From the NCBI GenBank assembly GCA_012521105.1, contig JAAYNA010000084.1:92406-156405 (forward strand): a stretch of 64,000 bases of DNA, read 5' to 3'. Origin of the DNA: Clostridiaceae bacterium. Its GTDB lineage: Bacteria; Bacillota; Clostridia; DSM-8532. The position numbers were made by a program, and so were the translations under genes. The notes under the pieces were generated by a model. That model had not been told where the DNA came from and ran no database searches. It was given only the letters and a program-made list of their open reading frames with translations. The first letter of the stretch is position 1. Each line of letters begins with the position of its first letter. This document shows, piece after piece, positions 1 through 64,000 of the stretch.

Positions 1-3
1 TAC

Positions 4-1482
4 GTGGAGTGGGGTATATTTTTGAATACAGCGAATAAGACAGAAAATTTAAAAGATGATATAAAAGTATCATTTGCATCAGAGAAACGTAAATCTAAAT
101 CCCAACAGAAAAATTCAAAGATTTCAGGCCCAAGGAATAAACATAAAAAAACCTCAGGCAGAACGGGTTTTTCAATGAGTCGTCGTATTTCTGTTTCTTA
201 TACTCAGATGCTTATTGATACTTTTTTGTCGTGTCTTATTCTAATCATCATTGTATATGTTGTTTTTAACCTGGTTGTTGTAGGAACAGAAACACGAGGC
301 ATCATAGAAGATTTACTGTTATCGGATAATTTGTCAGAAAGCATATTCGATATAGCTGTTCAAAAAGATACTGAAATAGCTTTGTTTGATTCAACCGGAG
401 AAATTATAATCAATACATTCAAGGACTTTTCCAAACCTCATCACCAAATACCCCTATGGTTTTACAGGAAAGACAGATCAATATTTATTATGTTCAAATC
501 ATACATCAGTAATTCAGATGGAGTTTTTGAGGTAAATATTTTCAGGAACGTAACAAAGACTCTGATTGAGATGATGATTCTTTTTGGTTTTTCTGCTGTT
601 TTGTACGGTATTGTTACTATTATAATTTATTTCAGAGGCAATTCCATAACGAAAAATGTCCTTAATCCAATTGCTGAAATGACGAAGATGACAAAGGAGA
701 TAAAAGCACAAAACCTGAACCTGAGACTTAATGTTACAAACGCAAAAGATGAGTTAAAAGAGCTTGTAATTACTTTTAATGAAATGATGGACAGAATTGA
801 GGCTGCCTACAACAAGCAAAATCAGTTTGTATCCGATGCCTCCCATGAGCTAAGGACACCTATTTCGGTAATACAGGGATACACACGTATGCTCGAAAGA
901 TGGGGAAAGGACGATCCCGAAGTATTGACCGAAGCTATTGATGCAATTGCAAAGGAAACTGATAATATGAAGGAGCTTGTAGAGAAGCTTTTGTTTATTG
1001 CGAGAAATGATAAGGATACGCTGAGTTTAAATAAAGGGAAATTTTCACTAAGTGATATGATGGAAGAACTTGTTAAGGAAACCCGAATGGTAAATAAGCA
1101 TCATATTATTGAAGATTCAATTGAAAAAAACATTGATATTATTGGCGACAGGAACCGTATAAAACAAGCCATGCGAATTTTCACAGACAATGCGCAAAAA
1201 TACACTGAACCTGGAAAAAAGATTGAAATAAGCTTAAAGAAAGAAGAAAACCAGGCTGTTATGACGGTAAAGGATTCAGGATGCGGTATAGACATCAATG
1301 ATATCCACAATATTTTTGACAGATTCTACCGTGCAGATCAATCAAGAGACCGAAACAAGGGTGGTCATGGTCTTGGCCTTTCGATAGCAAGGATAATAAT
1401 ACTGAGGCACGGTGGGAAAATCCGTGTAAAAAGCAAATTAGGAGAGGGAAGTACGTTTTCTGTTATATTAAATATTGAATAA
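4..1482 (+). CDS. Sensor histidine kinase (2 TM, HAMP, HisKA, HATPase_c); true start may be the TTG at 22
   Basis: SDASHELRTPISVIQGY H-box; DSGCGIDINDIHNIFDRFYRADQSR and GGHGLGLSIARIII ATPase motifs. Confidence 0.93.
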   Translation: MEWGIFLNTANKTENLKDDIKVSFASEKRKSKSQQKNSKISGPRNKHKKTSGRTGFSMSRRISVSYTQMLIDTFLSCLILIIIVYVVFNLVVVGTETRGIIEDLLLSDNLSESIFDIAVQKDTEIALFDSTGEIIINTFKDFSKPHHQIPLWFYRKDRSIFIMFKSYISNSDGVFEVNIFRNVTKTLIEMMILFGFSAVLYGIVTIIIYFRGNSITKNVLNPIAEMTKMTKEIKAQNLNLRLNVTNAKDELKELVITFNEMMDRIEAAYNKQNQFVSDASHELRTPISVIQGYTRMLERWGKDDPEVLTEAIDAIAKETDNMKELVEKLLFIARNDKDTLSLNKGKFSLSDMMEELVKETRMVNKHHIIEDSIEKNIDIIGDRNRIKQAMRIFTDNAQKYTEPGKKIEISLKKEENQAVMTVKDSGCGIDINDIHNIFDRFYRADQSRDRNKGGHGLGLSIARIIILRHGGKIRVKSKLGEGSTFSVILNIE

Positions 1483-1557
1483 ACTGATATTCAGGAAAGC
1501 ATATCAATTATTACATCCCATTAAAAGCCACACCTATCTTATGTTCTGTAGCAATAA

Positions 1558-2478
1558 TTGCATGAATCGCATCAATTTTTGAGTGAAAGTATAAAAGAAC
1601 TATTTATGCCGGAAAACCATCTGTTTATGCCAAGAATATTGACATTGGTTTACAATTTTTATACGATCTATTCTAAATTATCAGAGATGGTGTTTAAAGT
1701 GAAATATAAAGCCTTAAATGAAGAGTTGTTATATTATGCCAGTTACGATATATACAACTATGGTAAACTTGAGTGGCTTCTTTATGCTTCTGCAGGGGCT
1801 ATAACAATGGCACTTGTTGGCTGGGTATTCTACCGAAATATAATTTTGACAGTACTTTGTTCATTAACAGGCCTTTTCTACCCTAAAATCAGAAAAAAGC
1901 AACTTATTGAAAAACGACGAAATGTTCTTAGGCTTCAGTTTAAAGACCTGCTGTATTATCTTGGTGCATCGCTGTCTGCCGGCAGATCTGTTGAACAGGC
2001 TTTTATACAGGCACATAGAACATTGAAAAATTTATATCCCGGGGAGAAATCAGATATTGTAAGCGAAACTAATTTAATTCTAAAAAGACTTCAGATGAAT
2101 GAAAACATAGAATCTATACTGAAGGATTTTGCTGAGCGTTCAGGAATCGAAGAAGTACACCATTTTGCCGATGTTTTTTCTGTTTGTAAAAGGACGGGTG
2201 GGAACCTGGTGGAAATAATCCGCACAACTACAAGAATGATTAGTGAACGTATTGAAATAAAGCAGGAGATAGAAACAAGCATTGCTGCAAAAAAACAGGA
2301 GCAGCGTATTCTCTCAGTGTCGTCTGTTGCAATGGTTCTTTTTATATCAATAATGAGCGGCGAGTTTATGGAACCAATGTTTGTTACTGCATCAGGAAGG
2401 GTTATTATGACTTTTTCTCTGATACTGCTGTGCAGTGGGGTAATCATTTCAAACAGGCTGATGAATATAAAGTTTTAA
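1558..2478 (+). CDS. Type II secretion system F family protein (TadB-like); start uncertain
   Basis: T2SSF-like segment LQFKDLLYYLGASLSAGRSVEQAF plus TM segments; position in Tad locus. Confidence 0.8.
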   Translation: MHESHQFLSESIKELFMPENHLFMPRILTLVYNFYTIYSKLSEMVFKVKYKALNEELLYYASYDIYNYGKLEWLLYASAGAITMALVGWVFYRNIILTVLCSLTGLFYPKIRKKQLIEKRRNVLRLQFKDLLYYLGASLSAGRSVEQAFIQAHRTLKNLYPGEKSDIVSETNLILKRLQMNENIESILKDFAERSGIEEVHHFADVFSVCKRTGGNLVEIIRTTTRMISERIEIKQEIETSIAAKKQEQRILSVSSVAMVLFISIMSGEFMEPMFVTASGRVIMTFSLILLCSGVIISNRLMNIKF

Positions 2479-2492
2479 GGCAGGAGAATGGT

Positions 2493-3368
2493 GTGAGTAC
2501 CGTATATTTTATTATTATGATAACTACCATTATTTTATATGTTGTTAAGAATGAAAGCTTAAAGCGAAGGTATTCCGATGAGTTAAGCCCGCTTGACAGA
2601 AAAGAATATAGCTATAAGAATTTCCTGCCATTAGGTATGTGGCTTTACGATGAACTGAATATACCCGCATCAGGTTCTTATTATGTATTCTTATACCAAC
2701 GTATTGTAATGGTATATGGAACAAGATATGCCGGCCTCTTTTTAAAAGTTCACTGGGCTGAAAAATTTCTGTATTTCTTTCTGGGAATTGTAGTTTCTTC
2801 TTTTATAGGTGCGGTTTCTGAACAGGGTGCTGCATTTTTGCCTGTAATCCCCGTTGCAGGAATACTATTGTTCTTTTTAGCAGACAGGAATCTTGACGAC
2901 AGGGCTAAAAAAAGAAAACTTAATTTCATGATCGATTTTCCTGCCTTTATCAGTAAACTTGCACTGCTAATGAACGCAGGAATGCACCTTCGTCAGGCTT
3001 TGGTAAAGATATATAATGATGCTGATAAGAATAAACCTTTATACGATGAATTAGGCACAGTCCTTGAAGACTTGGAGGCGGGAATCAGTGAAAACCAGGC
3101 CTGGCAGGAATTTTCGGAGAGATGCAAGGTTAAGGAAATCACATCTTTTTCCAGCATGATAGTACAAAATTCCAGAATTGGCGGGAATCAAATGGTTAAC
3201 GAGCTAAAAATGATGTCCCATGAAGCCTGGGAAATGCGCAAACATGCAGCAAAGCAAATGGGGGAAACGGCTTCGGCAAAACTTGTATTTCCAATGATGC
3301 TTATGCTTTTAGCTATTCTTACTATTGCAATATCACCGGCTATATTTCAATTAACTGTTAAATATTGA
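2493..3368 (+). CDS. Type II secretion system F family protein (TadC-like)
   Basis: FPAFISKLALLMNAGMHLRQAL ... MGETASAKLVFPMMLMLLAILTIAISPA; GTG start at 2493 with GGAGAA RBS preferred over the ORF-track start. Confidence 0.8.
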   Translation: MSTVYFIIMITTIILYVVKNESLKRRYSDELSPLDRKEYSYKNFLPLGMWLYDELNIPASGSYYVFLYQRIVMVYGTRYAGLFLKVHWAEKFLYFFLGIVVSSFIGAVSEQGAAFLPVIPVAGILLFFLADRNLDDRAKKRKLNFMIDFPAFISKLALLMNAGMHLRQALVKIYNDADKNKPLYDELGTVLEDLEAGISENQAWQEFSERCKVKEITSFSSMIVQNSRIGGNQMVNELKMMSHEAWEMRKHAAKQMGETASAKLVFPMMLMLLAILTIAISPAIFQLTVKY

Positions 3369-3385
3369 ATTTTGGAGGGTTGAAG

Positions 3386-3574
3386 ATGAAAAAGATGATC
3401 AGAAAACTTATTTCAGATCAAAAAGGAATTAATACGGTTGAAGTTGTAGTATTGGTGGCAATTGCTTTAGGGCTGGCTTTAATTTTCAGAGAACAAATTT
3501 TTACTTTTGTCAAAAAGCTATTAGGTGATGTTCTTAATACCGAAGTATACGTTGTGCCAACAATAACACCCTGA
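3386..3574 (+). CDS. Flp-like (Flp1-type) pilin
   Basis: Short protein with prepilin site QKG|INTVEVVVLVAIALGLALIF; RBS ttggagg before ATG 3386. Confidence 0.8.
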   Translation: MKKMIRKLISDQKGINTVEVVVLVAIALGLALIFREQIFTFVKKLLGDVLNTEVYVVPTITP

Positions 3575-3576
3575 CC

Positions 3577-4251
3577 ATGGAGATAAGGTTAAGTATTTCA
3601 GCTCATTTTGTAAAAAAGCGGAGAAATGGTGCCGTTACCGTTGAATATACCGTTGTATTTCCAATTGTCATAATATGCATCCTGATACTTATATATCTCG
3701 GGATGCTGTATTATCAGCAGTGCTTAATGCAAGCGGTGGTAAGTGAGAATGTTCAGAATTTAGCTTTCTTATGGGGATATACTTCTGATGAAATTAATGT
3801 TAAGAATGGTATTGCGAGCAAGGATGAGTATGCTAGCGAAGGCATATACTGGCATATTTTTACAGATGTAGAAAAAAGGAAGGAAAAAGTCATAAAAACA
3901 GTACAAAATGAGCTTATGTTAAAAAGTATTATTACACCCCAGGATAATTTTGATATTGAAGTAACTTACAGTAATTTATTGTACTGTAAAAAAGTTGGTA
4001 TCAGAGCTAAAGCTGCCTACCCTGTACCTTTTAAAGGCTTTTTTAAACTTACCGGTTCATCGGGTTATTTAATACTGGATACTTACAGTGAAACAGTAGT
4101 AAACGATCCCCAGGATTTTATACAAAACATCGATTATATACTACAACTCTATGAGGAATCAGGAGCTAAAGACTGGATGGAAGAAAAGTGCAGGCCACTT
4201 ATTGGAACCCTTCAAAATATTAAAAAATATTTCGAACAGAAAGGTGAATGA
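3577..4251 (+). CDS. TadE-like pseudopilin
   Basis: RRNG|AVTVEYTVVFPIVIICILILIYLGML N-terminal TM/prepilin-like motif. Confidence 0.75.
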   Translation: MEIRLSISAHFVKKRRNGAVTVEYTVVFPIVIICILILIYLGMLYYQQCLMQAVVSENVQNLAFLWGYTSDEINVKNGIASKDEYASEGIYWHIFTDVEKRKEKVIKTVQNELMLKSIITPQDNFDIEVTYSNLLYCKKVGIRAKAAYPVPFKGFFKLTGSSGYLILDTYSETVVNDPQDFIQNIDYILQLYEESGAKDWMEEKCRPLIGTLQNIKKYFEQKGE

Positions 4252-7200
4252 TGAAAGTACGTGGTAGTATTACAGTATTTATCAGCGTTATACTGTCTGC
4301 ATTAACAGCTTTTTCGGGAATAGTTGTAGACTTATCCAGGTTCCGCATGGGGGAAAAGCATGCCCGCGCTGCAGTCCAGCTATCGGTACAATCAGCGCTT
4401 ACTCAATACTTTGCACCATTAAAAGACAACTATGGGCTTTGGGCAAATGGTTACAATGAGGAAGAGCTGGAAGCATTGATATATGATCTGACAGAAAGGA
4501 ACTTAAGCGTTGAGAATATGTTTATGCCCGGGGTTACAGACCTTTTTGGCTTTTCGGTTGACAATGTATCGGTTTATCCTATGTTTAATCTTGCAGATGA
4601 AAATGTGCTTGAAAAAGAAATCACGCATTATATGAAATACCGCGCACCGGTAAATACCATAGGCAATTTTCTTGATAAACTTAAAGCCCTTCATACGTTT
4701 ATGGCCCAGTCGGGTCTGCTAAATAAAAGAATGGGGCTTGAGGACAAGTTGCAGAAAGTCCGCGAGGATCAAGTTTATTTGAATCTACTGCTGGCTCAAA
4801 GAATTCCCCTGTTTTTGAATGGTGACAGGCCCATGAAGGAGATTAATGATAATCTGCGTACAATGTCCTTGCTTTTAAATGAAATAAACAGTGCTGAAAA
4901 ACCGAAACAAGACTTTGATAGGGCGTGGCTTTCCATGCCACCCTTAATTGAGAAAATAAAGGAAGCAAGAAGCAGAATAAATGAGGTTAAAAAAGAAATA
5001 TCAGGCCTTGAACAGAAAATGGCACCTCTCGAAAGAGAACGTAACCAAATTGAGAATAGCATAGATTCCTTTTATGAAAAAATAGAGGATATTGAAAGAG
5101 AAATTTCAAAACTTGAGGATAAAATATCAGAGGAAAATAGTAAGGACGAACCTGATGAAAAATTAATAAAATCATGTAAAGATAAGATATATCATTTAAG
5201 CTACTCTATTAGCAGTTTAGAAACAAAGATTTTTTTATTAAATGACGAGCTGGAAGAAATTGAAAAGGATATACGGGATATTGAGCGAAAAATTTCAGCA
5301 AAAAATGGCGAGATAAAGTCGATTAAGAATTCAATTAAAGAAGAAGAACAACAGCTTCGGTCAAAGATAGCTATATGCACGGGAATACTTGAAGAAATAA
5401 AGCAAAAGGGCGAGACTGTAAGAGAAAAAATGGCTGAGATCGAAGAGACTGTTGATAAATTCATTAAATATCACGAGGAATCCGTAAAACTGATACCCGA
5501 CATTTTAAAACAGGGTGAAGAAATATCAAGGTTAACAGATGATATAAATTCAGATATAAAAAATCAATCAGAAAAGTCTGATAACGCTTTTTTAGTTAAG
5601 ATTAAAGCCGACATGAAGAAACTGGAAATATCTATCTCCCCTGAAATATTAAATTCAATAAAATCAGTTCTGGATCAGAACTTGGAATCGCTGAATAAAT
5701 TATATACTGCAACGGATTCTTCTATAAAGAAGGTTAGCGAAATACTGAATGATCTTCAAATATTCATAAATAAGACCAGGCAATTGTTTGAAACATTGGG
5801 TTATTTTGAAAGGGAAGATTTCGGTACTGATTTGGAGAAAGAATTTAATAATGTAAATGAAAGAATTAACTTAACTGTTTCTGTTTATAAATTAACTTCT
5901 TACGAATTAGAACCGGCTGCAAATCAAAAAGAGAAAAATGAATTTAAAAGATGGTGCAATAAAGTGTTTAAAGAGAAAAATGAAACAGAGGACAGGGATA
6001 AGGGTTACGAGAAAACACTTCGGAACAATATTAAAAATGCTGACGATAAGGGGAAAGAAGAAAATGAAAGGTTCTTTAACGGAAAAGACAGGGACCTTAC
6101 TGATAAGGAACTGGTGGAGTTGTTTAAAAGTCTGCCTTCCAATAATAATAACGAAAGTGATTCAATTCTCCCAGGTGAAGAGGCAAATGCAGAACCCGAA
6201 GAAAAATATAAAAAGTCTTTAGATACTAACGGAAATATCGCCAAAGCAATTGATAATGTTTTGTCACTCGGCGGTGAAGCCTTGTTAAAGTCTCTGTATG
6301 TTAATGAATATATTGTTTGTGCATTTAAAAATGTAAATTCCGATAAAGTTCCGACACAAAGGATAAATCTTTATGGATGTCCGGAAAAAACATTTTTTGA
6401 AAAAGCAGAAGTAGAATATATTCTTTTTGGAAAGAAAGAGGAAAAAGCAAACGCAAACCTGGCGCAGGTATCTATATTTGGAATAAGAATGGGGCTTAAC
6501 CTTATTCATGTTTACATGGATCCGGGCAAAATATCGACAGCATATTCAGCAGCTTTATCAATTTCAGGCTGGACGGGGTTTGGAGTGCCAATAGTAAAAA
6601 ACCTTATTCTTTTTGGCTGGGCTGCAGGGGAATCCTATCTCGATTTAAAGGATATAAATAACGGTAAGGATGTACCGGTATATAAAACTGTAAACACCTG
6701 GCGACTTAGTCTTGAGTCCATATTTTCAGGCATAGCTGGCCGGTTCCTGGACGATTCATCCAAATGGCTGAAACAAACAAAGGATGAATGGATTGATAAA
6801 GCAGACGATGCAATAAATGCATTAGTTCGTGATATGGTTTCCAGTGCGGTTCATGAGGCTTTTCTGCCTCTGGAACAGGCTATAACAGAGTTGGGGAGTG
6901 AAACCGACACTACTGATTACATAGAGCTTACAGACCTCGGAATATTATATGAAATAAATGATATAGAAGATCTTAAAAACCTGGTACAGGAAATCTGTCA
7001 GAAGCAGTGTCAGTTTGTTAAAGGAAAAACTTCAGGCTGGTCAAAGAACAAGCTTGAAGATTATAAAAGCAATATATCAAATAGCATTATCGATTTTATT
7101 ATTGACAGTCCATCATATAAAAAACTATTTTCCTCGTTAAAGGAAAGTCTCAATAACATAGTTGATGTTGGTGCAACTCAGCTTTCAGAAAGCTTGAAAG

Positions 7201-7511
7201 AGATTGGCAGCAAAATCGGAGATCAGGGTTTACAAAGCCAGCTGGTCGGAACGGTTGTATCCTTCGACTATACCGATTATTTAAGGCTTCTTCTTTTTGC
7301 TGTGCCCCAGAAAACAAAGCTGCTCAGAGCTGCAGATTTGATGCAGCTTAACATGAGAGAAACCCTCGATAATCCGGATTTTTTAATATCTGAATACAAT
7401 TCATTTATATTAGTTGAGGCAGATATATCAATGAAAGCCATGTTTATTCCATCTTTTCTAAGAGGAAACCAATCAGGTAGATTTAAAATAAGATGGGGGT
7501 ATGGCTATTGA
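4248..7511 (+). CDS. DUF5702-like Tad-associated protein with long internal coiled coil
   Basis: N-terminal RGSITVFISVILSALTAFSGIVVDLSRFRMGEKHARAAVQLSVQSALTQY; charged heptad-like region about aa 235-390. Confidence 0.7.
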   Translation: MMKVRGSITVFISVILSALTAFSGIVVDLSRFRMGEKHARAAVQLSVQSALTQYFAPLKDNYGLWANGYNEEELEALIYDLTERNLSVENMFMPGVTDLFGFSVDNVSVYPMFNLADENVLEKEITHYMKYRAPVNTIGNFLDKLKALHTFMAQSGLLNKRMGLEDKLQKVREDQVYLNLLLAQRIPLFLNGDRPMKEINDNLRTMSLLLNEINSAEKPKQDFDRAWLSMPPLIEKIKEARSRINEVKKEISGLEQKMAPLERERNQIENSIDSFYEKIEDIEREISKLEDKISEENSKDEPDEKLIKSCKDKIYHLSYSISSLETKIFLLNDELEEIEKDIRDIERKISAKNGEIKSIKNSIKEEEQQLRSKIAICTGILEEIKQKGETVREKMAEIEETVDKFIKYHEESVKLIPDILKQGEEISRLTDDINSDIKNQSEKSDNAFLVKIKADMKKLEISISPEILNSIKSVLDQNLESLNKLYTATDSSIKKVSEILNDLQIFINKTRQLFETLGYFEREDFGTDLEKEFNNVNERINLTVSVYKLTSYELEPAANQKEKNEFKRWCNKVFKEKNETEDRDKGYEKTLRNNIKNADDKGKEENERFFNGKDRDLTDKELVELFKSLPSNNNNESDSILPGEEANAEPEEKYKKSLDTNGNIAKAIDNVLSLGGEALLKSLYVNEYIVCAFKNVNSDKVPTQRINLYGCPEKTFFEKAEVEYILFGKKEEKANANLAQVSIFGIRMGLNLIHVYMDPGKISTAYSAALSISGWTGFGVPIVKNLILFGWAAGESYLDLKDINNGKDVPVYKTVNTWRLSLESIFSGIAGRFLDDSSKWLKQTKDEWIDKADDAINALVRDMVSSAVHEAFLPLEQAITELGSETDTTDYIELTDLGILYEINDIEDLKNLVQEICQKQCQFVKGKTSGWSKNKLEDYKSNISNSIIDFIIDSPSYKKLFSSLKESLNNIVDVGATQLSESLKEIGSKIGDQGLQSQLVGTVVSFDYTDYLRLLLFAVPQKTKLLRAADLMQLNMRETLDNPDFLISEYNSFILVEADISMKAMFIPSFLRGNQSGRFKIRWGYGY

Positions 7512-8851
7512 ACACAGGGCAACACAATAAAAGGCTAAAAAAAGCCGGAAACAATAAATTTAAGAAAATGCAATCAGGCAGTGCAACTGTAGAAGCTGCA
7601 ATAGTATTGCCTCTGACAATATTCGCATTTATTTCAATACTGTCTATTGTACGCATAATAACAACATACAGCAGAATGCAGCACGCTTTAAATCAGATAG
7701 CTATAGAGCTGTCTCAATATAGCTATATTTACGCCGTATCAGGCTTAAAACAGCAGCATGATCAATTTTTAGACGATATAAACAATGCAAAAGAAAAAAT
7801 ACAATCACAGACTGAGGCAATAGTAACATTTTATAAAGCGGTTGAAAGTTTAACCGGAGATGTAAGTTCCGTTGGAGAAGACGGTGGAAATGTCATCGAG
7901 AATCTTCTTCACACTGTTCAGGAGTTTGAAAATATTCAGGATTCCTCTGCTGAGCTTATGGAAACCGTTAACGAAATACTGAAAGATCCGATGCAGGAGG
8001 TTCAACTGATAGGTCTCGCTCTTTCAGATTCATTAATAAGTAAAACAAAAACCGCACTTTTCGGTGCCATTACAAATAACATGCTTAAGAACAATCTGTC
8101 CGAAGATTTAAAAGTTGATGCTAAGCAGTTAGGAAAACATTTATTAATAAAAGGTGGAATGGAACGGTTAGACTTTTCAAGTTCCACATTTTTCAATGAC
8201 GGGCAAACCATAGATATTATAGTGGAATATACGGTTAAGCCGGGAATTTTTATCATTCCTGAAATCAGGCTCAGAAACAGGGTCAGTTTGCTTGCATGGA
8301 CATGGGGTGTAGAACGGGCTCTACCCCCGGATTCCATATTTGAAAACGAAAGTGTATGGAATTTGGAAAAAGAAAAAAGCTCAGCATCACAGCACCTGGC
8401 CAGAGGGAAAAAAATAGATAAACTGTTTGCATCCGAATTGAAAAATAAAATTGACGGGCATGCTGAAATAACCCCTGATAATTTTAAAACCATTGATTTA
8501 ATTGAGTATGCTCACAACGGTAAAGATGGTTCATTAGTTATGATCTTTTCTCTGAACCCTTTCCTGCCGGGTTATAGTAGCAAAAGTGCTGTTGTAGGAA
8601 CAATAAAGCAAAATTTGAATAAATTAAGCACTTTTCAAAAATACGAAACTAAAGACTTTATAATAGATTTATCGCTTTTATCAGGTAATTACAAGAGGGT
8701 TGCCTATATTGTTGTTCCCGAAAATGAGATGCTTCCGGAGCCTTATGTTCAAGCTTTTGAAGAATGCAGAAAACTGGCTGAAAAAATGGACATTGAGCTT
8801 TTTCAGGTAAAAAAATATGGTGAGTATGATTATTATGAGGGAAATGAGTAA
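7493..8851 (+). CDS. TadE-like pilus assembly protein; start uncertain
   Basis: MQSG|SATVEAAIVLPLTIFAFISIL motif; operon position. Confidence 0.7.
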   Translation: MGVWLLNTGQHNKRLKKAGNNKFKKMQSGSATVEAAIVLPLTIFAFISILSIVRIITTYSRMQHALNQIAIELSQYSYIYAVSGLKQQHDQFLDDINNAKEKIQSQTEAIVTFYKAVESLTGDVSSVGEDGGNVIENLLHTVQEFENIQDSSAELMETVNEILKDPMQEVQLIGLALSDSLISKTKTALFGAITNNMLKNNLSEDLKVDAKQLGKHLLIKGGMERLDFSSSTFFNDGQTIDIIVEYTVKPGIFIIPEIRLRNRVSLLAWTWGVERALPPDSIFENESVWNLEKEKSSASQHLARGKKIDKLFASELKNKIDGHAEITPDNFKTIDLIEYAHNGKDGSLVMIFSLNPFLPGYSSKSAVVGTIKQNLNKLSTFQKYETKDFIIDLSLLSGNYKRVAYIVVPENEMLPEPYVQAFEECRKLAEKMDIELFQVKKYGEYDYYEGNE

Positions 8852-9356
8852 AAAAAGAATAAGAAGATTTTTAATTGTAACTGCTTTATTGATTCCGCTT
8901 ATTTTGTATTTAGTGGTAATGTTTGTTCTTCCTGAAACCGAAGAAGAAGCCAGAAAGGTTTTAATTATAATAATACTCATTATTTCCTCAATTTTTGATA
9001 TTCGTGAGCAAAAAGTTCCGCTGCTTGTCTGTACTGCCATACTTGGTATAAACATAATGCATGCTGTGTTTGTTATGTTTAACTTAACTTCTTGGATTAT
9101 CAGCATTGTTTTGTCGGCAATACTTCTGACCGTATATGTAATAAACAAGGATTTAATAGGTTTGGGAGATATCATTCTTGTTGCATTATGTGTACAATCT
9201 CTTTTGCCGGGGGATACTCTTAAATTTTTATTCCTGACTTTTGCCTTCTCCACCTTTTATGGACTAATTAAATGTATCAAAGCTAAAAGTGTTAAAAATA
9301 TTGCTGTACCTTTGTCGCCTTGTATAGCACTTGCATTTATATTACTAATTCACTGA
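8844..9356 (+). CDS. A24 prepilin peptidase (TadV/CpaA-like)
   Basis: Polytopic; both catalytic-Asp contexts present: IFDIREQKVP and LIGLGDIIL. Confidence 0.8.
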   Translation: MSKKRIRRFLIVTALLIPLILYLVVMFVLPETEEEARKVLIIIILIISSIFDIREQKVPLLVCTAILGINIMHAVFVMFNLTSWIISIVLSAILLTVYVINKDLIGLGDIILVALCVQSLLPGDTLKFLFLTFAFSTFYGLIKCIKAKSVKNIAVPLSPCIALAFILLIH

Positions 9357-9367
9357 AAGGTGATTTT

Positions 9368-10879
9368 ATGGAAAGTTTACATGACTTTACAACAACATAT
9401 GCGGGTTTTAATGGTAAAAGCTATTTATCATTTTCAATTCCTGCCCAGGAAGAGCTTGTAGAGTATCAAATTGAGATGCTGACAAAAAACAGAATTGATT
9501 TTTTGCTGCCGTTGTCTGTTCAAAGACTGAACAATGATTGGAAGCTGTCATACGAAATTACATCGAAAATACCATTAGGAAAAGTGCTGGAAAGAAAAAG
9601 CTTGAAATACGAAGAATTTGAGTATCTTATAAAACAAGTAGGAAAAATTACGATGAAATTAAAGGATTATCTCCTTGATATTTCTTCGGTTATTTTTGAC
9701 AAAGCATATATTTATTGTGATCCTGGCGATTTATCGTTATATTTCATGTATTTCCCCATAAAGACAGAAAGATTACATTCAGATACAATGAAAGACTTTC
9801 TTCAGAAGCTGATATTTGAAGATATCAGATTGCTTGATGATTCATCCGGAAGCCTTTTAAAAAGGTTATTGGATGTTCTGAAGTCTGAAACATTCATCCC
9901 CGAACAGCTTTTGAAGTGTATAAACTCTAAACAGCCTGAAAAACAGAACCATACATACCGGTCTATTGATGAAAGTGATAGCAGCAGTAATGTTGTCAGT
10001 TCCAGGCAATCTGCAGGGGAGCAGAAGTACCCTATTCCAAAAATAAACTACCGTGAAAGTATTATCAAGAAGCATGAGAAAAATGATCAAACTTCCAATC
10101 TGAAATATCCGTTAAAATCTTATATAGTTGCAGGTACGGTTAATATATTTCTAATTGGCATATTATTTTACGTTTTATTTTCAAAAAGCGGTTCAAATAG
10201 AACCAGCACATTGCTGGGGTTAGCTCTTATTGGTTCTGCAATTAATTATTTTCTTGTTACAAGATTATTTTCAGAGGATAAAAGAACAACCGATAAAGAG
10301 GAAATCAGTAAACCGGCTGAAGGTTCGGCTTTTAAACGTTTTGCTAATGAAGCTGTTGAGGAAGACATTATTCTTCCCAAAAGGAGACCTGTGTGTATCG
10401 AAAGGAAGGATACAGAAAACAGAGCTTTCAGAGACGGTTACGAATACCAAAATAAAGAAACAGAGCCTATTGAACCGGTATTACCATCTGATAGCACACC
10501 AGAAGATTTTAGCGAAGGCAGCAAAAGGCTTTACAATGCTCCGGTTATTCAGGACAAGACAGTTATTCTGGGGTTTGCTGCAGGAAACATGCCATATCTT
10601 CAAAGCCACTCGCATCCGAACGAAAAAATAAATATTGCGAAAGATTCAATGCTGTTAGGAAGGCTTTCGGATAGTGTGGATTATGCAATACAAAACAAAG
10701 CAGTAGGAAAAATTCATGCAGAAATAGTAAAAAGGGAAGACAGCTATTATATAATCGATTTGAATTCGGTAAACGGTACATATGTTAATAACGAAAGAAT
10801 TACCTGCAGTACCGAGGTTAAATTGAAAAACGGTGATATCATTACAATGGCCAATGAGTCATATACATTTATTCTTTAA
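9368..10879 (+). CDS. DUF6382-like protein with C-terminal FHA domain
   Basis: C-term LLGRLSDSVDYAIQNKAVGKIHAEIVKREDSYYIIDLNSVNGTYVNNERI = FHA; RBS aaaggtg before ATG 9368. Confidence 0.82.
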   Translation: MESLHDFTTTYAGFNGKSYLSFSIPAQEELVEYQIEMLTKNRIDFLLPLSVQRLNNDWKLSYEITSKIPLGKVLERKSLKYEEFEYLIKQVGKITMKLKDYLLDISSVIFDKAYIYCDPGDLSLYFMYFPIKTERLHSDTMKDFLQKLIFEDIRLLDDSSGSLLKRLLDVLKSETFIPEQLLKCINSKQPEKQNHTYRSIDESDSSSNVVSSRQSAGEQKYPIPKINYRESIIKKHEKNDQTSNLKYPLKSYIVAGTVNIFLIGILFYVLFSKSGSNRTSTLLGLALIGSAINYFLVTRLFSEDKRTTDKEEISKPAEGSAFKRFANEAVEEDIILPKRRPVCIERKDTENRAFRDGYEYQNKETEPIEPVLPSDSTPEDFSEGSKRLYNAPVIQDKTVILGFAAGNMPYLQSHSHPNEKINIAKDSMLLGRLSDSVDYAIQNKAVGKIHAEIVKREDSYYIIDLNSVNGTYVNNERITCSTEVKLKNGDIITMANESYTFIL

Positions 10880-10939
10880 TAAACTGCTTCAAATCTGTTA
10901 TCCCTGCACTTTAGCTTTCCTTCTTTTCTTTTTTTATAG

Positions 10940-10978
10940 TATAATTGAAGTCAATCGATATTTTATAGATATCGATTG
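10940..10978 (+). promoter_or_regulatory. -10 TATAAT (10940-10945) followed by a perfect 10-bp inverted repeat CAATCGATAT-N7-ATATCGATTG (10952-10978)
   Basis: Read directly; repeat overlaps the expected transcription start upstream of yibE/F gene. Confidence 0.6.
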
Positions 10979-11008
10979 TTTTATTTACTTACTGCTTGGG
11001 GGTATTCG

Positions 11009-12112
11009 ATGAAAAAATTTCTGACAGTGTTACTGCTGTTCCTGCTTTTACCTGTCGGGTTTTCCATGGCAGCGACAGATGTGGCCTATTCGGTACGTGC
11101 GAAGGTTGTTGAATTGTTAGAACATACCGGAAATGAAGTTAATGAACTGGCAGACAGTTATTATTTTGAAAGTCAGTTTGTGAAGGTTAGAATACTGGAA
11201 GGTGAGCATAAGGGGAAAAAAGTGATGGCAGAACACAGTACCACTGCTTACTTTACCGATTATGAAACCTACAGGCTGAAAAAGGGTGACCGTGTTTTTA
11301 TTACATATAATATTGATGATTATGGAGAACCGGTGGATATTTATGTTACCGATCTGGTAAGGGAGAATTACCTGTTACTCATAACGGCCTTGTTTGTATT
11401 TCTTATTTTGATATTAGGCAGGGGTCAGGGGGTAAAAACTATTATTACGCTTTTTATAACGGTATTTATTGTTATAAAGATATTAATACCATTGATTCTA
11501 AAAGGCTTTCCGCCTTTGCTGACTTCGGTCGTATTGTGCAGTATCGTTATTTTAATAAGCTTTCTTATAATTACCGGCTGGAATAAGAAAACTCATGCTG
11601 CAGCAATAGGAACTGTTTCGGGAGTTGTAATTGCCGGTGCATTAGCTTTAATTATAGGTTCTTCTGCAAGGCTTACCGGGCTGGCACAGGAAGAAACACT
11701 GATGCTGATAAATATTCCCCAGGAAGTTAGGTTTAATTATCAGGGGCTTTTATTCTCAGGGATCATTATAGGTTCAATGGGTGCAGTAATGGATGTAGGT
11801 ATGTCCATTGCATCTGCATTATATGAGATAAAAAATGCCAACCCTGATGTTACTTTTTCCCAGCTGGTCCGATCGGGATTGAATGTTGGCAGGGATGTCA
11901 TGGGAACAATGTCTAATACACTGATTCTTGCTTATGCAGGTGGTGCACTGAATTTAATACTGCTTTTTACAGCATATGATATTCCCTTTGGGCAAATTAT
12001 TAACGGAGACTATATGGCTTCGGAGATTGTTCGTGCGCTGGCAGGCAGCATTGGTTTGATTATTACCATTCCCTGTACAACGCTTATCGCAGCTAAACTA
12101 TACACTAAATAG
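11009..12112 (+). CDS. YibE/F family membrane protein
   Basis: Signal peptide plus multi-TM C-terminus typical of YibE/F; RBS ttggggg before ATG 11009. Confidence 0.85.
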   Translation: MKKFLTVLLLFLLLPVGFSMAATDVAYSVRAKVVELLEHTGNEVNELADSYYFESQFVKVRILEGEHKGKKVMAEHSTTAYFTDYETYRLKKGDRVFITYNIDDYGEPVDIYVTDLVRENYLLLITALFVFLILILGRGQGVKTIITLFITVFIVIKILIPLILKGFPPLLTSVVLCSIVILISFLIITGWNKKTHAAAIGTVSGVVIAGALALIIGSSARLTGLAQEETLMLINIPQEVRFNYQGLLFSGIIIGSMGAVMDVGMSIASALYEIKNANPDVTFSQLVRSGLNVGRDVMGTMSNTLILAYAGGALNLILLFTAYDIPFGQIINGDYMASEIVRALAGSIGLIITIPCTTLIAAKLYTK

Positions 12113-12199
12113 ACCACTTTTTCTTTTTCTGATATACTGGTATTGATTTTTTTTAAATAGCAATTTATTATTTAATAAAAGATGTAACAGGGGAATATT

Positions 12200-12940
12200 A
12201 TGGCGTTGTTTAAAAGACATAAAACTATAGATTTAATAAAAATACCTGAGCATGTAGCAATAATTGTTGATGGAAACGGAAGATGGGCAGAAAAACGCGG
12301 GTTGCCAAGAAGTGCAGGTCACCGTGAAGGAGCCAAAACTGTAAAAAAAACCATTGAACTGGCGTATGATCTAGGTATTCGCTACCTTACTTTCTTTGCT
12401 TTTTCAAGTGAAAACTGGTCCAGGCCCAAAGAAGAAGTGGATGAGCTGATGAAGCTATACCTTGATTATTTAAAAAGTGCAGAGAATGAAAACAGCGACA
12501 GAAATGTCAGGGTGAAGATAATTGGAAGCAGACAAGGCTTAACCCGGGAGCTGATCGACCAGATCGATAAGATAGAAAAAAACACTATTAACAATGATAA
12601 AATGACATTAATAATTGCACTGAATTACGGTGGCCGCCAGGATATACTTCAGGCAGTAAAAAAAATAGTAGATGATGTAGAGGCCGGCGTGCTTGATAAA
12701 GACAGTATTACAGAGGATGAAGTCAGGAAAAGATTGTACACAGAAGACATACCCGATCCTGATCTGTTGATACGGACAAGTGGTGAAATGAGAATCAGCA
12801 ATTTTCTTATCTGGCAGTGCTCATATACCGAGTTCTATTTTTCTGAAGTTCTTTGGCCGGATTTCAAGGGAAAACATTTTGAAGAAGCAATCCTTGAGTA
12901 CCAGAGAAGAAACAGACGTTTTGGAAGCCTGGGTAAATAA
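12200..12940 (+). CDS. uppS: Isoprenyl transferase (undecaprenyl diphosphate synthase)
   Basis: HVAIIVDGNGRWAEKRGLPRSAGHREG; LLIRTSGEMRISNFLIWQCSYTEFYF. Confidence 0.97.
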   Translation: MALFKRHKTIDLIKIPEHVAIIVDGNGRWAEKRGLPRSAGHREGAKTVKKTIELAYDLGIRYLTFFAFSSENWSRPKEEVDELMKLYLDYLKSAENENSDRNVRVKIIGSRQGLTRELIDQIDKIEKNTINNDKMTLIIALNYGGRQDILQAVKKIVDDVEAGVLDKDSITEDEVRKRLYTEDIPDPDLLIRTSGEMRISNFLIWQCSYTEFYFSEVLWPDFKGKHFEEAILEYQRRNRRFGSLGK

Positions 12941-12995
12941 TGCAGTCTGTTCTTTAATTTTCTGTGTAATCCTTTAAGAAAGCGGCGGTGATTTT

Positions 12996-13856
12996 TTGAA
13001 AACAAGAATTATAAGTGGTATAGTTGCATCTGTTATTCTTTTTATTATAATGCAACTACCACCATTTATTGTGGGCGTAGCTGTTTTTGCAGTCTCTTTG
13101 GTTGCCCTTTATGAATTTTATCAGAGTGTCAGAAAGGTAAATTTTAATCCCATAAGGTTTATAGGTTTTTCTACATGTACTATTTTCTTTATGTATTTAA
13201 TTGGCAGTGCTTTTGTTAGTGATTTGAAAAGTATCTTCTTAAAGGATTTATACCGGACGGTTTTCCAGCAGGACATTATATATCTGATTACTTACCTGGT
13301 AACCATTTGGCTGCTGCTTCAACTTGTTTTCAGACCTAAACGTTTTACATTAAAAGATGTAGCTGTTACACTTCTGGGAATGGCTTATATCCCCTTTCTG
13401 TTATCCTTTGCTTTTATGGTTAGACTAATGGATAATGGGTATGAATTATCCTGGCTTATAATAGTAGGAACCTTCAGCACAGATATTTTTGCATATTTTA
13501 TAGGAAAATTCTTTGGAAAGAAGAAGCTGCTACCAGAAATAAGCCCTAATAAAACTATTGCCGGCAGTATAGGAGGAATTATGGGCAGCATTGTATGTAC
13601 AACTCTTTATGGAATATTATACATAAACAGTTTTTCAGGGCTCTACCTTAATGTTTTGCATTATCTGATATTAGGTATTTTGTGCGGGATAATATCACAG
13701 CTGGGCGACTGGGCAGCTTCAGCAATAAAAAGAAATGTGGGTATTAAAGATTTTGGGCATATCATGCCCGGACATGGAGGTCTTCTTGACAGAATAGACA
13801 GCTTGATTTTTGTTGCCCCCACAGTATATTTTTATATTAAGTTTGTTATATTTTGA
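12996..13856 (+). CDS. cdsA: Phosphatidate cytidylyltransferase
   Basis: Polytopic; C-term signature SQLGDWAASAIKRNVGIKDFGHIMPGHGGLLDRIDS. Confidence 0.96.
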   Translation: MKTRIISGIVASVILFIIMQLPPFIVGVAVFAVSLVALYEFYQSVRKVNFNPIRFIGFSTCTIFFMYLIGSAFVSDLKSIFLKDLYRTVFQQDIIYLITYLVTIWLLLQLVFRPKRFTLKDVAVTLLGMAYIPFLLSFAFMVRLMDNGYELSWLIIVGTFSTDIFAYFIGKFFGKKKLLPEISPNKTIAGSIGGIMGSIVCTTLYGILYINSFSGLYLNVLHYLILGILCGIISQLGDWAASAIKRNVGIKDFGHIMPGHGGLLDRIDSLIFVAPTVYFYIKFVIF

Positions 13857-13873
13857 ATTTTGGAGTTTTGCAT

Positions 13874-15067
13874 ATGACGAAGAATTTGGTTGTATTAGGT
13901 TCAACTGGCTCAATAGGAACACAGGCTCTTGAAGTATGTGACAATATTAATATTCGGGTTTTGGGTCTTTCTGCTGCTGAAAATATAGATAAACTTGAAA
14001 TTCAGGCAAGAAAACATAAACCGTCCATTGTATCGGTATTGAATGCTGAACGTGGAAAAGAGCTTAAAACCCGGCTGAAAGATACCAATATAAAAGTTGT
14101 TTGGGGCATTGAAGGGATGATTGAACTTGTTACTATTCCCGATGCCGATACCGTTCTTACCTCAGTTGTGGGGATTGCAGGTCTTGTTCCTACAATTAAG
14201 GCCATTGAGGCAGGTAAAAATATTGCCCTTGCAAACAAGGAAACTCTTGTTACTGCAGGAAGACTGGTAATGGAGGCTGCTAAAAAGAACAATATTAGTA
14301 TATTACCCGTTGACAGTGAACACATGGCAATTTTCCAATGTTTGTCGGGTAACAGAATTGAAGACGTTGAAAAACTGATTTTAACTGCATCGGGTGGGCC
14401 ATTCCGCGGCTATACCATGGAACAACTTAATGATGTTACTGTAGAGCAGGCGTTAAACCATCCAAACTGGTCAATGGGAAAAAAGATAACAGTAGATTCT
14501 GCAACAATGATGAACAAGGGGCTTGAGGTTTTGGAAGCCCGCTGGCTGTTTGACATGGATTTATCTAAAATTGAAGTTTTGGTTCATCCGCAAAGTATTA
14601 TCCATTCAATGGTGTCTTTCAATGATGGTTCGATAATAGCACAACTGGGGGCTTCAGATATGAGAATTCCTATTCAGTTAGCCCTGACATGGCCTGAGCG
14701 TTGCGTTAATAATTTTGGAAGGGTGGATTTCAGTGAGATAAGCTCGCTTACTTTTGAAAAACCCGATTTAAGGGTATTTAAATGTCTTGATTTTGCAATC
14801 CAGGCAGCAAATATTGGGGGGAGTATGCCTGTTGTGTTAAATGCAGCAAATGAAGTTGCGGTTTCATTGTTTTTAAATCATAAAATTTCTTTCAGAACTA
14901 TTATGGATTTGATTGAACTTGTTATGGAAAATCATAAGGTGCATATTAAACCTTCCCTTAATGATATAATAGAAATAGATTGTTCAGTACGCGAAGAAAC
15001 CTTGAATATATACGAAAAAGAGTATAGCAAAATGAAGAAAGTTTTTAGTTTAACTCAAGCAGAATAG
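13874..15067 (+). CDS. dxr: 1-deoxy-D-xylulose-5-phosphate reductoisomerase
   Basis: LVVLGSTGSIGTQALEV; ALANKETLVTAG; LPVDSEHMAIFQCL; HPNWSMGKKITVDSATMMNKGLE. Confidence 0.97.
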   Translation: MTKNLVVLGSTGSIGTQALEVCDNINIRVLGLSAAENIDKLEIQARKHKPSIVSVLNAERGKELKTRLKDTNIKVVWGIEGMIELVTIPDADTVLTSVVGIAGLVPTIKAIEAGKNIALANKETLVTAGRLVMEAAKKNNISILPVDSEHMAIFQCLSGNRIEDVEKLILTASGGPFRGYTMEQLNDVTVEQALNHPNWSMGKKITVDSATMMNKGLEVLEARWLFDMDLSKIEVLVHPQSIIHSMVSFNDGSIIAQLGASDMRIPIQLALTWPERCVNNFGRVDFSEISSLTFEKPDLRVFKCLDFAIQAANIGGSMPVVLNAANEVAVSLFLNHKISFRTIMDLIELVMENHKVHIKPSLNDIIEIDCSVREETLNIYEKEYSKMKKVFSLTQAE

Positions 15068-15112
15068 TTTTATGGAAAGAGAAAAAATATTTCTTAGAAG
15101 GCAGGTACAGAT

Positions 15113-16405
15113 ATGAATATTCTGATGGCATTTATTTCATTAAGCTTTATAATACTTATACATGAGTTAGGACATTTTATGGCAGCCCGCTGGGTTGGCA
15201 TGAAAGTTTTGGAGTTCTCAATTTTTATGGGTCCTAAGCTTTTTTCATGGGGAAAAGGAGAAACAAAGTATTCCATACGTGCAATACCGATTGGTGGGTT
15301 TGTTAAACTGGAAGGCGAAGAAGAAGCCTCGGAAGACGAACGTGCATTCAACAATAAATCGGCGGGAAGAAGGGCGTTAGTTGTTGTAGCAGGCGCCGCA
15401 ATGAACATTATTATAGCAATTCTGATAATAACTGTAATTTCTTTCTCTTTTGGTTTCAGTACCAGTACTGTAGCTCAGTTAAGCGGAGATTCGGCTTTAA
15501 AAGAGGCTGGTATAATGCCGGGTGATAAGATTGTATCCTACGACGGGAAGCATGTTTTCCATCCAAGTGACCTTTCGATGTTTTTGTATGTGTCGGAAGG
15601 AGAGCCGGTTGAAGTTGCGTACCGCCGTGAAGGTGTTAAAGGGGTACAGCGTACAACAGTTACTCCAAAGGAAATACCCCCGGTTTATTTGATTGGAATA
15701 ACTGTTGGCACTACCGATGGTAAGGCAAACAACGTGGTAGGGTCGGTGCAAAATGGCTCTCCGGCGGGTATGGCTGGGCTTATTCCGGGAGATATTATTA
15801 TAAAAGTTGATGAAGTGCCGGTAACAGAAAGAGATGACCTTTTAAATTATCTTCAGCAAACAAAGGGTAAGCCAGTGCATATTACTGTTAACAGGAATGG
15901 GGATATTATTACTTTTCACGATGTAGTGCCAGAGGCAAGCGAGACATATTATGACCTGGGTGCACAATTTGAATATAAGAAGGGCAATTTCATAAGTTCA
16001 CTGGCAAGCAGTATAAATTATTCGATATCTACAATAAGAAGTGTTTTATATTCCATTACATGGCTGATTTCAGGAAAAGCCAGCTTTAAAGATGTATCAG
16101 GACCGGTAGGTATTGTTTCATATATAGGCGATGTTGTTGAAATGGGAAGGGGATTTTCAGAGAAGTTGCTATACCTTCTTCAGATAACTGCATTTTTAAG
16201 CCTGAATCTTGGAGTCATGAATTTAATTCCGTTTCCTGCACTTGATGGTGCTAAATTGTTATTTATTATTATAGAAAAAATCCGCAGAAAGCCTATTGAT
16301 CCCGAAAAAGAAGCATGGATTTCAATGGTGGGGTTCTTTATATTGATAGCGTTTATGATTGCTACGTTGTTTAATGATATTCCAAAACTTATCAGGGGCT
16401 TTTAA
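15113..16405 (+). CDS. rseP: RIP metalloprotease RseP (site-2 protease, PDZ)
   Basis: ILIHELGHFMAARWVGMKV (HExxH), PDZ region, NLIPFPALDGAKLLFI. Confidence 0.96.
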   Translation: MNILMAFISLSFIILIHELGHFMAARWVGMKVLEFSIFMGPKLFSWGKGETKYSIRAIPIGGFVKLEGEEEASEDERAFNNKSAGRRALVVVAGAAMNIIIAILIITVISFSFGFSTSTVAQLSGDSALKEAGIMPGDKIVSYDGKHVFHPSDLSMFLYVSEGEPVEVAYRREGVKGVQRTTVTPKEIPPVYLIGITVGTTDGKANNVVGSVQNGSPAGMAGLIPGDIIIKVDEVPVTERDDLLNYLQQTKGKPVHITVNRNGDIITFHDVVPEASETYYDLGAQFEYKKGNFISSLASSINYSISTIRSVLYSITWLISGKASFKDVSGPVGIVSYIGDVVEMGRGFSEKLLYLLQITAFLSLNLGVMNLIPFPALDGAKLLFIIIEKIRRKPIDPEKEAWISMVGFFILIAFMIATLFNDIPKLIRGF

Positions 16406-17467
16406 ATGAGTAAGTTAATATTTAGAAAAATTACCAGAAAAATACGTGTAGGAAATGTTTACATTGGCGGTGATGCCCCCATTACCGTTCAGTCGATGAC
16501 GAACACAAAAACATCTGATGTAAGGGCTACTGTCGAACAGATTAAAAAACTTGAAGAAGCAGGTTGTGATATTGTCCGGTTCGCAATACCAGATATGCAG
16601 TCTGCCCTGGCAATAGAAGAAATAAAAAGGAAAATTTCTGTTCCTGTCGTTGCAGATATTCACTTCGATTATCGTCTAGCAATAACAGCAATGGAAAAAG
16701 GTGCTGATAAAGTAAGAATTAACCCGGGAAATATTGGGTCGGAAGACAGGGTAAAAAGTGTGATAAGCTGTGCAAAAGAGCGCAGGATACCTATTCGCAT
16801 AGGTGTAAACTCAGGTTCTTTGGATAAAGAACTTCTGGACAAATATAGCGGAGTTACACCGGAAGCCCTTGTAGAGAGCGCTTTGAAGCATGTTTCCATT
16901 CTGGAAAGGTTGAATTTTTATGATATTGTTATATCCCTAAAGGCTACAAATGTGCCTTTAACTATAGCTGCCTATAAGTTAATGTCCGAAAAGGTATCTT
17001 ATCCACTTCATATTGGTGTTACAGAAGCTGGGACTGTATATAACGGAACCATCAAATCAGCAGTTGGAATAGGCGCTTTGCTGGCAAACGGAATAGGCGA
17101 TACGTTACGCGTATCGTTAACAGGAGATCCTGCAGAAGAAATAAAAGCAGGTAAAGCAATATTAAAATCCCTTGGTTTATACAACCGTGGGGCAGAACTA
17201 ATTTCCTGTCCAACCTGTGGCCGTACAAAAATAAACCTGATAGCAATTGCAGAGCAGGTTGAAAAGGCACTGGAAAACGTAGAAAAGCCTATAAAAGTGG
17301 CTGTGATGGGTTGTGCGGTAAACGGGCCTGGCGAAGCAAGGGAAGCAGATATCGGAATAGCTGGGGGAGATGGTTGTGCACTTCTTTTTAAAAAGGGAAA
17401 AATCTTGAGAAAAATCCCCGAAGACAGAATTATTGAAGAATTAATGAACGAAATAGAAAAGTTTTGA
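16406..17467 (+). CDS. ispG: 4-hydroxy-3-methylbut-2-enyl diphosphate synthase
   Basis: GDAPITVQSMTNTKTSDV; CPTCGRTKINL; VAVMGCAVNGPGEAREADIGIAGG. Confidence 0.97.
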   Translation: MSKLIFRKITRKIRVGNVYIGGDAPITVQSMTNTKTSDVRATVEQIKKLEEAGCDIVRFAIPDMQSALAIEEIKRKISVPVVADIHFDYRLAITAMEKGADKVRINPGNIGSEDRVKSVISCAKERRIPIRIGVNSGSLDKELLDKYSGVTPEALVESALKHVSILERLNFYDIVISLKATNVPLTIAAYKLMSEKVSYPLHIGVTEAGTVYNGTIKSAVGIGALLANGIGDTLRVSLTGDPAEEIKAGKAILKSLGLYNRGAELISCPTCGRTKINLIAIAEQVEKALENVEKPIKVAVMGCAVNGPGEAREADIGIAGGDGCALLFKKGKILRKIPEDRIIEELMNEIEKF

Positions 17468-17469
17468 TT

Positions 17470-17496
17470 TTAGCACTCTCTTATCGAGAGTGCTAA
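17470..17496. promoter_or_regulatory. CIRCE element (HrcA operator)
   Basis: TTAGCACTC-TCTTATCGA-GAGTGCTAA, perfect match to TTAGCACTC-N9-GAGTGCTAA. Confidence 0.95.
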
Positions 17497-17503
17497 AAAA
17501 GTA

Positions 17504-17532
17504 TTGACATTAGAAAGTTATATGTCTATGAT
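17504..17532 (+). promoter_or_regulatory. Sigma-A promoter of htpG: TTGACA-N17-TATGAT
   Basis: Near-consensus boxes with 17-bp spacer directly after CIRCE. Confidence 0.85.
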
Positions 17533-17655
17533 ATTGATAGTATGACCGATGGCATTTTAAGGTTATGCCATTATTAGTTCTTCGTGCTCAGCAATAAGTA
17601 ATCTTGTTGCTTTTTTAATACAACTTTCAGTAAAAATAAAACAGGAGGTTATTGT

Positions 17656-19524
17656 ATGATTCAGGAAAAAGGCAGTATTTCTATCAGCACAGAAAATATC
17701 TTTCCTATAATAAAGAAATGGTTGTATTCAGAGAAGGACATTTTCATAAGGGAACTTGTTTCGAATTCATCCGATGCAATAAGCAAGCTCAGTAAGCTTC
17801 AGTCTATTGGTGAAGCACCTGAAACTGAGCAGGACAAGTTCCAGATAACTGTTTCGATTAACAAAAAGGCTAAAACCATTAAGGTTATAGATAATGGAAT
17901 CGGAATGACCGACGAAGAAGTTAAAAAGTATATTAATCAGATAGCCTTTTCCGGAGCAAGGGATTTTATCGAGAAATATAAGGATAAAACAGATGATCAG
18001 CAAATAATAGGGCATTTTGGGTTAGGGTTTTATTCTGCTTTTATGGTTGCAGATAAAGTCCAGATAGACACGTTATCTTATAAAGAAGGTGCTCAGGCTG
18101 TTCGCTGGATTAGCAGCGGAGATACCGAGTATGAAATGACCAATTCTGACAGGGATAAAACCGGAACTACAGTCACCCTTTACATGGCCGACGACAGTTT
18201 GGAGTATACTGAGTATTTTAAAATGCATGAGATTTTGAAGAAGTATTTTTCCTTCTTACCCTATGAGCTTTACTTAATAGATGAGGATAAAGAAGAAGAA
18301 AAAGATAAAAAAGAAAAGCCGGAGCCAATAAACAATCCCAACCCGCTTTGGAAGAAGAATCCGAAGGACTGTACAGAAGATGAGTATAAAGAATTTTACC
18401 GTGAGACATTTTTTGATTTTCAGGATCCCCTGTTCTGGATCCACATTAATATGGAATATCCTTTCAGAATGCAGGGAATTATTTACTTCCCAAAACTGAA
18501 GCATGAGTTTGAAACCATGGAAGGAAAAATAAAGTTATATTACAATCAGGTCTTTGTAGCAGATAACATTAAGGAAGTAATACCCGAATTCCTGCTAATG
18601 CTTAAAGGTATGCTGGATTGCCCCGATCTTCCGCTGAATGTATCCCGCAGCTTTCTTCAAAATGAAGGTTATGTTGAGAAGATTTCACGACATATAACAA
18701 AAAAAGTTGCAGATAAACTTATTCTTTTGCATAAAAAGGAGTATGAAAATTACACTAAATACTGGGACGATATTAATCCCTTTGTTAAGTATGGCTGTAT
18801 GCGTGAAGAAAGGTTCTATGAAAGAGTAAAGGATATTATTATATTTAAAACAATAAATGATGAGTATGTTACACTCAATGATTATCTTGAAAGAAATAAG
18901 GAAAAGCATGAGAATACAGTTTACTATGTAAATGATGTGAACCAGCAGGCCCAATATATAAACATGTTTAAAAACAATCAAATGGAAGCTGTGGTGCTGA
19001 ATACCCTAATTGATAACCATTTTATAAGCTTTCTCGAGTCCAAAAACAATAATGTTAAGTTTTTGAGAATTGACGCAGATATTACATCAAACCTGAAAGA
19101 TCAGTCAACAGAAGAAGATGAAAAGGAAACTAAGAAGTTATCTGAAAAAATAGAAAAGCTTTTTAAAGATACTTTGAACATTAAAGATTTAAAGGTGCAG
19201 GTTGAAAAGCTAAAAGCTGAGTCAACACCGGCGATCATTCTTCTTTCAGAACAGTCCAGAAGAATGCAGGAAATGAGCAGGATGTTTGCCGGTGGGGATG
19301 CAAAAAATATGTTTCCTGCCGAAGAAACCCTGGTTATTAACCGTAACAGTAAACTTGTAAAAGCTCTTGCAGAAAGTATCGATGATAAGGAAAAGGATGA
19401 AGAACGGAAGCTTTTGGTCAGGCAGATTTATGATATTGCCCTGTTAAGTCATAAACCGCTGGAACCCGATGCATTATCAGCTTTTATAGAGCGCAGTATA
19501 AAACTGATGGAGAAAATAGTATAA
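17656..19524 (+). CDS. htpG: Molecular chaperone HtpG (Hsp90)
   Basis: FIRELVSNSSDAISKL; VIDNGIGMT; IGHFGLGFYSAFMVADKV. Confidence 0.97.
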   Translation: MIQEKGSISISTENIFPIIKKWLYSEKDIFIRELVSNSSDAISKLSKLQSIGEAPETEQDKFQITVSINKKAKTIKVIDNGIGMTDEEVKKYINQIAFSGARDFIEKYKDKTDDQQIIGHFGLGFYSAFMVADKVQIDTLSYKEGAQAVRWISSGDTEYEMTNSDRDKTGTTVTLYMADDSLEYTEYFKMHEILKKYFSFLPYELYLIDEDKEEEKDKKEKPEPINNPNPLWKKNPKDCTEDEYKEFYRETFFDFQDPLFWIHINMEYPFRMQGIIYFPKLKHEFETMEGKIKLYYNQVFVADNIKEVIPEFLLMLKGMLDCPDLPLNVSRSFLQNEGYVEKISRHITKKVADKLILLHKKEYENYTKYWDDINPFVKYGCMREERFYERVKDIIIFKTINDEYVTLNDYLERNKEKHENTVYYVNDVNQQAQYINMFKNNQMEAVVLNTLIDNHFISFLESKNNNVKFLRIDADITSNLKDQSTEEDEKETKKLSEKIEKLFKDTLNIKDLKVQVEKLKAESTPAIILLSEQSRRMQEMSRMFAGGDAKNMFPAEETLVINRNSKLVKALAESIDDKEKDEERKLLVRQIYDIALLSHKPLEPDALSAFIERSIKLMEKIV

Positions 19525-19534
19525 CCGAAGAGAT

Positions 19535-19560
19535 GGAGGGGAATAACCCCTCCTGTTATT
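19535..19560 (+). terminator. Stem-loop after htpG (GGAGGGG-AATAA-CCCCTCC), weak U-tract
   Basis: Perfect 7-bp GC-rich hairpin 11 nt after htpG stop. Confidence 0.5.
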
Positions 19561-19572
19561 AAGGAGAGTATT

Positions 19573-20163
19573 ATGGATAAATTAAAACAGCAAATTTCGT
19601 TTATTGTTGAAATCGATAAGTTAAAAAATATATTCCGTCAATCTTATTTAACCGACAAGTCCCGTCATGAAAATGATGCGGAGCATTCATGGCATTTGGC
19701 AATCATGGCATTTTTGCTGGCTGGGCACGTTGATGAAGGAATAGATATACTTAAGGTTATAAAAATGGTTCTTATGCACGATTTGGTTGAAATTGATGCA
19801 GGGGATACCTATTGCTACGATGAAAAGGCAAAACAGGATAAAAGGGAAAGAGAAGAAAAGTGCGCAGAACGTATTTTTAAAATGCTCCCCGAAGAACAAT
19901 GCAGAGAAATGTATGAACTATGGGAAGAATTCGAACGGATGGAAACTGCTGAGGCAAAATATGCTGCTGCATTGGACAGATTACAGCCCGTTCTTTTAAA
20001 TTACTTCTCTGAAGGTAAGTCATGGAAGGAGCATGGAATATGCATTGAGCAGGTTATTGAAAGAAACAGCGGAATAAAAAACTGTTCACCGAAACTTTGG
20101 AAATTTGTAGAAGAATTGCTTCACGATGCAGTGAAAAAAGGATATCTGAAAGAGGGTTACTAA
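19573..20163 (+). CDS. HD domain-containing hydrolase (YfbR/HDDC2-like)
   Basis: DKSRHENDAEHSWHLAIMAFLL ... KMVLMHDLVEIDAGDTYCYD. Confidence 0.9.
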   Translation: MDKLKQQISFIVEIDKLKNIFRQSYLTDKSRHENDAEHSWHLAIMAFLLAGHVDEGIDILKVIKMVLMHDLVEIDAGDTYCYDEKAKQDKREREEKCAERIFKMLPEEQCREMYELWEEFERMETAEAKYAAALDRLQPVLLNYFSEGKSWKEHGICIEQVIERNSGIKNCSPKLWKFVEELLHDAVKKGYLKEGY

Positions 20164-20266
20164 AAGTAATACAGAGTAAAAAGAACATTAATGTAAAAAA
20201 GAAGAATTATATGAAATAACGTGGAAACAATAGGATTAAATACATGAAAAAATTTTAAATTCATTA

Positions 20267-20295
20267 TTGACAAAGTGGAAAACCTCCTGTATTAT
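20267..20295 (+). promoter_or_regulatory. tRNA-Tyr promoter TTGACA-N17-TATTAT
   Basis: Consensus -35 and near-consensus -10, about 40 nt upstream of tRNA. Confidence 0.8.
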
Positions 20296-20333
20296 ATTAA
20301 TTGTTCGCCTTGCGACAAAGATAAATAACATAT

Positions 20334-20419
20334 GGGAGAGTTCCCGAGTGGCCAAAGGGGGCAGACTGTAAATCTGTTGCTTGTCAGCTTCGGTGGTTCG
20401 AATCCGCCCTCTCCCACCA
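20334..20419 (+). tRNA. tRNA-Tyr (anticodon GTA), long variable arm, encoded CCA
   Basis: Acceptor GGGAGAG/CTCTCCC; anticodon loop CTGTAAATC; TPsiC ggTTCGAATCc; ends ACCA. Confidence 0.96.
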
Positions 20420-20420
20420 G

Positions 20421-20455
20421 ATACGATGTGTAGAACAACACATCGTATTTTTGTT
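20421..20455 (+). terminator. Intrinsic terminator of tRNA-Tyr
   Basis: ATACGATGTGT-agaaca-ACACATCGTAT followed by T-rich tract. Confidence 0.85.
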
Positions 20456-20505
20456 TAAGGCATATACACGATTATTAGAATTTTTATAATAAAAGAGGTA
20501 CATAA

Positions 20506-21570
20506 ATGCCATATGACATAGCTATTATTGGGGCCGGACCTGCAGGCTGCACGCTGGCACGGCTTTTGGATAAAAATTATAAGGTTTTGTTAATTGATAA
20601 GAGAGATATACTCGCAGAAAATAGTAATTCAAAATGCTGCGGTGGATTATTGGCACCTGATGCCCAACAAATGCTCGGCAGAATGGGCATGGCTATCCCT
20701 TCATCGGTATTAGTGGACCCTCAGCTTTTCTTAGTTAGAACAATAGACTTTGATAATAGGATAGAACGTTATTATCAGCGATTTTATTTTAATATGGACA
20801 GGCTGGTATTTGAGCAATGGCTTTTGTCAAAAATTCCGGCAAGTGTTGATCTTGCCCTTGGATGTACATTTAAAACCTGTGAATATACAGGTGAAGATGT
20901 TCGTTTTTCTTTCACATATAAGGGGAAAACCTACAAAGAAAGTGCAAAGATAATTATAGGTGCTGACGGTGGCCACTCCCTTGTAAGAAAATCTGTATTT
21001 CCCGATAAAAAAATGCCCGAAACCTATGTAGCCATTCAGGAATGGTTTGAGACAGATAATTCTATGCCCTGGTATGGTGCTATTTTTGATTCAACAATAA
21101 CCGACTTTTATTCCTGGACAATAACAAAAGGTAAGGTTTTGATAATTGGTTCGGCTTTAAAAAAGAATAATCTTGCCCTTGATCGTTTTAAAATGCTTAA
21201 AATGAAGCTTAGGGATAATGGGCTTGTATATGGTAAGAAAATACTCAGAGAAGGAGCCTTTTTATTAAGGCCGGGCAGTATTTCGTCTATTATTACAGGG
21301 AATGAGTACTGTGCATTGGTTGGGGAAGCAGCAGGGTTTATAAGTCCAAGTTCGGCTGAAGGGATAAGTTTTGCATTAAAAAGCGCTTACCACCTTGCAA
21401 GCGCTTTAAATGAAAGTTTATATGAATTTCATTCTGATTATTCAAAGAAAGTTTCAAAACTTAAATTAAGCCTTTTTGGCAAGAATCTGAAGTGTCCTGC
21501 AATGTATAACAGATTTCTGCGTGGAATGATTATGAGAAGCGCTCTTATGTCAACAGATACCCTTTTTTAA
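20506..21570 (+). CDS. Geranylgeranyl-reductase-like FAD-dependent oxidoreductase
   Basis: IAIIGAGPAGCTLARLL; IIGADGGHSLVRKSVFP; ALVGEAAGFISPSSAEGISFALKSA. Confidence 0.85.
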   Translation: MPYDIAIIGAGPAGCTLARLLDKNYKVLLIDKRDILAENSNSKCCGGLLAPDAQQMLGRMGMAIPSSVLVDPQLFLVRTIDFDNRIERYYQRFYFNMDRLVFEQWLLSKIPASVDLALGCTFKTCEYTGEDVRFSFTYKGKTYKESAKIIIGADGGHSLVRKSVFPDKKMPETYVAIQEWFETDNSMPWYGAIFDSTITDFYSWTITKGKVLIIGSALKKNNLALDRFKMLKMKLRDNGLVYGKKILREGAFLLRPGSISSIITGNEYCALVGEAAGFISPSSAEGISFALKSAYHLASALNESLYEFHSDYSKKVSKLKLSLFGKNLKCPAMYNRFLRGMIMRSALMSTDTLF

Positions 21571-21585
21571 AAAGTCCTTTATCAC

Positions 21586-22548
21586 CTATTTGTCTTCGTT
21601 AAGATTCCTGGTCTCTTTAATGATGTACAGGGGTCTTTCCTTTACTTCGTCATAAATACGCCCAATATATTCACCCATTATGCCCAGCATTAAAAGTGTT
21701 ATTCCATTAAAGAAGAGGCTTACTGCAAGAATAGAGGCCCAGCCAGGCTGTACCGTTTCGGGAAAGAATATTCGTTGTACAAGAACATAAATAAGATAAA
21801 CAAAACTTCCCAGAGATATTAAAGTACCTATATAGGATGCCAGTTTAAGTGGTTTATACGAAAAAGTTGTAATTCCGTCAAGGGCAAGTTTTAACATTTT
21901 CTTTAAAGGATATTTTGTTTCCCCTGCAAAACGTTCTTCCCTTTCAAATTCAACAGCAGTTTGCTTAAACCCAAGCCAGCTGATTAGCCCTCTTACATAT
22001 CTGTTACGCTCTCTGACACGTTTTAAGGCATCACAGACTTTTCTGTCAATCAGTCTGAAATCTCCTGTATCGACAGGAATATTAACATCTGTCATATTTC
22101 TTAAAAAACGATAGAAGGCAGCTGCTGTGAATTTTTTAAAAAAGGTTTCACCCCTTCTTGAGATCCGCTTCCCATATACAACATCGAATCCGCTTTTCCA
22201 CTTTTCTATCATTACTGGGATCAGTTCGGGGGGGTCCTGAAGATCTCCATCAATTACAACTATACATTGACCCGACGAGTAATCCATACCCGCTGTTATT
22301 GCAATCTGGTGACCGAAATTACGGGAAAAGTCGAGCAGCTTAACGCGTTCATCCCTGTCGCATATTTCATTTATCAGTGCAGCTGTATTGTCCCTGCTGC
22401 CGTCATTTACAAATACAATTTCATAGCTGCAGCCGGTTTTTTCCATAACCTCTGTAAGCCTGCGGTATGTTTCGGATACAACAGCTTCTTCGTTATACAT
22501 TGGAACTACTACCGAACACAGAATATCCATACAATTTCTTCCTTTCAT
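21586..22548 (-). CDS. GT2 family polyprenyl-phosphate glycosyltransferase (GtrB/ArnC-like)
   Basis: VVPMYNEEAVVSETYRRL; IVVIDGDLQDPPELIPVM; two C-terminal TM segments. Confidence 0.92.
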   Translation of the reverse strand: MKGRNCMDILCSVVVPMYNEEAVVSETYRRLTEVMEKTGCSYEIVFVNDGSRDNTAALINEICDRDERVKLLDFSRNFGHQIAITAGMDYSSGQCIVVIDGDLQDPPELIPVMIEKWKSGFDVVYGKRISRRGETFFKKFTAAAFYRFLRNMTDVNIPVDTGDFRLIDRKVCDALKRVRERNRYVRGLISWLGFKQTAVEFEREERFAGETKYPLKKMLKLALDGITTFSYKPLKLASYIGTLISLGSFVYLIYVLVQRIFFPETVQPGWASILAVSLFFNGITLLMLGIMGEYIGRIYDEVKERPLYIIKETRNLNEDK

Positions 22549-22570
22549 TTGTTATTTACCATAGTCTCAG

Positions 22571-23869
22571 CTATTCCTCAAGTGCAGGAAAACGCTCTGA
22601 AATTTCAAGACCGCTGCGTATTGCATAATTCTGTCCGCGATCTTCAGGGTATATTTGTGACATGGAAGTCAGATATAAACCCTTCATAGGGGTTTCAATC
22701 TCAGGAATTAATTTTGAATAGCCAGTTCTCACAACGGGCTGTGCATCCCTTGTCCTGTTAATATGATACTTTATAATCCATTCTTTACTAAAATTAGGAA
22801 AAATCTTTTTAAGGCCCGAAATAAACAAATCCTTAATACTTTCATCGTCTTTACTGTAAAGCTCATTGGTTGCATCAAGGTATCTGGACAGATAAACAAT
22901 ATGTGAACCATATTTATGGTTTTTAACAAGATTAGTATGCTCTATAACCAATACAAAGGGGATTTCTTTGTCTGCAACGGTCATCCAGTAATTTGGCATG
23001 AGACTCTCTTTAAGTTCAAGTATCATGCAAATATTTGCCTTGTATTTTATTTTTCTGAGACTGTCCAGGTAATGTTTGCCCATACCCTTAATTACATAAG
23101 ACAACTTTTCGGGGGAGGCTGTGAAAATTACCGAGTCATACTCCTCCATCCCTGATTTGCTTTTTATTTTAAATGTGCCATTGCTTTTGTAAATTTCAGT
23201 CACGCCATCATTCAAACGGATTTCACCATTGCAGGACTTAATTATTTCAGCCATTCTATAGTAAATTTTCACAAAACTTCCATCCATGTATCCAAGCTGT
23301 TCCTTAATTATATTTTTTCCCCTGCTTGAACCTCTTAGCTTAAACTTATTCCATATCCAGGTTGCTGCTATTTTGTCGCTGTCTATGTCAAATTTTGAGT
23401 TTAAAAGAGGTTCCCACACAAGATTGTAGCATTCCTCACCACCGCGCTTAATTATCCAGTCCCGTGCAGTAATATCTTCAATGGCAAGATAATCTTTTAC
23501 GAAACGCGCCTGAAGCACCATTAGTCCCATGCGAATCCTGCTGATAAATGACAGTGGCTTAAACAATAAAAGATCCATGGGCGATGTAAAGGGATAGATT
23601 GTATTGTTTATATATATTACATTGGAAGGCTCATACCACTTCAGTTCACTTTCAAACCCCAACTCTTTTATTATGTCGATAATAATGGTGTCATTTGTAA
23701 AGATATGATGGTAATATATCTCCAGCATATCATCACCAACAGGGATGGCAGCTGTAAGTCCGCCCAGCCTGTCATTTTTATCGTACACTGTAACCGAATG
23801 GCCTTTTAAAGATAATTTCCAACCGGCAGCAAGACCGGTGGCACCTGCACCTATAATAGCTATTTTCAT
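22571..23869 (-). CDS. NAD(P)/FAD-dependent oxidoreductase (amine-oxidase/protoporphyrinogen-oxidase fold)
   Basis: MKIAIIGAGATGLAAGWKLSLKGHSVTVYDKNDRLGGLTAA. Confidence 0.88.
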   Translation of the reverse strand: MKIAIIGAGATGLAAGWKLSLKGHSVTVYDKNDRLGGLTAAIPVGDDMLEIYYHHIFTNDTIIIDIIKELGFESELKWYEPSNVIYINNTIYPFTSPMDLLLFKPLSFISRIRMGLMVLQARFVKDYLAIEDITARDWIIKRGGEECYNLVWEPLLNSKFDIDSDKIAATWIWNKFKLRGSSRGKNIIKEQLGYMDGSFVKIYYRMAEIIKSCNGEIRLNDGVTEIYKSNGTFKIKSKSGMEEYDSVIFTASPEKLSYVIKGMGKHYLDSLRKIKYKANICMILELKESLMPNYWMTVADKEIPFVLVIEHTNLVKNHKYGSHIVYLSRYLDATNELYSKDDESIKDLFISGLKKIFPNFSKEWIIKYHINRTRDAQPVVRTGYSKLIPEIETPMKGLYLTSMSQIYPEDRGQNYAIRSGLEISERFPALEE

Positions 23870-23896
23870 ACGATTGGCCCCTCCAAAATATAAAAT

Positions 23897-26140
23897 TTAT
23901 CTGACTCTAAATATTGTAGTATTATTATCCTGAAAAGCAACAGTAAAAGTTTCATAAAATATCTCTTCATTAAGAACATATTCTGCTGCAGTTCTGTTTT
24001 GATCTTCTATAACAATATAATCAATACCTTCAGATACTGCAAGTTTTTTTAATTCTTCGCTGTTGGCTGCACTGTAAATTCTCTTCATGCATTCCTCTCT
24101 TTTGCTGATATCATAACCTGCTGTTATTGTAAAATACGGGTAACCGTTATACACGCATCTGCCTGCAAGCATAATGGACATTGGTGCTCCGTAGTGGGTC
24201 ATGTAATGAGTAAGAAATATATCTTCGGGATTTGTTTCATTTTGTACCCAAACACATACCCGATCCTTTTGATTATATGATACGCTGTTTTTGTCCAGAT
24301 TATAAAGGGTGACCATATCCACAATTCCTGTACAGGTAAGAAGGAATATAAGACAGAGTGAAATTATGAGGGTGGTCTTTGTCTTAAACAGTTCGGACAA
24401 CAGATCGGATACAGGAATATTTAACAGGATTACAGACAGAATAATATATTTGTGGTTAACGGTTACATCGGGGGTAAGCTGCAAGGTTGTTGCAAGGATA
24501 ACAGGAGCGGTAAAAACGGGAACAAGCCACAGGGAGGTTATTTTTATATCTATATTGTTGCAATATATGAGGCAGGCATAACAGAAAATTAATAATATTA
24601 TTATAAAAAAGGCCCAAAACAGATCTACCGATGGCATAAATGCTATAAGGAGTATTATGAAAAGAAAGGAGATAACAAGTCCTGCCCATTTTTTCCTGAG
24701 GGTACCAAAAAAAATGAAAATACCTGCCAAAATAAAAGGAAGAACTCCCAACAGTTCGGTATAATAAGAGAAAATGTGGCTTAAGCTTCCGGATTCTGCT
24801 AAAAAGCCCGGGTTATATTTTAAAGATACTACTCCTGTTCCACTTCCCGAAAAAAGTCTGGACTGAAAAACCGAAAGGATAAATGTAATTATCGCCATTA
24901 AAAGATATCCCAATTTTCCCCTTGACAGTGCAGCCATAATAAACAATACAGATATTCCGGCTATTACTACCGCACCATTCCAATATGCTATAAGCCCAAG
25001 TATAATTCCGGACAGAATGCATGGCATTAAAGACTTAATGGCCCATGCTCCGCGGGAAAACAAGACTGTTTTTATGTATTGGTTAAAAAACACCTCTTTT
25101 TGCTGCAGGTAAATATTTTTAGAACCTTTGGTATTTGACCTTTTTATATGTTCAATAGTTTCAATGAAAAGGGGAAGCATAAGAAAAAGCACAATAATAA
25201 AAAGGCCAAAGGCAAAGGAGAGATGCCGCTGATTAATATATACTTTCTGCGCCCATAATCCCCATTCTTCACGCAGCGTATTTCCTATGTGTTCTCTGTA
25301 ATTTAGGTCAGCACTCAGGTTATTTGCCACTGCATAGAAAAAGCTTTTGACATTTGAAAAACCGTGTAAAAAAGTGAAAAAGGCAAAAGAACTTCTGAAT
25401 GCAAACAAAAAGCAGGATAAAAGTCCCGCTGAAGTTTTTTTTGTAAGGAATGTGCCAAGAGCGTACAAAAGCATATTGAAGCTTACAAGGGAAAGAATGC
25501 TTGGAATGTTTAATGCCTGTGGCAGGGTCAATCCAAGGTATTCAAGATAAGCTGCCATAAAATAAAACATGAAATGGTATCGTATTGTTCCATCAGGAAA
25601 ATGCGGGTACTGGGCAGGGAAGTTTTTACCAACGGAAAATGAGCGAATTACGGGCAAATGAGCTCCAAAATCACTGAATGCAGATACTCCTACACGAAGA
25701 ATATCTCCTTTCATATAAAAAGAACGGCATATAAAAAAAGACCAGAATATAACTGATGAAATTAATATAAACCATTCTGTTTTTTTAAAATGAAAATTCA
25801 ACCCATATCTTCTGAATTCCTTTAGAAATCTTTTTACAGGCCTGCGTTTTAATACGGCAATAGTTGTTAATATCAGTAGTGAAAGAGCTATTGATATTAT
25901 ATTGGCATATAATAAAGGGTTTTCAGTATCTTTAAATGCTGTTGCTGAAAAGTAAGTTACCCAGGAAAGAATCAAAGTTCCAACAAGGTAAGAGGATGGA
26001 AAAAATAAGAAGACAGGACTTACAATTCTGTTTCGTCCGTTCAAAACATCAATTCCTGTCTGCCAATATGGTTTTAAACACAGGACAATTCCGGCTCCCA
26101 AGGAAATTGCAAGGAATATATACAAGAAAGCCATGAGCAT
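23897..26140 (-). CDS. Large polytopic membrane protein, GT-C/DUF2298-like
   Basis: 747 aa, many TMs; loop FSDFGAHLPVIRSFSVGKNFPAQYPHFPDGTIRYHFMFYF; soluble C-term ending GIDYIVIEDQ. Confidence 0.65.
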   Translation of the reverse strand: MLMAFLYIFLAISLGAGIVLCLKPYWQTGIDVLNGRNRIVSPVFLFFPSSYLVGTLILSWVTYFSATAFKDTENPLLYANIISIALSLLILTTIAVLKRRPVKRFLKEFRRYGLNFHFKKTEWFILISSVIFWSFFICRSFYMKGDILRVGVSAFSDFGAHLPVIRSFSVGKNFPAQYPHFPDGTIRYHFMFYFMAAYLEYLGLTLPQALNIPSILSLVSFNMLLYALGTFLTKKTSAGLLSCFLFAFRSSFAFFTFLHGFSNVKSFFYAVANNLSADLNYREHIGNTLREEWGLWAQKVYINQRHLSFAFGLFIIVLFLMLPLFIETIEHIKRSNTKGSKNIYLQQKEVFFNQYIKTVLFSRGAWAIKSLMPCILSGIILGLIAYWNGAVVIAGISVLFIMAALSRGKLGYLLMAIITFILSVFQSRLFSGSGTGVVSLKYNPGFLAESGSLSHIFSYYTELLGVLPFILAGIFIFFGTLRKKWAGLVISFLFIILLIAFMPSVDLFWAFFIIILLIFCYACLIYCNNIDIKITSLWLVPVFTAPVILATTLQLTPDVTVNHKYIILSVILLNIPVSDLLSELFKTKTTLIISLCLIFLLTCTGIVDMVTLYNLDKNSVSYNQKDRVCVWVQNETNPEDIFLTHYMTHYGAPMSIMLAGRCVYNGYPYFTITAGYDISKREECMKRIYSAANSEELKKLAVSEGIDYIVIEDQNRTAAEYVLNEEIFYETFTVAFQDNNTTIFRVR

Positions 26141-26160
26141 ATCCTCCGTTTAATTTTCCT

Positions 26161-26616
26161 TCAGTCTTTATAAATGACCTTATTATATAATATAAAGTTC
26201 CAGGACACAATAAATACCATAATAAGTATTTTAGGCAAATAATAGGGTATCCATGGCGTGCCTGGAAAAAGAGATTTCAGAAGTTCGGTTACAGCCATAA
26301 AGAGAAGGATATTTCCAGCTACCATGTTGAACAGAAACAAAAGACCATATGATAAAAGCTGTTTCTTGAAGTTTTTATGGGATTTAAAAGTAAAAAATTT
26401 ATTCAGTAAGAAATTGAACCAGAAAATGAATGTGTATACTAATATATTTGTTACAACAACAGGCAGCGGAAGAACCCTTCGGAATATAAGAAACAAAATG
26501 TATTCAATAGTGAAGGAGGATACTCCTACTATTAAATATCTGATGAATTTTTTAACAAAGTCAGGATTTAATAACTCGTTGGTAATCTTTTCCTTAACTG
26601 CACGTATTCGGCTCAT
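26161..26616 (-). CDS. GtrA family membrane protein
   Basis: FIRYLIVGVSSFTIEYILFLIF ... FLLNKFFTFKSHKNFKKQLLSYG; RBS AGGAGA before ATG at 26616. Confidence 0.9.
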   Translation of the reverse strand: MSRIRAVKEKITNELLNPDFVKKFIRYLIVGVSSFTIEYILFLIFRRVLPLPVVVTNILVYTFIFWFNFLLNKFFTFKSHKNFKKQLLSYGLLFLFNMVAGNILLFMAVTELLKSLFPGTPWIPYYLPKILIMVFIVSWNFILYNKVIYKD

Positions 26617-26813
26617 ATAAAACTCTCCTAAGATAACGAGGCATAAATTCAGGCCACCGGCTATCCACAAAAAGCTGACAGCCTTTATAAATAAGTGTAT
26701 TCAGAAACCCCAAATTTTCAAGATAGAATTTGTCTGAAAACCAAATATATTATAACCAATAGAAATTATTATATCATCTGGGATTCTATAGTGCAAATAA
26801 AGCCGAACTGAAC

Positions 26814-26842
26814 TTGTGCATTTTTTATTGTACTGGTATAAT
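26814..26842 (+). promoter_or_regulatory. Candidate promoter TTGTGC-N17-TATAAT
   Basis: Perfect -10 and 17-bp spacing, weak -35. Confidence 0.55.
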
Positions 26843-26945
26843 AACTTTACAAATTTTGTTGAAAGATAAGAATAATTTTGATTCGAAAAATGAGTAAGGT
26901 TTTTAAGGCCATATTAGTTCACTACTCATTACGGGAGGACGGTAG

Positions 26946-29225
26946 ATGAACAAAATACAAACTTCTCTGAAAGCACTGGCAAGGTTGGTACCATACTTAT
27001 TATTACCGTTAACTGTTATAATTTGGGCACTGGTACTGAAAAATGAATTTATATATGTTATAAAATGGTGGGCTGTTTTATTATTCATTGGCTTCTTGTT
27101 TTTTCCAATGTCGGTTAATATTTTTTCTACATTTACTGATAAGGGCTTTCTGTTTTCAAAAATTATCGGGCTTGCTGTCAGCTCATATGTTTTTTGGCTC
27201 CTTTCCTACTTAAAGCTATTGAAAATAACCACATTTAACTGTTGGTATGTTACGGTAATTTCAGGCATTATTACCTCTGTTGTTTCTTTAGCAGGAAGCG
27301 GCAGTTTCAAAAGACTCAGGACATGTAAGTATAAAGGCACAATCCCCTGGATTCTTACCGGCGAAAGTATTTTTCTTTTTTCATTGTGTTTCTGGACCTA
27401 TCTAAGAGGGTTTACTCCCAAGATAGAAGGGCTTGAAAAATTCATGGACTATGGGTTTGTGAACAGTATCCTTCGTTCAGGGTATGTTCCACCGAAGGAT
27501 ATGTGGTTTGCAGGAAGCTCAATTAATTATTACTATTTCGGACAGTATGTTACGGCGTTTCTGACAAGACTAAGCACTCTTAAAACCGAAATTTCCTATA
27601 ACATTATGATGGCTACGCTGTTTGCTTTCAGCATGTCACTTTGTTTTATCATAGTTTCAAATATGATAAAAGGGCATGGAGTTAAAACAAATATTTCCGT
27701 AATCACAGGAGGGTTAATTGCATCAATGCTTGTATCTCTCGGCGGAAATCTCCATTCCTTTTTCTACGGCTTTTTATCCAAGTTTTCAGAAGGGGGAGAT
27801 AAATACTGGTTTCCCGATGCAACCAGATATATAGGGTACAATCCTGAAACAAATGATAAAACCATCCATGAATTCCCGGTCTATTCATTCGTTGTATCCG
27901 ATTTACATGCCCACGTTATTAACATGATTTTTGTTATAACGTTAATAGGGGTGTTACTTGCAGTATTCAGAAAACTTGAGGTAAGAACAGGCGAAAGCTT
28001 TAAGATGCGAAATCCGTTTGAAGAATTATTTATCCCCGAAATAATATTAATCGGGCTTTTTATCGGTATTTTTCAAATGTCCAACTACTGGGATTTTCCA
28101 ATATATCTGACCGTTACATTATTTGTATTTATATGCGCGGGAATTCGCCAAAATGGCTTTAGCAAGAAAACAGCAGTTGTTACCATGGTGCGTTTTTTGT
28201 CGGTACTTATATTGTCATTGATGTTTGCGCTTCCTTTTAATCTAACCTTTGACAAGATATCGTCTCAGATTTGTTTTGCCAAAAATCGCTCACTGCCTCA
28301 CCAGTTGCTTGTTCTTTGGGGTTACCAGCTGGCTTTTGTGGTTATTTTCTTTGTTATTATCCTTTATGCTGAACAGAATATTAGCTGGAAAAGAGCAAAG
28401 GGAACAGAAAAAATAAAATTACGCAAGGAATTAAATCTTATTGCCAGGGTAAGAAAAGTTATTGAGAAATATTCCTTAGAGGATGTATTTGCAGTTATTC
28501 TTTGTATATCAGCAACGGGTTTGGTTCTTATTCCCGAGCTTGTTTATGTTAAGGATATTTATGAGTATGGGTATGCAAGGGCAAATACCATGTTCAAGCT
28601 CACCTACCAGGCATTTATCATGTTTGGGCTTGCAGCAGGTTATATTTTTATACGAATCAGAAAATCACCATATAAGGAGCGAAAGATACTTATAGCGAGA
28701 GCAGTAACCATTATTATGCTGATACTGCCAATGATCTATCCTTTTTATGCTATACCAAGCTGGTACAAAGATCTGGATCGGCAAAAATATGAAGGACTGG
28801 ACGGACTTGCTTTTTTAGAAAAAGAATATCCTTATGATTACGAGCTTATATACTGGTTACGTGAAAATGTTCAGGGGCAACCTGTTGTACTGGAAGCTAA
28901 CGGAGACAGTTACACAAAAAATTGCAGGATATCCATGGCCACAGGTCTTCCAACAATTCAGGGATGGTATACTCATGAATGGCTGTGGAGGGGCGATAGA
29001 AATGCTGTCGAGAACCGTATTGACGAAGTAAAAAAAATATATGAGTCGGATGATATTGATGAAACAAAAGAGCTTATTCAAAAATACAATGTGGAGTATA
29101 TTGTTATAGGTAAGCTGGAATATGATAAGTTTCCGGATCTAAAGGAAGGTAAGCTCATTAGCCTTGGTACTGTTGTTTTTGAAAGACCAGATATAAAACT
29201 GATAAAAGTTAGCCGGGAGAACTGA
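26946..29225 (+). CDS. DUF2298 (YYY) family membrane protein
   Basis: EKFMDYGFVNSILRSGYVPPKDMWFAGSSINYYYFGQYVTAFLTRLS; C-term VEYIVIGKLE. Confidence 0.8.
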   Translation: MNKIQTSLKALARLVPYLLLPLTVIIWALVLKNEFIYVIKWWAVLLFIGFLFFPMSVNIFSTFTDKGFLFSKIIGLAVSSYVFWLLSYLKLLKITTFNCWYVTVISGIITSVVSLAGSGSFKRLRTCKYKGTIPWILTGESIFLFSLCFWTYLRGFTPKIEGLEKFMDYGFVNSILRSGYVPPKDMWFAGSSINYYYFGQYVTAFLTRLSTLKTEISYNIMMATLFAFSMSLCFIIVSNMIKGHGVKTNISVITGGLIASMLVSLGGNLHSFFYGFLSKFSEGGDKYWFPDATRYIGYNPETNDKTIHEFPVYSFVVSDLHAHVINMIFVITLIGVLLAVFRKLEVRTGESFKMRNPFEELFIPEIILIGLFIGIFQMSNYWDFPIYLTVTLFVFICAGIRQNGFSKKTAVVTMVRFLSVLILSLMFALPFNLTFDKISSQICFAKNRSLPHQLLVLWGYQLAFVVIFFVIILYAEQNISWKRAKGTEKIKLRKELNLIARVRKVIEKYSLEDVFAVILCISATGLVLIPELVYVKDIYEYGYARANTMFKLTYQAFIMFGLAAGYIFIRIRKSPYKERKILIARAVTIIMLILPMIYPFYAIPSWYKDLDRQKYEGLDGLAFLEKEYPYDYELIYWLRENVQGQPVVLEANGDSYTKNCRISMATGLPTIQGWYTHEWLWRGDRNAVENRIDEVKKIYESDDIDETKELIQKYNVEYIVIGKLEYDKFPDLKEGKLISLGTVVFERPDIKLIKVSREN

Positions 29226-29236
29226 AATTATGCAAA

Positions 29237-29296
29237 AAAAAAGCACATTGCGTATGTACTTATAAATATAATTGCATTATTATAATGTGCTTTTCA
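29237..29296 (+). terminator. Terminator-like inverted repeat AAAAGCACATT...AATGTGCTTTT
   Basis: Perfect 11-bp arms, about 34-nt loop, right after the DUF2298 gene. Confidence 0.5.
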
Positions 29297-29519
29297 AAAT
29301 AACATATCAAATAAAATCAAATCAAACAACATCTATTATTAAAAGGAGGAACAAAATGAAAAAAAGTTAATGAATGTTGTCTTGATTATAGTATAGCACA
29401 TTTATGATAAAATTTCCATTAAGAGAAGATTAAAGTTGTGAACAATTCGTGAACAATTTTACTTTTCAAATGTAGTTGGCAAAGAAGACTATGCAGATTC
29501 TCCGATACTTAAAAATTCT

Positions 29520-29548
29520 TTGATTTTTTATACTTTTTATATTATATT
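29520..29548 (+). promoter_or_regulatory. thrC promoter TTGATT-N17-TATATT
   Basis: Near-consensus boxes upstream of 29597 start. Confidence 0.55.
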
Positions 29549-29596
29549 ATCATTAGTTTAATCAGAGAGTTTAATAAAATTGAAAGAAGGATACAT

Positions 29597-31093
29597 ATGA
29601 GATACAAAAGCACACGTGGTGGACTTTTTGATATTACCTCATCAGAGGCAATAAGGATTGGTATTGCGCCGGATGGTGGGTTATTTGTTCCTAATGAAAG
29701 AGTAAGTATTGATTTAAACTTTATCGAAAGTTTGGTTAATGTTACTTACCGGGAAAGGGCAGAGAAAATACTGTCTTTTTTTCTTACAGATTTCAGCAAA
29801 GAAGAGCTAAGTGAATGTGTGGCAAAAGCTTATGGAGAAAATTTCTCAGTACCGGAGATTGCTCCGCTTGTCCGACTTCATGAACATCTTCATATGCTTG
29901 AACTCTGGCATGGTCCCACATGCGCTTTTAAGGATATGGCTTTGCAGATACTTCCGCATTTCATGGTGAAAGCTATTGAAAAAACAGGAGAAAAGGCAGA
30001 GATAGTTATTCTTGTAGCTACTTCAGGAGATACCGGCAAAGCAGCCCTTGAGGGTTTTGCTGATGTAGATGGAACACATATCGTTGTCTTTTATCCTAAT
30101 GGTGGGGTAAGTGAAGTCCAACGGCTTCAGATGGTTACACAAACAGGTATGAATACAAATGCAGTGGCTGTAAATGGGAATTTTGACGATACTCAGACCG
30201 GTGTAAAGAGAATCTTTAACGACGAGAAAATCTGTGAAGCTCTTGGCACAAAAGGTTACAGGTTTTCTTCAGCAAATTCCATCAACTGGGGAAGGCTGGT
30301 TCCACAGATTGTATATTACTTTTCTGCTTATGCTGATCTGTTAAAAGATAAAAGTATAATACCAGGTGAAAAAATAAATTTTGTGGTTCCAACAGGAAAT
30401 TTTGGTAACATTCTTGCTGCCTGGTATGCAATGAACATGGGGCTTCCTGTAAACCGCCTGATTTGCGCTTCTAATGAGAATAATGTGCTAACCGATTTTA
30501 TAATTAACGGTACCTATGACAGGCGCAGAGAATTCCATAAAACGATGTCTCCCTCAATGGATATCCTTATTTCAAGTAATTTGGAAAGGCTTTTGTATGA
30601 ACTAAGCGGCAGCGATTCAAACCTTATTAAAAGCTATATGAGAGACCTTACTGAAAAGGGTTTTTACTCAGTAAATAATTCAATCAGGGAACAAGTTCAG
30701 AATGTGTTCTGGGCAGGGTTTTCCAACGACAGTGAGACTGTTGCATGCATCCGGAGTGTTTACCAGGATTACGGTTATGTATTGGATACTCATACGGCGG
30801 TAGCCATGGATGTTTATGATAAGTATGTAATTTATACCGGGGATCTTTCTCCAACGGTTATTGTTTCCACAGCAAGCCCGTTTAAGTTTAACCAAAGCGT
30901 GGCAAAAGCACTGTTCGGTGAAGAAACCGAAGGCCTTAATGAATTCGAATTATTAAACCTGCTGTCTGAAAAAACCGGATGGAAAATACCGAAAGGTTTA
31001 AGAGATTTGGACAAAAAAGAAATACTTCATAAAACAGTATGTGATAAAGATAAAATGGGCGAAGTAGTGATGAAACTCCTTAAAATATCGTAA
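29597..31093 (+). CDS. thrC: Threonine synthase
   Basis: YKSTRGG; WHGPTCAFKDMALQILP; VATSGDTGKAALEGF. Confidence 0.97.
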   Translation: MRYKSTRGGLFDITSSEAIRIGIAPDGGLFVPNERVSIDLNFIESLVNVTYRERAEKILSFFLTDFSKEELSECVAKAYGENFSVPEIAPLVRLHEHLHMLELWHGPTCAFKDMALQILPHFMVKAIEKTGEKAEIVILVATSGDTGKAALEGFADVDGTHIVVFYPNGGVSEVQRLQMVTQTGMNTNAVAVNGNFDDTQTGVKRIFNDEKICEALGTKGYRFSSANSINWGRLVPQIVYYFSAYADLLKDKSIIPGEKINFVVPTGNFGNILAAWYAMNMGLPVNRLICASNENNVLTDFIINGTYDRRREFHKTMSPSMDILISSNLERLLYELSGSDSNLIKSYMRDLTEKGFYSVNNSIREQVQNVFWAGFSNDSETVACIRSVYQDYGYVLDTHTAVAMDVYDKYVIYTGDLSPTVIVSTASPFKFNQSVAKALFGEETEGLNEFELLNLLSEKTGWKIPKGLRDLDKKEILHKTVCDKDKMGEVVMKLLKIS

Positions 31094-31153
31094 TATAATC
31101 TTTACGTGTTAACCGGTAAGAATAAGAGCAAAATAAAAAGGCAGGTGATTATT

Positions 31154-32116
31154 ATGCCAAATTCATCATATGATGTTACATTAGGAAGAATAATCAGTGA
31201 GTTTAAATTAGAAGAGTTAAACTATGTACCCGGGTCCCATGATATTTTAATAAAAACAGCCGATATTAACAGGCCGGGGCTACAACTTGCAGGTTTTTAT
31301 GAGTATTTTGGTTCAGACAGAATTCAGCTAATCGGTACAGTGGAGATGGCATACCTGTCTTCACTTTCCTACGAGGACAGATATGCAAGCCTTTGCTCAT
31401 TTTTTAACCATGATTTTCCATGTGTGATTATCGCAAGGGGAAAAGAACCTTTTCCCGAAATGATAGAACTGGCAACCGAATATGGCATACCACTTTTACG
31501 CACCGATGAAGAAACATCGAGGTTCGCAAGTTATTTGATTCTGTATTTGAATGTTGAATTGGCACCCCGCATAACAAAACATGGAGTTTTGGTGGAAGTT
31601 TATGGTGAAGGGGTCTTAATGCTTGGCGAAAGCGGTGTTGGAAAAAGTGAAACAGCGCTGGAGTTAGTAAAACGTGGCCATCGTCTTGTAGCAGATGATG
31701 TTGTCGAAATCCGAAAGGTTTCAAACAGGACTTTGGTTGGAAGCTCGCCCGACATCATAAGGCATTTTATAGAAATCCGCGGAGTGGGTATTCTGGATGT
31801 TAAAAATCTATACGGTGTTGGCGCGGTTAAAATGACCGAAAATATTAATCTGGTTGTAAATATGGAATTATGGGATACTAATAAGCAGTATGACAGACTG
31901 GGTATTAATGATGAGTACACTGAAATTCTTGGACTTAAAATTCCATCACTCACAGTGCCTGTAAGACCAGGCAGAAACCTGGCTATTATTATAGAAGTTG
32001 CCGCAATGAATCACAGACAGAAAAAAATGGGTTATAATGCAGCAAAAGTGTTAAACCAGAGAGTGATGCAGGAAATTGAGAGAAACTCAATTAGAAATAT
32101 AAACGGTGATCAATAA
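31154..32116 (+). CDS. hprK: HPr kinase/phosphorylase
   Basis: [50 protein letters not shown]. Confidence 0.97.
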
Positions 32117-32148
32117 GTAGAAAACCATATTATTACGGAGTTTTCAGT

Positions 32149-33069
32149 ATGAATGATGACATGATAATTGATGTCTTGAAGGAAATGAGCCGAATACTTA
32201 AGGACGAGCAAATACTGTTAGACGTTCCGATGAAAGAGCACACATCCATGCGTGTGGGTGGAAAGGCAAACATGCTTGTACTTCCTTCAAGTGTTGCAGA
32301 GATTCGGGAAATAATTAAGTACCTGTGTAAAATCAATATACCATATTTTGTAATTGGAAATGGCACGAACCTGATTGTTCATGATTCGGGCTATGATGGT
32401 GTGATAATTAAGCTTTCAGATAATTTTTCATCGGTAACGGTAAATGAAAATATTATAACAGCAAAATCAGGAGCATCTATTGTTTCTGTTTCGAATCTGG
32501 CCTGTCATAATTCATTATCAGGTCTTGAATTTGCAGCAGGGATTCCGGGAACAGTAGGCGGATCAGTTGTAATGAATGCAGGAGCTTATGACGGAGAAAT
32601 GAAGGATGTGGTTTTTGAAACCACATGCATGGACAATACAGCAAGTGTTGTCCGTCTATGCTTTGAAGAGTTGCAATTTGATTATAGAACAAGCAAAATG
32701 CAAAAAGATAATCTTGTAGTACTCGAAGTGAAGATGATGCTAAGGGAAGGAAGCAGAGACGAGATTAAGAATAAAATGAAAGAACTTAATAAACGAAGAC
32801 GGGAAAAACAACCATTGAATTTCCCCAGTTCGGGCAGTATTTTTAAAAGGCCTGCAGGGTACTATGCCGGAAAGCTGATAGAAGAAGCGGGCCTTAAAGG
32901 ATATAAAATTGGAGGTGCTCAGGTTTCTGATAAACATTGCGGTTTTATAATAAATACAGGAACTGCATCAGCTACTGATGTAATTGAACTGATTGAACTG
33001 GTTAAAAAGAGAGTTTTTGAAGCTTCCGGTGTAATGTTACAGCAGGAAGTTAAAATACTGGGAGGATAA
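32149..33069 (+). CDS. murB: UDP-N-acetylmuramate dehydrogenase
   Basis: MKEHTSMRVGGKANMLVLP; AGIPGTVGGSVVMNAGAYDGEM; PSSGSIFKRP. Confidence 0.97.
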   Translation: MNDDMIIDVLKEMSRILKDEQILLDVPMKEHTSMRVGGKANMLVLPSSVAEIREIIKYLCKINIPYFVIGNGTNLIVHDSGYDGVIIKLSDNFSSVTVNENIITAKSGASIVSVSNLACHNSLSGLEFAAGIPGTVGGSVVMNAGAYDGEMKDVVFETTCMDNTASVVRLCFEELQFDYRTSKMQKDNLVVLEVKMMLREGSRDEIKNKMKELNKRRREKQPLNFPSSGSIFKRPAGYYAGKLIEEAGLKGYKIGGAQVSDKHCGFIINTGTASATDVIELIELVKKRVFEASGVMLQQEVKILGG

Positions 33070-33072
33070 ACG

Positions 33073-33957
33073 GTGGAGTTTTTAATTATTACCGGTATGT
33101 CGGGGGCAGGTAAAAGCCTTTGTGTAAAATATTTTGAAGATATTGGATATTTTTGCGTGGATAACCTTCCACCTTCGCTGATACCGAAGTTTGCCGAGAT
33201 ATGCCTTCAGGGACAGAATAAAATGGATAAGATAGCACTTATCATGGATATACGGGGTGGTTCGCTGTTTCTGGAATTGTTTCCCGCCCTTGAATCCCTT
33301 GCTGCTTACGGTATATCTTATAAGATCCTGTTCCTCGAGTCACAGGATAATGTTTTGGTAAAAAGATTCAAAGAAACCCGAAGGATGCACCCACTGTCGC
33401 CCGAGGGACGTATTTTGGACGGGATAAAGGAAGAGAGGCGTATTCTGCAGGCAGTAAAGGAAAAAGCACATTACATCATTGATACATCAAACTTTACCCC
33501 AAGACAGCTTAAACAGGAAATTCTGAATCTATTTGTGGAAGGAAAACCTTTTTCAGGACTTATCATAAATGTAATTTCCTTTGGTTTTAAGTATGGAGTA
33601 CCAATAGACTGCGACCTGGTATTTGATGTCCGCTTTATACCAAACCCATATTACATTGATACTTTGAAGAATTTAACCGGGAATAATGAGAAAGTAAGCG
33701 ATTATGTGATGAGTTTTCACGAAAGTACTGTCTTTTTATCAAAACTTGTTGATTTGCTTGATTTTCTTATCCCCAATTATGTAAAGGAAGGTAAAAACCA
33801 ATTGGTAATAGGTATAGGCTGTACCGGTGGAAAGCACCGCTCGGTTACAATTGCAAATCGGTTATTTGACATATTAAAGGCTAAAAATAGCAGTATAGTT
33901 CTTGAGCACAGGGATATAGAGAAAGATAACAGGAGAATGAAGAATGAATCCTTTTAA
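33073..33957 (+). CDS. rapZ: RNase adapter protein RapZ (YvcJ)
   Basis: ITGMSGAGKSLCVKYFEDIGYFCVDNLPPSLIPKF; VIGIGCTGGKHRSVTIANRL. Confidence 0.97.
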   Translation: MEFLIITGMSGAGKSLCVKYFEDIGYFCVDNLPPSLIPKFAEICLQGQNKMDKIALIMDIRGGSLFLELFPALESLAAYGISYKILFLESQDNVLVKRFKETRRMHPLSPEGRILDGIKEERRILQAVKEKAHYIIDTSNFTPRQLKQEILNLFVEGKPFSGLIINVISFGFKYGVPIDCDLVFDVRFIPNPYYIDTLKNLTGNNEKVSDYVMSFHESTVFLSKLVDLLDFLIPNYVKEGKNQLVIGIGCTGGKHRSVTIANRLFDILKAKNSSIVLEHRDIEKDNRRMKNESF

Positions 33958-35215
33958 AATTCTTTCTGCTACATATAAGTATAGAAAGTGGTTATCAAAG
34001 GGCATTGCAGGTCTGTTGTTTATAATTACCGGGATCATAGTATTGGTATACCGGGCCGATATTCAAACCTTTCAGTTAATAATGGCATTGTTTCTCTGCG
34101 GTATAGGTATTGTTTTTTGTTTTGTCTGCTTTAAAAGGATTATTTTGGAATTGCTTAATTTTAATAACAACGGGCGTACCCATGTTCCAACAAAAATGCT
34201 GGATATAGGAAAAAAGATCTACCATCGTTCACAGCTCAGGGAAGGACCGCACATAGCTGTTATAGGCGGTGGAACAGGAATTTCCACTTTGCTGAGAGGT
34301 TTGAAACAGTTTACGGCGAATATTTCTGCAATTATAACAGTCGCAGACGATGGCGGGGGTTCGGGTATGCTTAGAAGAGATCTGGGGATGTTGCCGCCCG
34401 GAGATATACGAAATTGTATTCTGGCACTTGCCGATACTGAACCTCAAATGGAAAAACTTCTGCAATATCGGTTTCCGGAAGGCGATTTAAAAGGGCAGTC
34501 TTTTGGAAATCTTTTTTTGGCAGCTATGACAGGGATCAGTGAAAGCTTTGAAGCAGGAATACGTAACATGAGTGAGGTACTTGCTGTTACCGGAAGGGTG
34601 TTGCCTGTTACATCGGAGAATATAAATTTAATAGCTGAACTGGAGGATGGAGTTATAATAAAAGGTGAATCGAAAATAGGCAATCACAATACTTTCCATC
34701 CAGGACGAATAAAAAGGGTATATTTGGACAAGAATAATGTTAAACCCTTAGAAAGTGCTCTAAGTGCGATTGATGAAGCATCGATAATAGTTCTCGGACC
34801 GGGAAGCCTTTACACAAGTATAATTCCAAACCTGCTTGTAGACCACGTTGTAGAGAGAATTGCAAAATCCGATGCAATCAAAATCTATGTGGCGAATATT
34901 ATGACGCAGCCCGGCGAAACCGAAGGCTATACAGTTTACGATCATATTAATACAATATATCAGCATGCAGGGTGTGACGGTTTTATTGATTATTGTATTG
35001 TAAATACTGGAAGAGTACCCGACGAAATACACAGGCGTTATGTTAGAGACGGTGCTTCAATGGTGAGACTTGACTCCAACAGGATTAAGAAGTTGGGAAT
35101 TAGAATCATAGAACGTGATTTACTGCAAATAAATAAAGGTTACGTGAGGCATGATCCCATAAAGCTGGCAAAGGCTGTACTTGAAATTAGCGGTTATAAG
35201 GCAGGGAAAGTATAA
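33944..35215 (+). CDS. yvcK: Gluconeogenesis factor YvcK family protein
   Basis: IAVIGGGTGISTLLRGLKQF; VADDGGGSGMLRRDLGMLPPGDIRNC. Confidence 0.95.
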   Translation: MNPFKILSATYKYRKWLSKGIAGLLFIITGIIVLVYRADIQTFQLIMALFLCGIGIVFCFVCFKRIILELLNFNNNGRTHVPTKMLDIGKKIYHRSQLREGPHIAVIGGGTGISTLLRGLKQFTANISAIITVADDGGGSGMLRRDLGMLPPGDIRNCILALADTEPQMEKLLQYRFPEGDLKGQSFGNLFLAAMTGISESFEAGIRNMSEVLAVTGRVLPVTSENINLIAELEDGVIIKGESKIGNHNTFHPGRIKRVYLDKNNVKPLESALSAIDEASIIVLGPGSLYTSIIPNLLVDHVVERIAKSDAIKIYVANIMTQPGETEGYTVYDHINTIYQHAGCDGFIDYCIVNTGRVPDEIHRRYVRDGASMVRLDSNRIKKLGIRIIERDLLQINKGYVRHDPIKLAKAVLEISGYKAGKV

Positions 35216-37180
35216 ATGCTGTTTGGCAAGTCATATTGGACAACACCCGAGCAGGGAATTAAGAGGGAATGGCTGTTAACGAACGGAATTGGAGGCTATT
35301 CCTGTGGCACAATTATCGGCATGAATTCAAGGCGCTATCATGGTCTTTTGATTGCCTCTCTCTGCCCACCCGTTGATCGTCATTTGATACTGTCCTCCAT
35401 AAGCGAAATGGTTTTGATAAATGGCGAAGAATTTTATTTGCATTCCTTTATGACGCCAAACTTTACTGCCCATGGCGAATACTACCTTGAGGCCTTCTGT
35501 TATAACGAAATCCCTGAATTTCATTACCGGTTAGGTTCGATGAGGATTGAGAAAAGAGTATGCTTAAGGCATGGTAAAAATCAGGTGGCTGTCGTATACA
35601 GAATAAAGAACCCTGTAAATTGTAAAATACAGCTTACACCTTTGATTAATTTCAGAAATTATCATAATCTTTCTCAAAGCAGATTTATAAATTTTTCAAC
35701 TGAAATGGTTGATAAAACAATGCATATTACTCCGTTTAATATGGAGAAAAAAATCCTTATTGCATGCTCTGATGGAAAACCCGTTAAAAATCATTGTTTC
35801 TTTTATAACATGGACTATGCTTATGAGCATGAAAGAGGTTTAAATGGAACTGAAGATCATTATATACCCGGATACTATGACATAGATGTCAAAAAGGGTG
35901 AAGATAAAACAATTACAATAATTTGCAGTTTCAATGAAGCTTTTGATTTACTTGACGGAGAAGTAATTATAGAAGAAGAGGTTAAAAGGCAAAAGGCTCT
36001 GTTATCGGAATTTATTGAGGACGAGTTCCTAAGGCAGCTTGTTTTAGCGGCTGATAAATTCATAGTTCACCGGAACTCCACAAATTCAAAAACAATTATC
36101 GCCGGGTACCCCTGGTTTACAGACTGGGGACGTGACACCATGATAGCACTGACCGGCCTTACCCTTTCAACCAAAAGATATAAGGATGCCCGGGATATTT
36201 TATACACATTTTCAAAATATGAAAAAGACGGGCTTATACCGAATTTATTTCCCGATGGCAGCGATAAGCCTGCATATAACACTGTTGATGCAGCATTGTG
36301 GTTTTTTGAAGCTGTTTATAAGTATATTCAATATACCGGAGATATTAAATTTGTTAAGAATGAGCTGCTTACAGCATTAAACAATATTATTACCGCTTAT
36401 AAACAGGGTACGCTTTTCAATATAAAAATGGATAAGGACTTTTTAGTATCAGCAGGAAATGAGTATACGCAGCTTACCTGGATGGACGCAAAGGTGGGGG
36501 ACTGGGTTGTTACACCGCGTCATGGAAAGGCTGTAGAGATAAACGCTTTATGGTACAATGCTGTAATGGTTATGTCTTACATTCTTGAAAAAATCGGACA
36601 AAACAATAGTGATTATATTAAATTAGGCGGGAAAATAAAGGAAAGCTTTTTAAAGGTTTTTTGGAATAAAGATGAATGCTGCTTATATGATGTTGTTAAT
36701 GAAAAGGGCAGGGATGGAAGAATACGGCCAAATCAGATTCTGTCGGTAAGCCTTTCTTTTCCTGTTCTTGAAGGTAAACATGCAAAATCGGTTGTAGATA
36801 CTGTTCACCAGAAGTTATATACTGCCTTTGGTCTTAGATCATTATATAATAAAGACCCGGGGTATAGAGGAATTTATACAGGCGATCAATACCAAAGAGA
36901 CGGAGCCTATCATCAGGGAACGGTCTGGGTTTGGCCATTGGGGCAGTTTATAACTGCTTATTCTCGGGTATACCGTGATGATAAAAACCTTGCCGGAATG
37001 ATTAAATCATTTTTTCTACCTTTTTATGATCATTTAAGAAATGCGTGCATAGGAAATATATCTGAAATATTTGATGGAAATGAACCTTTAATTGCAAGAG
37101 GATGCTTTGCACAAGCGTGGAGCGTTTCGGAAATTTTAAGGTCATATACCGAGGATTATCTTCCTATGATAAAACATTGA
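35216..37180 (+). CDS. Amylo-alpha-1,6-glucosidase / glycogen debranching enzyme family
   Basis: EWLLTNGIGGYSCGTIIGMNSRRYHGLLIAS; GYPWFTDWGRDTMIALTGL; LTWMDAKVGDWVVTPR. Confidence 0.93.
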   Translation: MLFGKSYWTTPEQGIKREWLLTNGIGGYSCGTIIGMNSRRYHGLLIASLCPPVDRHLILSSISEMVLINGEEFYLHSFMTPNFTAHGEYYLEAFCYNEIPEFHYRLGSMRIEKRVCLRHGKNQVAVVYRIKNPVNCKIQLTPLINFRNYHNLSQSRFINFSTEMVDKTMHITPFNMEKKILIACSDGKPVKNHCFFYNMDYAYEHERGLNGTEDHYIPGYYDIDVKKGEDKTITIICSFNEAFDLLDGEVIIEEEVKRQKALLSEFIEDEFLRQLVLAADKFIVHRNSTNSKTIIAGYPWFTDWGRDTMIALTGLTLSTKRYKDARDILYTFSKYEKDGLIPNLFPDGSDKPAYNTVDAALWFFEAVYKYIQYTGDIKFVKNELLTALNNIITAYKQGTLFNIKMDKDFLVSAGNEYTQLTWMDAKVGDWVVTPRHGKAVEINALWYNAVMVMSYILEKIGQNNSDYIKLGGKIKESFLKVFWNKDECCLYDVVNEKGRDGRIRPNQILSVSLSFPVLEGKHAKSVVDTVHQKLYTAFGLRSLYNKDPGYRGIYTGDQYQRDGAYHQGTVWVWPLGQFITAYSRVYRDDKNLAGMIKSFFLPFYDHLRNACIGNISEIFDGNEPLIARGCFAQAWSVSEILRSYTEDYLPMIKH

Positions 37181-37231
37181 TACTTACCCTTATACAAAGA
37201 AGAGTAAATAGTTACCTGGAGGGGGCTTAAT

Positions 37232-38182
37232 ATGTCATTTTCGTCCGATATTAAGGATGAAGTTTGCAGACTTCAGAATGAAAAACCATGCTGCAGATTT
37301 GCCGAGCTTGCAGGAATTCTTAGGACAGGCCTTATTATCCGTGAAATCCGGAAAAAAAACTTGCTTTTGTTCATTACCGAGCATGCACCGGTATCAAGAA
37401 TGGTGTACAGCAGGGTAAAGGAAATAGTACCTGATGGGGTGGAAATCAGCGGAGAGAAGACAACACGCTTTAAAAGGCACGTTGTTTACAGGCTGAATTT
37501 TTCAGGAATTGAAGATCTCGATGAAGGAAATAAATTTTTAAATTCAATTGGCATAAATATTAACCTGCAACAGCAGAAAATAGAATACTTTGAATTTAAA
37601 CTCCAGGACAGGTGCTGTATCCGGGCTTACCTTAGAGGAGGGTTTCTGGCTGTTGGCTCGGTAAGTAACCCGGACAAATCCTACCACATTGAAATGGCCT
37701 TCACAAACAGCAAAATTTCAGGTGAATTTATTAAATACATGGAGTGCTATGATCTTAAACCAAAACTTATACAACGTAAGAATTACGATATAGTTTATAT
37801 GAAGGAAGGTCAGGATATAGTCGATTTTTTGAATATTATAAATGCACATAATGCTTTGTTGGAAATGGAAAATATACGCATTCTGAAAGATATGAGAAAT
37901 CAGGTTAACAGATTGGTTAACTGTGAAACTGCCAATCTTGAAAAAACAGTGAACGCATCATTAAAACAGGTTTCATATATAAAATACCTTGATGATACTG
38001 TCGGAATTGAAAATCTTCCTGTAAACCTTAGGGAAATAGCACGTTTAAGAATGGAAAATCCCGAGGCCAGTCTTTCAGAACTTGGTAAAATGCTTAACCC
38101 CAAACTTAGTAAATCCGGTGTCAATCATCGCATGAGAAGACTTCAAAAACTTGCAACAGATTTAATGGATAAAGAGAAATAA
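37232..38182 (+). CDS. whiA: DNA-binding protein WhiA
   Basis: MSFSSDIKDEVCRL; RCCIRAYLRGGFLAVGSVSNPDKSYHIE; C-term HTH. Confidence 0.96.
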   Translation: MSFSSDIKDEVCRLQNEKPCCRFAELAGILRTGLIIREIRKKNLLLFITEHAPVSRMVYSRVKEIVPDGVEISGEKTTRFKRHVVYRLNFSGIEDLDEGNKFLNSIGININLQQQKIEYFEFKLQDRCCIRAYLRGGFLAVGSVSNPDKSYHIEMAFTNSKISGEFIKYMECYDLKPKLIQRKNYDIVYMKEGQDIVDFLNIINAHNALLEMENIRILKDMRNQVNRLVNCETANLEKTVNASLKQVSYIKYLDDTVGIENLPVNLREIARLRMENPEASLSELGKMLNPKLSKSGVNHRMRRLQKLATDLMDKEK

Positions 38183-38207
38183 AGGATTTTTTCGGGAAAT
38201 AAAGAAT
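38181..38207 (+). promoter_or_regulatory. Candidate sigma-H promoter of spoIIA operon: AAAGGATTT-N11-AAAGAAT
   Basis: Matches B. subtilis sigma-H consensus RNAGGAWWW-N11-12-RNNGAAT. Confidence 0.7.
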
Positions 38208-38227
38208 AAGATGAGAGGAATGGAGTG

Positions 38228-38539
38228 ATGACATTGGATATTACCATTAAGCAGGAGAATCAGGTTCTGACTGTTTACCTGAAAGGTGAGCTGGACCACC
38301 ATGCAGTATCTAAAATAAAGGATACCATTGATTTAAATATTTTAAAAGCACCTGTGAAAAAGCTTGTTTTGGATATGAGTGGTGTTACATTTATGGACAG
38401 CTCAGGTATAGGGTTGATTGTGGGAAGATTCAACCGTATTAGAAGTTTTGGGGGCAGTATGACTATTAAAAACCCAAGCCAGACACTTCTAAAAATATTA
38501 AAAATGTCTGGAATTGATCAATTAATGAAAATTAACTGA
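38228..38539 (+). CDS. spoIIAA: Anti-sigma F factor antagonist SpoIIAA
   Basis: STAS domain, LDMSGVTFMDSSGIGLIVGRF phosphoacceptor Ser; gene order. Confidence 0.94.
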   Translation: MTLDITIKQENQVLTVYLKGELDHHAVSKIKDTIDLNILKAPVKKLVLDMSGVTFMDSSGIGLIVGRFNRIRSFGGSMTIKNPSQTLLKILKMSGIDQLMKIN

Positions 38540-38603
38540 TAAAAAAAATAGCGTGGTTCAGTAGTTTAAAACCCAACTAATAGTATTGTGAGGTTATGTA
38601 AAA

Positions 38604-39032
38604 ATGCAGCCAATTAACAGGATGAAAATTGAGTTTGACAGTAAATCAACAAATGAAGCTTTTGCTAGAGTGGTAGTAGCTGCATTCGCAGCCCAGTTAG
38701 ATCCAACACTGGAAGATCTGGCAGACTTGAAAACTTCGGTATCTGAAGCCGTAACCAATGCAATAATTCATGGTTACGAACAAAAGACAGGGACTATTTA
38801 TATGGAGTGTATACTGTACTCTAACAGTATTAAGGTTATTATCGAAGATCATGGAATAGGGATAGAAGACATCGAGAAAGCAAAAACTCCTGCATTCACG
38901 ACAAAGCCTGAATTGGAGAGATCGGGAATGGGTTTTTCGGTAATGGAGAGTTTTATGGATACCCTGCATATTGAGTCGGAAAAGGGTAAGGGAACCAAAA
39001 TAATCATGACTAAAAGGTTCTCCCGCGACTAG
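38604..39032 (+). CDS. spoIIAB: Anti-sigma F factor SpoIIAB
   Basis: [31 protein letters not shown]; gene order. Confidence 0.95.
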
Positions 39033-39084
39033 AAGTCAGTATATTAATAATAATCTATTTGGTAAAGAACAGGAGTCTGTATTA

Positions 39085-39837
39085 GTGAATGATAAAACTT
39101 CTGAATCAAAGTCTTTGGATAACCGGACCTTAAATCTAATATTAAAGGCGCAGAAAGGTGACCAGGAAGCTCAAAACACACTGGTTCAGGAAAACATCGG
39201 GCTTGTCTGGAGCTTAGTTAAGCGTTTTAAAAGCCGGGATGCTGAAACAGAGGATATTTTTCAGGTGGGGTGTATAGGGCTTATTAAGGCTATTAAAAAG
39301 TTTGATCCCCAATTTGAAGTAAAGTTTTCAACATATGCGGTGCCAATGATAGTGGGAGAGATTAAACGCTTTTTCAGGGATGACGGAGCTATTAAAGTAA
39401 GCAGGGCTTTGAAAGAACTTGGGCAGAAAGCCAATTCTATAAGAGAACAAATTGAGAAAACCACAGGCAGAACTCCTACAATACATGAGTTAGCTGAAAA
39501 ACTTAATGTCGAACCTGAAGAACTGGTTCAGGCTATTGAAGCCGGATATCAACCTGAATCGCTATACAAAACAATTGGTGAAAGTGAAAACCCTATGTAC
39601 TTAATTGATCGTCTCAAAATAGAAGATGAAGATTCTAAAGAATTGGCCATTCTTGAACGTTTGTCTTTGACTAAAGCTCTTCAAAACCTTGATGCCAGAT
39701 CAAAGCAAATAATATTTTTAAGATATTTCAAGGAAGAAACACAGCAAATGGTGGCTGAGAAGATGGGAATATCTCAGGTACAGGTTTCAAGGCTTGAAAA
39801 GAAGATTATGGAAGAGTTAAGAAGCAGATTTCTGTAG
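39085..39837 (+). CDS. sigF: Sporulation sigma factor SigF
   Basis: Sigma-70 regions: DIFQVGCIGLIKAIKKFDPQFEVKFSTYAVPMIVGEIKRFFRDDG; follows spoIIAB. Confidence 0.95.
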   Translation: MNDKTSESKSLDNRTLNLILKAQKGDQEAQNTLVQENIGLVWSLVKRFKSRDAETEDIFQVGCIGLIKAIKKFDPQFEVKFSTYAVPMIVGEIKRFFRDDGAIKVSRALKELGQKANSIREQIEKTTGRTPTIHELAEKLNVEPEELVQAIEAGYQPESLYKTIGESENPMYLIDRLKIEDEDSKELAILERLSLTKALQNLDARSKQIIFLRYFKEETQQMVAEKMGISQVQVSRLEKKIMEELRSRFL

Positions 39838-40037
39838 TTACACCCTTTTAACTTACCCGAGTGCAGCATGGCTTTGAAGTGTGTTGCTCTGCGTCGGCAA
39901 AATCACCCGAATCACCCGCGTTATTTAACTCTGAGAGTAAAGAAATTGTGCAATTCCGGAATCAAAGGCTTGATGTAGGGCAGACCTGCAGTCTCCCGCT
40001 TGGAGGGACCACTTTGTCCGCCCAAGCGTCTTATGAA

Positions 40038-40064
40038 ACATATAAAGGATTTTGGCATATTATA
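40038..40064 (+). promoter_or_regulatory. Candidate sigma-K promoter AC-N16-CATATTATA
   Basis: Fits B. subtilis sigma-K consensus AC-N16/17-CATANNNTA upstream of amidase gene. Confidence 0.45.
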
Positions 40065-40096
40065 CATCAGAACACTCATATATATTTTAGCGGGAT

Positions 40097-40591
40097 ATGA
40101 AAACACATGTATATAACAGGGAAAATGCAATAAAGTATGCACACAAATGGGCATTTGACAGAAACCCTGCTTACTTCGATTTCAGTAACCTGGGCGGTGA
40201 TTGTACCAATTTTATTTCACAATGTATTTTCGCCGGCTGTAAGGTGATGAACACCAAACCTGTGTATGGCTGGTATTACTATAATAGCTATAACCGTACC
40301 GCATCATGGACCGGCGTTCAATATCTTTACGAATTTTTAATAAAAAACTCCGGAGCCGGCCCATTTGCAGTAGAAGTCCCGGTTTCAGAAATAGAACCGG
40401 GCGACATTATCCAATTGTCCTTTGATGGAACAACATACAGGCACTCTTTATTTGTTGTTGAAACCGGGAAATTGCCTGATTTTCATAATATAAAAATAGC
40501 TACTCATACCTTCGACAGGGATTACTATCCGCTGTCAAACTATATATTTAAGAAATATAGATGTCTTCATATAGAAGGTTATCGTAAATAG
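40097..40591 (+). CDS. Amidase domain (Amidase_6-like) protein
   Basis: YNRENAIKYAHKWAFDRNPAYFDFSNLGGDCTNFISQCIFAG. Confidence 0.88.
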   Translation: MKTHVYNRENAIKYAHKWAFDRNPAYFDFSNLGGDCTNFISQCIFAGCKVMNTKPVYGWYYYNSYNRTASWTGVQYLYEFLIKNSGAGPFAVEVPVSEIEPGDIIQLSFDGTTYRHSLFVVETGKLPDFHNIKIATHTFDRDYYPLSNYIFKKYRCLHIEGYRK

Positions 40592-41943
40592 TCGGGAATG
40601 ATTTTTCTGCATTCCAGATAATAACGCTTATCCTCGGCTTCGCCCATTGAAAAGGTTTTTCTTGGCAGAGCCCCATCAGCAATCACCGTTTTAAAAAGAT
40701 GGCTTTTATCCATCGGAGAAAGCAGGAAACCTAAGTTAGAATTATTCCTGCATAATTTCTCGACAACTTCGGTACCATGAACATAATCAATAGCTACTTC
40801 AGGGTTTTCCTTAAGGAAACTATCCAGAAAATACTGCAGTGTTCCCACATCTATTTCAAAAATAGGCTCATTTACCCAGATGTATCCGGTTTCAGTGCCG
40901 TTTATAAAGGCTACCCTATGCTTTTTTGAATCAGTTTGGGGGATTTTTTTATAATCATCTACAAACTCATATCCACACTGAATTCCTTTTTCACTGTAAA
41001 ACTTTACAAAGTATTTCAATGCTTTTCCTGCATCAACATTAAAAAGAATCCTGTGTATTGGTTCAAACTGCAGCGCCGAATCATGTATGTTCACAAGCTC
41101 AATAAGGGCAAATCTGGCAGGATGGAAGTTTTTCTCATCATCAGAAAGGGATTTTTTTATGTTTTCCCAGCACGATTTTGCAGTTGCAAGGGAGTGGTTG
41201 CCATCGCCTACTGCAAACAGCATTGGGCTTACCGAAACGTCAACATTGTATTTTTTTGAAAATGTATCCTGCGACTTAAGATTCATAAGATTATTATATA
41301 TATTCTGTAGAAGCTCCGGATGGTTTACCTGATAGCCTTCTATCAGACCTCCTCCCATCATCAGGTCGAAGGAATACAGTTTGTTCATCATTTTTTTACA
41401 GCATGCCAGCGGCTCGATTATTGAAGAATCAGGATCGTCAACCAAAAGCATTATATGAGGAAGTTCAAGACAAGCCTTTTCCCTTATTTGTATCCTCGGA
41501 GGCAGTCTGTCCAGAATGGTTCCTTCTGTCGCACGAATTAAACTGTCGGATCCTTTTGAGAAATCATACTGTTCCAAATCAATTGCGAACAGGAGCCCTT
41601 TTCTGATTTTACCACCCTTAACGGTCCTTTCAATGTAAATAAAAGAGTTTTTTATTTCTTCAAAATATCCATTGTCAAGATAGTCGCACATTGTTTTATT
41701 GATACTGTCAATTCTAAGCTTTTTTTGTTCGCTGTTTTCCCTTTCAAGATAAACTTCCGGGAAAATCAGACGCAAAGTTGAAGGTTCATTCCCTACAAAT
41801 TTATCAACACTTTCCCAGTATTCAGGTTCGGATGTATATTGATCACATGCAATAACTGCCCATTTATTTAAAGATATATTTTCCCTTGGAATTAATATTG
41901 ATGATATATCAATCCCAAGATCTTCCTTGAATTGCTTTACCAT
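40579..41943 (-). CDS. DUF1015 family protein
   Basis: WAVIACDQYTSEPEYWESVDKFVG; FAVGDGNHSLATAKSCWE. Confidence 0.9.
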   Translation of the reverse strand: MVKQFKEDLGIDISSILIPRENISLNKWAVIACDQYTSEPEYWESVDKFVGNEPSTLRLIFPEVYLERENSEQKKLRIDSINKTMCDYLDNGYFEEIKNSFIYIERTVKGGKIRKGLLFAIDLEQYDFSKGSDSLIRATEGTILDRLPPRIQIREKACLELPHIMLLVDDPDSSIIEPLACCKKMMNKLYSFDLMMGGGLIEGYQVNHPELLQNIYNNLMNLKSQDTFSKKYNVDVSVSPMLFAVGDGNHSLATAKSCWENIKKSLSDDEKNFHPARFALIELVNIHDSALQFEPIHRILFNVDAGKALKYFVKFYSEKGIQCGYEFVDDYKKIPQTDSKKHRVAFINGTETGYIWVNEPIFEIDVGTLQYFLDSFLKENPEVAIDYVHGTEVVEKLCRNNSNLGFLLSPMDKSHLFKTVIADGALPRKTFSMGEAEDKRYYLECRKIIPDYLR

Positions 41944-42166
41944 TTATGTTCCCCCTTATTGAAAAATGTCAAACTGCATATCAGCCGGAAAAGATATGCA
42001 TTAAATTATAAACTGGCAAGCAGTTAAGTAAAGTTTAGAGTATGCGAAGCATCAGGTCAATTCTAATAGAATATGTAAATTTAGTCAATTCAAAAATCGC
42101 TGCATTCTTTTTTCTGTTTCATCAAATAATATCAATGAAACCCGTAATGAAAAGAGGAGCCTTTAC

Positions 42167-42697
42167 ATGCTTTACTGGTCTGAAGTTGTGGGTGCATCGG
42201 TGTTTATAAATCAGAATAAAGTCGGGCATATAGAGAACTTAATGATCGACCCTGTAAATAAGGCTGTTGTAGGTTTTTTATTAGAACGAAGAAATACCGA
42301 TATAAGACATCGTTTTTTCCAGTTTACGCAAATTGAAGAGATGAAACGTGATAGTGTTCAGCTATTAAGTACATCAGAAATTAAAAGTTTACCTAAGGAC
42401 TACAGAAAAAACAATATTTTAGCAGAAGATTTGATGAATAAATCATTGATAGATGAAAAAGGAAAATGGATTGGCCGTGTGGTTGATTTTGCTTTTAATT
42501 CTTTAAACGGTGTGATACGCGAGATAATTATATCGGGTAGTCTTGTGGAAGATCTTTGGTTAGGCAGAAAAAGAATGCCGGTTTTAAGTAATGTTGAATT
42601 CTCACGGCAATTAATCCAGATTGACAGGGATACCAAAGAAGAAATAACAGGACTTCAAAAAGGTCTGAAAAAGTGGTTTAATATGGATTCAGTATAA
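42167..42697 (+). CDS. PRC-barrel domain protein (YrrD-like)
   Basis: Two PRC-barrel-like repeats: VGHIENLMIDPVNKAVVGFLL and KWIGRVVDFAFNSLNGVIREIIISG. Confidence 0.82.
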   Translation: MLYWSEVVGASVFINQNKVGHIENLMIDPVNKAVVGFLLERRNTDIRHRFFQFTQIEEMKRDSVQLLSTSEIKSLPKDYRKNNILAEDLMNKSLIDEKGKWIGRVVDFAFNSLNGVIREIIISGSLVEDLWLGRKRMPVLSNVEFSRQLIQIDRDTKEEITGLQKGLKKWFNMDSV

Positions 42698-42711
42698 AGG
42701 AGGCATTATTA

Positions 42712-42891
42712 ATGAAAACAGGTTTTACAAGTGGTATTGTTATTGGAGGAATTGTTGGCGCCACTATGTCTATGATGCTAAATGGTGATATTAACATGAA
42801 AAGAACCAGAAGGCGAATTATGCGAATGGGCAGAGACGTATACAGGAGATCCAGGCGCATCGTGTCAGATATTAGTAACATGATGCATTAA
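42712..42891 (+). CDS. Small Arg-rich protein (59 aa) with Gly-rich hydrophobic N-terminus
   Basis: ATG with RBS AAGGAGG (42698 region): MKTGFTSGIVIGGIVGATMSMMLNGDINMKRTRRRIMRMGRDVYRRSRRIVSDISNMMH; absent from supplied ORF track (below 60 aa). Confidence 0.75.
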   Translation: MKTGFTSGIVIGGIVGATMSMMLNGDINMKRTRRRIMRMGRDVYRRSRRIVSDISNMMH

Positions 42892-42968
42892 TTGAATTAA
42901 ATCTTCCCTTTTGAAAACCTTTTCTTAGAACTTAACAGTTTTAAGAAAAGGTACATACTCGGAGGTGC

Positions 42969-44009
42969 TTGGTGAAGGCAATTCGGTGGATAAAAATAGG
43001 TATAACTGTCACCCTATTCGCAGGGTTTCTTTTTTTTATCGTTTTTTTTGGTGGAGAAATAGTACAGGCAATGTTTCCGTTGGGAATAGGAATCGCAATA
43101 TCTTATATTTTATTACCTTTAGTTGACTATTTTGAAAAAATAAAAATACCAAGGACAGTAGGGATATTATTCGCCATTCTTTTTAGCATAATTGTAATTC
43201 TTGCCATATTTATCTGGCTGATCCCGATTTTAGCCAATAATATTAAAGAGCTTACCAGGGTACTGCCAGAGCTTTTCAGCTCTGTCTTCAATGATTTTAT
43301 ATCTTTCATAGAAAAGAATGTACCCGAAAATTGGCATAGCGACATAATGCAAGAAATTGATAATTTGTTTTTAAACATACAACAAAGGATTTTTGCAGGG
43401 TTGTACGGGCTTATTTCATTGCTGCCAAAAACTTTATCTTTAATAATTGATGTATTGATTGGCTGGATATTGTCATTTTATATATTAAAGGACAAAGAAT
43501 TAATTGTAAGAAACTTCAAATATATTTTCCCTGAAAAATACAGGGAGGAAATTGTATGTTTCCTACGGGACATACATAGGGTTGTTATAAGATTTATCCA
43601 GGGTCAGTTACTGATAGCTATTATAATTGGCATTATTGAAACCATAGGTCTTTACCTCACAGGAATACCCTATGCACCCCTTCTTGGGTTCATTGGAGGT
43701 ATATCCAATGTAATTCCTTATTTTGGTCCATATATAGGTGCCGTACCTGCAGTTACAATAGCGCTGACCATATCGCCCTGGAAGGCAATATGGACAATTC
43801 TTGTTTTTGTAATTGTTCAGCAGATTGATAATGTATTTCTATCACCTCGAATTATTAAAGAAAAACTGGGTTTGCACCCGATTACAACAATCATGTCAGT
43901 ACTTGTCGGCGGACGGTTATTTGGCTTTTTTGGATTAGTATTTGCCGTGCCCCTCGTAGCAATGATAAAAATCATTCTTAAAAAAGCCTATCGGATTATA
44001 TCAGGTTAA
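42969..44009 (+). CDS. AI-2E family transporter (YrrI-like)
   Basis: 8-TM; GFIGGISNVIPYFGPYIGAVPAVTIAL; VIVQQIDNVFLSPRIIKEKLGLHP. Confidence 0.92.
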   Translation: MVKAIRWIKIGITVTLFAGFLFFIVFFGGEIVQAMFPLGIGIAISYILLPLVDYFEKIKIPRTVGILFAILFSIIVILAIFIWLIPILANNIKELTRVLPELFSSVFNDFISFIEKNVPENWHSDIMQEIDNLFLNIQQRIFAGLYGLISLLPKTLSLIIDVLIGWILSFYILKDKELIVRNFKYIFPEKYREEIVCFLRDIHRVVIRFIQGQLLIAIIIGIIETIGLYLTGIPYAPLLGFIGGISNVIPYFGPYIGAVPAVTIALTISPWKAIWTILVFVIVQQIDNVFLSPRIIKEKLGLHPITTIMSVLVGGRLFGFFGLVFAVPLVAMIKIILKKAYRIISG

Positions 44010-44247
44010 AAGATTGTAAAAACACAGAAAATGCAAATAACAGCACATATAATGTATTGTTAGAAAATTTCATATGGCTTATATTTAAATTGCAAAGCTA
44101 ACTTGTCGGAACTTAGAGGAAAATATTATTCCCAGGTTATAGCCATTCAATATTGTAAAACGCAAACAATTAAGTAAAAAAAGCAATTAGAAAAAGATGC
44201 AGGACAGCTACACTCAGTTGTAAATATAAACTTAGTAGATTTTCCAA

Positions 44248-44511
44248 TTGTTCAGGATTGATACGATTATAACTGGTGAAAGCCAAGTAATAATAAATAT
44301 TTCAGGTCAAAATTCAATCAGAATTTTTGACACTACGCGGGTATTGTTGGGGGGATTTCTTATGGGAACAGATTTTGTTCAGATTGATTGCAAAAATTTT
44401 GTAGTTAATGGCGAACCTATAATTCTAAGGGGGTGGGCACTTGGTACATGGATGATCTTAGAGCATCATATGATGGGGATTCCAGGAACTGATTCAATGA
44501 TGCGAATTTGA
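44248..44511 (+). pseudogene. Truncated N-terminus of a GH5-like cellulase-family hydrolase
   Basis: FVQIDCKNFVVNGEPIILRGWALGTWMILEHHMMGIPGTDSMMR resembles the N-terminal strand of GH5-type enzymes, then stops; plausible start ATG 44362 with ggggg RBS. Confidence 0.6.
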
Positions 44512-44621
44512 TGAAAAAAAGAAGAAGTGACATAATTAAAAATTTTCGAGGAATTGAGCGACAAAATTGCATATCTGATACATTAATTCCATTAAATTAA
44601 TTCTCCCGTGCAACTTCACAC

Positions 44622-44651
44622 TTGACGCAATTCTGTTGGTTTTAGTATACT
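44622..44651 (+). promoter_or_regulatory. Candidate alaS promoter TTGACG-N18-TATACT
   Basis: Near-consensus boxes about 200 nt upstream of alaS. Confidence 0.55.
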
Positions 44652-44853
44652 TGAGTAAGCGAAATTTTAGCAATCTTCAGTAATTGCTGTAAAACCAGGC
44701 AGTATTGCTGAAGATATTAAATTATATTAAGATGCCTGTAGCGTGTTTCATGCAAAATATGCAAAGCAGGCTTTTGCGTACGCATTTTTGTACATAATTT
44801 ATGCAAGCGATCATTGAAGCTTATAATAAAAAGAACTAAAGAGAGGGTTCAAC

Positions 44854-47493
44854 ATGCAGAAGTTTGGTTTAAATGAATTAAGGGAGAAATATCTGTCCTT
44901 TTTTGAAAGTAAAGGACATTTAAGGCTGCCCAGTTTTTCATTGGTACCCGAAAATGACCCCAGTATTTTATTGATTAACGCCGGTATGACTCCGCTAAAA
45001 CCATATTTTACCGGACAGATGGTTCCACCTTCGAAAAGAGTGACAACATGCCAGAAGTGTATACGCACTCCCGATATAGAAAATGTGGGCAAAACATCGC
45101 GTCATGGAACTTTTTTTGAGATGCTGGGCAATTTCTCCTTTGGCGATTACTTTAAAAAAGAAGCAATTTCATGGGCATGGGAGTTTTTTACAGAAGTTCT
45201 TGAAATTCCTGAAGACAGGCTCTATGTTTCGGTATATCTTGAGGATGATGAAGCCTTTGATATATGGAACAAAGTAGTTGGTCTGCCAAAAGAGAAAATT
45301 TTCAGAATGGGTAAGGAAGATAACTTCTGGGAGCATGGAACAGGCCCGTGTGGTCCATGTTCAGAAATATATTTCGATCGAGGCAAAGACAAAGGATGCG
45401 GGAAAGAAGATTGTACTGTTGGCTGTGATTGCGATCGTTTTATTGAAGTATGGAACCTTGTATTTACGCAGTTCGATCGTCAGGACGACATGACGTATTT
45501 ACCTTTAAAATCAAAGAATATTGACACAGGAATGGGTCTTGAACGACTAGCATGTATTGTTCAGGAAGTGGACAATATTTTCGAGGTTGACACAATTCGC
45601 AGTGTCCTGGATCATGTATGCCTCATAGCAGATGTTCAATATGGAAAGGATTATCAGAAAGATGTTTCGATCCGGGTCATAACCGACCATACAAGAAGTT
45701 CTGCAATGCTGGTATCCGATGGTGTGCTTCCCTCAAATGAAGGCCGCGGATACGTTTTAAGAAGGCTTATACGTCGAGCCGCAAGGCATGGAAGACTTCT
45801 GGGAATAAACAGGGCTTTTCTTTCAGAACTGGTTGATACTGTGATTGATACTTCCATGGAAGCATATCCGCACATGGATGAAAAACGGGATTATATAAAA
45901 AAGGTCATTTCAATTGAAGAAGAGAAATTCTATAACACCATAGATCAAGGAATGAACATATTAGAGCAATATATAGCCGAACTGAAGCAGCAGGCCAAGA
46001 AAACCATAAGTGGTGAGATGGTCTTCAAACTGCATGATACTTACGGGTTTCCAATAGACTTAACAAGGGAAATAGCTCATGAAAACTCGATGAAAATTGA
46101 TGAAGCAGGTTTTCATGAAGAGATGAAAAAGCAAAAGGAAAAGGCACGTGAAGCTCATTTCAAAAAAGAAGGTTCTGCATGGGAAAAAGACCTTTTCACA
46201 GGGGAAAACAAGTTATTTACCACAGAGTTTACAGGTTACAATGAATACGAGACAGAATCGGTTGTAAAGTTTATTATTTTGGATGGCAAACTTGCAGAGA
46301 ATGCCCAGATGGGTGATGAAGTTGCGATAGTGCTTGAGAAGACACCCTTCTATGCTGAAAGTGGCGGGCAGGTAGGTGACACCGGGGTTATTACCGGCAG
46401 TAATTTCAAAATGACTGTTGCAGACTGTAAAAAGACTTCGGATGGGAAATACCTCCATATTGGAAAGATAGATTCAGGCATGGTACAACTTCAAGACAGA
46501 GTTCTTGCAAAGGTAGATATAACAAAGAGAAAATGTACGGCCAGAAATCACACAACTACCCATATACTTCATAAAGCATTAAGAAATGTATTGGGAGATC
46601 ATGTCCAACAGTCAGGTTCTCTTGTGACACCCGACAGACTCCGGTTTGACTTTACTCATTTTTCGGCATTAACTGAAGATCAAATTGAAGCAGTTGAGAC
46701 CGAAGTAAATGATGTTATACTTACAAATTATCCTGTTATAACACGGGAAATGCCCCTGGAGGAAGCAAAAAAAGAGGGCGTTACAGCGTTGTTCGGAGAA
46801 AAGTATGGAGACATTGTCCGTGTTGTTGCTGTAGGTGATTACAGCAAGGAGTTATGCGGTGGTACGCATATTGGTTCGTCAGGTGAGGCAGGGCTTATAA
46901 AAATTATCAGCGAAAATGGCATTGCATCCGGTGTCAGACGTATTGAAGCATTAACAGGAACAGGTGCACTTTCCTGGTACAAAGAGAAGGAAAGTATTTT
47001 AAAGGAAGTATCCGGAATAGTGAAATCCACTCCCGAAGATACACCTTCAAGGGTCACATACCTGGTAGAAGAGGTGAAGAACCTTCAAAAAGAACTGGGC
47101 TCGATTAAGGAAAAAATGATGAACCAGTCAGTGGACAGCTTCCTGGATAAAGCCGAAGATGTATCGGGGGTTAAAGTACTTGCTGCAAGAATGGACCAGC
47201 TTGACATGACAGCACTTAGAAATATGACTGATACCTTGAAGAGCAAACTTGGTTCTTCGGTTGTAGCATTAGCTTCAGCATTTGATGGAAAAGTAAGCCT
47301 GGTGGTATCAGCTACAAAAGACGCGGTTAGTAAAGGTGTACATTGTGGCAAGATTATCGGTGAAGCAGCTAAGGCAGCCGGTGGCGGTGGTGGTGGAAGA
47401 CCTGATATGGCCCAGGCAGGCGGTAAGGATATTAGCGGGATTGATAAGGCAATTGATATTGCGGTAAATAAAATTAAAGAACAACTTTCGTAG
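44854..47493 (+). CDS. alaS: Alanine--tRNA ligase
   Basis: LNELREKYLSFFESKGHLRLPSFSLVP; HTTTHILHKALR; ELCGGTHIGSSGEAGLIKI. Confidence 0.98.
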   Translation: MQKFGLNELREKYLSFFESKGHLRLPSFSLVPENDPSILLINAGMTPLKPYFTGQMVPPSKRVTTCQKCIRTPDIENVGKTSRHGTFFEMLGNFSFGDYFKKEAISWAWEFFTEVLEIPEDRLYVSVYLEDDEAFDIWNKVVGLPKEKIFRMGKEDNFWEHGTGPCGPCSEIYFDRGKDKGCGKEDCTVGCDCDRFIEVWNLVFTQFDRQDDMTYLPLKSKNIDTGMGLERLACIVQEVDNIFEVDTIRSVLDHVCLIADVQYGKDYQKDVSIRVITDHTRSSAMLVSDGVLPSNEGRGYVLRRLIRRAARHGRLLGINRAFLSELVDTVIDTSMEAYPHMDEKRDYIKKVISIEEEKFYNTIDQGMNILEQYIAELKQQAKKTISGEMVFKLHDTYGFPIDLTREIAHENSMKIDEAGFHEEMKKQKEKAREAHFKKEGSAWEKDLFTGENKLFTTEFTGYNEYETESVVKFIILDGKLAENAQMGDEVAIVLEKTPFYAESGGQVGDTGVITGSNFKMTVADCKKTSDGKYLHIGKIDSGMVQLQDRVLAKVDITKRKCTARNHTTTHILHKALRNVLGDHVQQSGSLVTPDRLRFDFTHFSALTEDQIEAVETEVNDVILTNYPVITREMPLEEAKKEGVTALFGEKYGDIVRVVAVGDYSKELCGGTHIGSSGEAGLIKIISENGIASGVRRIEALTGTGALSWYKEKESILKEVSGIVKSTPEDTPSRVTYLVEEVKNLQKELGSIKEKMMNQSVDSFLDKAEDVSGVKVLAARMDQLDMTALRNMTDTLKSKLGSSVVALASAFDGKVSLVVSATKDAVSKGVHCGKIIGEAAKAAGGGGGGRPDMAQAGGKDISGIDKAIDIAVNKIKEQLS

Positions 47494-47536
47494 GTTGGCT
47501 TACTGTTTTAAAATTTTGTTTAAAGGAGGACCAGTA

Positions 47537-47881
47537 ATGTCTGATTGTGTATTTTGTAAAATTATAAAAGGAGAAATACCATCAATCAAAGTGTACGAAA
47601 ATGATGACATAATTGTATTTAAGGACATTAATCCTGCAGCCCCAATACATGTACTTGTTGTACCCAAGGTTCATATCGAATGTCTCGAAGCATTGAATCA
47701 GGATAATATTGATGTGGTAACAAAAATCCATGCTGCAATCCTTGAAACAACTAAGATTCTGGGTATTAATACCGATGGTTACAGGGTTATTGTGAACTGT
47801 GGTAAAAACGGTGGACAAACGGTTCCACACCTTCATTATCATATTCTTGGCGGAGCTGAATTCGGCGAGAAAATTATATAA
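47537..47881 (+). CDS. HIT family protein
   Basis: DCVFCKIIKGEIPSIKVYENDDIIVFKDINPAAPIHVLVVPK; GQTVPHLHYHILGG; RBS aaaggagg. Confidence 0.95.
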   Translation: MSDCVFCKIIKGEIPSIKVYENDDIIVFKDINPAAPIHVLVVPKVHIECLEALNQDNIDVVTKIHAAILETTKILGINTDGYRVIVNCGKNGGQTVPHLHYHILGGAEFGEKII

Positions 47882-48023
47882 CGGTCAAGAAAGCTATTGA
47901 CGGAGTTTGGAGCCCTATTATATAATAAATTAAGTGCTTTGTGCAGAAAGCTTTTATTAAGCCTGCTCAATGGAATAAATTCCCCGGCACGACTGTATGA
48001 TACAGAAGAGGGGAGGGAAAAAT

Positions 48024-48200
48024 GTGTCCGAAGTCAGAGTAAAAGAGAATGAATCCCTGGATAGTGCACTTAGAAGGTTTAAACGCCAATGTGCAAAGGC
48101 AGGTGTACTTGCAGAGGTCAGGAAAAGAGAGCATTACGTTAAACCTAGTGTAAGGCGTAAGAAGAAATCTGAAGCTGCAAGAAAGAGAAAATCAAAATAA
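48024..48200 (+). CDS. rpsU: 30S ribosomal protein S21
   Basis: [59 protein letters not shown] start with ggaggg RBS. Confidence 0.95.
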
Positions 48201-48356
48201 TGAAGCGGCAGCCTGCCTAAACCGGTATTAACATTATTTTTCTTATATAGATGGCAGTTAAGTGAGAAAGAAGGAATTCTTTTTGGTAGAATATAGGCAT
48301 TATTTAAGTCATGAAGGCTGCAATCTAGAAATTAAAGGAAAAGCTTTGAATACTTA

Positions 48357-48387
48357 AAAGCCCGAGGAAAAGCCTTCGGGCTTTTTG
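48357..48387 (+). terminator. Intrinsic terminator AAGCCCGAGG-aaaag-CCTTCGGGCTTTTT
   Basis: GC-rich hairpin plus U-tract. Confidence 0.8.
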
Positions 48388-48415
48388 CAAAGATTTAAAA
48401 AGATATCGTTTCAAT

Positions 48416-48441
48416 AAAGGCGGGTTTTCCCCGCCTTTAAA
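48416..48441 (+). terminator. Hairpin AAAGGCGGG-ttttc-CCCGCCTTT upstream of recJ
   Basis: Perfect 9-bp stem, short T run. Confidence 0.65.
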
Positions 48442-48468
48442 ATATAACGAGAAATTAGAAAGGGTTAT

Positions 48469-50634
48469 ATGTTAGAGGATTTTTTTCTTGGAAACGAAGC
48501 GGTGTGGGAAATTGGAGAACCCGATCCTGTATTGGTTGAAGAAATATCAGATAAGTTAAAACTTCCGACAATTCTTGCGAAAGTTCTTGTTAAGCGCGGG
48601 TTAACCGATCCTGGTGAGATCAGGAGTTTTCTTAAACCATCTGTTAAAGGTTTGCACAACCCTATGCTTTTACCCGACATGGAAAAGGCTGTTAACAGAA
48701 TATTAGCGGCAAAAGAGCTTAATGAAAAAATAATAATTTATGGGGATTATGATGTGGACGGAATTACTGCCACGTCAATTTTGTATCTTTTTTTGAAGTC
48801 AATCGGCCTTATCGTTTCATACTATATTCCTGACAGAGTTGATGAAGGCTATGGTATATCTGAAGCAGCGACCCGATACCTGAGTGAGAATTCTTTTGAT
48901 TTAATGATTACGGTAGATTGCGGGATTTCAGCAAAGGACCGGATTGAACAGATAATAGAGAGCCTTGCCATGCAGGGGCGAAAAATGGATATTATTATTA
49001 CAGATCATCATCAGCCTGATATTCACAATTTGCCGGATGCTTTGGCTTTAATAAATCCTCATCTTCCAAACAGTGTATATCCTTTTAATAAGCTGTGTGG
49101 GGCAGGAGTTGCTTTCAAACTTGTGCAGGCTTTATGTAACAGCCTCAACCTTGGTGATGAATATTTTAATTATATTGATTTGGCATGCCTTGGTACGGTT
49201 GCAGATATTGTTGAATTAACAGGTGAAAATCGCGTTATTGTGCAAATTGGTTTAAGGAAAATTCAAAAGTGTCCTAATCCGGGAATACAGGCATTGTTAA
49301 ATGTAGTAGAAATGAAAAATGTGAATATTGATACTTATAAGCTGGCGTTTATTCTGGCACCAAGAATAAATGCCGCAGGACGGATGGGGGATGCTTCAAG
49401 GGCAGTAATGCTTTTTACCTCTTCAGATATATCTTATAATGATACGTTGGCAAGACAGTTACATAGTGATAATAATCTGAGGCAGAAAATCCAGACAGAG
49501 ATTTTTCAAAAAGCAGTAGAAATTATAGAAAGTGACTTAAAATTTAGAAACCAAAAGGTGATAGTAGTAAGCGGCGATAAATGGCACCAGGGAGTAATTG
49601 GCATTGTTGCGTCAATGTTGGTTGAACATTATTATAAACCATGTTTTGTAATCTCGGTTTTTGATGATGAAGCAGTTTGTTCTGCAAGAAGTATTGACGG
49701 TTTCAATATTTATGAAGGTATGGAATACTGCAGTGAATTACTCATTAAGTATGGAGGTCACGAAAAGGCGGGCGGGCTTACAATAAAAAAATCTAATATA
49801 GAAAGATTCAGGGAAAGGATTAACGAATATGCAGATCGGGTGCTTAAAGTTACCGATATGCAGCCAAAACTTGAAATTGATGCCGATTTACAGATAGAAG
49901 AGATAAATATCCATTCGGTGAGTTTATTAATGGCGATGGCTCCCTTTGGTGAGGGAAATCCAAAACCATTGTTCAGACTGAAAGAAATAAACATTTTGGA
50001 AAAAAAGCTGATTGGTTCAGATCAAAGCCATTTAAGACTTATACTTGGAACAGATGAAAGCTCAGTTCAGGCAGTTGCTTTCAGAATGGGATATATGGAA
50101 CAGTTGCTTGAAAGAAACAGCAAAATTGACGTGGTTTTTGAAATCAGCATAAATGAATATATGGGGAGAAGGAATACCGAACTAATTGTAAAACATATCA
50201 GAATGCCTGAAAAAAGCATAATTAGAAATAGAATATTACTGGAAGCGTCAGAAAACGTTGAATACCTTGATAATAACACCGATTGGATTTATAATAGGAT
50301 TAATAATCAGCTGGTAAATTACAGTGATGTGGTACTTTCAAGGCATGAACTGGGTGTATTATACAGGTATTTTCAAAGCGCAGGCAGATGTACTTTTACC
50401 AGAAGTCAGTTATTTGAGCTGGCACAGAAAATTGATGACAGCAGGGTAAGAATGAACTATTTTAAGGTATTATCAGGAATACTTATACTAAAGGAGCTTG
50501 ATATAATCCGATATTCTTACCAGGACAATGGTTCTTATATAATAGAAGTAGCGGAGATAGCCCGGAAAGCATCACTAAAAAATTCTAAGCTCTATTCTTT
50601 TTTGCAGAATTTACAACAGACAGCTGAAAATTGA
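48469..50634 (+). CDS. recJ: Single-stranded-DNA-specific exonuclease RecJ
   Basis: IIIYGDYDVDGITATSILYLFL; VDCGISAKDRIE; IITDHHQPD; FGGHEKAGG-like YGGHEKAGGLTI. Confidence 0.96.
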   Translation: MLEDFFLGNEAVWEIGEPDPVLVEEISDKLKLPTILAKVLVKRGLTDPGEIRSFLKPSVKGLHNPMLLPDMEKAVNRILAAKELNEKIIIYGDYDVDGITATSILYLFLKSIGLIVSYYIPDRVDEGYGISEAATRYLSENSFDLMITVDCGISAKDRIEQIIESLAMQGRKMDIIITDHHQPDIHNLPDALALINPHLPNSVYPFNKLCGAGVAFKLVQALCNSLNLGDEYFNYIDLACLGTVADIVELTGENRVIVQIGLRKIQKCPNPGIQALLNVVEMKNVNIDTYKLAFILAPRINAAGRMGDASRAVMLFTSSDISYNDTLARQLHSDNNLRQKIQTEIFQKAVEIIESDLKFRNQKVIVVSGDKWHQGVIGIVASMLVEHYYKPCFVISVFDDEAVCSARSIDGFNIYEGMEYCSELLIKYGGHEKAGGLTIKKSNIERFRERINEYADRVLKVTDMQPKLEIDADLQIEEINIHSVSLLMAMAPFGEGNPKPLFRLKEINILEKKLIGSDQSHLRLILGTDESSVQAVAFRMGYMEQLLERNSKIDVVFEISINEYMGRRNTELIVKHIRMPEKSIIRNRILLEASENVEYLDNNTDWIYNRINNQLVNYSDVVLSRHELGVLYRYFQSAGRCTFTRSQLFELAQKIDDSRVRMNYFKVLSGILILKELDIIRYSYQDNGSYIIEVAEIARKASLKNSKLYSFLQNLQQTAEN

Positions 50635-50644
50635 TGGTGGTTTG

Positions 50645-52834
50645 ATGCTTGAGGAATATAACAGACTTGTAGCTAAACTAAAATCAATAGGGAAAGAATA
50701 TAACTGGGAACTTCTTGATAAGGCATATAAAGTTGCTTTAGAGGCGCATGACGGCCAGTTAAGAAGCTCTGGAGAGCCTTTTGTCACTCATCCGTTGCAA
50801 GTGGCTTACATTCTTGCTGAAATGGAAATGGATACCACTACAATAGCTGCCGGAATGCTTCACGATACTGTTGAAGACACCTCATTCACCTATGATAAAA
50901 ATTTGAAAAACTTTGGTGAAGAAGTTGCAAACCTCGTGGATGGTGTTACAAAACTTGCTAAAATACCCTATACAAATAAACAGGAAATCCAGGCCGAAAA
51001 CTTACGAAAAATGTTCCTGGCCATGTCGAAAGATATACGGGTTATTATTATAAAGCTTGCTGACAGGCTTCATAACATGCGCACTTTAAAGTATAAGCCA
51101 AGAGAGAAACAGATTGAAATAGCCCGTGAAACCATTGACATATATGCACCTTTGGCGCACCGTCTTGGAATTTACAAGGTAAAATGGGAACTTGAAGATC
51201 TAAGCTTCAGATACCTGCACGAAAAGGAGTATTATGATCTTGTTGAAAAAATAGCCAAAAAGCGCAAAGAACGCGAAGAGTATATAGACCGAATTATAAA
51301 GACTGTTTTTGACAAGTCGAAGGAATTGGGTATTGAAACTCATATTGACGGGCGTCCGAAACATTTGTACAGTATATACACCAAGATGAAAAGACAGCAC
51401 AAGGAACTGGATCAAATTTATGATTTGTTTGCAATCCGTGTTATTGTAGGTTCGGTTAAAGACTGTTATGCTGTTTTAGGGCTGGTTCATGAATTGTATA
51501 AACCAATGCCCGGAAGATTTAAAGATTATATATCAATGCCAAAACCGAACATGTACCAATCCCTTCACTCAACGCTTATAGGGCCTGAAGGCATCCCTTT
51601 CGAAGTTCAGATTCGTACCTGGGAAATGCACAGGATAGCAGAGGTTGGAATTGCAGCTCATTGGAGGTATAAAGACGGCGGACGTCAAAACGATAATCTT
51701 GGCGAGAAATTGGCATGGTTAAGGCAGTTATTGGATTGGCAGAAAGAAACCACAGATCCCGACGAATTTATGGAAAACCTGAAAATTGACCTTTTCACCG
51801 ACGAGGTTTTTGTTTTTACTCCTAAAGGTGATGTAAAATGTCTGAAAGCAGGTTCAACCCCTATCGATTTTGCCTATGCAATCCACAGTGATATAGGAAA
51901 CAGAATGATAGGCGCCAAAATAAACGGTAAGCTGGAAAACCTTGATTATGAATTAAAAAACGGAGATATTGTTGAAATAATTACCTCATCGGCAAGTAAG
52001 GGGCCCAGCCGGGATTGGCTAAAAAGAGTAAAAACTTCCCAGGCAAGAAATAAAATAAATCAGTGGTTTAAGAAAGAAAAAAGAGAAGAGAACATTGAAC
52101 GTGGAAAGGATCTTTTTGAAAGAGAGCTGAAAAAACACGGGATTAGTGCCCATCAAATATTAAAGCAGGAGATTTTTGAAGCAGCGTTCAAAAAGTATAA
52201 TTTCAACAGCATCGATGATATGTATGCAGCAATAGGGCTTGATGCTATTTCAAGCAGAAAGGTTATTTCAAGGTTAAAGGAAGAATATCGCAAAACCCTT
52301 CCGCCCGAAGAACAAAAACAATTTCTGCTTGAAGATGAAAAAAGAAAAAAAGAGCTTAGCAAAAAGCGAAAAGAACGTCAAATTCCTGAATCAGGAGTAA
52401 TTGTTAAAGGTATTGATAATTGCCTTGTAAGGCTTTCAAAATGCTGTAACCCTGTACCTGGAGATAATATTATCGGGTACATTACCAGGGGAAGGGGTGT
52501 GTCGGTTCACCGGAAAGATTGTATAAACATACTGAATACAGTGGATGATGATGAAAGACTGATAGAAGTGAACTGGTACAAGGGAAAAGCTGCATCCTAT
52601 CAGGCAGAATTATCGATAAAAGCACATGACAGAACCCATCTGTTAATGGAAGTGACTAATGTTATAGGTGATGCAGGAATTCCACTTAAGGCAATTAACG
52701 CCAGAACAACAAAAAACAATGTTGCACTTATGAATTTAACGGTAGAAATAACAGACACAGATCAACTGGAAAGAATTATTAACAGAATCAAACGTGTGCC
52801 TGATGTTTTTGAAATAACAAGAAATAATAAATAA
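50645..52834 (+). CDS. relA: Bifunctional (p)ppGpp synthetase/hydrolase (RelA/SpoT)
   Basis: HD (LHDTVEDT), synthetase (RPKHLYSIYTKM), TGS and ACT regions. Confidence 0.96.
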   Translation: MLEEYNRLVAKLKSIGKEYNWELLDKAYKVALEAHDGQLRSSGEPFVTHPLQVAYILAEMEMDTTTIAAGMLHDTVEDTSFTYDKNLKNFGEEVANLVDGVTKLAKIPYTNKQEIQAENLRKMFLAMSKDIRVIIIKLADRLHNMRTLKYKPREKQIEIARETIDIYAPLAHRLGIYKVKWELEDLSFRYLHEKEYYDLVEKIAKKRKEREEYIDRIIKTVFDKSKELGIETHIDGRPKHLYSIYTKMKRQHKELDQIYDLFAIRVIVGSVKDCYAVLGLVHELYKPMPGRFKDYISMPKPNMYQSLHSTLIGPEGIPFEVQIRTWEMHRIAEVGIAAHWRYKDGGRQNDNLGEKLAWLRQLLDWQKETTDPDEFMENLKIDLFTDEVFVFTPKGDVKCLKAGSTPIDFAYAIHSDIGNRMIGAKINGKLENLDYELKNGDIVEIITSSASKGPSRDWLKRVKTSQARNKINQWFKKEKREENIERGKDLFERELKKHGISAHQILKQEIFEAAFKKYNFNSIDDMYAAIGLDAISSRKVISRLKEEYRKTLPPEEQKQFLLEDEKRKKELSKKRKERQIPESGVIVKGIDNCLVRLSKCCNPVPGDNIIGYITRGRGVSVHRKDCINILNTVDDDERLIEVNWYKGKAASYQAELSIKAHDRTHLLMEVTNVIGDAGIPLKAINARTTKNNVALMNLTVEITDTDQLERIINRIKRVPDVFEITRNNK

Positions 52835-52849
52835 ATGCTGGAGGGCTTT

Positions 52850-53311
52850 ATGCGCGCAATAGTACAAAGAGTGAGCAGTTCGAAAGTAACTGTAGACAAT
52901 GAAACGGTTGGAAGTATAAGCAAAGGCCTGATGGTGCTGTTAGGAGTGGGTAAGGACGATACCCGCCAGGACCTGGAGTCCCTGGCCGACAAAATAGTAA
53001 ACTTAAGAATTTTTGAAGATGAAAACCAAAAAATGAATCTATCAGCACTTGATGTTCATGGTGATATACTTGTTGTATCCCAGTTTACATTATATGCAGA
53101 CTGCAGAAAAGGAAACAGACCCAGTTTTGTTGATGCAGCACCGCCTGATAAAGCTAATGAGCTTTATCAGGAATTTGTAAATTACCTTAAGGAAAAATAC
53201 CCTTTAAAAGTAGAAACAGGTGTATTTCAGGCTTCAATGCATCTTGAAATTCACAATGAAGGTCCTGTGACAATTTTTCTTGACAGTGCAGTTAAAAGAA
53301 GAAACAACTGA
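52850..53311 (+). CDS. dtd: D-aminoacyl-tRNA deacylase
   Basis: [52 protein letters not shown]. Confidence 0.96.
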
Positions 53312-53322
53312 GGTGAAATAAA

Positions 53323-53946
53323 GTGATAATAGAGTGTGTACCAAATGGTTTGGTCCAATCCAATGTTTATATTGTATCTGAAAACGGTGAGGGAGTCGTT
53401 ATAGATTGCGGCTGTCCACCCGAAAAAGTGCTGGAAGTTGCAAACAGTAAGGAAATTAAATTAAAACATGTTATTTTAACACACGGACATTTTGATCATA
53501 TTTACTATATTGATCAATTAAGAGATTTGATCGATGTTAAGGTTCATATCCATGAAAAGGATGCAGAGTGCTTGTCTGATCCTTACATGAATGGACTTGC
53601 CCATTTTCCCGTACAGGGTTCATTTACATTTAAAGCAGCAGACAATCTTCTTAAAGATGGAGATGTAATTGAGTGTTCAGGCCTTTCTTTTAAAGTAATC
53701 CATACACCTGGCCATACAAAAGGTGGCATTTGTATTCTGGTTAACAATGTTCTTTTTACCGGAGATACATTATTTAATGCATCAATAGGAAGAACGGATT
53801 TTCCTGGCGGTTCAATCGATGAAATTAAAAAATCCATTAAAGAAAAATTATATACCTTGTCCGATTATACAACCGTATACCCGGGTCATGGTATAAAAAC
53901 CACCATAGGTTATGAGAAAAAAAATAACCCATTTTGCAGAGCATAA
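53323..53946 (+). CDS. MBL-fold metallo-hydrolase (glyoxalase II-like)
   Basis: ILTHGHFDHIYYIDQL; HTPGHTKGGICIL; LFTGDTLF. Confidence 0.93.
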   Translation: MIIECVPNGLVQSNVYIVSENGEGVVIDCGCPPEKVLEVANSKEIKLKHVILTHGHFDHIYYIDQLRDLIDVKVHIHEKDAECLSDPYMNGLAHFPVQGSFTFKAADNLLKDGDVIECSGLSFKVIHTPGHTKGGICILVNNVLFTGDTLFNASIGRTDFPGGSIDEIKKSIKEKLYTLSDYTTVYPGHGIKTTIGYEKKNNPFCRA

Positions 53947-53977
53947 GGTAATTGAAACTTAGTTAATGGGAGTGTTT

Positions 53978-55423
53978 ATGGTTTATATTAAAATACCCGA
54001 GGAGTTCGGCTACGAAGCAAGGGAATTATTAAATTTATTTTTTCCCGGTAACGGATTTGCATTTGCAGAAGATACTTCGAGAGTATCTTCCCATGACGTT
54101 ATGATAACCCTGGATATTACTGGGTTCAATTTAAAAATTGAGCTATGGCAGGGAAATAAAAATCTGTATTCAGAAACAATGCATCTTGAAAGCAAAGACA
54201 ACACGAATCAATTGAAAATACCGTTAAAGGTACTGTTATATAGATGTCTGAGCCACTATACAGGTAAAAAGCTTCCATGGGGTGCGTTAACAGGAATTAG
54301 GCCTGCAAAAATAGTCCATTCTCTTTTTAATCAGGGTACAGGCCCTGATGCTGCTTACAGGAAACTGGTTGATTATTACAACCTTTCACACAGTAAAGCC
54401 CGTCTTACTGTAGAAGTAGCCCTTAATGAAGCCGAATTTATAAAAAATGCTGGTAACAATGTGAGTATTTACATTGGCATACCCTTTTGCACCAGCAGGT
54501 GCATATACTGTTCTTTTCCGTCTGTAGCCATAAATAAATATGAACATCTGATTTCCGACTATCTGAAAGCTTTACACAAAGAGGTCCGGTGGGCTGAACA
54601 ATGGCTGAAAGATAAAAATACAGCTATTGATACCATTTATATTGGCGGAGGTACCCCCACAGCTTTACCTGAAAACGCACTGGATTATTTGTTAAACCAT
54701 ATTGTTCCGGTCCTCCCTTTGGAAAATATTCGGGAATATACTGTTGAGGCCGGAAGACCCGATACTTTGAACGAAAAAAAACTAAGGATTATCAAAAATG
54801 CAGGTGTTACGCGCATAAGCATAAATCCTCAAACCATGCAGGACAAAACCTTGAAACTTATTGGAAGAGACCATACCACAGGGCAGATTATTGAAGCTTT
54901 CAACATGGCAAGGGCTGAAGGGTTTAAGAATATAAACTGTGATTTGATTGCCGGGCTTCCGGAAGAGACGGAAAAGGATTTTGAAGATACCCTGATAAAA
55001 ATTGGCAGGTTAAATCCTGAAAATGTAACCGTCCATACAATGTCTGTAAAGAGAGCTTCAAGGCTAATAAATGAAAAAGGCAACTTTAAGCAGACAGACG
55101 ATGAAACTGTTAATAACATGGTAGAACTGGCCGGGGCTTTTTTGAGAAAGAGCGGAATGCATCCTTATTACCTGTACCGGCAGAAGAATATATTGGCCAA
55201 CCTTGAGAATGTGGGCTATGCAAAACCCGGAACAGAAGGAATTTACAATATGCTTATTATGGAAGAGGTTCAAACAATACTGGCATTCGGTGCCGGAGCC
55301 TCATCAAAAATCATATATCCCGAAAATCGCATTGAGAGAGTTTTTAATGTCAGAAACGTGGAGCAGTATATACAGAGAATCGATGAGATGATTGCAAGAA
55401 AAGTGAAATTACTGGATACCTAA
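53978..55423 (+). CDS. hemZ: Coproporphyrinogen dehydrogenase HemZ (radical SAM)
   Basis: IYIGIPFCTSRCIYCSFPSVAI; TIYIGGGTPTALPE; LPWGALTGIRPAKIVH. Confidence 0.93.
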   Translation: MVYIKIPEEFGYEARELLNLFFPGNGFAFAEDTSRVSSHDVMITLDITGFNLKIELWQGNKNLYSETMHLESKDNTNQLKIPLKVLLYRCLSHYTGKKLPWGALTGIRPAKIVHSLFNQGTGPDAAYRKLVDYYNLSHSKARLTVEVALNEAEFIKNAGNNVSIYIGIPFCTSRCIYCSFPSVAINKYEHLISDYLKALHKEVRWAEQWLKDKNTAIDTIYIGGGTPTALPENALDYLLNHIVPVLPLENIREYTVEAGRPDTLNEKKLRIIKNAGVTRISINPQTMQDKTLKLIGRDHTTGQIIEAFNMARAEGFKNINCDLIAGLPEETEKDFEDTLIKIGRLNPENVTVHTMSVKRASRLINEKGNFKQTDDETVNNMVELAGAFLRKSGMHPYYLYRQKNILANLENVGYAKPGTEGIYNMLIMEEVQTILAFGAGASSKIIYPENRIERVFNVRNVEQYIQRIDEMIARKVKLLDT

Positions 55424-55425
55424 TC

Positions 55426-55452
55426 ACATAATTCCAGCGTTAACATAAGATA
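55426..55452 (+). promoter_or_regulatory. Candidate sigma-K promoter AC-N16-CATAAGATA
   Basis: Fits AC-N16/17-CATANNNTA exactly; 34 nt upstream of ATG 55486. Confidence 0.55.
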
Positions 55453-55485
55453 ATATTGTAATATACATTGTATAGGAGTGAGCAA

Positions 55486-55890
55486 ATGAACGGGTATTTT
55501 TGCAATCCTGGTTACAGGCATTATTATCAACCCGAATGCCCATACGGGGAAACATACCCGATAAGTTTCCAATGCCCCTATTGTTTGAATCGGTTTGACG
55601 GTAATGTATATATGAACAACAATATGGGAATGGAATATCCGGTAAACTACGGGTATGATGAAAACCCGCATACAAACATAAGTCCAATGGAATATGGTTA
55701 TGACAACATTTATCCGGTATCTGACAACATGTATTCAAATGTTGGACCTGGGTTCAGTGATAATATGAGTCCATACTATAACAATTTGGGTTATATTAAC
55801 CCCGAAGAGAATGTTCACAGCCCGTGGGACAACAATAGAATGTATACTCCTAATGAAAATTCACTGCCAATTCCTAAGCCATACAATTAA
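55486..55890 (+). CDS. Tyr/Asn/Pro-rich hypothetical protein, possible spore coat protein
   Basis: 134 aa low-complexity Y/N/P composition, CPYC motif; RBS taggagtg. Confidence 0.65.
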   Translation: MNGYFCNPGYRHYYQPECPYGETYPISFQCPYCLNRFDGNVYMNNNMGMEYPVNYGYDENPHTNISPMEYGYDNIYPVSDNMYSNVGPGFSDNMSPYYNNLGYINPEENVHSPWDNNRMYTPNENSLPIPKPYN

Positions 55891-56052
55891 GCTATTTTCC
55901 ATCATTTCGCACCCAAATTTTGATCACTTCGTTTTTTGTATATGTGGGTGAGGGATGATGGTTTTTTTCAAAAAATTAACTAAAGGGTTTGAAATATCAG
56001 GTAATAACAGATACAATAATACTATAATTTACTTATATTATGGTACAGGGAG

Positions 56053-57843
56053 ATGATAAGTATGGACAGGAAGCTTGTGGGAAACTTTACAGAAAACATT
56101 CATGACGAAGATTATGAAAGACCGTTTTTATCTAAAATAGTAACAGCATCAAGCATGATTAATGATAGTTTAAGAGATAAGGAAAGTCTTAACGGATACT
56201 GGAATTTCCAGATAGATCAGTATGATACCTGTATCAGATCAAAATGGTATGAAGAGAATTATAAAACCGAAACCGGAAGATATCTGCCCGTTGATTTCGA
56301 TTTTGATCGTTGGGGTACAATAGAGGTGCCTTCTTGTTGGAATACACAGGATGAGAGGTTTTATTATTACGAGGGTCCTGCGGTTTATACAAGAACATTC
56401 CGCTATGAAAACAGGGGTGAAAAGAGGGTATTTATTAAGTTTGGAGCTGTAAATTATGAAGCCAAGGTATTTTTGAACAAAAAGTACATAGGGATGCACA
56501 GGGGAGGTTCAACTCCGTTCTATCTTGAAGTTACCGGTATGCTTGAAGAAAACAACCGTATTCTTGTAGTAGTAGATAACACCAGAAAGAAAGAAGCCGT
56601 ACCTGCAAGAAACACAGACTGGTTTAATTATGGCGGTATCTACAGGGATGTTGAACTTATAAGACTTCCCGAAACCTTTATAAAGGATTATTATATAAGT
56701 CTTGTTCCAAACAGTGGTTATAAAAAGATTAGGATAAAGCTTGAGATTGACGGCCCTCAAAATAACGGGACAGCCAAACTTGAAATACCAAAACTGAACT
56801 TATTCGAAGAGATTAAATGTGTTGACGGCAAAGCCGATGTTGAAATAAATGCCCGGCCCGAATTATGGAGTCCTGAAAAGCCCAGATTATATGATGTGAA
56901 AATTACCTATTTATCTGATGAAATACATGACCGGATCGGGTTTAGAGAAATTCGGGCAGACAAAACAGGTATTTATCTGAACGGAAAAAAGATTTTCCTT
57001 AAGGGTATATGTACCCACGAGGAAAGTGTTAAAAACGGTAAGGCTGTAACCGACGAAGAAATTATTGAAAACTTTAAGCTTGCAAAGGAAATGAATTGTA
57101 ATTTTATGCGCCTTGCCCATTATCCCCATACCGAGAGAGCAGCCAGGATAGCAGATAAAATAGGAATTTTGCTTTGGGAAGAAATTCCGGTATATTGGGC
57201 TATTGATTTTTCAAATCCAAAGACCTATAAAAATGCAGAAAACCAATTAACAGAGCTCATAATCAGGGACAGAAACAGAGTAAGTGTAATCATATGGTCA
57301 GTAGGAAACGAAAATCCCGACACCGATGAAAGGCTTCAGTTTATGAGTTCACTTGCCCAAAAGGCCAAAGAACTGGATCCTTCAAGGCTGGTTTCTGCAG
57401 CTTGTCTTGTGGATCACAGTAAGCTAATGATCAAAGACAGGCTTGTTGACTACCTCGACATTATAGGCATTAACGAATATTACGGTTGGTATGCCCCTGA
57501 TTTTAATGATTTGATTAAAGTGTTTAATAACAGTAATCCACAGAAACCTGTAGTGATAACAGAATTTGGTGCAGATGCGCTTCAAGGTGCAAGAGGAACT
57601 TATGATGACCTTGGTACAGAGGACTGCCAGTACCATATTTTTAAATTGCAGACCGAAACCCTGGGTAAAATACCATATATACACGGAACAGCGCCATGGA
57701 TATTATACGATTTCAGATGTCCACGAAGAACCAGTTCCCTTCAGCTTGAATACAACAGGAAAGGGCTTTTGTCTGAAGATAAGTCGTATAAAAAGCCTGC
57801 TTACTATGTAATGAAAGAATTCTATGCTTCTATAAATGATTAA
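56053..57843 (+). CDS. uidA: GH2 family beta-glucuronidase; ATG 56062 is an alternative start
   Basis: GH2 acid/base IWSVGNENPDTDERL, nucleophile VITEFGADALQG, and C-terminal N-x-K motif (YNRKGLLS) typical of glucuronidases. Confidence 0.88.
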   Translation: MISMDRKLVGNFTENIHDEDYERPFLSKIVTASSMINDSLRDKESLNGYWNFQIDQYDTCIRSKWYEENYKTETGRYLPVDFDFDRWGTIEVPSCWNTQDERFYYYEGPAVYTRTFRYENRGEKRVFIKFGAVNYEAKVFLNKKYIGMHRGGSTPFYLEVTGMLEENNRILVVVDNTRKKEAVPARNTDWFNYGGIYRDVELIRLPETFIKDYYISLVPNSGYKKIRIKLEIDGPQNNGTAKLEIPKLNLFEEIKCVDGKADVEINARPELWSPEKPRLYDVKITYLSDEIHDRIGFREIRADKTGIYLNGKKIFLKGICTHEESVKNGKAVTDEEIIENFKLAKEMNCNFMRLAHYPHTERAARIADKIGILLWEEIPVYWAIDFSNPKTYKNAENQLTELIIRDRNRVSVIIWSVGNENPDTDERLQFMSSLAQKAKELDPSRLVSAACLVDHSKLMIKDRLVDYLDIIGINEYYGWYAPDFNDLIKVFNNSNPQKPVVITEFGADALQGARGTYDDLGTEDCQYHIFKLQTETLGKIPYIHGTAPWILYDFRCPRRTSSLQLEYNRKGLLSEDKSYKKPAYYVMKEFYASIND

Positions 57844-57881
57844 TACAGTATGGTTGCACGACAAATTAACAGCTAAATGAG

Positions 57882-57910
57882 TTGACATCGTTCATAAATG
57901 CAAATATAAT
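57882..57910 (+). promoter_or_regulatory. Consensus promoter TTGACA-N17-TATAAT for TRAP operon leader
   Basis: Perfect -35, spacing and -10. Confidence 0.9.
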
Positions 57911-57916
57911 GGTAGT

Positions 57917-58088
57917 GTAGGATGGTAGTACGGAAGCAAACAGTATATAACTAATACGGTTGTATTTGTAGTATTGCGTTATGGTTTTGTGAGTTTTTCT
58001 TACCTGATAGAGTAAGAAAATTCCTTAGAAAATATGCAATATTTTGCAATACATATGTTTCCAGAACCTCCTACGGGGGTTTTTTTTA
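57917..58088 (+). ncRNA. Riboswitch-like/attenuator leader upstream of dctP
   Basis: 5' GTAGGATGGT complementary (one bulged U) to ACCTCCTAC in the terminator 5' arm; internal hairpins; no class recognised. Confidence 0.55.
58065..58088 (+). terminator. Intrinsic terminator AACCTCC-TAC-GGGGGTT + T-tract within dctP leader
   Basis: 7-bp stem followed by run of T's, upstream of the dctP start. Confidence 0.8.
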
Positions 58089-58113
58089 TTACTTTTTTTA
58101 GGGGGTATAAACC

Positions 58114-59178
58114 GTGGGAAAGTTTGGAAATTTAGCTCAAACAATTTTTATCAGAGGGCTGCTGATTTTAGCGCTATTATTTGCACTGATAATTCAATCT
58201 TCTTGTGTAGGCACTGTATCTGCTGAAAAAGAAGGTGCAATCGAACTTAAGCTTGCTCATTTCTTTCCGGGAACTCACCCTGCAGAAACAGAATTGGTAC
58301 AGGGATGGGCGGAAGCAATTAAGGAGGCAACAAACGGGAGAATTATTATTACAAGTTATCCCGGTGAGACACTTCTGAAAGCCGCAGATATTTATAAAGG
58401 TGTTGTGGATGGAATTTGCGACATCGGTCTTTCATGTTTCTCTTATAATCCGGGGCGTTTTCCGGAAATAGAGGCCTTTGAGCAACCAGGCATCGTATAT
58501 AAAAACTCAAAAGTGGCCAGTAAGGTTGCCTGGGAGGGCATACAGGAACTTAACCCTGAAAGCGTAAAGGATACAAAACTGTTAATGGTTATAGCTACAG
58601 GTCCTGGTGATCTCTTTACCAAAAAGCCGGTAAACAAACTTGAGGATATAATTGGAATGCAAATCAGAGCCACAGGGTTAACAGCCGAAACCCTTCAGCT
58701 TACGGGTGCAATTCCTGTTGGCATGCCTCAGTCCGAGGCATATGAAGCATTATCAAAAGGTATTGTGACTGGAAACCTGGCACCGATAGAAGTGCTTAAA
58801 ACATGGAAGCATGGTGAAGTTACCAGGTATATCACAAGAACTCCCTTCCTTTACAATAACCTGTTTTACATTACAATGAATCTGGATAAATGGAATTCCA
58901 TACCTGAAGAGCTCCAGGATATAATTGTTGACACTACTCTTAAATTTCAGGATGAGGTTGGAATCGGGCTTTGGGACAGACAGAATGAAGATGCGCTAAA
59001 ATGGGCAATTGAAGAGGAGGGTATGGAAGTTATAGATCTGTCAGACGAGGAAATGGCCAGGTGGATAAAAGCAGTTGAACCGATGTTGGATAAATATATA
59101 GAGGAAAAAGGTGAAACAGGCAGTAAAGCAGTTGATATAGCCAAAAGGCTTGCAGAAAAATACAATAAAGTGTATTAA
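58114..59178 (+). CDS. dctP: TRAP transporter substrate-binding protein DctP (GTG start)
   Basis: Signal peptide; IELKLAHFFPGTHPAETELVQGWAEAIKEATNGRI; followed by dctQ and dctM. Confidence 0.93.
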   Translation: MGKFGNLAQTIFIRGLLILALLFALIIQSSCVGTVSAEKEGAIELKLAHFFPGTHPAETELVQGWAEAIKEATNGRIIITSYPGETLLKAADIYKGVVDGICDIGLSCFSYNPGRFPEIEAFEQPGIVYKNSKVASKVAWEGIQELNPESVKDTKLLMVIATGPGDLFTKKPVNKLEDIIGMQIRATGLTAETLQLTGAIPVGMPQSEAYEALSKGIVTGNLAPIEVLKTWKHGEVTRYITRTPFLYNNLFYITMNLDKWNSIPEELQDIIVDTTLKFQDEVGIGLWDRQNEDALKWAIEEEGMEVIDLSDEEMARWIKAVEPMLDKYIEEKGETGSKAVDIAKRLAEKYNKVY

Positions 59179-59237
59179 TTGTATTTTACACTTTGATAGC
59201 AGAAAAAGGATATAGCTTAAATTTGGAGGAAATATGA

Positions 59238-59717
59238 ATGAATAAGTTTGAGAAAATTGTTACAAAAACAAGCCGTCTGCTGGATGATATTGCGGGCTGG
59301 GTAATTGTTGCTACAATGGCGCTTGTTGTTGTAAATATCATTTTAAGAGCTGTGTTTAAAAATCCTGTTAAAGGTGTTTATGAATATACAGGGTACTTAA
59401 CAGCCCTTGTTATAGGTTTTGCCATTGCACAATGTGCTATTGAAAAGGCCCACATTGCAGTTGACTTTTTTATTGAAAAACTGAACCTAAAAGTACAATT
59501 GATCATTGATACTGTATTAAGTGGGTTAATAATACTTTTTCTTGCTTTTAGCAGTATCCAGGTATTCCTTTATGGAATTAATGTAATTAGCAGCGGTGAG
59601 GTCTCAGCAACGGCCCATTTACCGTTTTATCCTTTTATATTTATGGTTTCAGCAGGTCTTTTTATTTTATGCCTGGTTGAAATAAACAAAGTAATAAAGG
59701 GGGTTGCAAATAAATGA
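59238..59717 (+). CDS. dctQ: TRAP transporter small permease DctQ
   Basis: 4-TM; GVYEYTGYLTALVIGFAIAQCAIEKAHIAVDFFIEKL. Confidence 0.93.
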   Translation: MNKFEKIVTKTSRLLDDIAGWVIVATMALVVVNIILRAVFKNPVKGVYEYTGYLTALVIGFAIAQCAIEKAHIAVDFFIEKLNLKVQLIIDTVLSGLIILFLAFSSIQVFLYGINVISSGEVSATAHLPFYPFIFMVSAGLFILCLVEINKVIKGVANK

Positions 59718-61024
59718 CACCTCCTGTTATAGGTTTAATTGGAATTGTAATTTTGCTTATATTAATTCTATTGCGGGTACCAATAGCATATTCCATGCTG
59801 ATCGTTGGTTTCACAGGTTTTGCTTTACTGGTTAAACCCGATGCTGCATTCTCAATGGTAGCCACAGAAATTTTTTCTAATTTCTCGTCCTATACATTAA
59901 GTGTAATTCCTATGTTTGTATGGATGGGGTTTATTGCATATTATTCCGGGGTAGGAACAAATTTGTATGCTCTTGTTTATCGGTTCATGGGTCGTCTTCC
60001 GGGCGGTCTTGCAATTGCAACCCAGGGTGCGTGTGCGATTTTTGGTGCAATATGCGGCTCAAATACTGCTACAGCAGCTACAATGGGTGCAATAGCACTC
60101 CCTGAAATGAAAAAGTATGGCTATGATGACTCTTTATCCACAGCAAGTGTTGCGGCTGCCGGTGCTTTAGGCGTACTTATACCGCCGAGCGTAATCTTTA
60201 TCATTTACGGCGTGTCCACCGAGCAATCCATAGGCAAACTTTTTATTTCAGGGATAATACCCGGCATTCTTTTAATGCTGTTTTATATGGCTACAATATA
60301 CATCCTGGTAAAAAGAAATCCTTCTCTTGTGGCAGCTACCGATAAACCAGCTAAAGTACAAAAGCGATCAATTTTAAACAGTGGATTGCCCGAAATACTT
60401 TTAACATTTTTAATTTCCCTTGGCGGTCTTTTCGCAGGTTATTTTACACCAACAGAAGCAGGTGCGGTAGGTGCAGGAAGTATACTTTTAATAACTCTGT
60501 TAAGAAGGCAGTTAACCTGGGAAGGCTTTAAAAATTCCCTTCGGGATACCACAAGAACATCGGGCATGATTATGCTTCTTGTTGCAGGTGCCATGGTTTT
60601 TGGCCGTTTTATGGCAGTCAGCCGTTTGCCCTTTGAAATGGCAAACTGGGCTTCTAACCTCAATTTACCACCCGTTCTGATAATGATAGTAGTATTGATT
60701 ATCTACATGATACTTGGCTGTTTTATTGATGCATTGGCTTTGATTCTTTTAACCGTACCTATATTTTATCCAGTTGTTGTTGACGTTTTGGGTTATGACC
60801 CAATCTGGTTCGGTGTTATTATTGTAATGGTTGTTGCAGCCGGAGTTATTACACCGCCTGTAGGAATGAACGTGTTCATTATTAAAGGCGTGGCAAAGGA
60901 TGTTCCACTGGAAACAATATTTAAGGGAGTATGGCCTTTCTTGTTGGCACTTATGGCCTGTATTGCGGTTTTGATTATATTTCCGCAACTGGCAACCTTC
61001 TTACCAAATTTGGTTAGCGGATAA
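59714..61024 (+). CDS. dctM: TRAP transporter large permease DctM
   Basis: LRVPIAYSMLIVGF; GAICGSNTATAATMGAIALPEMKKYGYDDSLSTASVAAAGALGVLIPPSVIFIIYG. Confidence 0.96.
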   Translation: MTPPVIGLIGIVILLILILLRVPIAYSMLIVGFTGFALLVKPDAAFSMVATEIFSNFSSYTLSVIPMFVWMGFIAYYSGVGTNLYALVYRFMGRLPGGLAIATQGACAIFGAICGSNTATAATMGAIALPEMKKYGYDDSLSTASVAAAGALGVLIPPSVIFIIYGVSTEQSIGKLFISGIIPGILLMLFYMATIYILVKRNPSLVAATDKPAKVQKRSILNSGLPEILLTFLISLGGLFAGYFTPTEAGAVGAGSILLITLLRRQLTWEGFKNSLRDTTRTSGMIMLLVAGAMVFGRFMAVSRLPFEMANWASNLNLPPVLIMIVVLIIYMILGCFIDALALILLTVPIFYPVVVDVLGYDPIWFGVIIVMVVAAGVITPPVGMNVFIIKGVAKDVPLETIFKGVWPFLLALMACIAVLIIFPQLATFLPNLVSG

Positions 61025-61032
61025 AATTGATA

Positions 61033-61060
61033 AAAGCTCCGATATTACGGAGCTTTTTTT
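61033..61060 (+). terminator. Intrinsic terminator AAGCTCCG-atatta-CGGAGCTT + T-tract after dctM
   Basis: 8-bp perfect stem and U-tract. Confidence 0.9.
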
Positions 61061-61275
61061 ATGCATAGTTTTCTAATTTCTTACCGGAAACTTGCCAATA
61101 CATATCATAAAACATACAGCGTTCAGATAAATAAATCTTTACACAAAAAGATAGGTTTTTCCATCAACAAATTCCAATATACGTTTTAAAATATAAATAC
61201 AAAGGTCACAATTACTTTTAGTCATGTCTGACTTGTTAGCGTTTTCCTGATTAAATTTAAAAGGGGTAAGATATT

Positions 61276-62667
61276 ATGCCAAAAAAAGTTTTTAATGAAT
61301 TAGCGTACAAAAATCTTAGTGATTTCATTTTTGGTTCCTCCATCCATCCTGTCAAGTGTAAGAATGGGCTTGTTATAGGCGGCGGAAAGGTTTTTCCCGA
61401 ACTCAATTTCACTCTTCCGCCCATGTCTATAACAAAAGAGACAATGCCCGAGGTTTTGAAACAGTATAAAAGTATTATGGAGGATGCATGCAAAAGGGCA
61501 CGGGAGCTATATTCACCCGGTTTTGTAGCAGAGGTAGAGCTCCTTCCGCCAACCACCTACCATCCTGAATGGGGTATTGAAATAATAAAAACAGTCCGGG
61601 ATATAATGAATGAGTATGAGCAAAAATATGGTTTAAAAAGCGCTCTGAGGGCGACCCCGGTGGATATCCGTGAAGACAGGGAATCAGTACATATGTGGAA
61701 AGGAAGGCACTGGGAATTAGTCCTTGAAACCTTTGAAGGCTGTGCAAAGGAAGGGGCAGATTTTCTGGCCATCGAATCCATTGGAGGAAAAGACATCCAC
61801 GACGATGCTATAGTTTTTTGTGATCTCCCGAAATCTCTCTTTGCGCTGGGTATTTTAGGCGCAAGGGATATGTCTAAATTATGGAGTGCAATAGTGGACA
61901 TTGCTGACAAAACAGGAAGCTTTGCATCAGGTGATACCGCCTGCGGTTTTGCCAATACTGCAATGGTTCTGGCAGAAAGAGGATATATTCCTAAAGTATT
62001 TTCGGCTGTCGTCAGAGTTATGTCTGCTGTCAGAAGCCTTGTTGCTGTTGAGGAAGGAGCTGTTGGTCCGCATAAGGATTGTGGTTATGAAGGCGTATAT
62101 GTTAAGGCCATTACAGGAATACCAATTTCAATGGAAGGTAAGTCAAGTGCATGTGCCCATTTAAGTCCACTTGGAAATATTTCTGCTGCAGTTGCAGACC
62201 TGTGGAGCAATGAGTCGGTCCAAAATATAAGGCTATTAGGTGGCATGGCTCCAACGGTCTCAATGGAGCAGCTGAGCTATGACTGCAGACTTATGAACGA
62301 AGCTTCAGCAAAAGGAAGGGAACAGGTGTTATTGCTGAGAGACATGCTCACCGATTCGGACAGCAGATTTGATCCACAGGCTTACGTTTTAAGGCCTGAC
62401 GTGGTGCTGAATATTTCTAAGGAAATTGTTAAGGAAACCGGTCACTTTAACAGGACAAAAGCTGCGGCCGTTGCAACCATAGATGAGCTAAAAGCAGCAG
62501 CTTCGGAAGGAAAAGTAATTATAGAAGAAAGAGAACTTTCCTGGCTGGATATTATAAAAAGCCAAATCGAAGCAATTCCCCGGGATGAAGAGAAATTTAT
62601 TCATCAGATGGTTGAAGAAAATGCATCGGATAAATTTATACCAGAAAAATATGATTTAAATGTATGA
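61276..62667 (+). CDS. mtaB: MtaB-type methanol:corrinoid methyltransferase
   Basis: Along its length resembles Methanosarcina MtaB: FLAIESIGGKD, ASGDTACGFANTAM, GAVGPHKDCGYEGVYVKAITGIPISMEGKSSACAH, DLWSNESV. Confidence 0.9.
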   Translation: MPKKVFNELAYKNLSDFIFGSSIHPVKCKNGLVIGGGKVFPELNFTLPPMSITKETMPEVLKQYKSIMEDACKRARELYSPGFVAEVELLPPTTYHPEWGIEIIKTVRDIMNEYEQKYGLKSALRATPVDIREDRESVHMWKGRHWELVLETFEGCAKEGADFLAIESIGGKDIHDDAIVFCDLPKSLFALGILGARDMSKLWSAIVDIADKTGSFASGDTACGFANTAMVLAERGYIPKVFSAVVRVMSAVRSLVAVEEGAVGPHKDCGYEGVYVKAITGIPISMEGKSSACAHLSPLGNISAAVADLWSNESVQNIRLLGGMAPTVSMEQLSYDCRLMNEASAKGREQVLLLRDMLTDSDSRFDPQAYVLRPDVVLNISKEIVKETGHFNRTKAAAVATIDELKAAASEGKVIIEERELSWLDIIKSQIEAIPRDEEKFIHQMVEENASDKFIPEKYDLNV

Positions 62668-62670
62668 TTT

Positions 62671-62700
62671 ACAGGGGCGTTTAAAAACGTCCCTGTTATT
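62671..62700 (+). terminator. Hairpin terminator ACAGGGGCGTTT/AAACGTCCCTGT after mtaB
   Basis: Near-perfect 12-bp inverted repeat then TATT. Confidence 0.75.
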
Positions 62701-63183
62701 TGCCGCAAGGTATTTCTTATTCCATTTTTTGAAAGCCCAGGCATCTGATTGAATCATGCCTTTTCTTTAGGGACGGTCCAGTCACGGGTTAATTCCTTGA
62801 AATCCTTATATGACACGTATTTCAGTATGTTCATACCCATTCAGTGAAAACAATCACATACAGCCAGTATACAAGTTTAACGGGAAAGCTGTAAATAATT
62901 TAGGAAAAGAATCTAAGTTTTTTACTATTGTCTCTGCAATACCTGATGATTTTGTTCAAGACGAAAAATATAACTTAAAAATAATCCCCGATCCCCAATA
63001 GTACGTAAGAGCTTTCCAAAAAAAAGAAACACTCATCTTGAAGCAAATATAAAATTAAGTAATTTGGTAAATCTCTAAAAGTTCCAGGTTCAGGGGGTTC
63101 TTGCAATGTAATCCGCAGAATTTAAATCTTGGTACATGGACAGGTAAAGCAAAGTGCCTGTCTTTTAAAATGTGTGCGCAGAA

Positions 63184-63256
63184 ACACCGTATACCGAACG
63201 GTACGTACGGTGGTGTGGAAGGACGGCAAATCAAATAATGTTTAGCCTCCTACCCG
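63184..63256 (+). mobile_element. Group II intron 3'-end remnant (domain V/VI)
   Basis: ACACCGTA-TACC-GAAC-GGTA-CG-TACGGTGGTGT folds as domain V (two-nt CG bulge, tetraloop); following AGGACGGCAAA...TTTAGCCTCCT resembles domain VI. Confidence 0.65.
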
Positions 63257-63257
63257 G

Positions 63258-63290
63258 TTGCCTGTTTTGGCAAACAGGCAATATTTTTAC
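63258..63290 (+). terminator. Terminator TTGCCTGTTT-tggc-AAACAGGCAA + T-tract
   Basis: Perfect 10-bp stem then atattttt. Confidence 0.85.
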
Positions 63291-63358
63291 GATTTATGAA
63301 TATTCTTTTTTAAACGGCCATATATAAACTATGAGAAAAAAACTTTGGGGAAGTATAT

Positions 63359-64000
63359 ATGTTTGTTATCCAAAGGAGAACAATAGTAATAATTTTATTT
63401 GCATTAGTATTAGGTCTGACGACGTTTATGATGATAAAAGAAAATGTTATTGAAGTCAGTGCTTCGGTAAGGGAAATACCAATCTATAGTGTTGAAAACA
63501 GCAACGGAAACGTATCAATTACTTTTGATTGTGCATGGGGAGCTGATGATATTCCTGAACTCCTTAGAGTTTTAAAAGAAAAAAATGTAAAAGCCACATT
63601 TTTTCTTGTTGGAGAATGGGCGAGAAGGAACCCAGAAGAAGCAAAAATGATTGCCGAGCAGGGACATGATTTGGCAAACCATTCAGAGAATCATTTTAAA
63701 ATGAGTGTATTAAGCAAGGATAAAATTAAAAAGGAAATACTGGACTGTACAAAGACAATAGAGGAGATAACAGGGGTTAAAACCGATTTGTTTCGTGCTC
63801 CTTACGGAGACTACAACGATACTGTTCTTTCAATTGCACGGCAAAACGGGTATTACACTATTCAGTGGAGTCTTGATTCTTTGGACTGGAAACCCGGCAT
63901 TACAGAAGATGCTATACTAACTCGTATATCGAAAGTCTCAAGCGGAGACATATTATTATTTCACAATGATACTGCACATACAACTAAAATATTGGGAAAA
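63359..64000 (+). CDS. Polysaccharide deacetylase (NodB domain, PdaB-like), runs off window end
   Basis: Translated: VSITFDCAWGADDIPELLRVLKEKNVKATFFLVGEWARRNPEEAKMIAEQGHDLANHSENH...FRAPYGDYND; ATG 63359. Confidence 0.9.
   Translation, partial: MFVIQRRTIVIILFALVLGLTTFMMIKENVIEVSASVREIPIYSVENSNGNVSITFDCAWGADDIPELLRVLKEKNVKATFFLVGEWARRNPEEAKMIAEQGHDLANHSENHFKMSVLSKDKIKKEILDCTKTIEEITGVKTDLFRAPYGDYNDTVLSIARQNGYYTIQWSLDSLDWKPGITEDAILTRISKVSSGDILLFHNDTAHTTKILGK

Follow-up and report, generated by a model that had tools for sequence, protein, structure and literature searches.

A predicted HutP-dependent attenuator in the dctPQM leader of a clostridium and its place in an aromatic amino-acid regulon

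The leader of the dctPQM operon in the window, as we call the whole 64,000-nt stretch of Clostridiaceae DNA analysed here (contig JAAYNA010000084.1), is probably a HutP-dependent transcription attenuator that belongs to a clostridial aromatic amino-acid regulon and has an aromatic amino acid as its ligand. The anatomy of the leader, its conservation, a motif recurring regulon-wide, the link of that motif to aromatic genes, and the co-occurrence and adjacency of hutP were all computed here; we infer HutP as the binder, the amino acid that it would sense and the direction of control. The features of the leader and of the operon are the following.

57882 to 57910, plus strand: sigma-70-type promoter, TTGACA-N17-TATAAT
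57917 to 57936, plus strand: predicted HutP-family binding site, GUAGGAUG-GUAGUACG-GAAG, with NAG triplets at 57918-57920, 57926-57928 and 57934-57936 (8-nt period)
57917 to 57937, plus strand: predicted 5' strands of the antiterminator, GUAGGA (57917-57922), GGU (57924-57926) and GGAAGC (57932-57937)
57938 to 58056, plus strand: variable interior with lineage-specific hairpins, not conserved
58057 to 58062, plus strand: 3' strand of the inner antiterminator helix, GUUUCC, kept in the nine family leaders
58063 to 58088, plus strand: intrinsic terminator, AGAACCUCCUACGGGGGUUUU and a U tract, also present in this position in each of the nine homologous leaders
58066 to 58074, plus strand: 3' strand of the outer antiterminator helix, ACCUCCUAC, which doubles as 5' arm and loop of the terminator
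58114 to 59178, plus strand: dctP, TRAP solute-binding protein (PF03480, E 7e-45; NF037995), with the Shine-Dalgarno sequence AGGGGG at 58100-58105
59238 to 59717, plus strand: dctQ, TRAP small permease (PF04290)
59714 to 61024, plus strand: dctM, TRAP large permease (PF06808, TIGR00786)
61032 to 61057, no strand assigned: symmetric terminator ending the dctPQM unit before mtaB, hairpin AAAAGCTCCG/CGGAGCTTTT with a T run

Much of the anatomy given in the preliminary description, which had read the leader as riboswitch-like, was borne out. The promoter matches the consensus at 12 of 12 positions and ranks best among 27 promoter-like sites in 8 kb, a span in which shuffled sequences yield 26 sites irrespective of quality. 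Transcription of dctPQM is expected to begin at about 57916-57918, and the spacing between the -10 element and GTAGG is exactly 6 nt in the nine homologous leaders. The outer helix joins GTAGGATGGT (57917-57926) to ACCTCCTAC (58066-58074) with one bulged U, as had been described, and the terminator likewise consists of a hairpin (58063-58083) followed by a T run. The nested helix is also present, in the form of six contiguous pairs, GGAAGC/GTTTCC, between 57932-57937 and 58057-58062 with one G-U pair, rather than the interrupted GGAA..AAAC pairing first proposed. The three inner hairpins that had been noted do exist in the window sequence, but they are not conserved, the element ranging from 90 to 182 nt in the homologues. 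The nascent RNA up to the terminator loop (58074) has a predicted folding energy of -46.4 kcal/mol, whereas shuffled sequences average -28.7 (z -4.7); once the terminator is included in the fold, little energy separates the form with the terminator from that with the antiterminator. Pairing of the first 26 nt with the 26 nt ending in CCTAC was equalled by 6 of 1000 dinucleotide shuffles of the window leader, and by 0 to 30 of 1000 throughout the nine family leaders. Terminator and antiterminator folds are mutually exclusive and conserved in homologues, as in a transcription attenuator, which supports the earlier view that the leader controls dctPQM as a terminator/antiterminator switch.

The homologous leaders were collected by a DNA search of relatives. 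The same leader precedes the same dctP in nine genomes from three genera of the window's family, one per genome; the order to which they belong is small. What is conserved is the two ends, GUAGGAUGGUANNAYGGRARC on the 5' side and GUUUCC..ACC.CCUAC plus the terminator on the 3' side, and each of the nine leaders is predicted to fold with both closing helices. A strict form of the 5' pattern had 13 matches in genome contigs, eight of them dctP leaders and the others judged from their context to be chance, and no match in viral contigs. A diverged dctP leader of the same architecture, with an outer helix GUAGG/CCUGC, was found in a distant clostridium of another family (G406), where the two ends pair less strongly and do not outdo shuffles (115 of 1000 as good). 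Two-sided covariation in the closing helices, which the preliminary description had looked to for support, was not seen on inspection of the nine leaders; a whole-leader MAFFT alignment misaligned the 3' part. The 5' arm is nearly invariant, and its few changes, such as GGAAGC to GGGAAC, keep the pairing one-sidedly. This near-invariance, in the absence of two-sided covariation, suggests that something besides base pairing fixes the 5' arm, and we propose that it is a protein that binds it.

The 5' segment of the window leader, GUAGGAUGGUAGUACGGAAG, is one case of a repeat, GNAGNAYG-GNAGNAYG-GNAG, that carries three NAG triplets with an 8-nt period and occurs in 5' leaders across Clostridia. 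Searched across the class, a pattern with RARC, the end specific to dctP, gave little above control, and only a variant ending in TAG revealed the regulon. With a relaxed pattern, 31 matches were found in 391 Clostridia genomes as compared with two for the reversed control, and a shorter pattern rendered about 72 matches, in 61 genomes, as compared with about 13. The columns that had not been used for selection agree as well, with G before the first triplet in 89% and A after the third in 74%, and conservation of the repeat stops after three triplets. Nearly all of the about 70 sites precede genes from one short list, for making, importing or degrading aromatic amino acids, although this count is a sample and not a census, since some of the search patterns share letters with the window. 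The enzymes on the list are DAHP synthase, chorismate mutase AroH, a lyase of the tryptophanase/tyrosine phenol-lyase type and an AMP-binding acyl-CoA ligase; the transport genes are those of TrpX (tryptophan ABC binding protein), an NSS (sodium:neurotransmitter-type) symporter, an SSS (sodium:solute) symporter, an LctP (lactate-permease-like) transporter and DctP. A large number of the sites cover Shine-Dalgarno sequences and start codons in part, as does GGAGGATGGTAGNATG before trpX, so that the repeat recurs without the rest of the dctP leader, at ribosome-binding sites in front of aromatic amino-acid genes.

The genome from which the window comes has two exact copies of the motif, one in the dctP leader and one before an acyl-CoA ligase gene adjoining trpS, and none of its reversed control. 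The order trpS followed by an AMP-binding acyl-CoA ligase, with a triplet site in the start-codon region of the ligase, was seen at L205 (1-2700) and L210 (2091-5075), and suggests that the trpS-linked ligase is an aromatic-acid CoA ligase under tryptophan control. The distance between dctPQM and trpX is 4 kb in two genomes; in genus g6 the dctP leader is found 4 kb downstream from a trpX operon, which has a site of its own and, with it, a gene resembling shikimate kinase. In genus g32 there are long leaders (L144, L147; L142, L143) that open with this triplet site, each followed by hairpins of its own; those at L144 and L147 lie 245-385 nt upstream of a tryptophanase-type lyase, and for this catabolic enzyme the sign of control may be reversed, to induction. 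A triplet site in G245 (L096/L138, 1501-1519) stands about 300 nt upstream of an aldolase-like gene of the DRE-TIM type with no obvious aromatic role.

NAG triplets suggested two candidate binders, TRAP (MtrB) and HutP. HutP (PF09021) is present in all genomes with the dctP leader, with an E value of 2.7e-49 in G000. Among the motif genomes it is present in 24 of 27, as compared with 129 of 391 (33%) in the unbiased draw overall (P 6.5e-10), and the association holds by genus (16 of 19, P 1e-6), kinship having been handled in these statistics by counting genera only. Two of the three motif genomes that lack HutP carry matches within coding sequence that look like chance from their context, and the third genome is 83% complete. 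In nine genomes hutP itself precedes the motif by 12-626 bp, both being on one strand, in the order hutP-motif-aroH or hutP-motif-trpX. More generally, clostridial hutP sits in a conserved block (L167-L186) with genes for an HI0933-type flavoprotein and a small secreted-type protein before it and (aroH), cmk and plsC after it; aroH is missing from the block in the window's family.

It is unlikely, although less so than the other alternatives, that the repeat is bound by a different regulator of aromatic amino-acid metabolism, one that binds RNA or DNA and simply tends to be inherited together with HutP. The regulon and the motif are better established than what binds them, and 105 of the 129 HutP genomes have no match at the stringent pattern, so that the motif may differ between genomes or HutP may have further roles. 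Against such a regulator stand the position of hutP next to the site in nine genomes and the location of the sites, which are in 5' leaders that are transcribed and on top of Shine-Dalgarno sequences; an 8-nt direct repeat would also be ill suited to a DNA-binding dimer. Moreover, B. subtilis HutP binds, as a hexamer, clusters of three NAG repeats (PMC7430163), which fits sites of exactly three triplets and the face of a HutP trimer. The window leader goes together with a HutP gene and a three-NAG cluster, both of which are expected of a HutP-regulated RNA, and binding is predicted from them. It counts against this reading that the middle triplet is UAA in seven of the nine family leaders.

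There is little chance that the repeat is instead the site of TRAP (MtrB, TrpBP), the tryptophan-sensing protein of 11 subunits. (G/U)AG triplets before tryptophan-related genes would be in keeping with it, and TrpBP is over-represented among the motif genomes (15 of 27, P 1.5e-4), but this association vanishes once HutP is accounted for, TrpBP adding nothing among HutP-positive genomes (P 0.29), whereas that of HutP persists among TrpBP-negative ones (P 4e-6). TRAP needs about 11 triplets spaced 5-6 nt apart, and the site has only three, 8 nt apart. In addition, PF02081 is missing from all nine dctP-leader genomes, G000 included, as well as from f41, f21 and other motif genomes. In many Clostridia, often HutP-positive ones, an MtrB homologue that closely resembles that of Bacillus is encoded between dnaE and pfkA (L126-L137).

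The clostridial HutP is distant from that of Bacillus, with about 21-23% identity by fold alignment and a weak profile match. The model of the G000 protein (pLDDT 90.5) matched only HutP structures at E<0.001 in Foldseek, with TM about 0.75, and a PDB sequence search with the clostridial protein found no HutP, the relation being recovered by Pfam and by fold. In the B. subtilis protein H73, H77 and H138 hold histidine and metal. The first two align with invariant glycines of clostridial HutP, in a weak profile alignment that leaves H138 uncovered, and to that extent argue for a ligand other than histidine. We consider tryptophan the most likely ligand, because trpX, trpS and tryptophanase-like genes keep company with the motif.

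As compared with the B. subtilis hut system (PF09021; PDB 1vea, 1wmq, 1wpu), the predicted one shares a HutP-family protein of the same fold by Foldseek, clusters of three NAG triplets in an mRNA leader and, as predicted here, amino-acid-dependent control of a terminator. It differs in that the clostridial targets are aromatic amino-acid genes and not hut, in that the site lies in the 5' strand of an antiterminator or at ribosome-binding sites, and in that binding is predicted to terminate or repress, the sign in the dctP leader being opposite to hut antitermination. The spacing differs too: the B. subtilis site has a 7-nt period with 4-nt spacers, and the clostridial one an 8-nt period with 5-nt spacers. 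These differences in sign and spacing, like the distance between the two proteins, weigh against the HutP reading. With the TRAP (MtrB) system of the Bacillus trp genes it would share a tryptophan-type regulon, NAG triplets and, in the mechanism proposed here, both the binding of an antiterminator strand so that a terminator forms and the translational repression of transporters; the protein is unrelated, three triplets take the place of about eleven, and TRAP is absent from the dctP-leader genomes. A search of open-licence papers found no published description of clostridial HutP or of such a control circuit.

That the leader is a small-molecule riboswitch of an undescribed class is about as improbable as TRAP binding. 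It has two mutually exclusive folds and, in agreement with the preliminary description, which had recognised no known consensus, an Rfam search of the leader gave no family at the gathering score, the matches at E<=10 being far below thresholds and none credible; any Rfam riboswitch class was rejected on this ground. However, the would-be aptamer is an interior of about 30 to 130 nt with no shared letters, and a new class was rejected in the absence of a conserved core with covarying helices, no two-sided covariation having been seen in the nine leaders inspected. The conserved letters are those of the triplet repeat, which recurs outside the leader fold at ribosome-binding sites. Nor did uronates, methanol or corrinoids, once suggested as ligands, find support. 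The gene for MtaB, a methanol:corrinoid methyltransferase (PF12176), at 61276-62667, lies beyond the terminator at 61032-61057, so the operon is dctPQM alone.

Least probable of all is the sensing of tRNA by a T-box-like element without stem I, or of translation through a leader peptide (AUG GUA NNA YGG). The internal loop of GGAUGGUA contains UGGU, as in a T-box antiterminator competing with a terminator, and an AUG opens a ten-codon frame (MVVRKQTVYN, window 57922-57954) five bases from the expected 5' end, but the leader has no stem I or specifier, has no Rfam match to the T-box (RF00230), sits at the first bases of the transcript and has other conserved letters, while the frame varies at positions 1-2 of codon 3 and interchanges CGG and UGG in a way that is not coding-like, and runs in the homologues from six codons to readthrough past the terminator. 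At other genes the repeat has its YGG as CGG and overlaps Shine-Dalgarno sequences. In Streptococcus suis, trpX is T-box controlled (PMC9382623).

On the preferred reading, a HutP-dependent attenuator, the RNA GUAGGAUGGUAGUACGGAAGC would be the target of the HutP homologue. When it is unbound, helices would form between the first 21 transcribed bases and the leader's 3' part, one of GUAGGA..GGU and ACC.UCCUAC and the other of GGAAGC and GUUUCC; the terminator would thereby be broken and dctPQM read. When an aromatic amino acid is plentiful, the ligand-loaded protein would grip the three NAG triplets as a single strand, so that the antiterminator would be blocked, the terminator would fold and transcription would stop. 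The leader is therefore expected to be ON unless its site is occupied, when it would be OFF, which differs in sign from the ligand-gated ON switch that had been one of the earlier suggestions. At those sites that overlap Shine-Dalgarno sequences, occupancy by HutP should block translation. On balance we favour, somewhat less firmly than the reading of the leader itself, a wider view: that in about a third of Clostridia a HutP paralogue has swapped histidine for an aromatic amino acid, probably tryptophan, and through NAG triplets spaced at 8 nt represses genes of uptake and synthesis, either by covering their ribosome-binding sites or by keeping antiterminators from forming. The logic would resemble that of TRAP but have evolved in an unrelated protein.

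These results give a testable function to a widespread clostridial protein family, HutP, present in 129 of the 391 sampled genomes, and define its predicted RNA site and regulon. They also predict that the DctPQM TRAP transporter handles an aromatic or shikimate-type compound. If the proposal is true, HutP-like control would extend in anaerobic clostridia to lyases of the tryptophanase type and to aromatic-acid genes, and tryptophan-dependent RNA-binding attenuation would have a second, independent solution beside TRAP.
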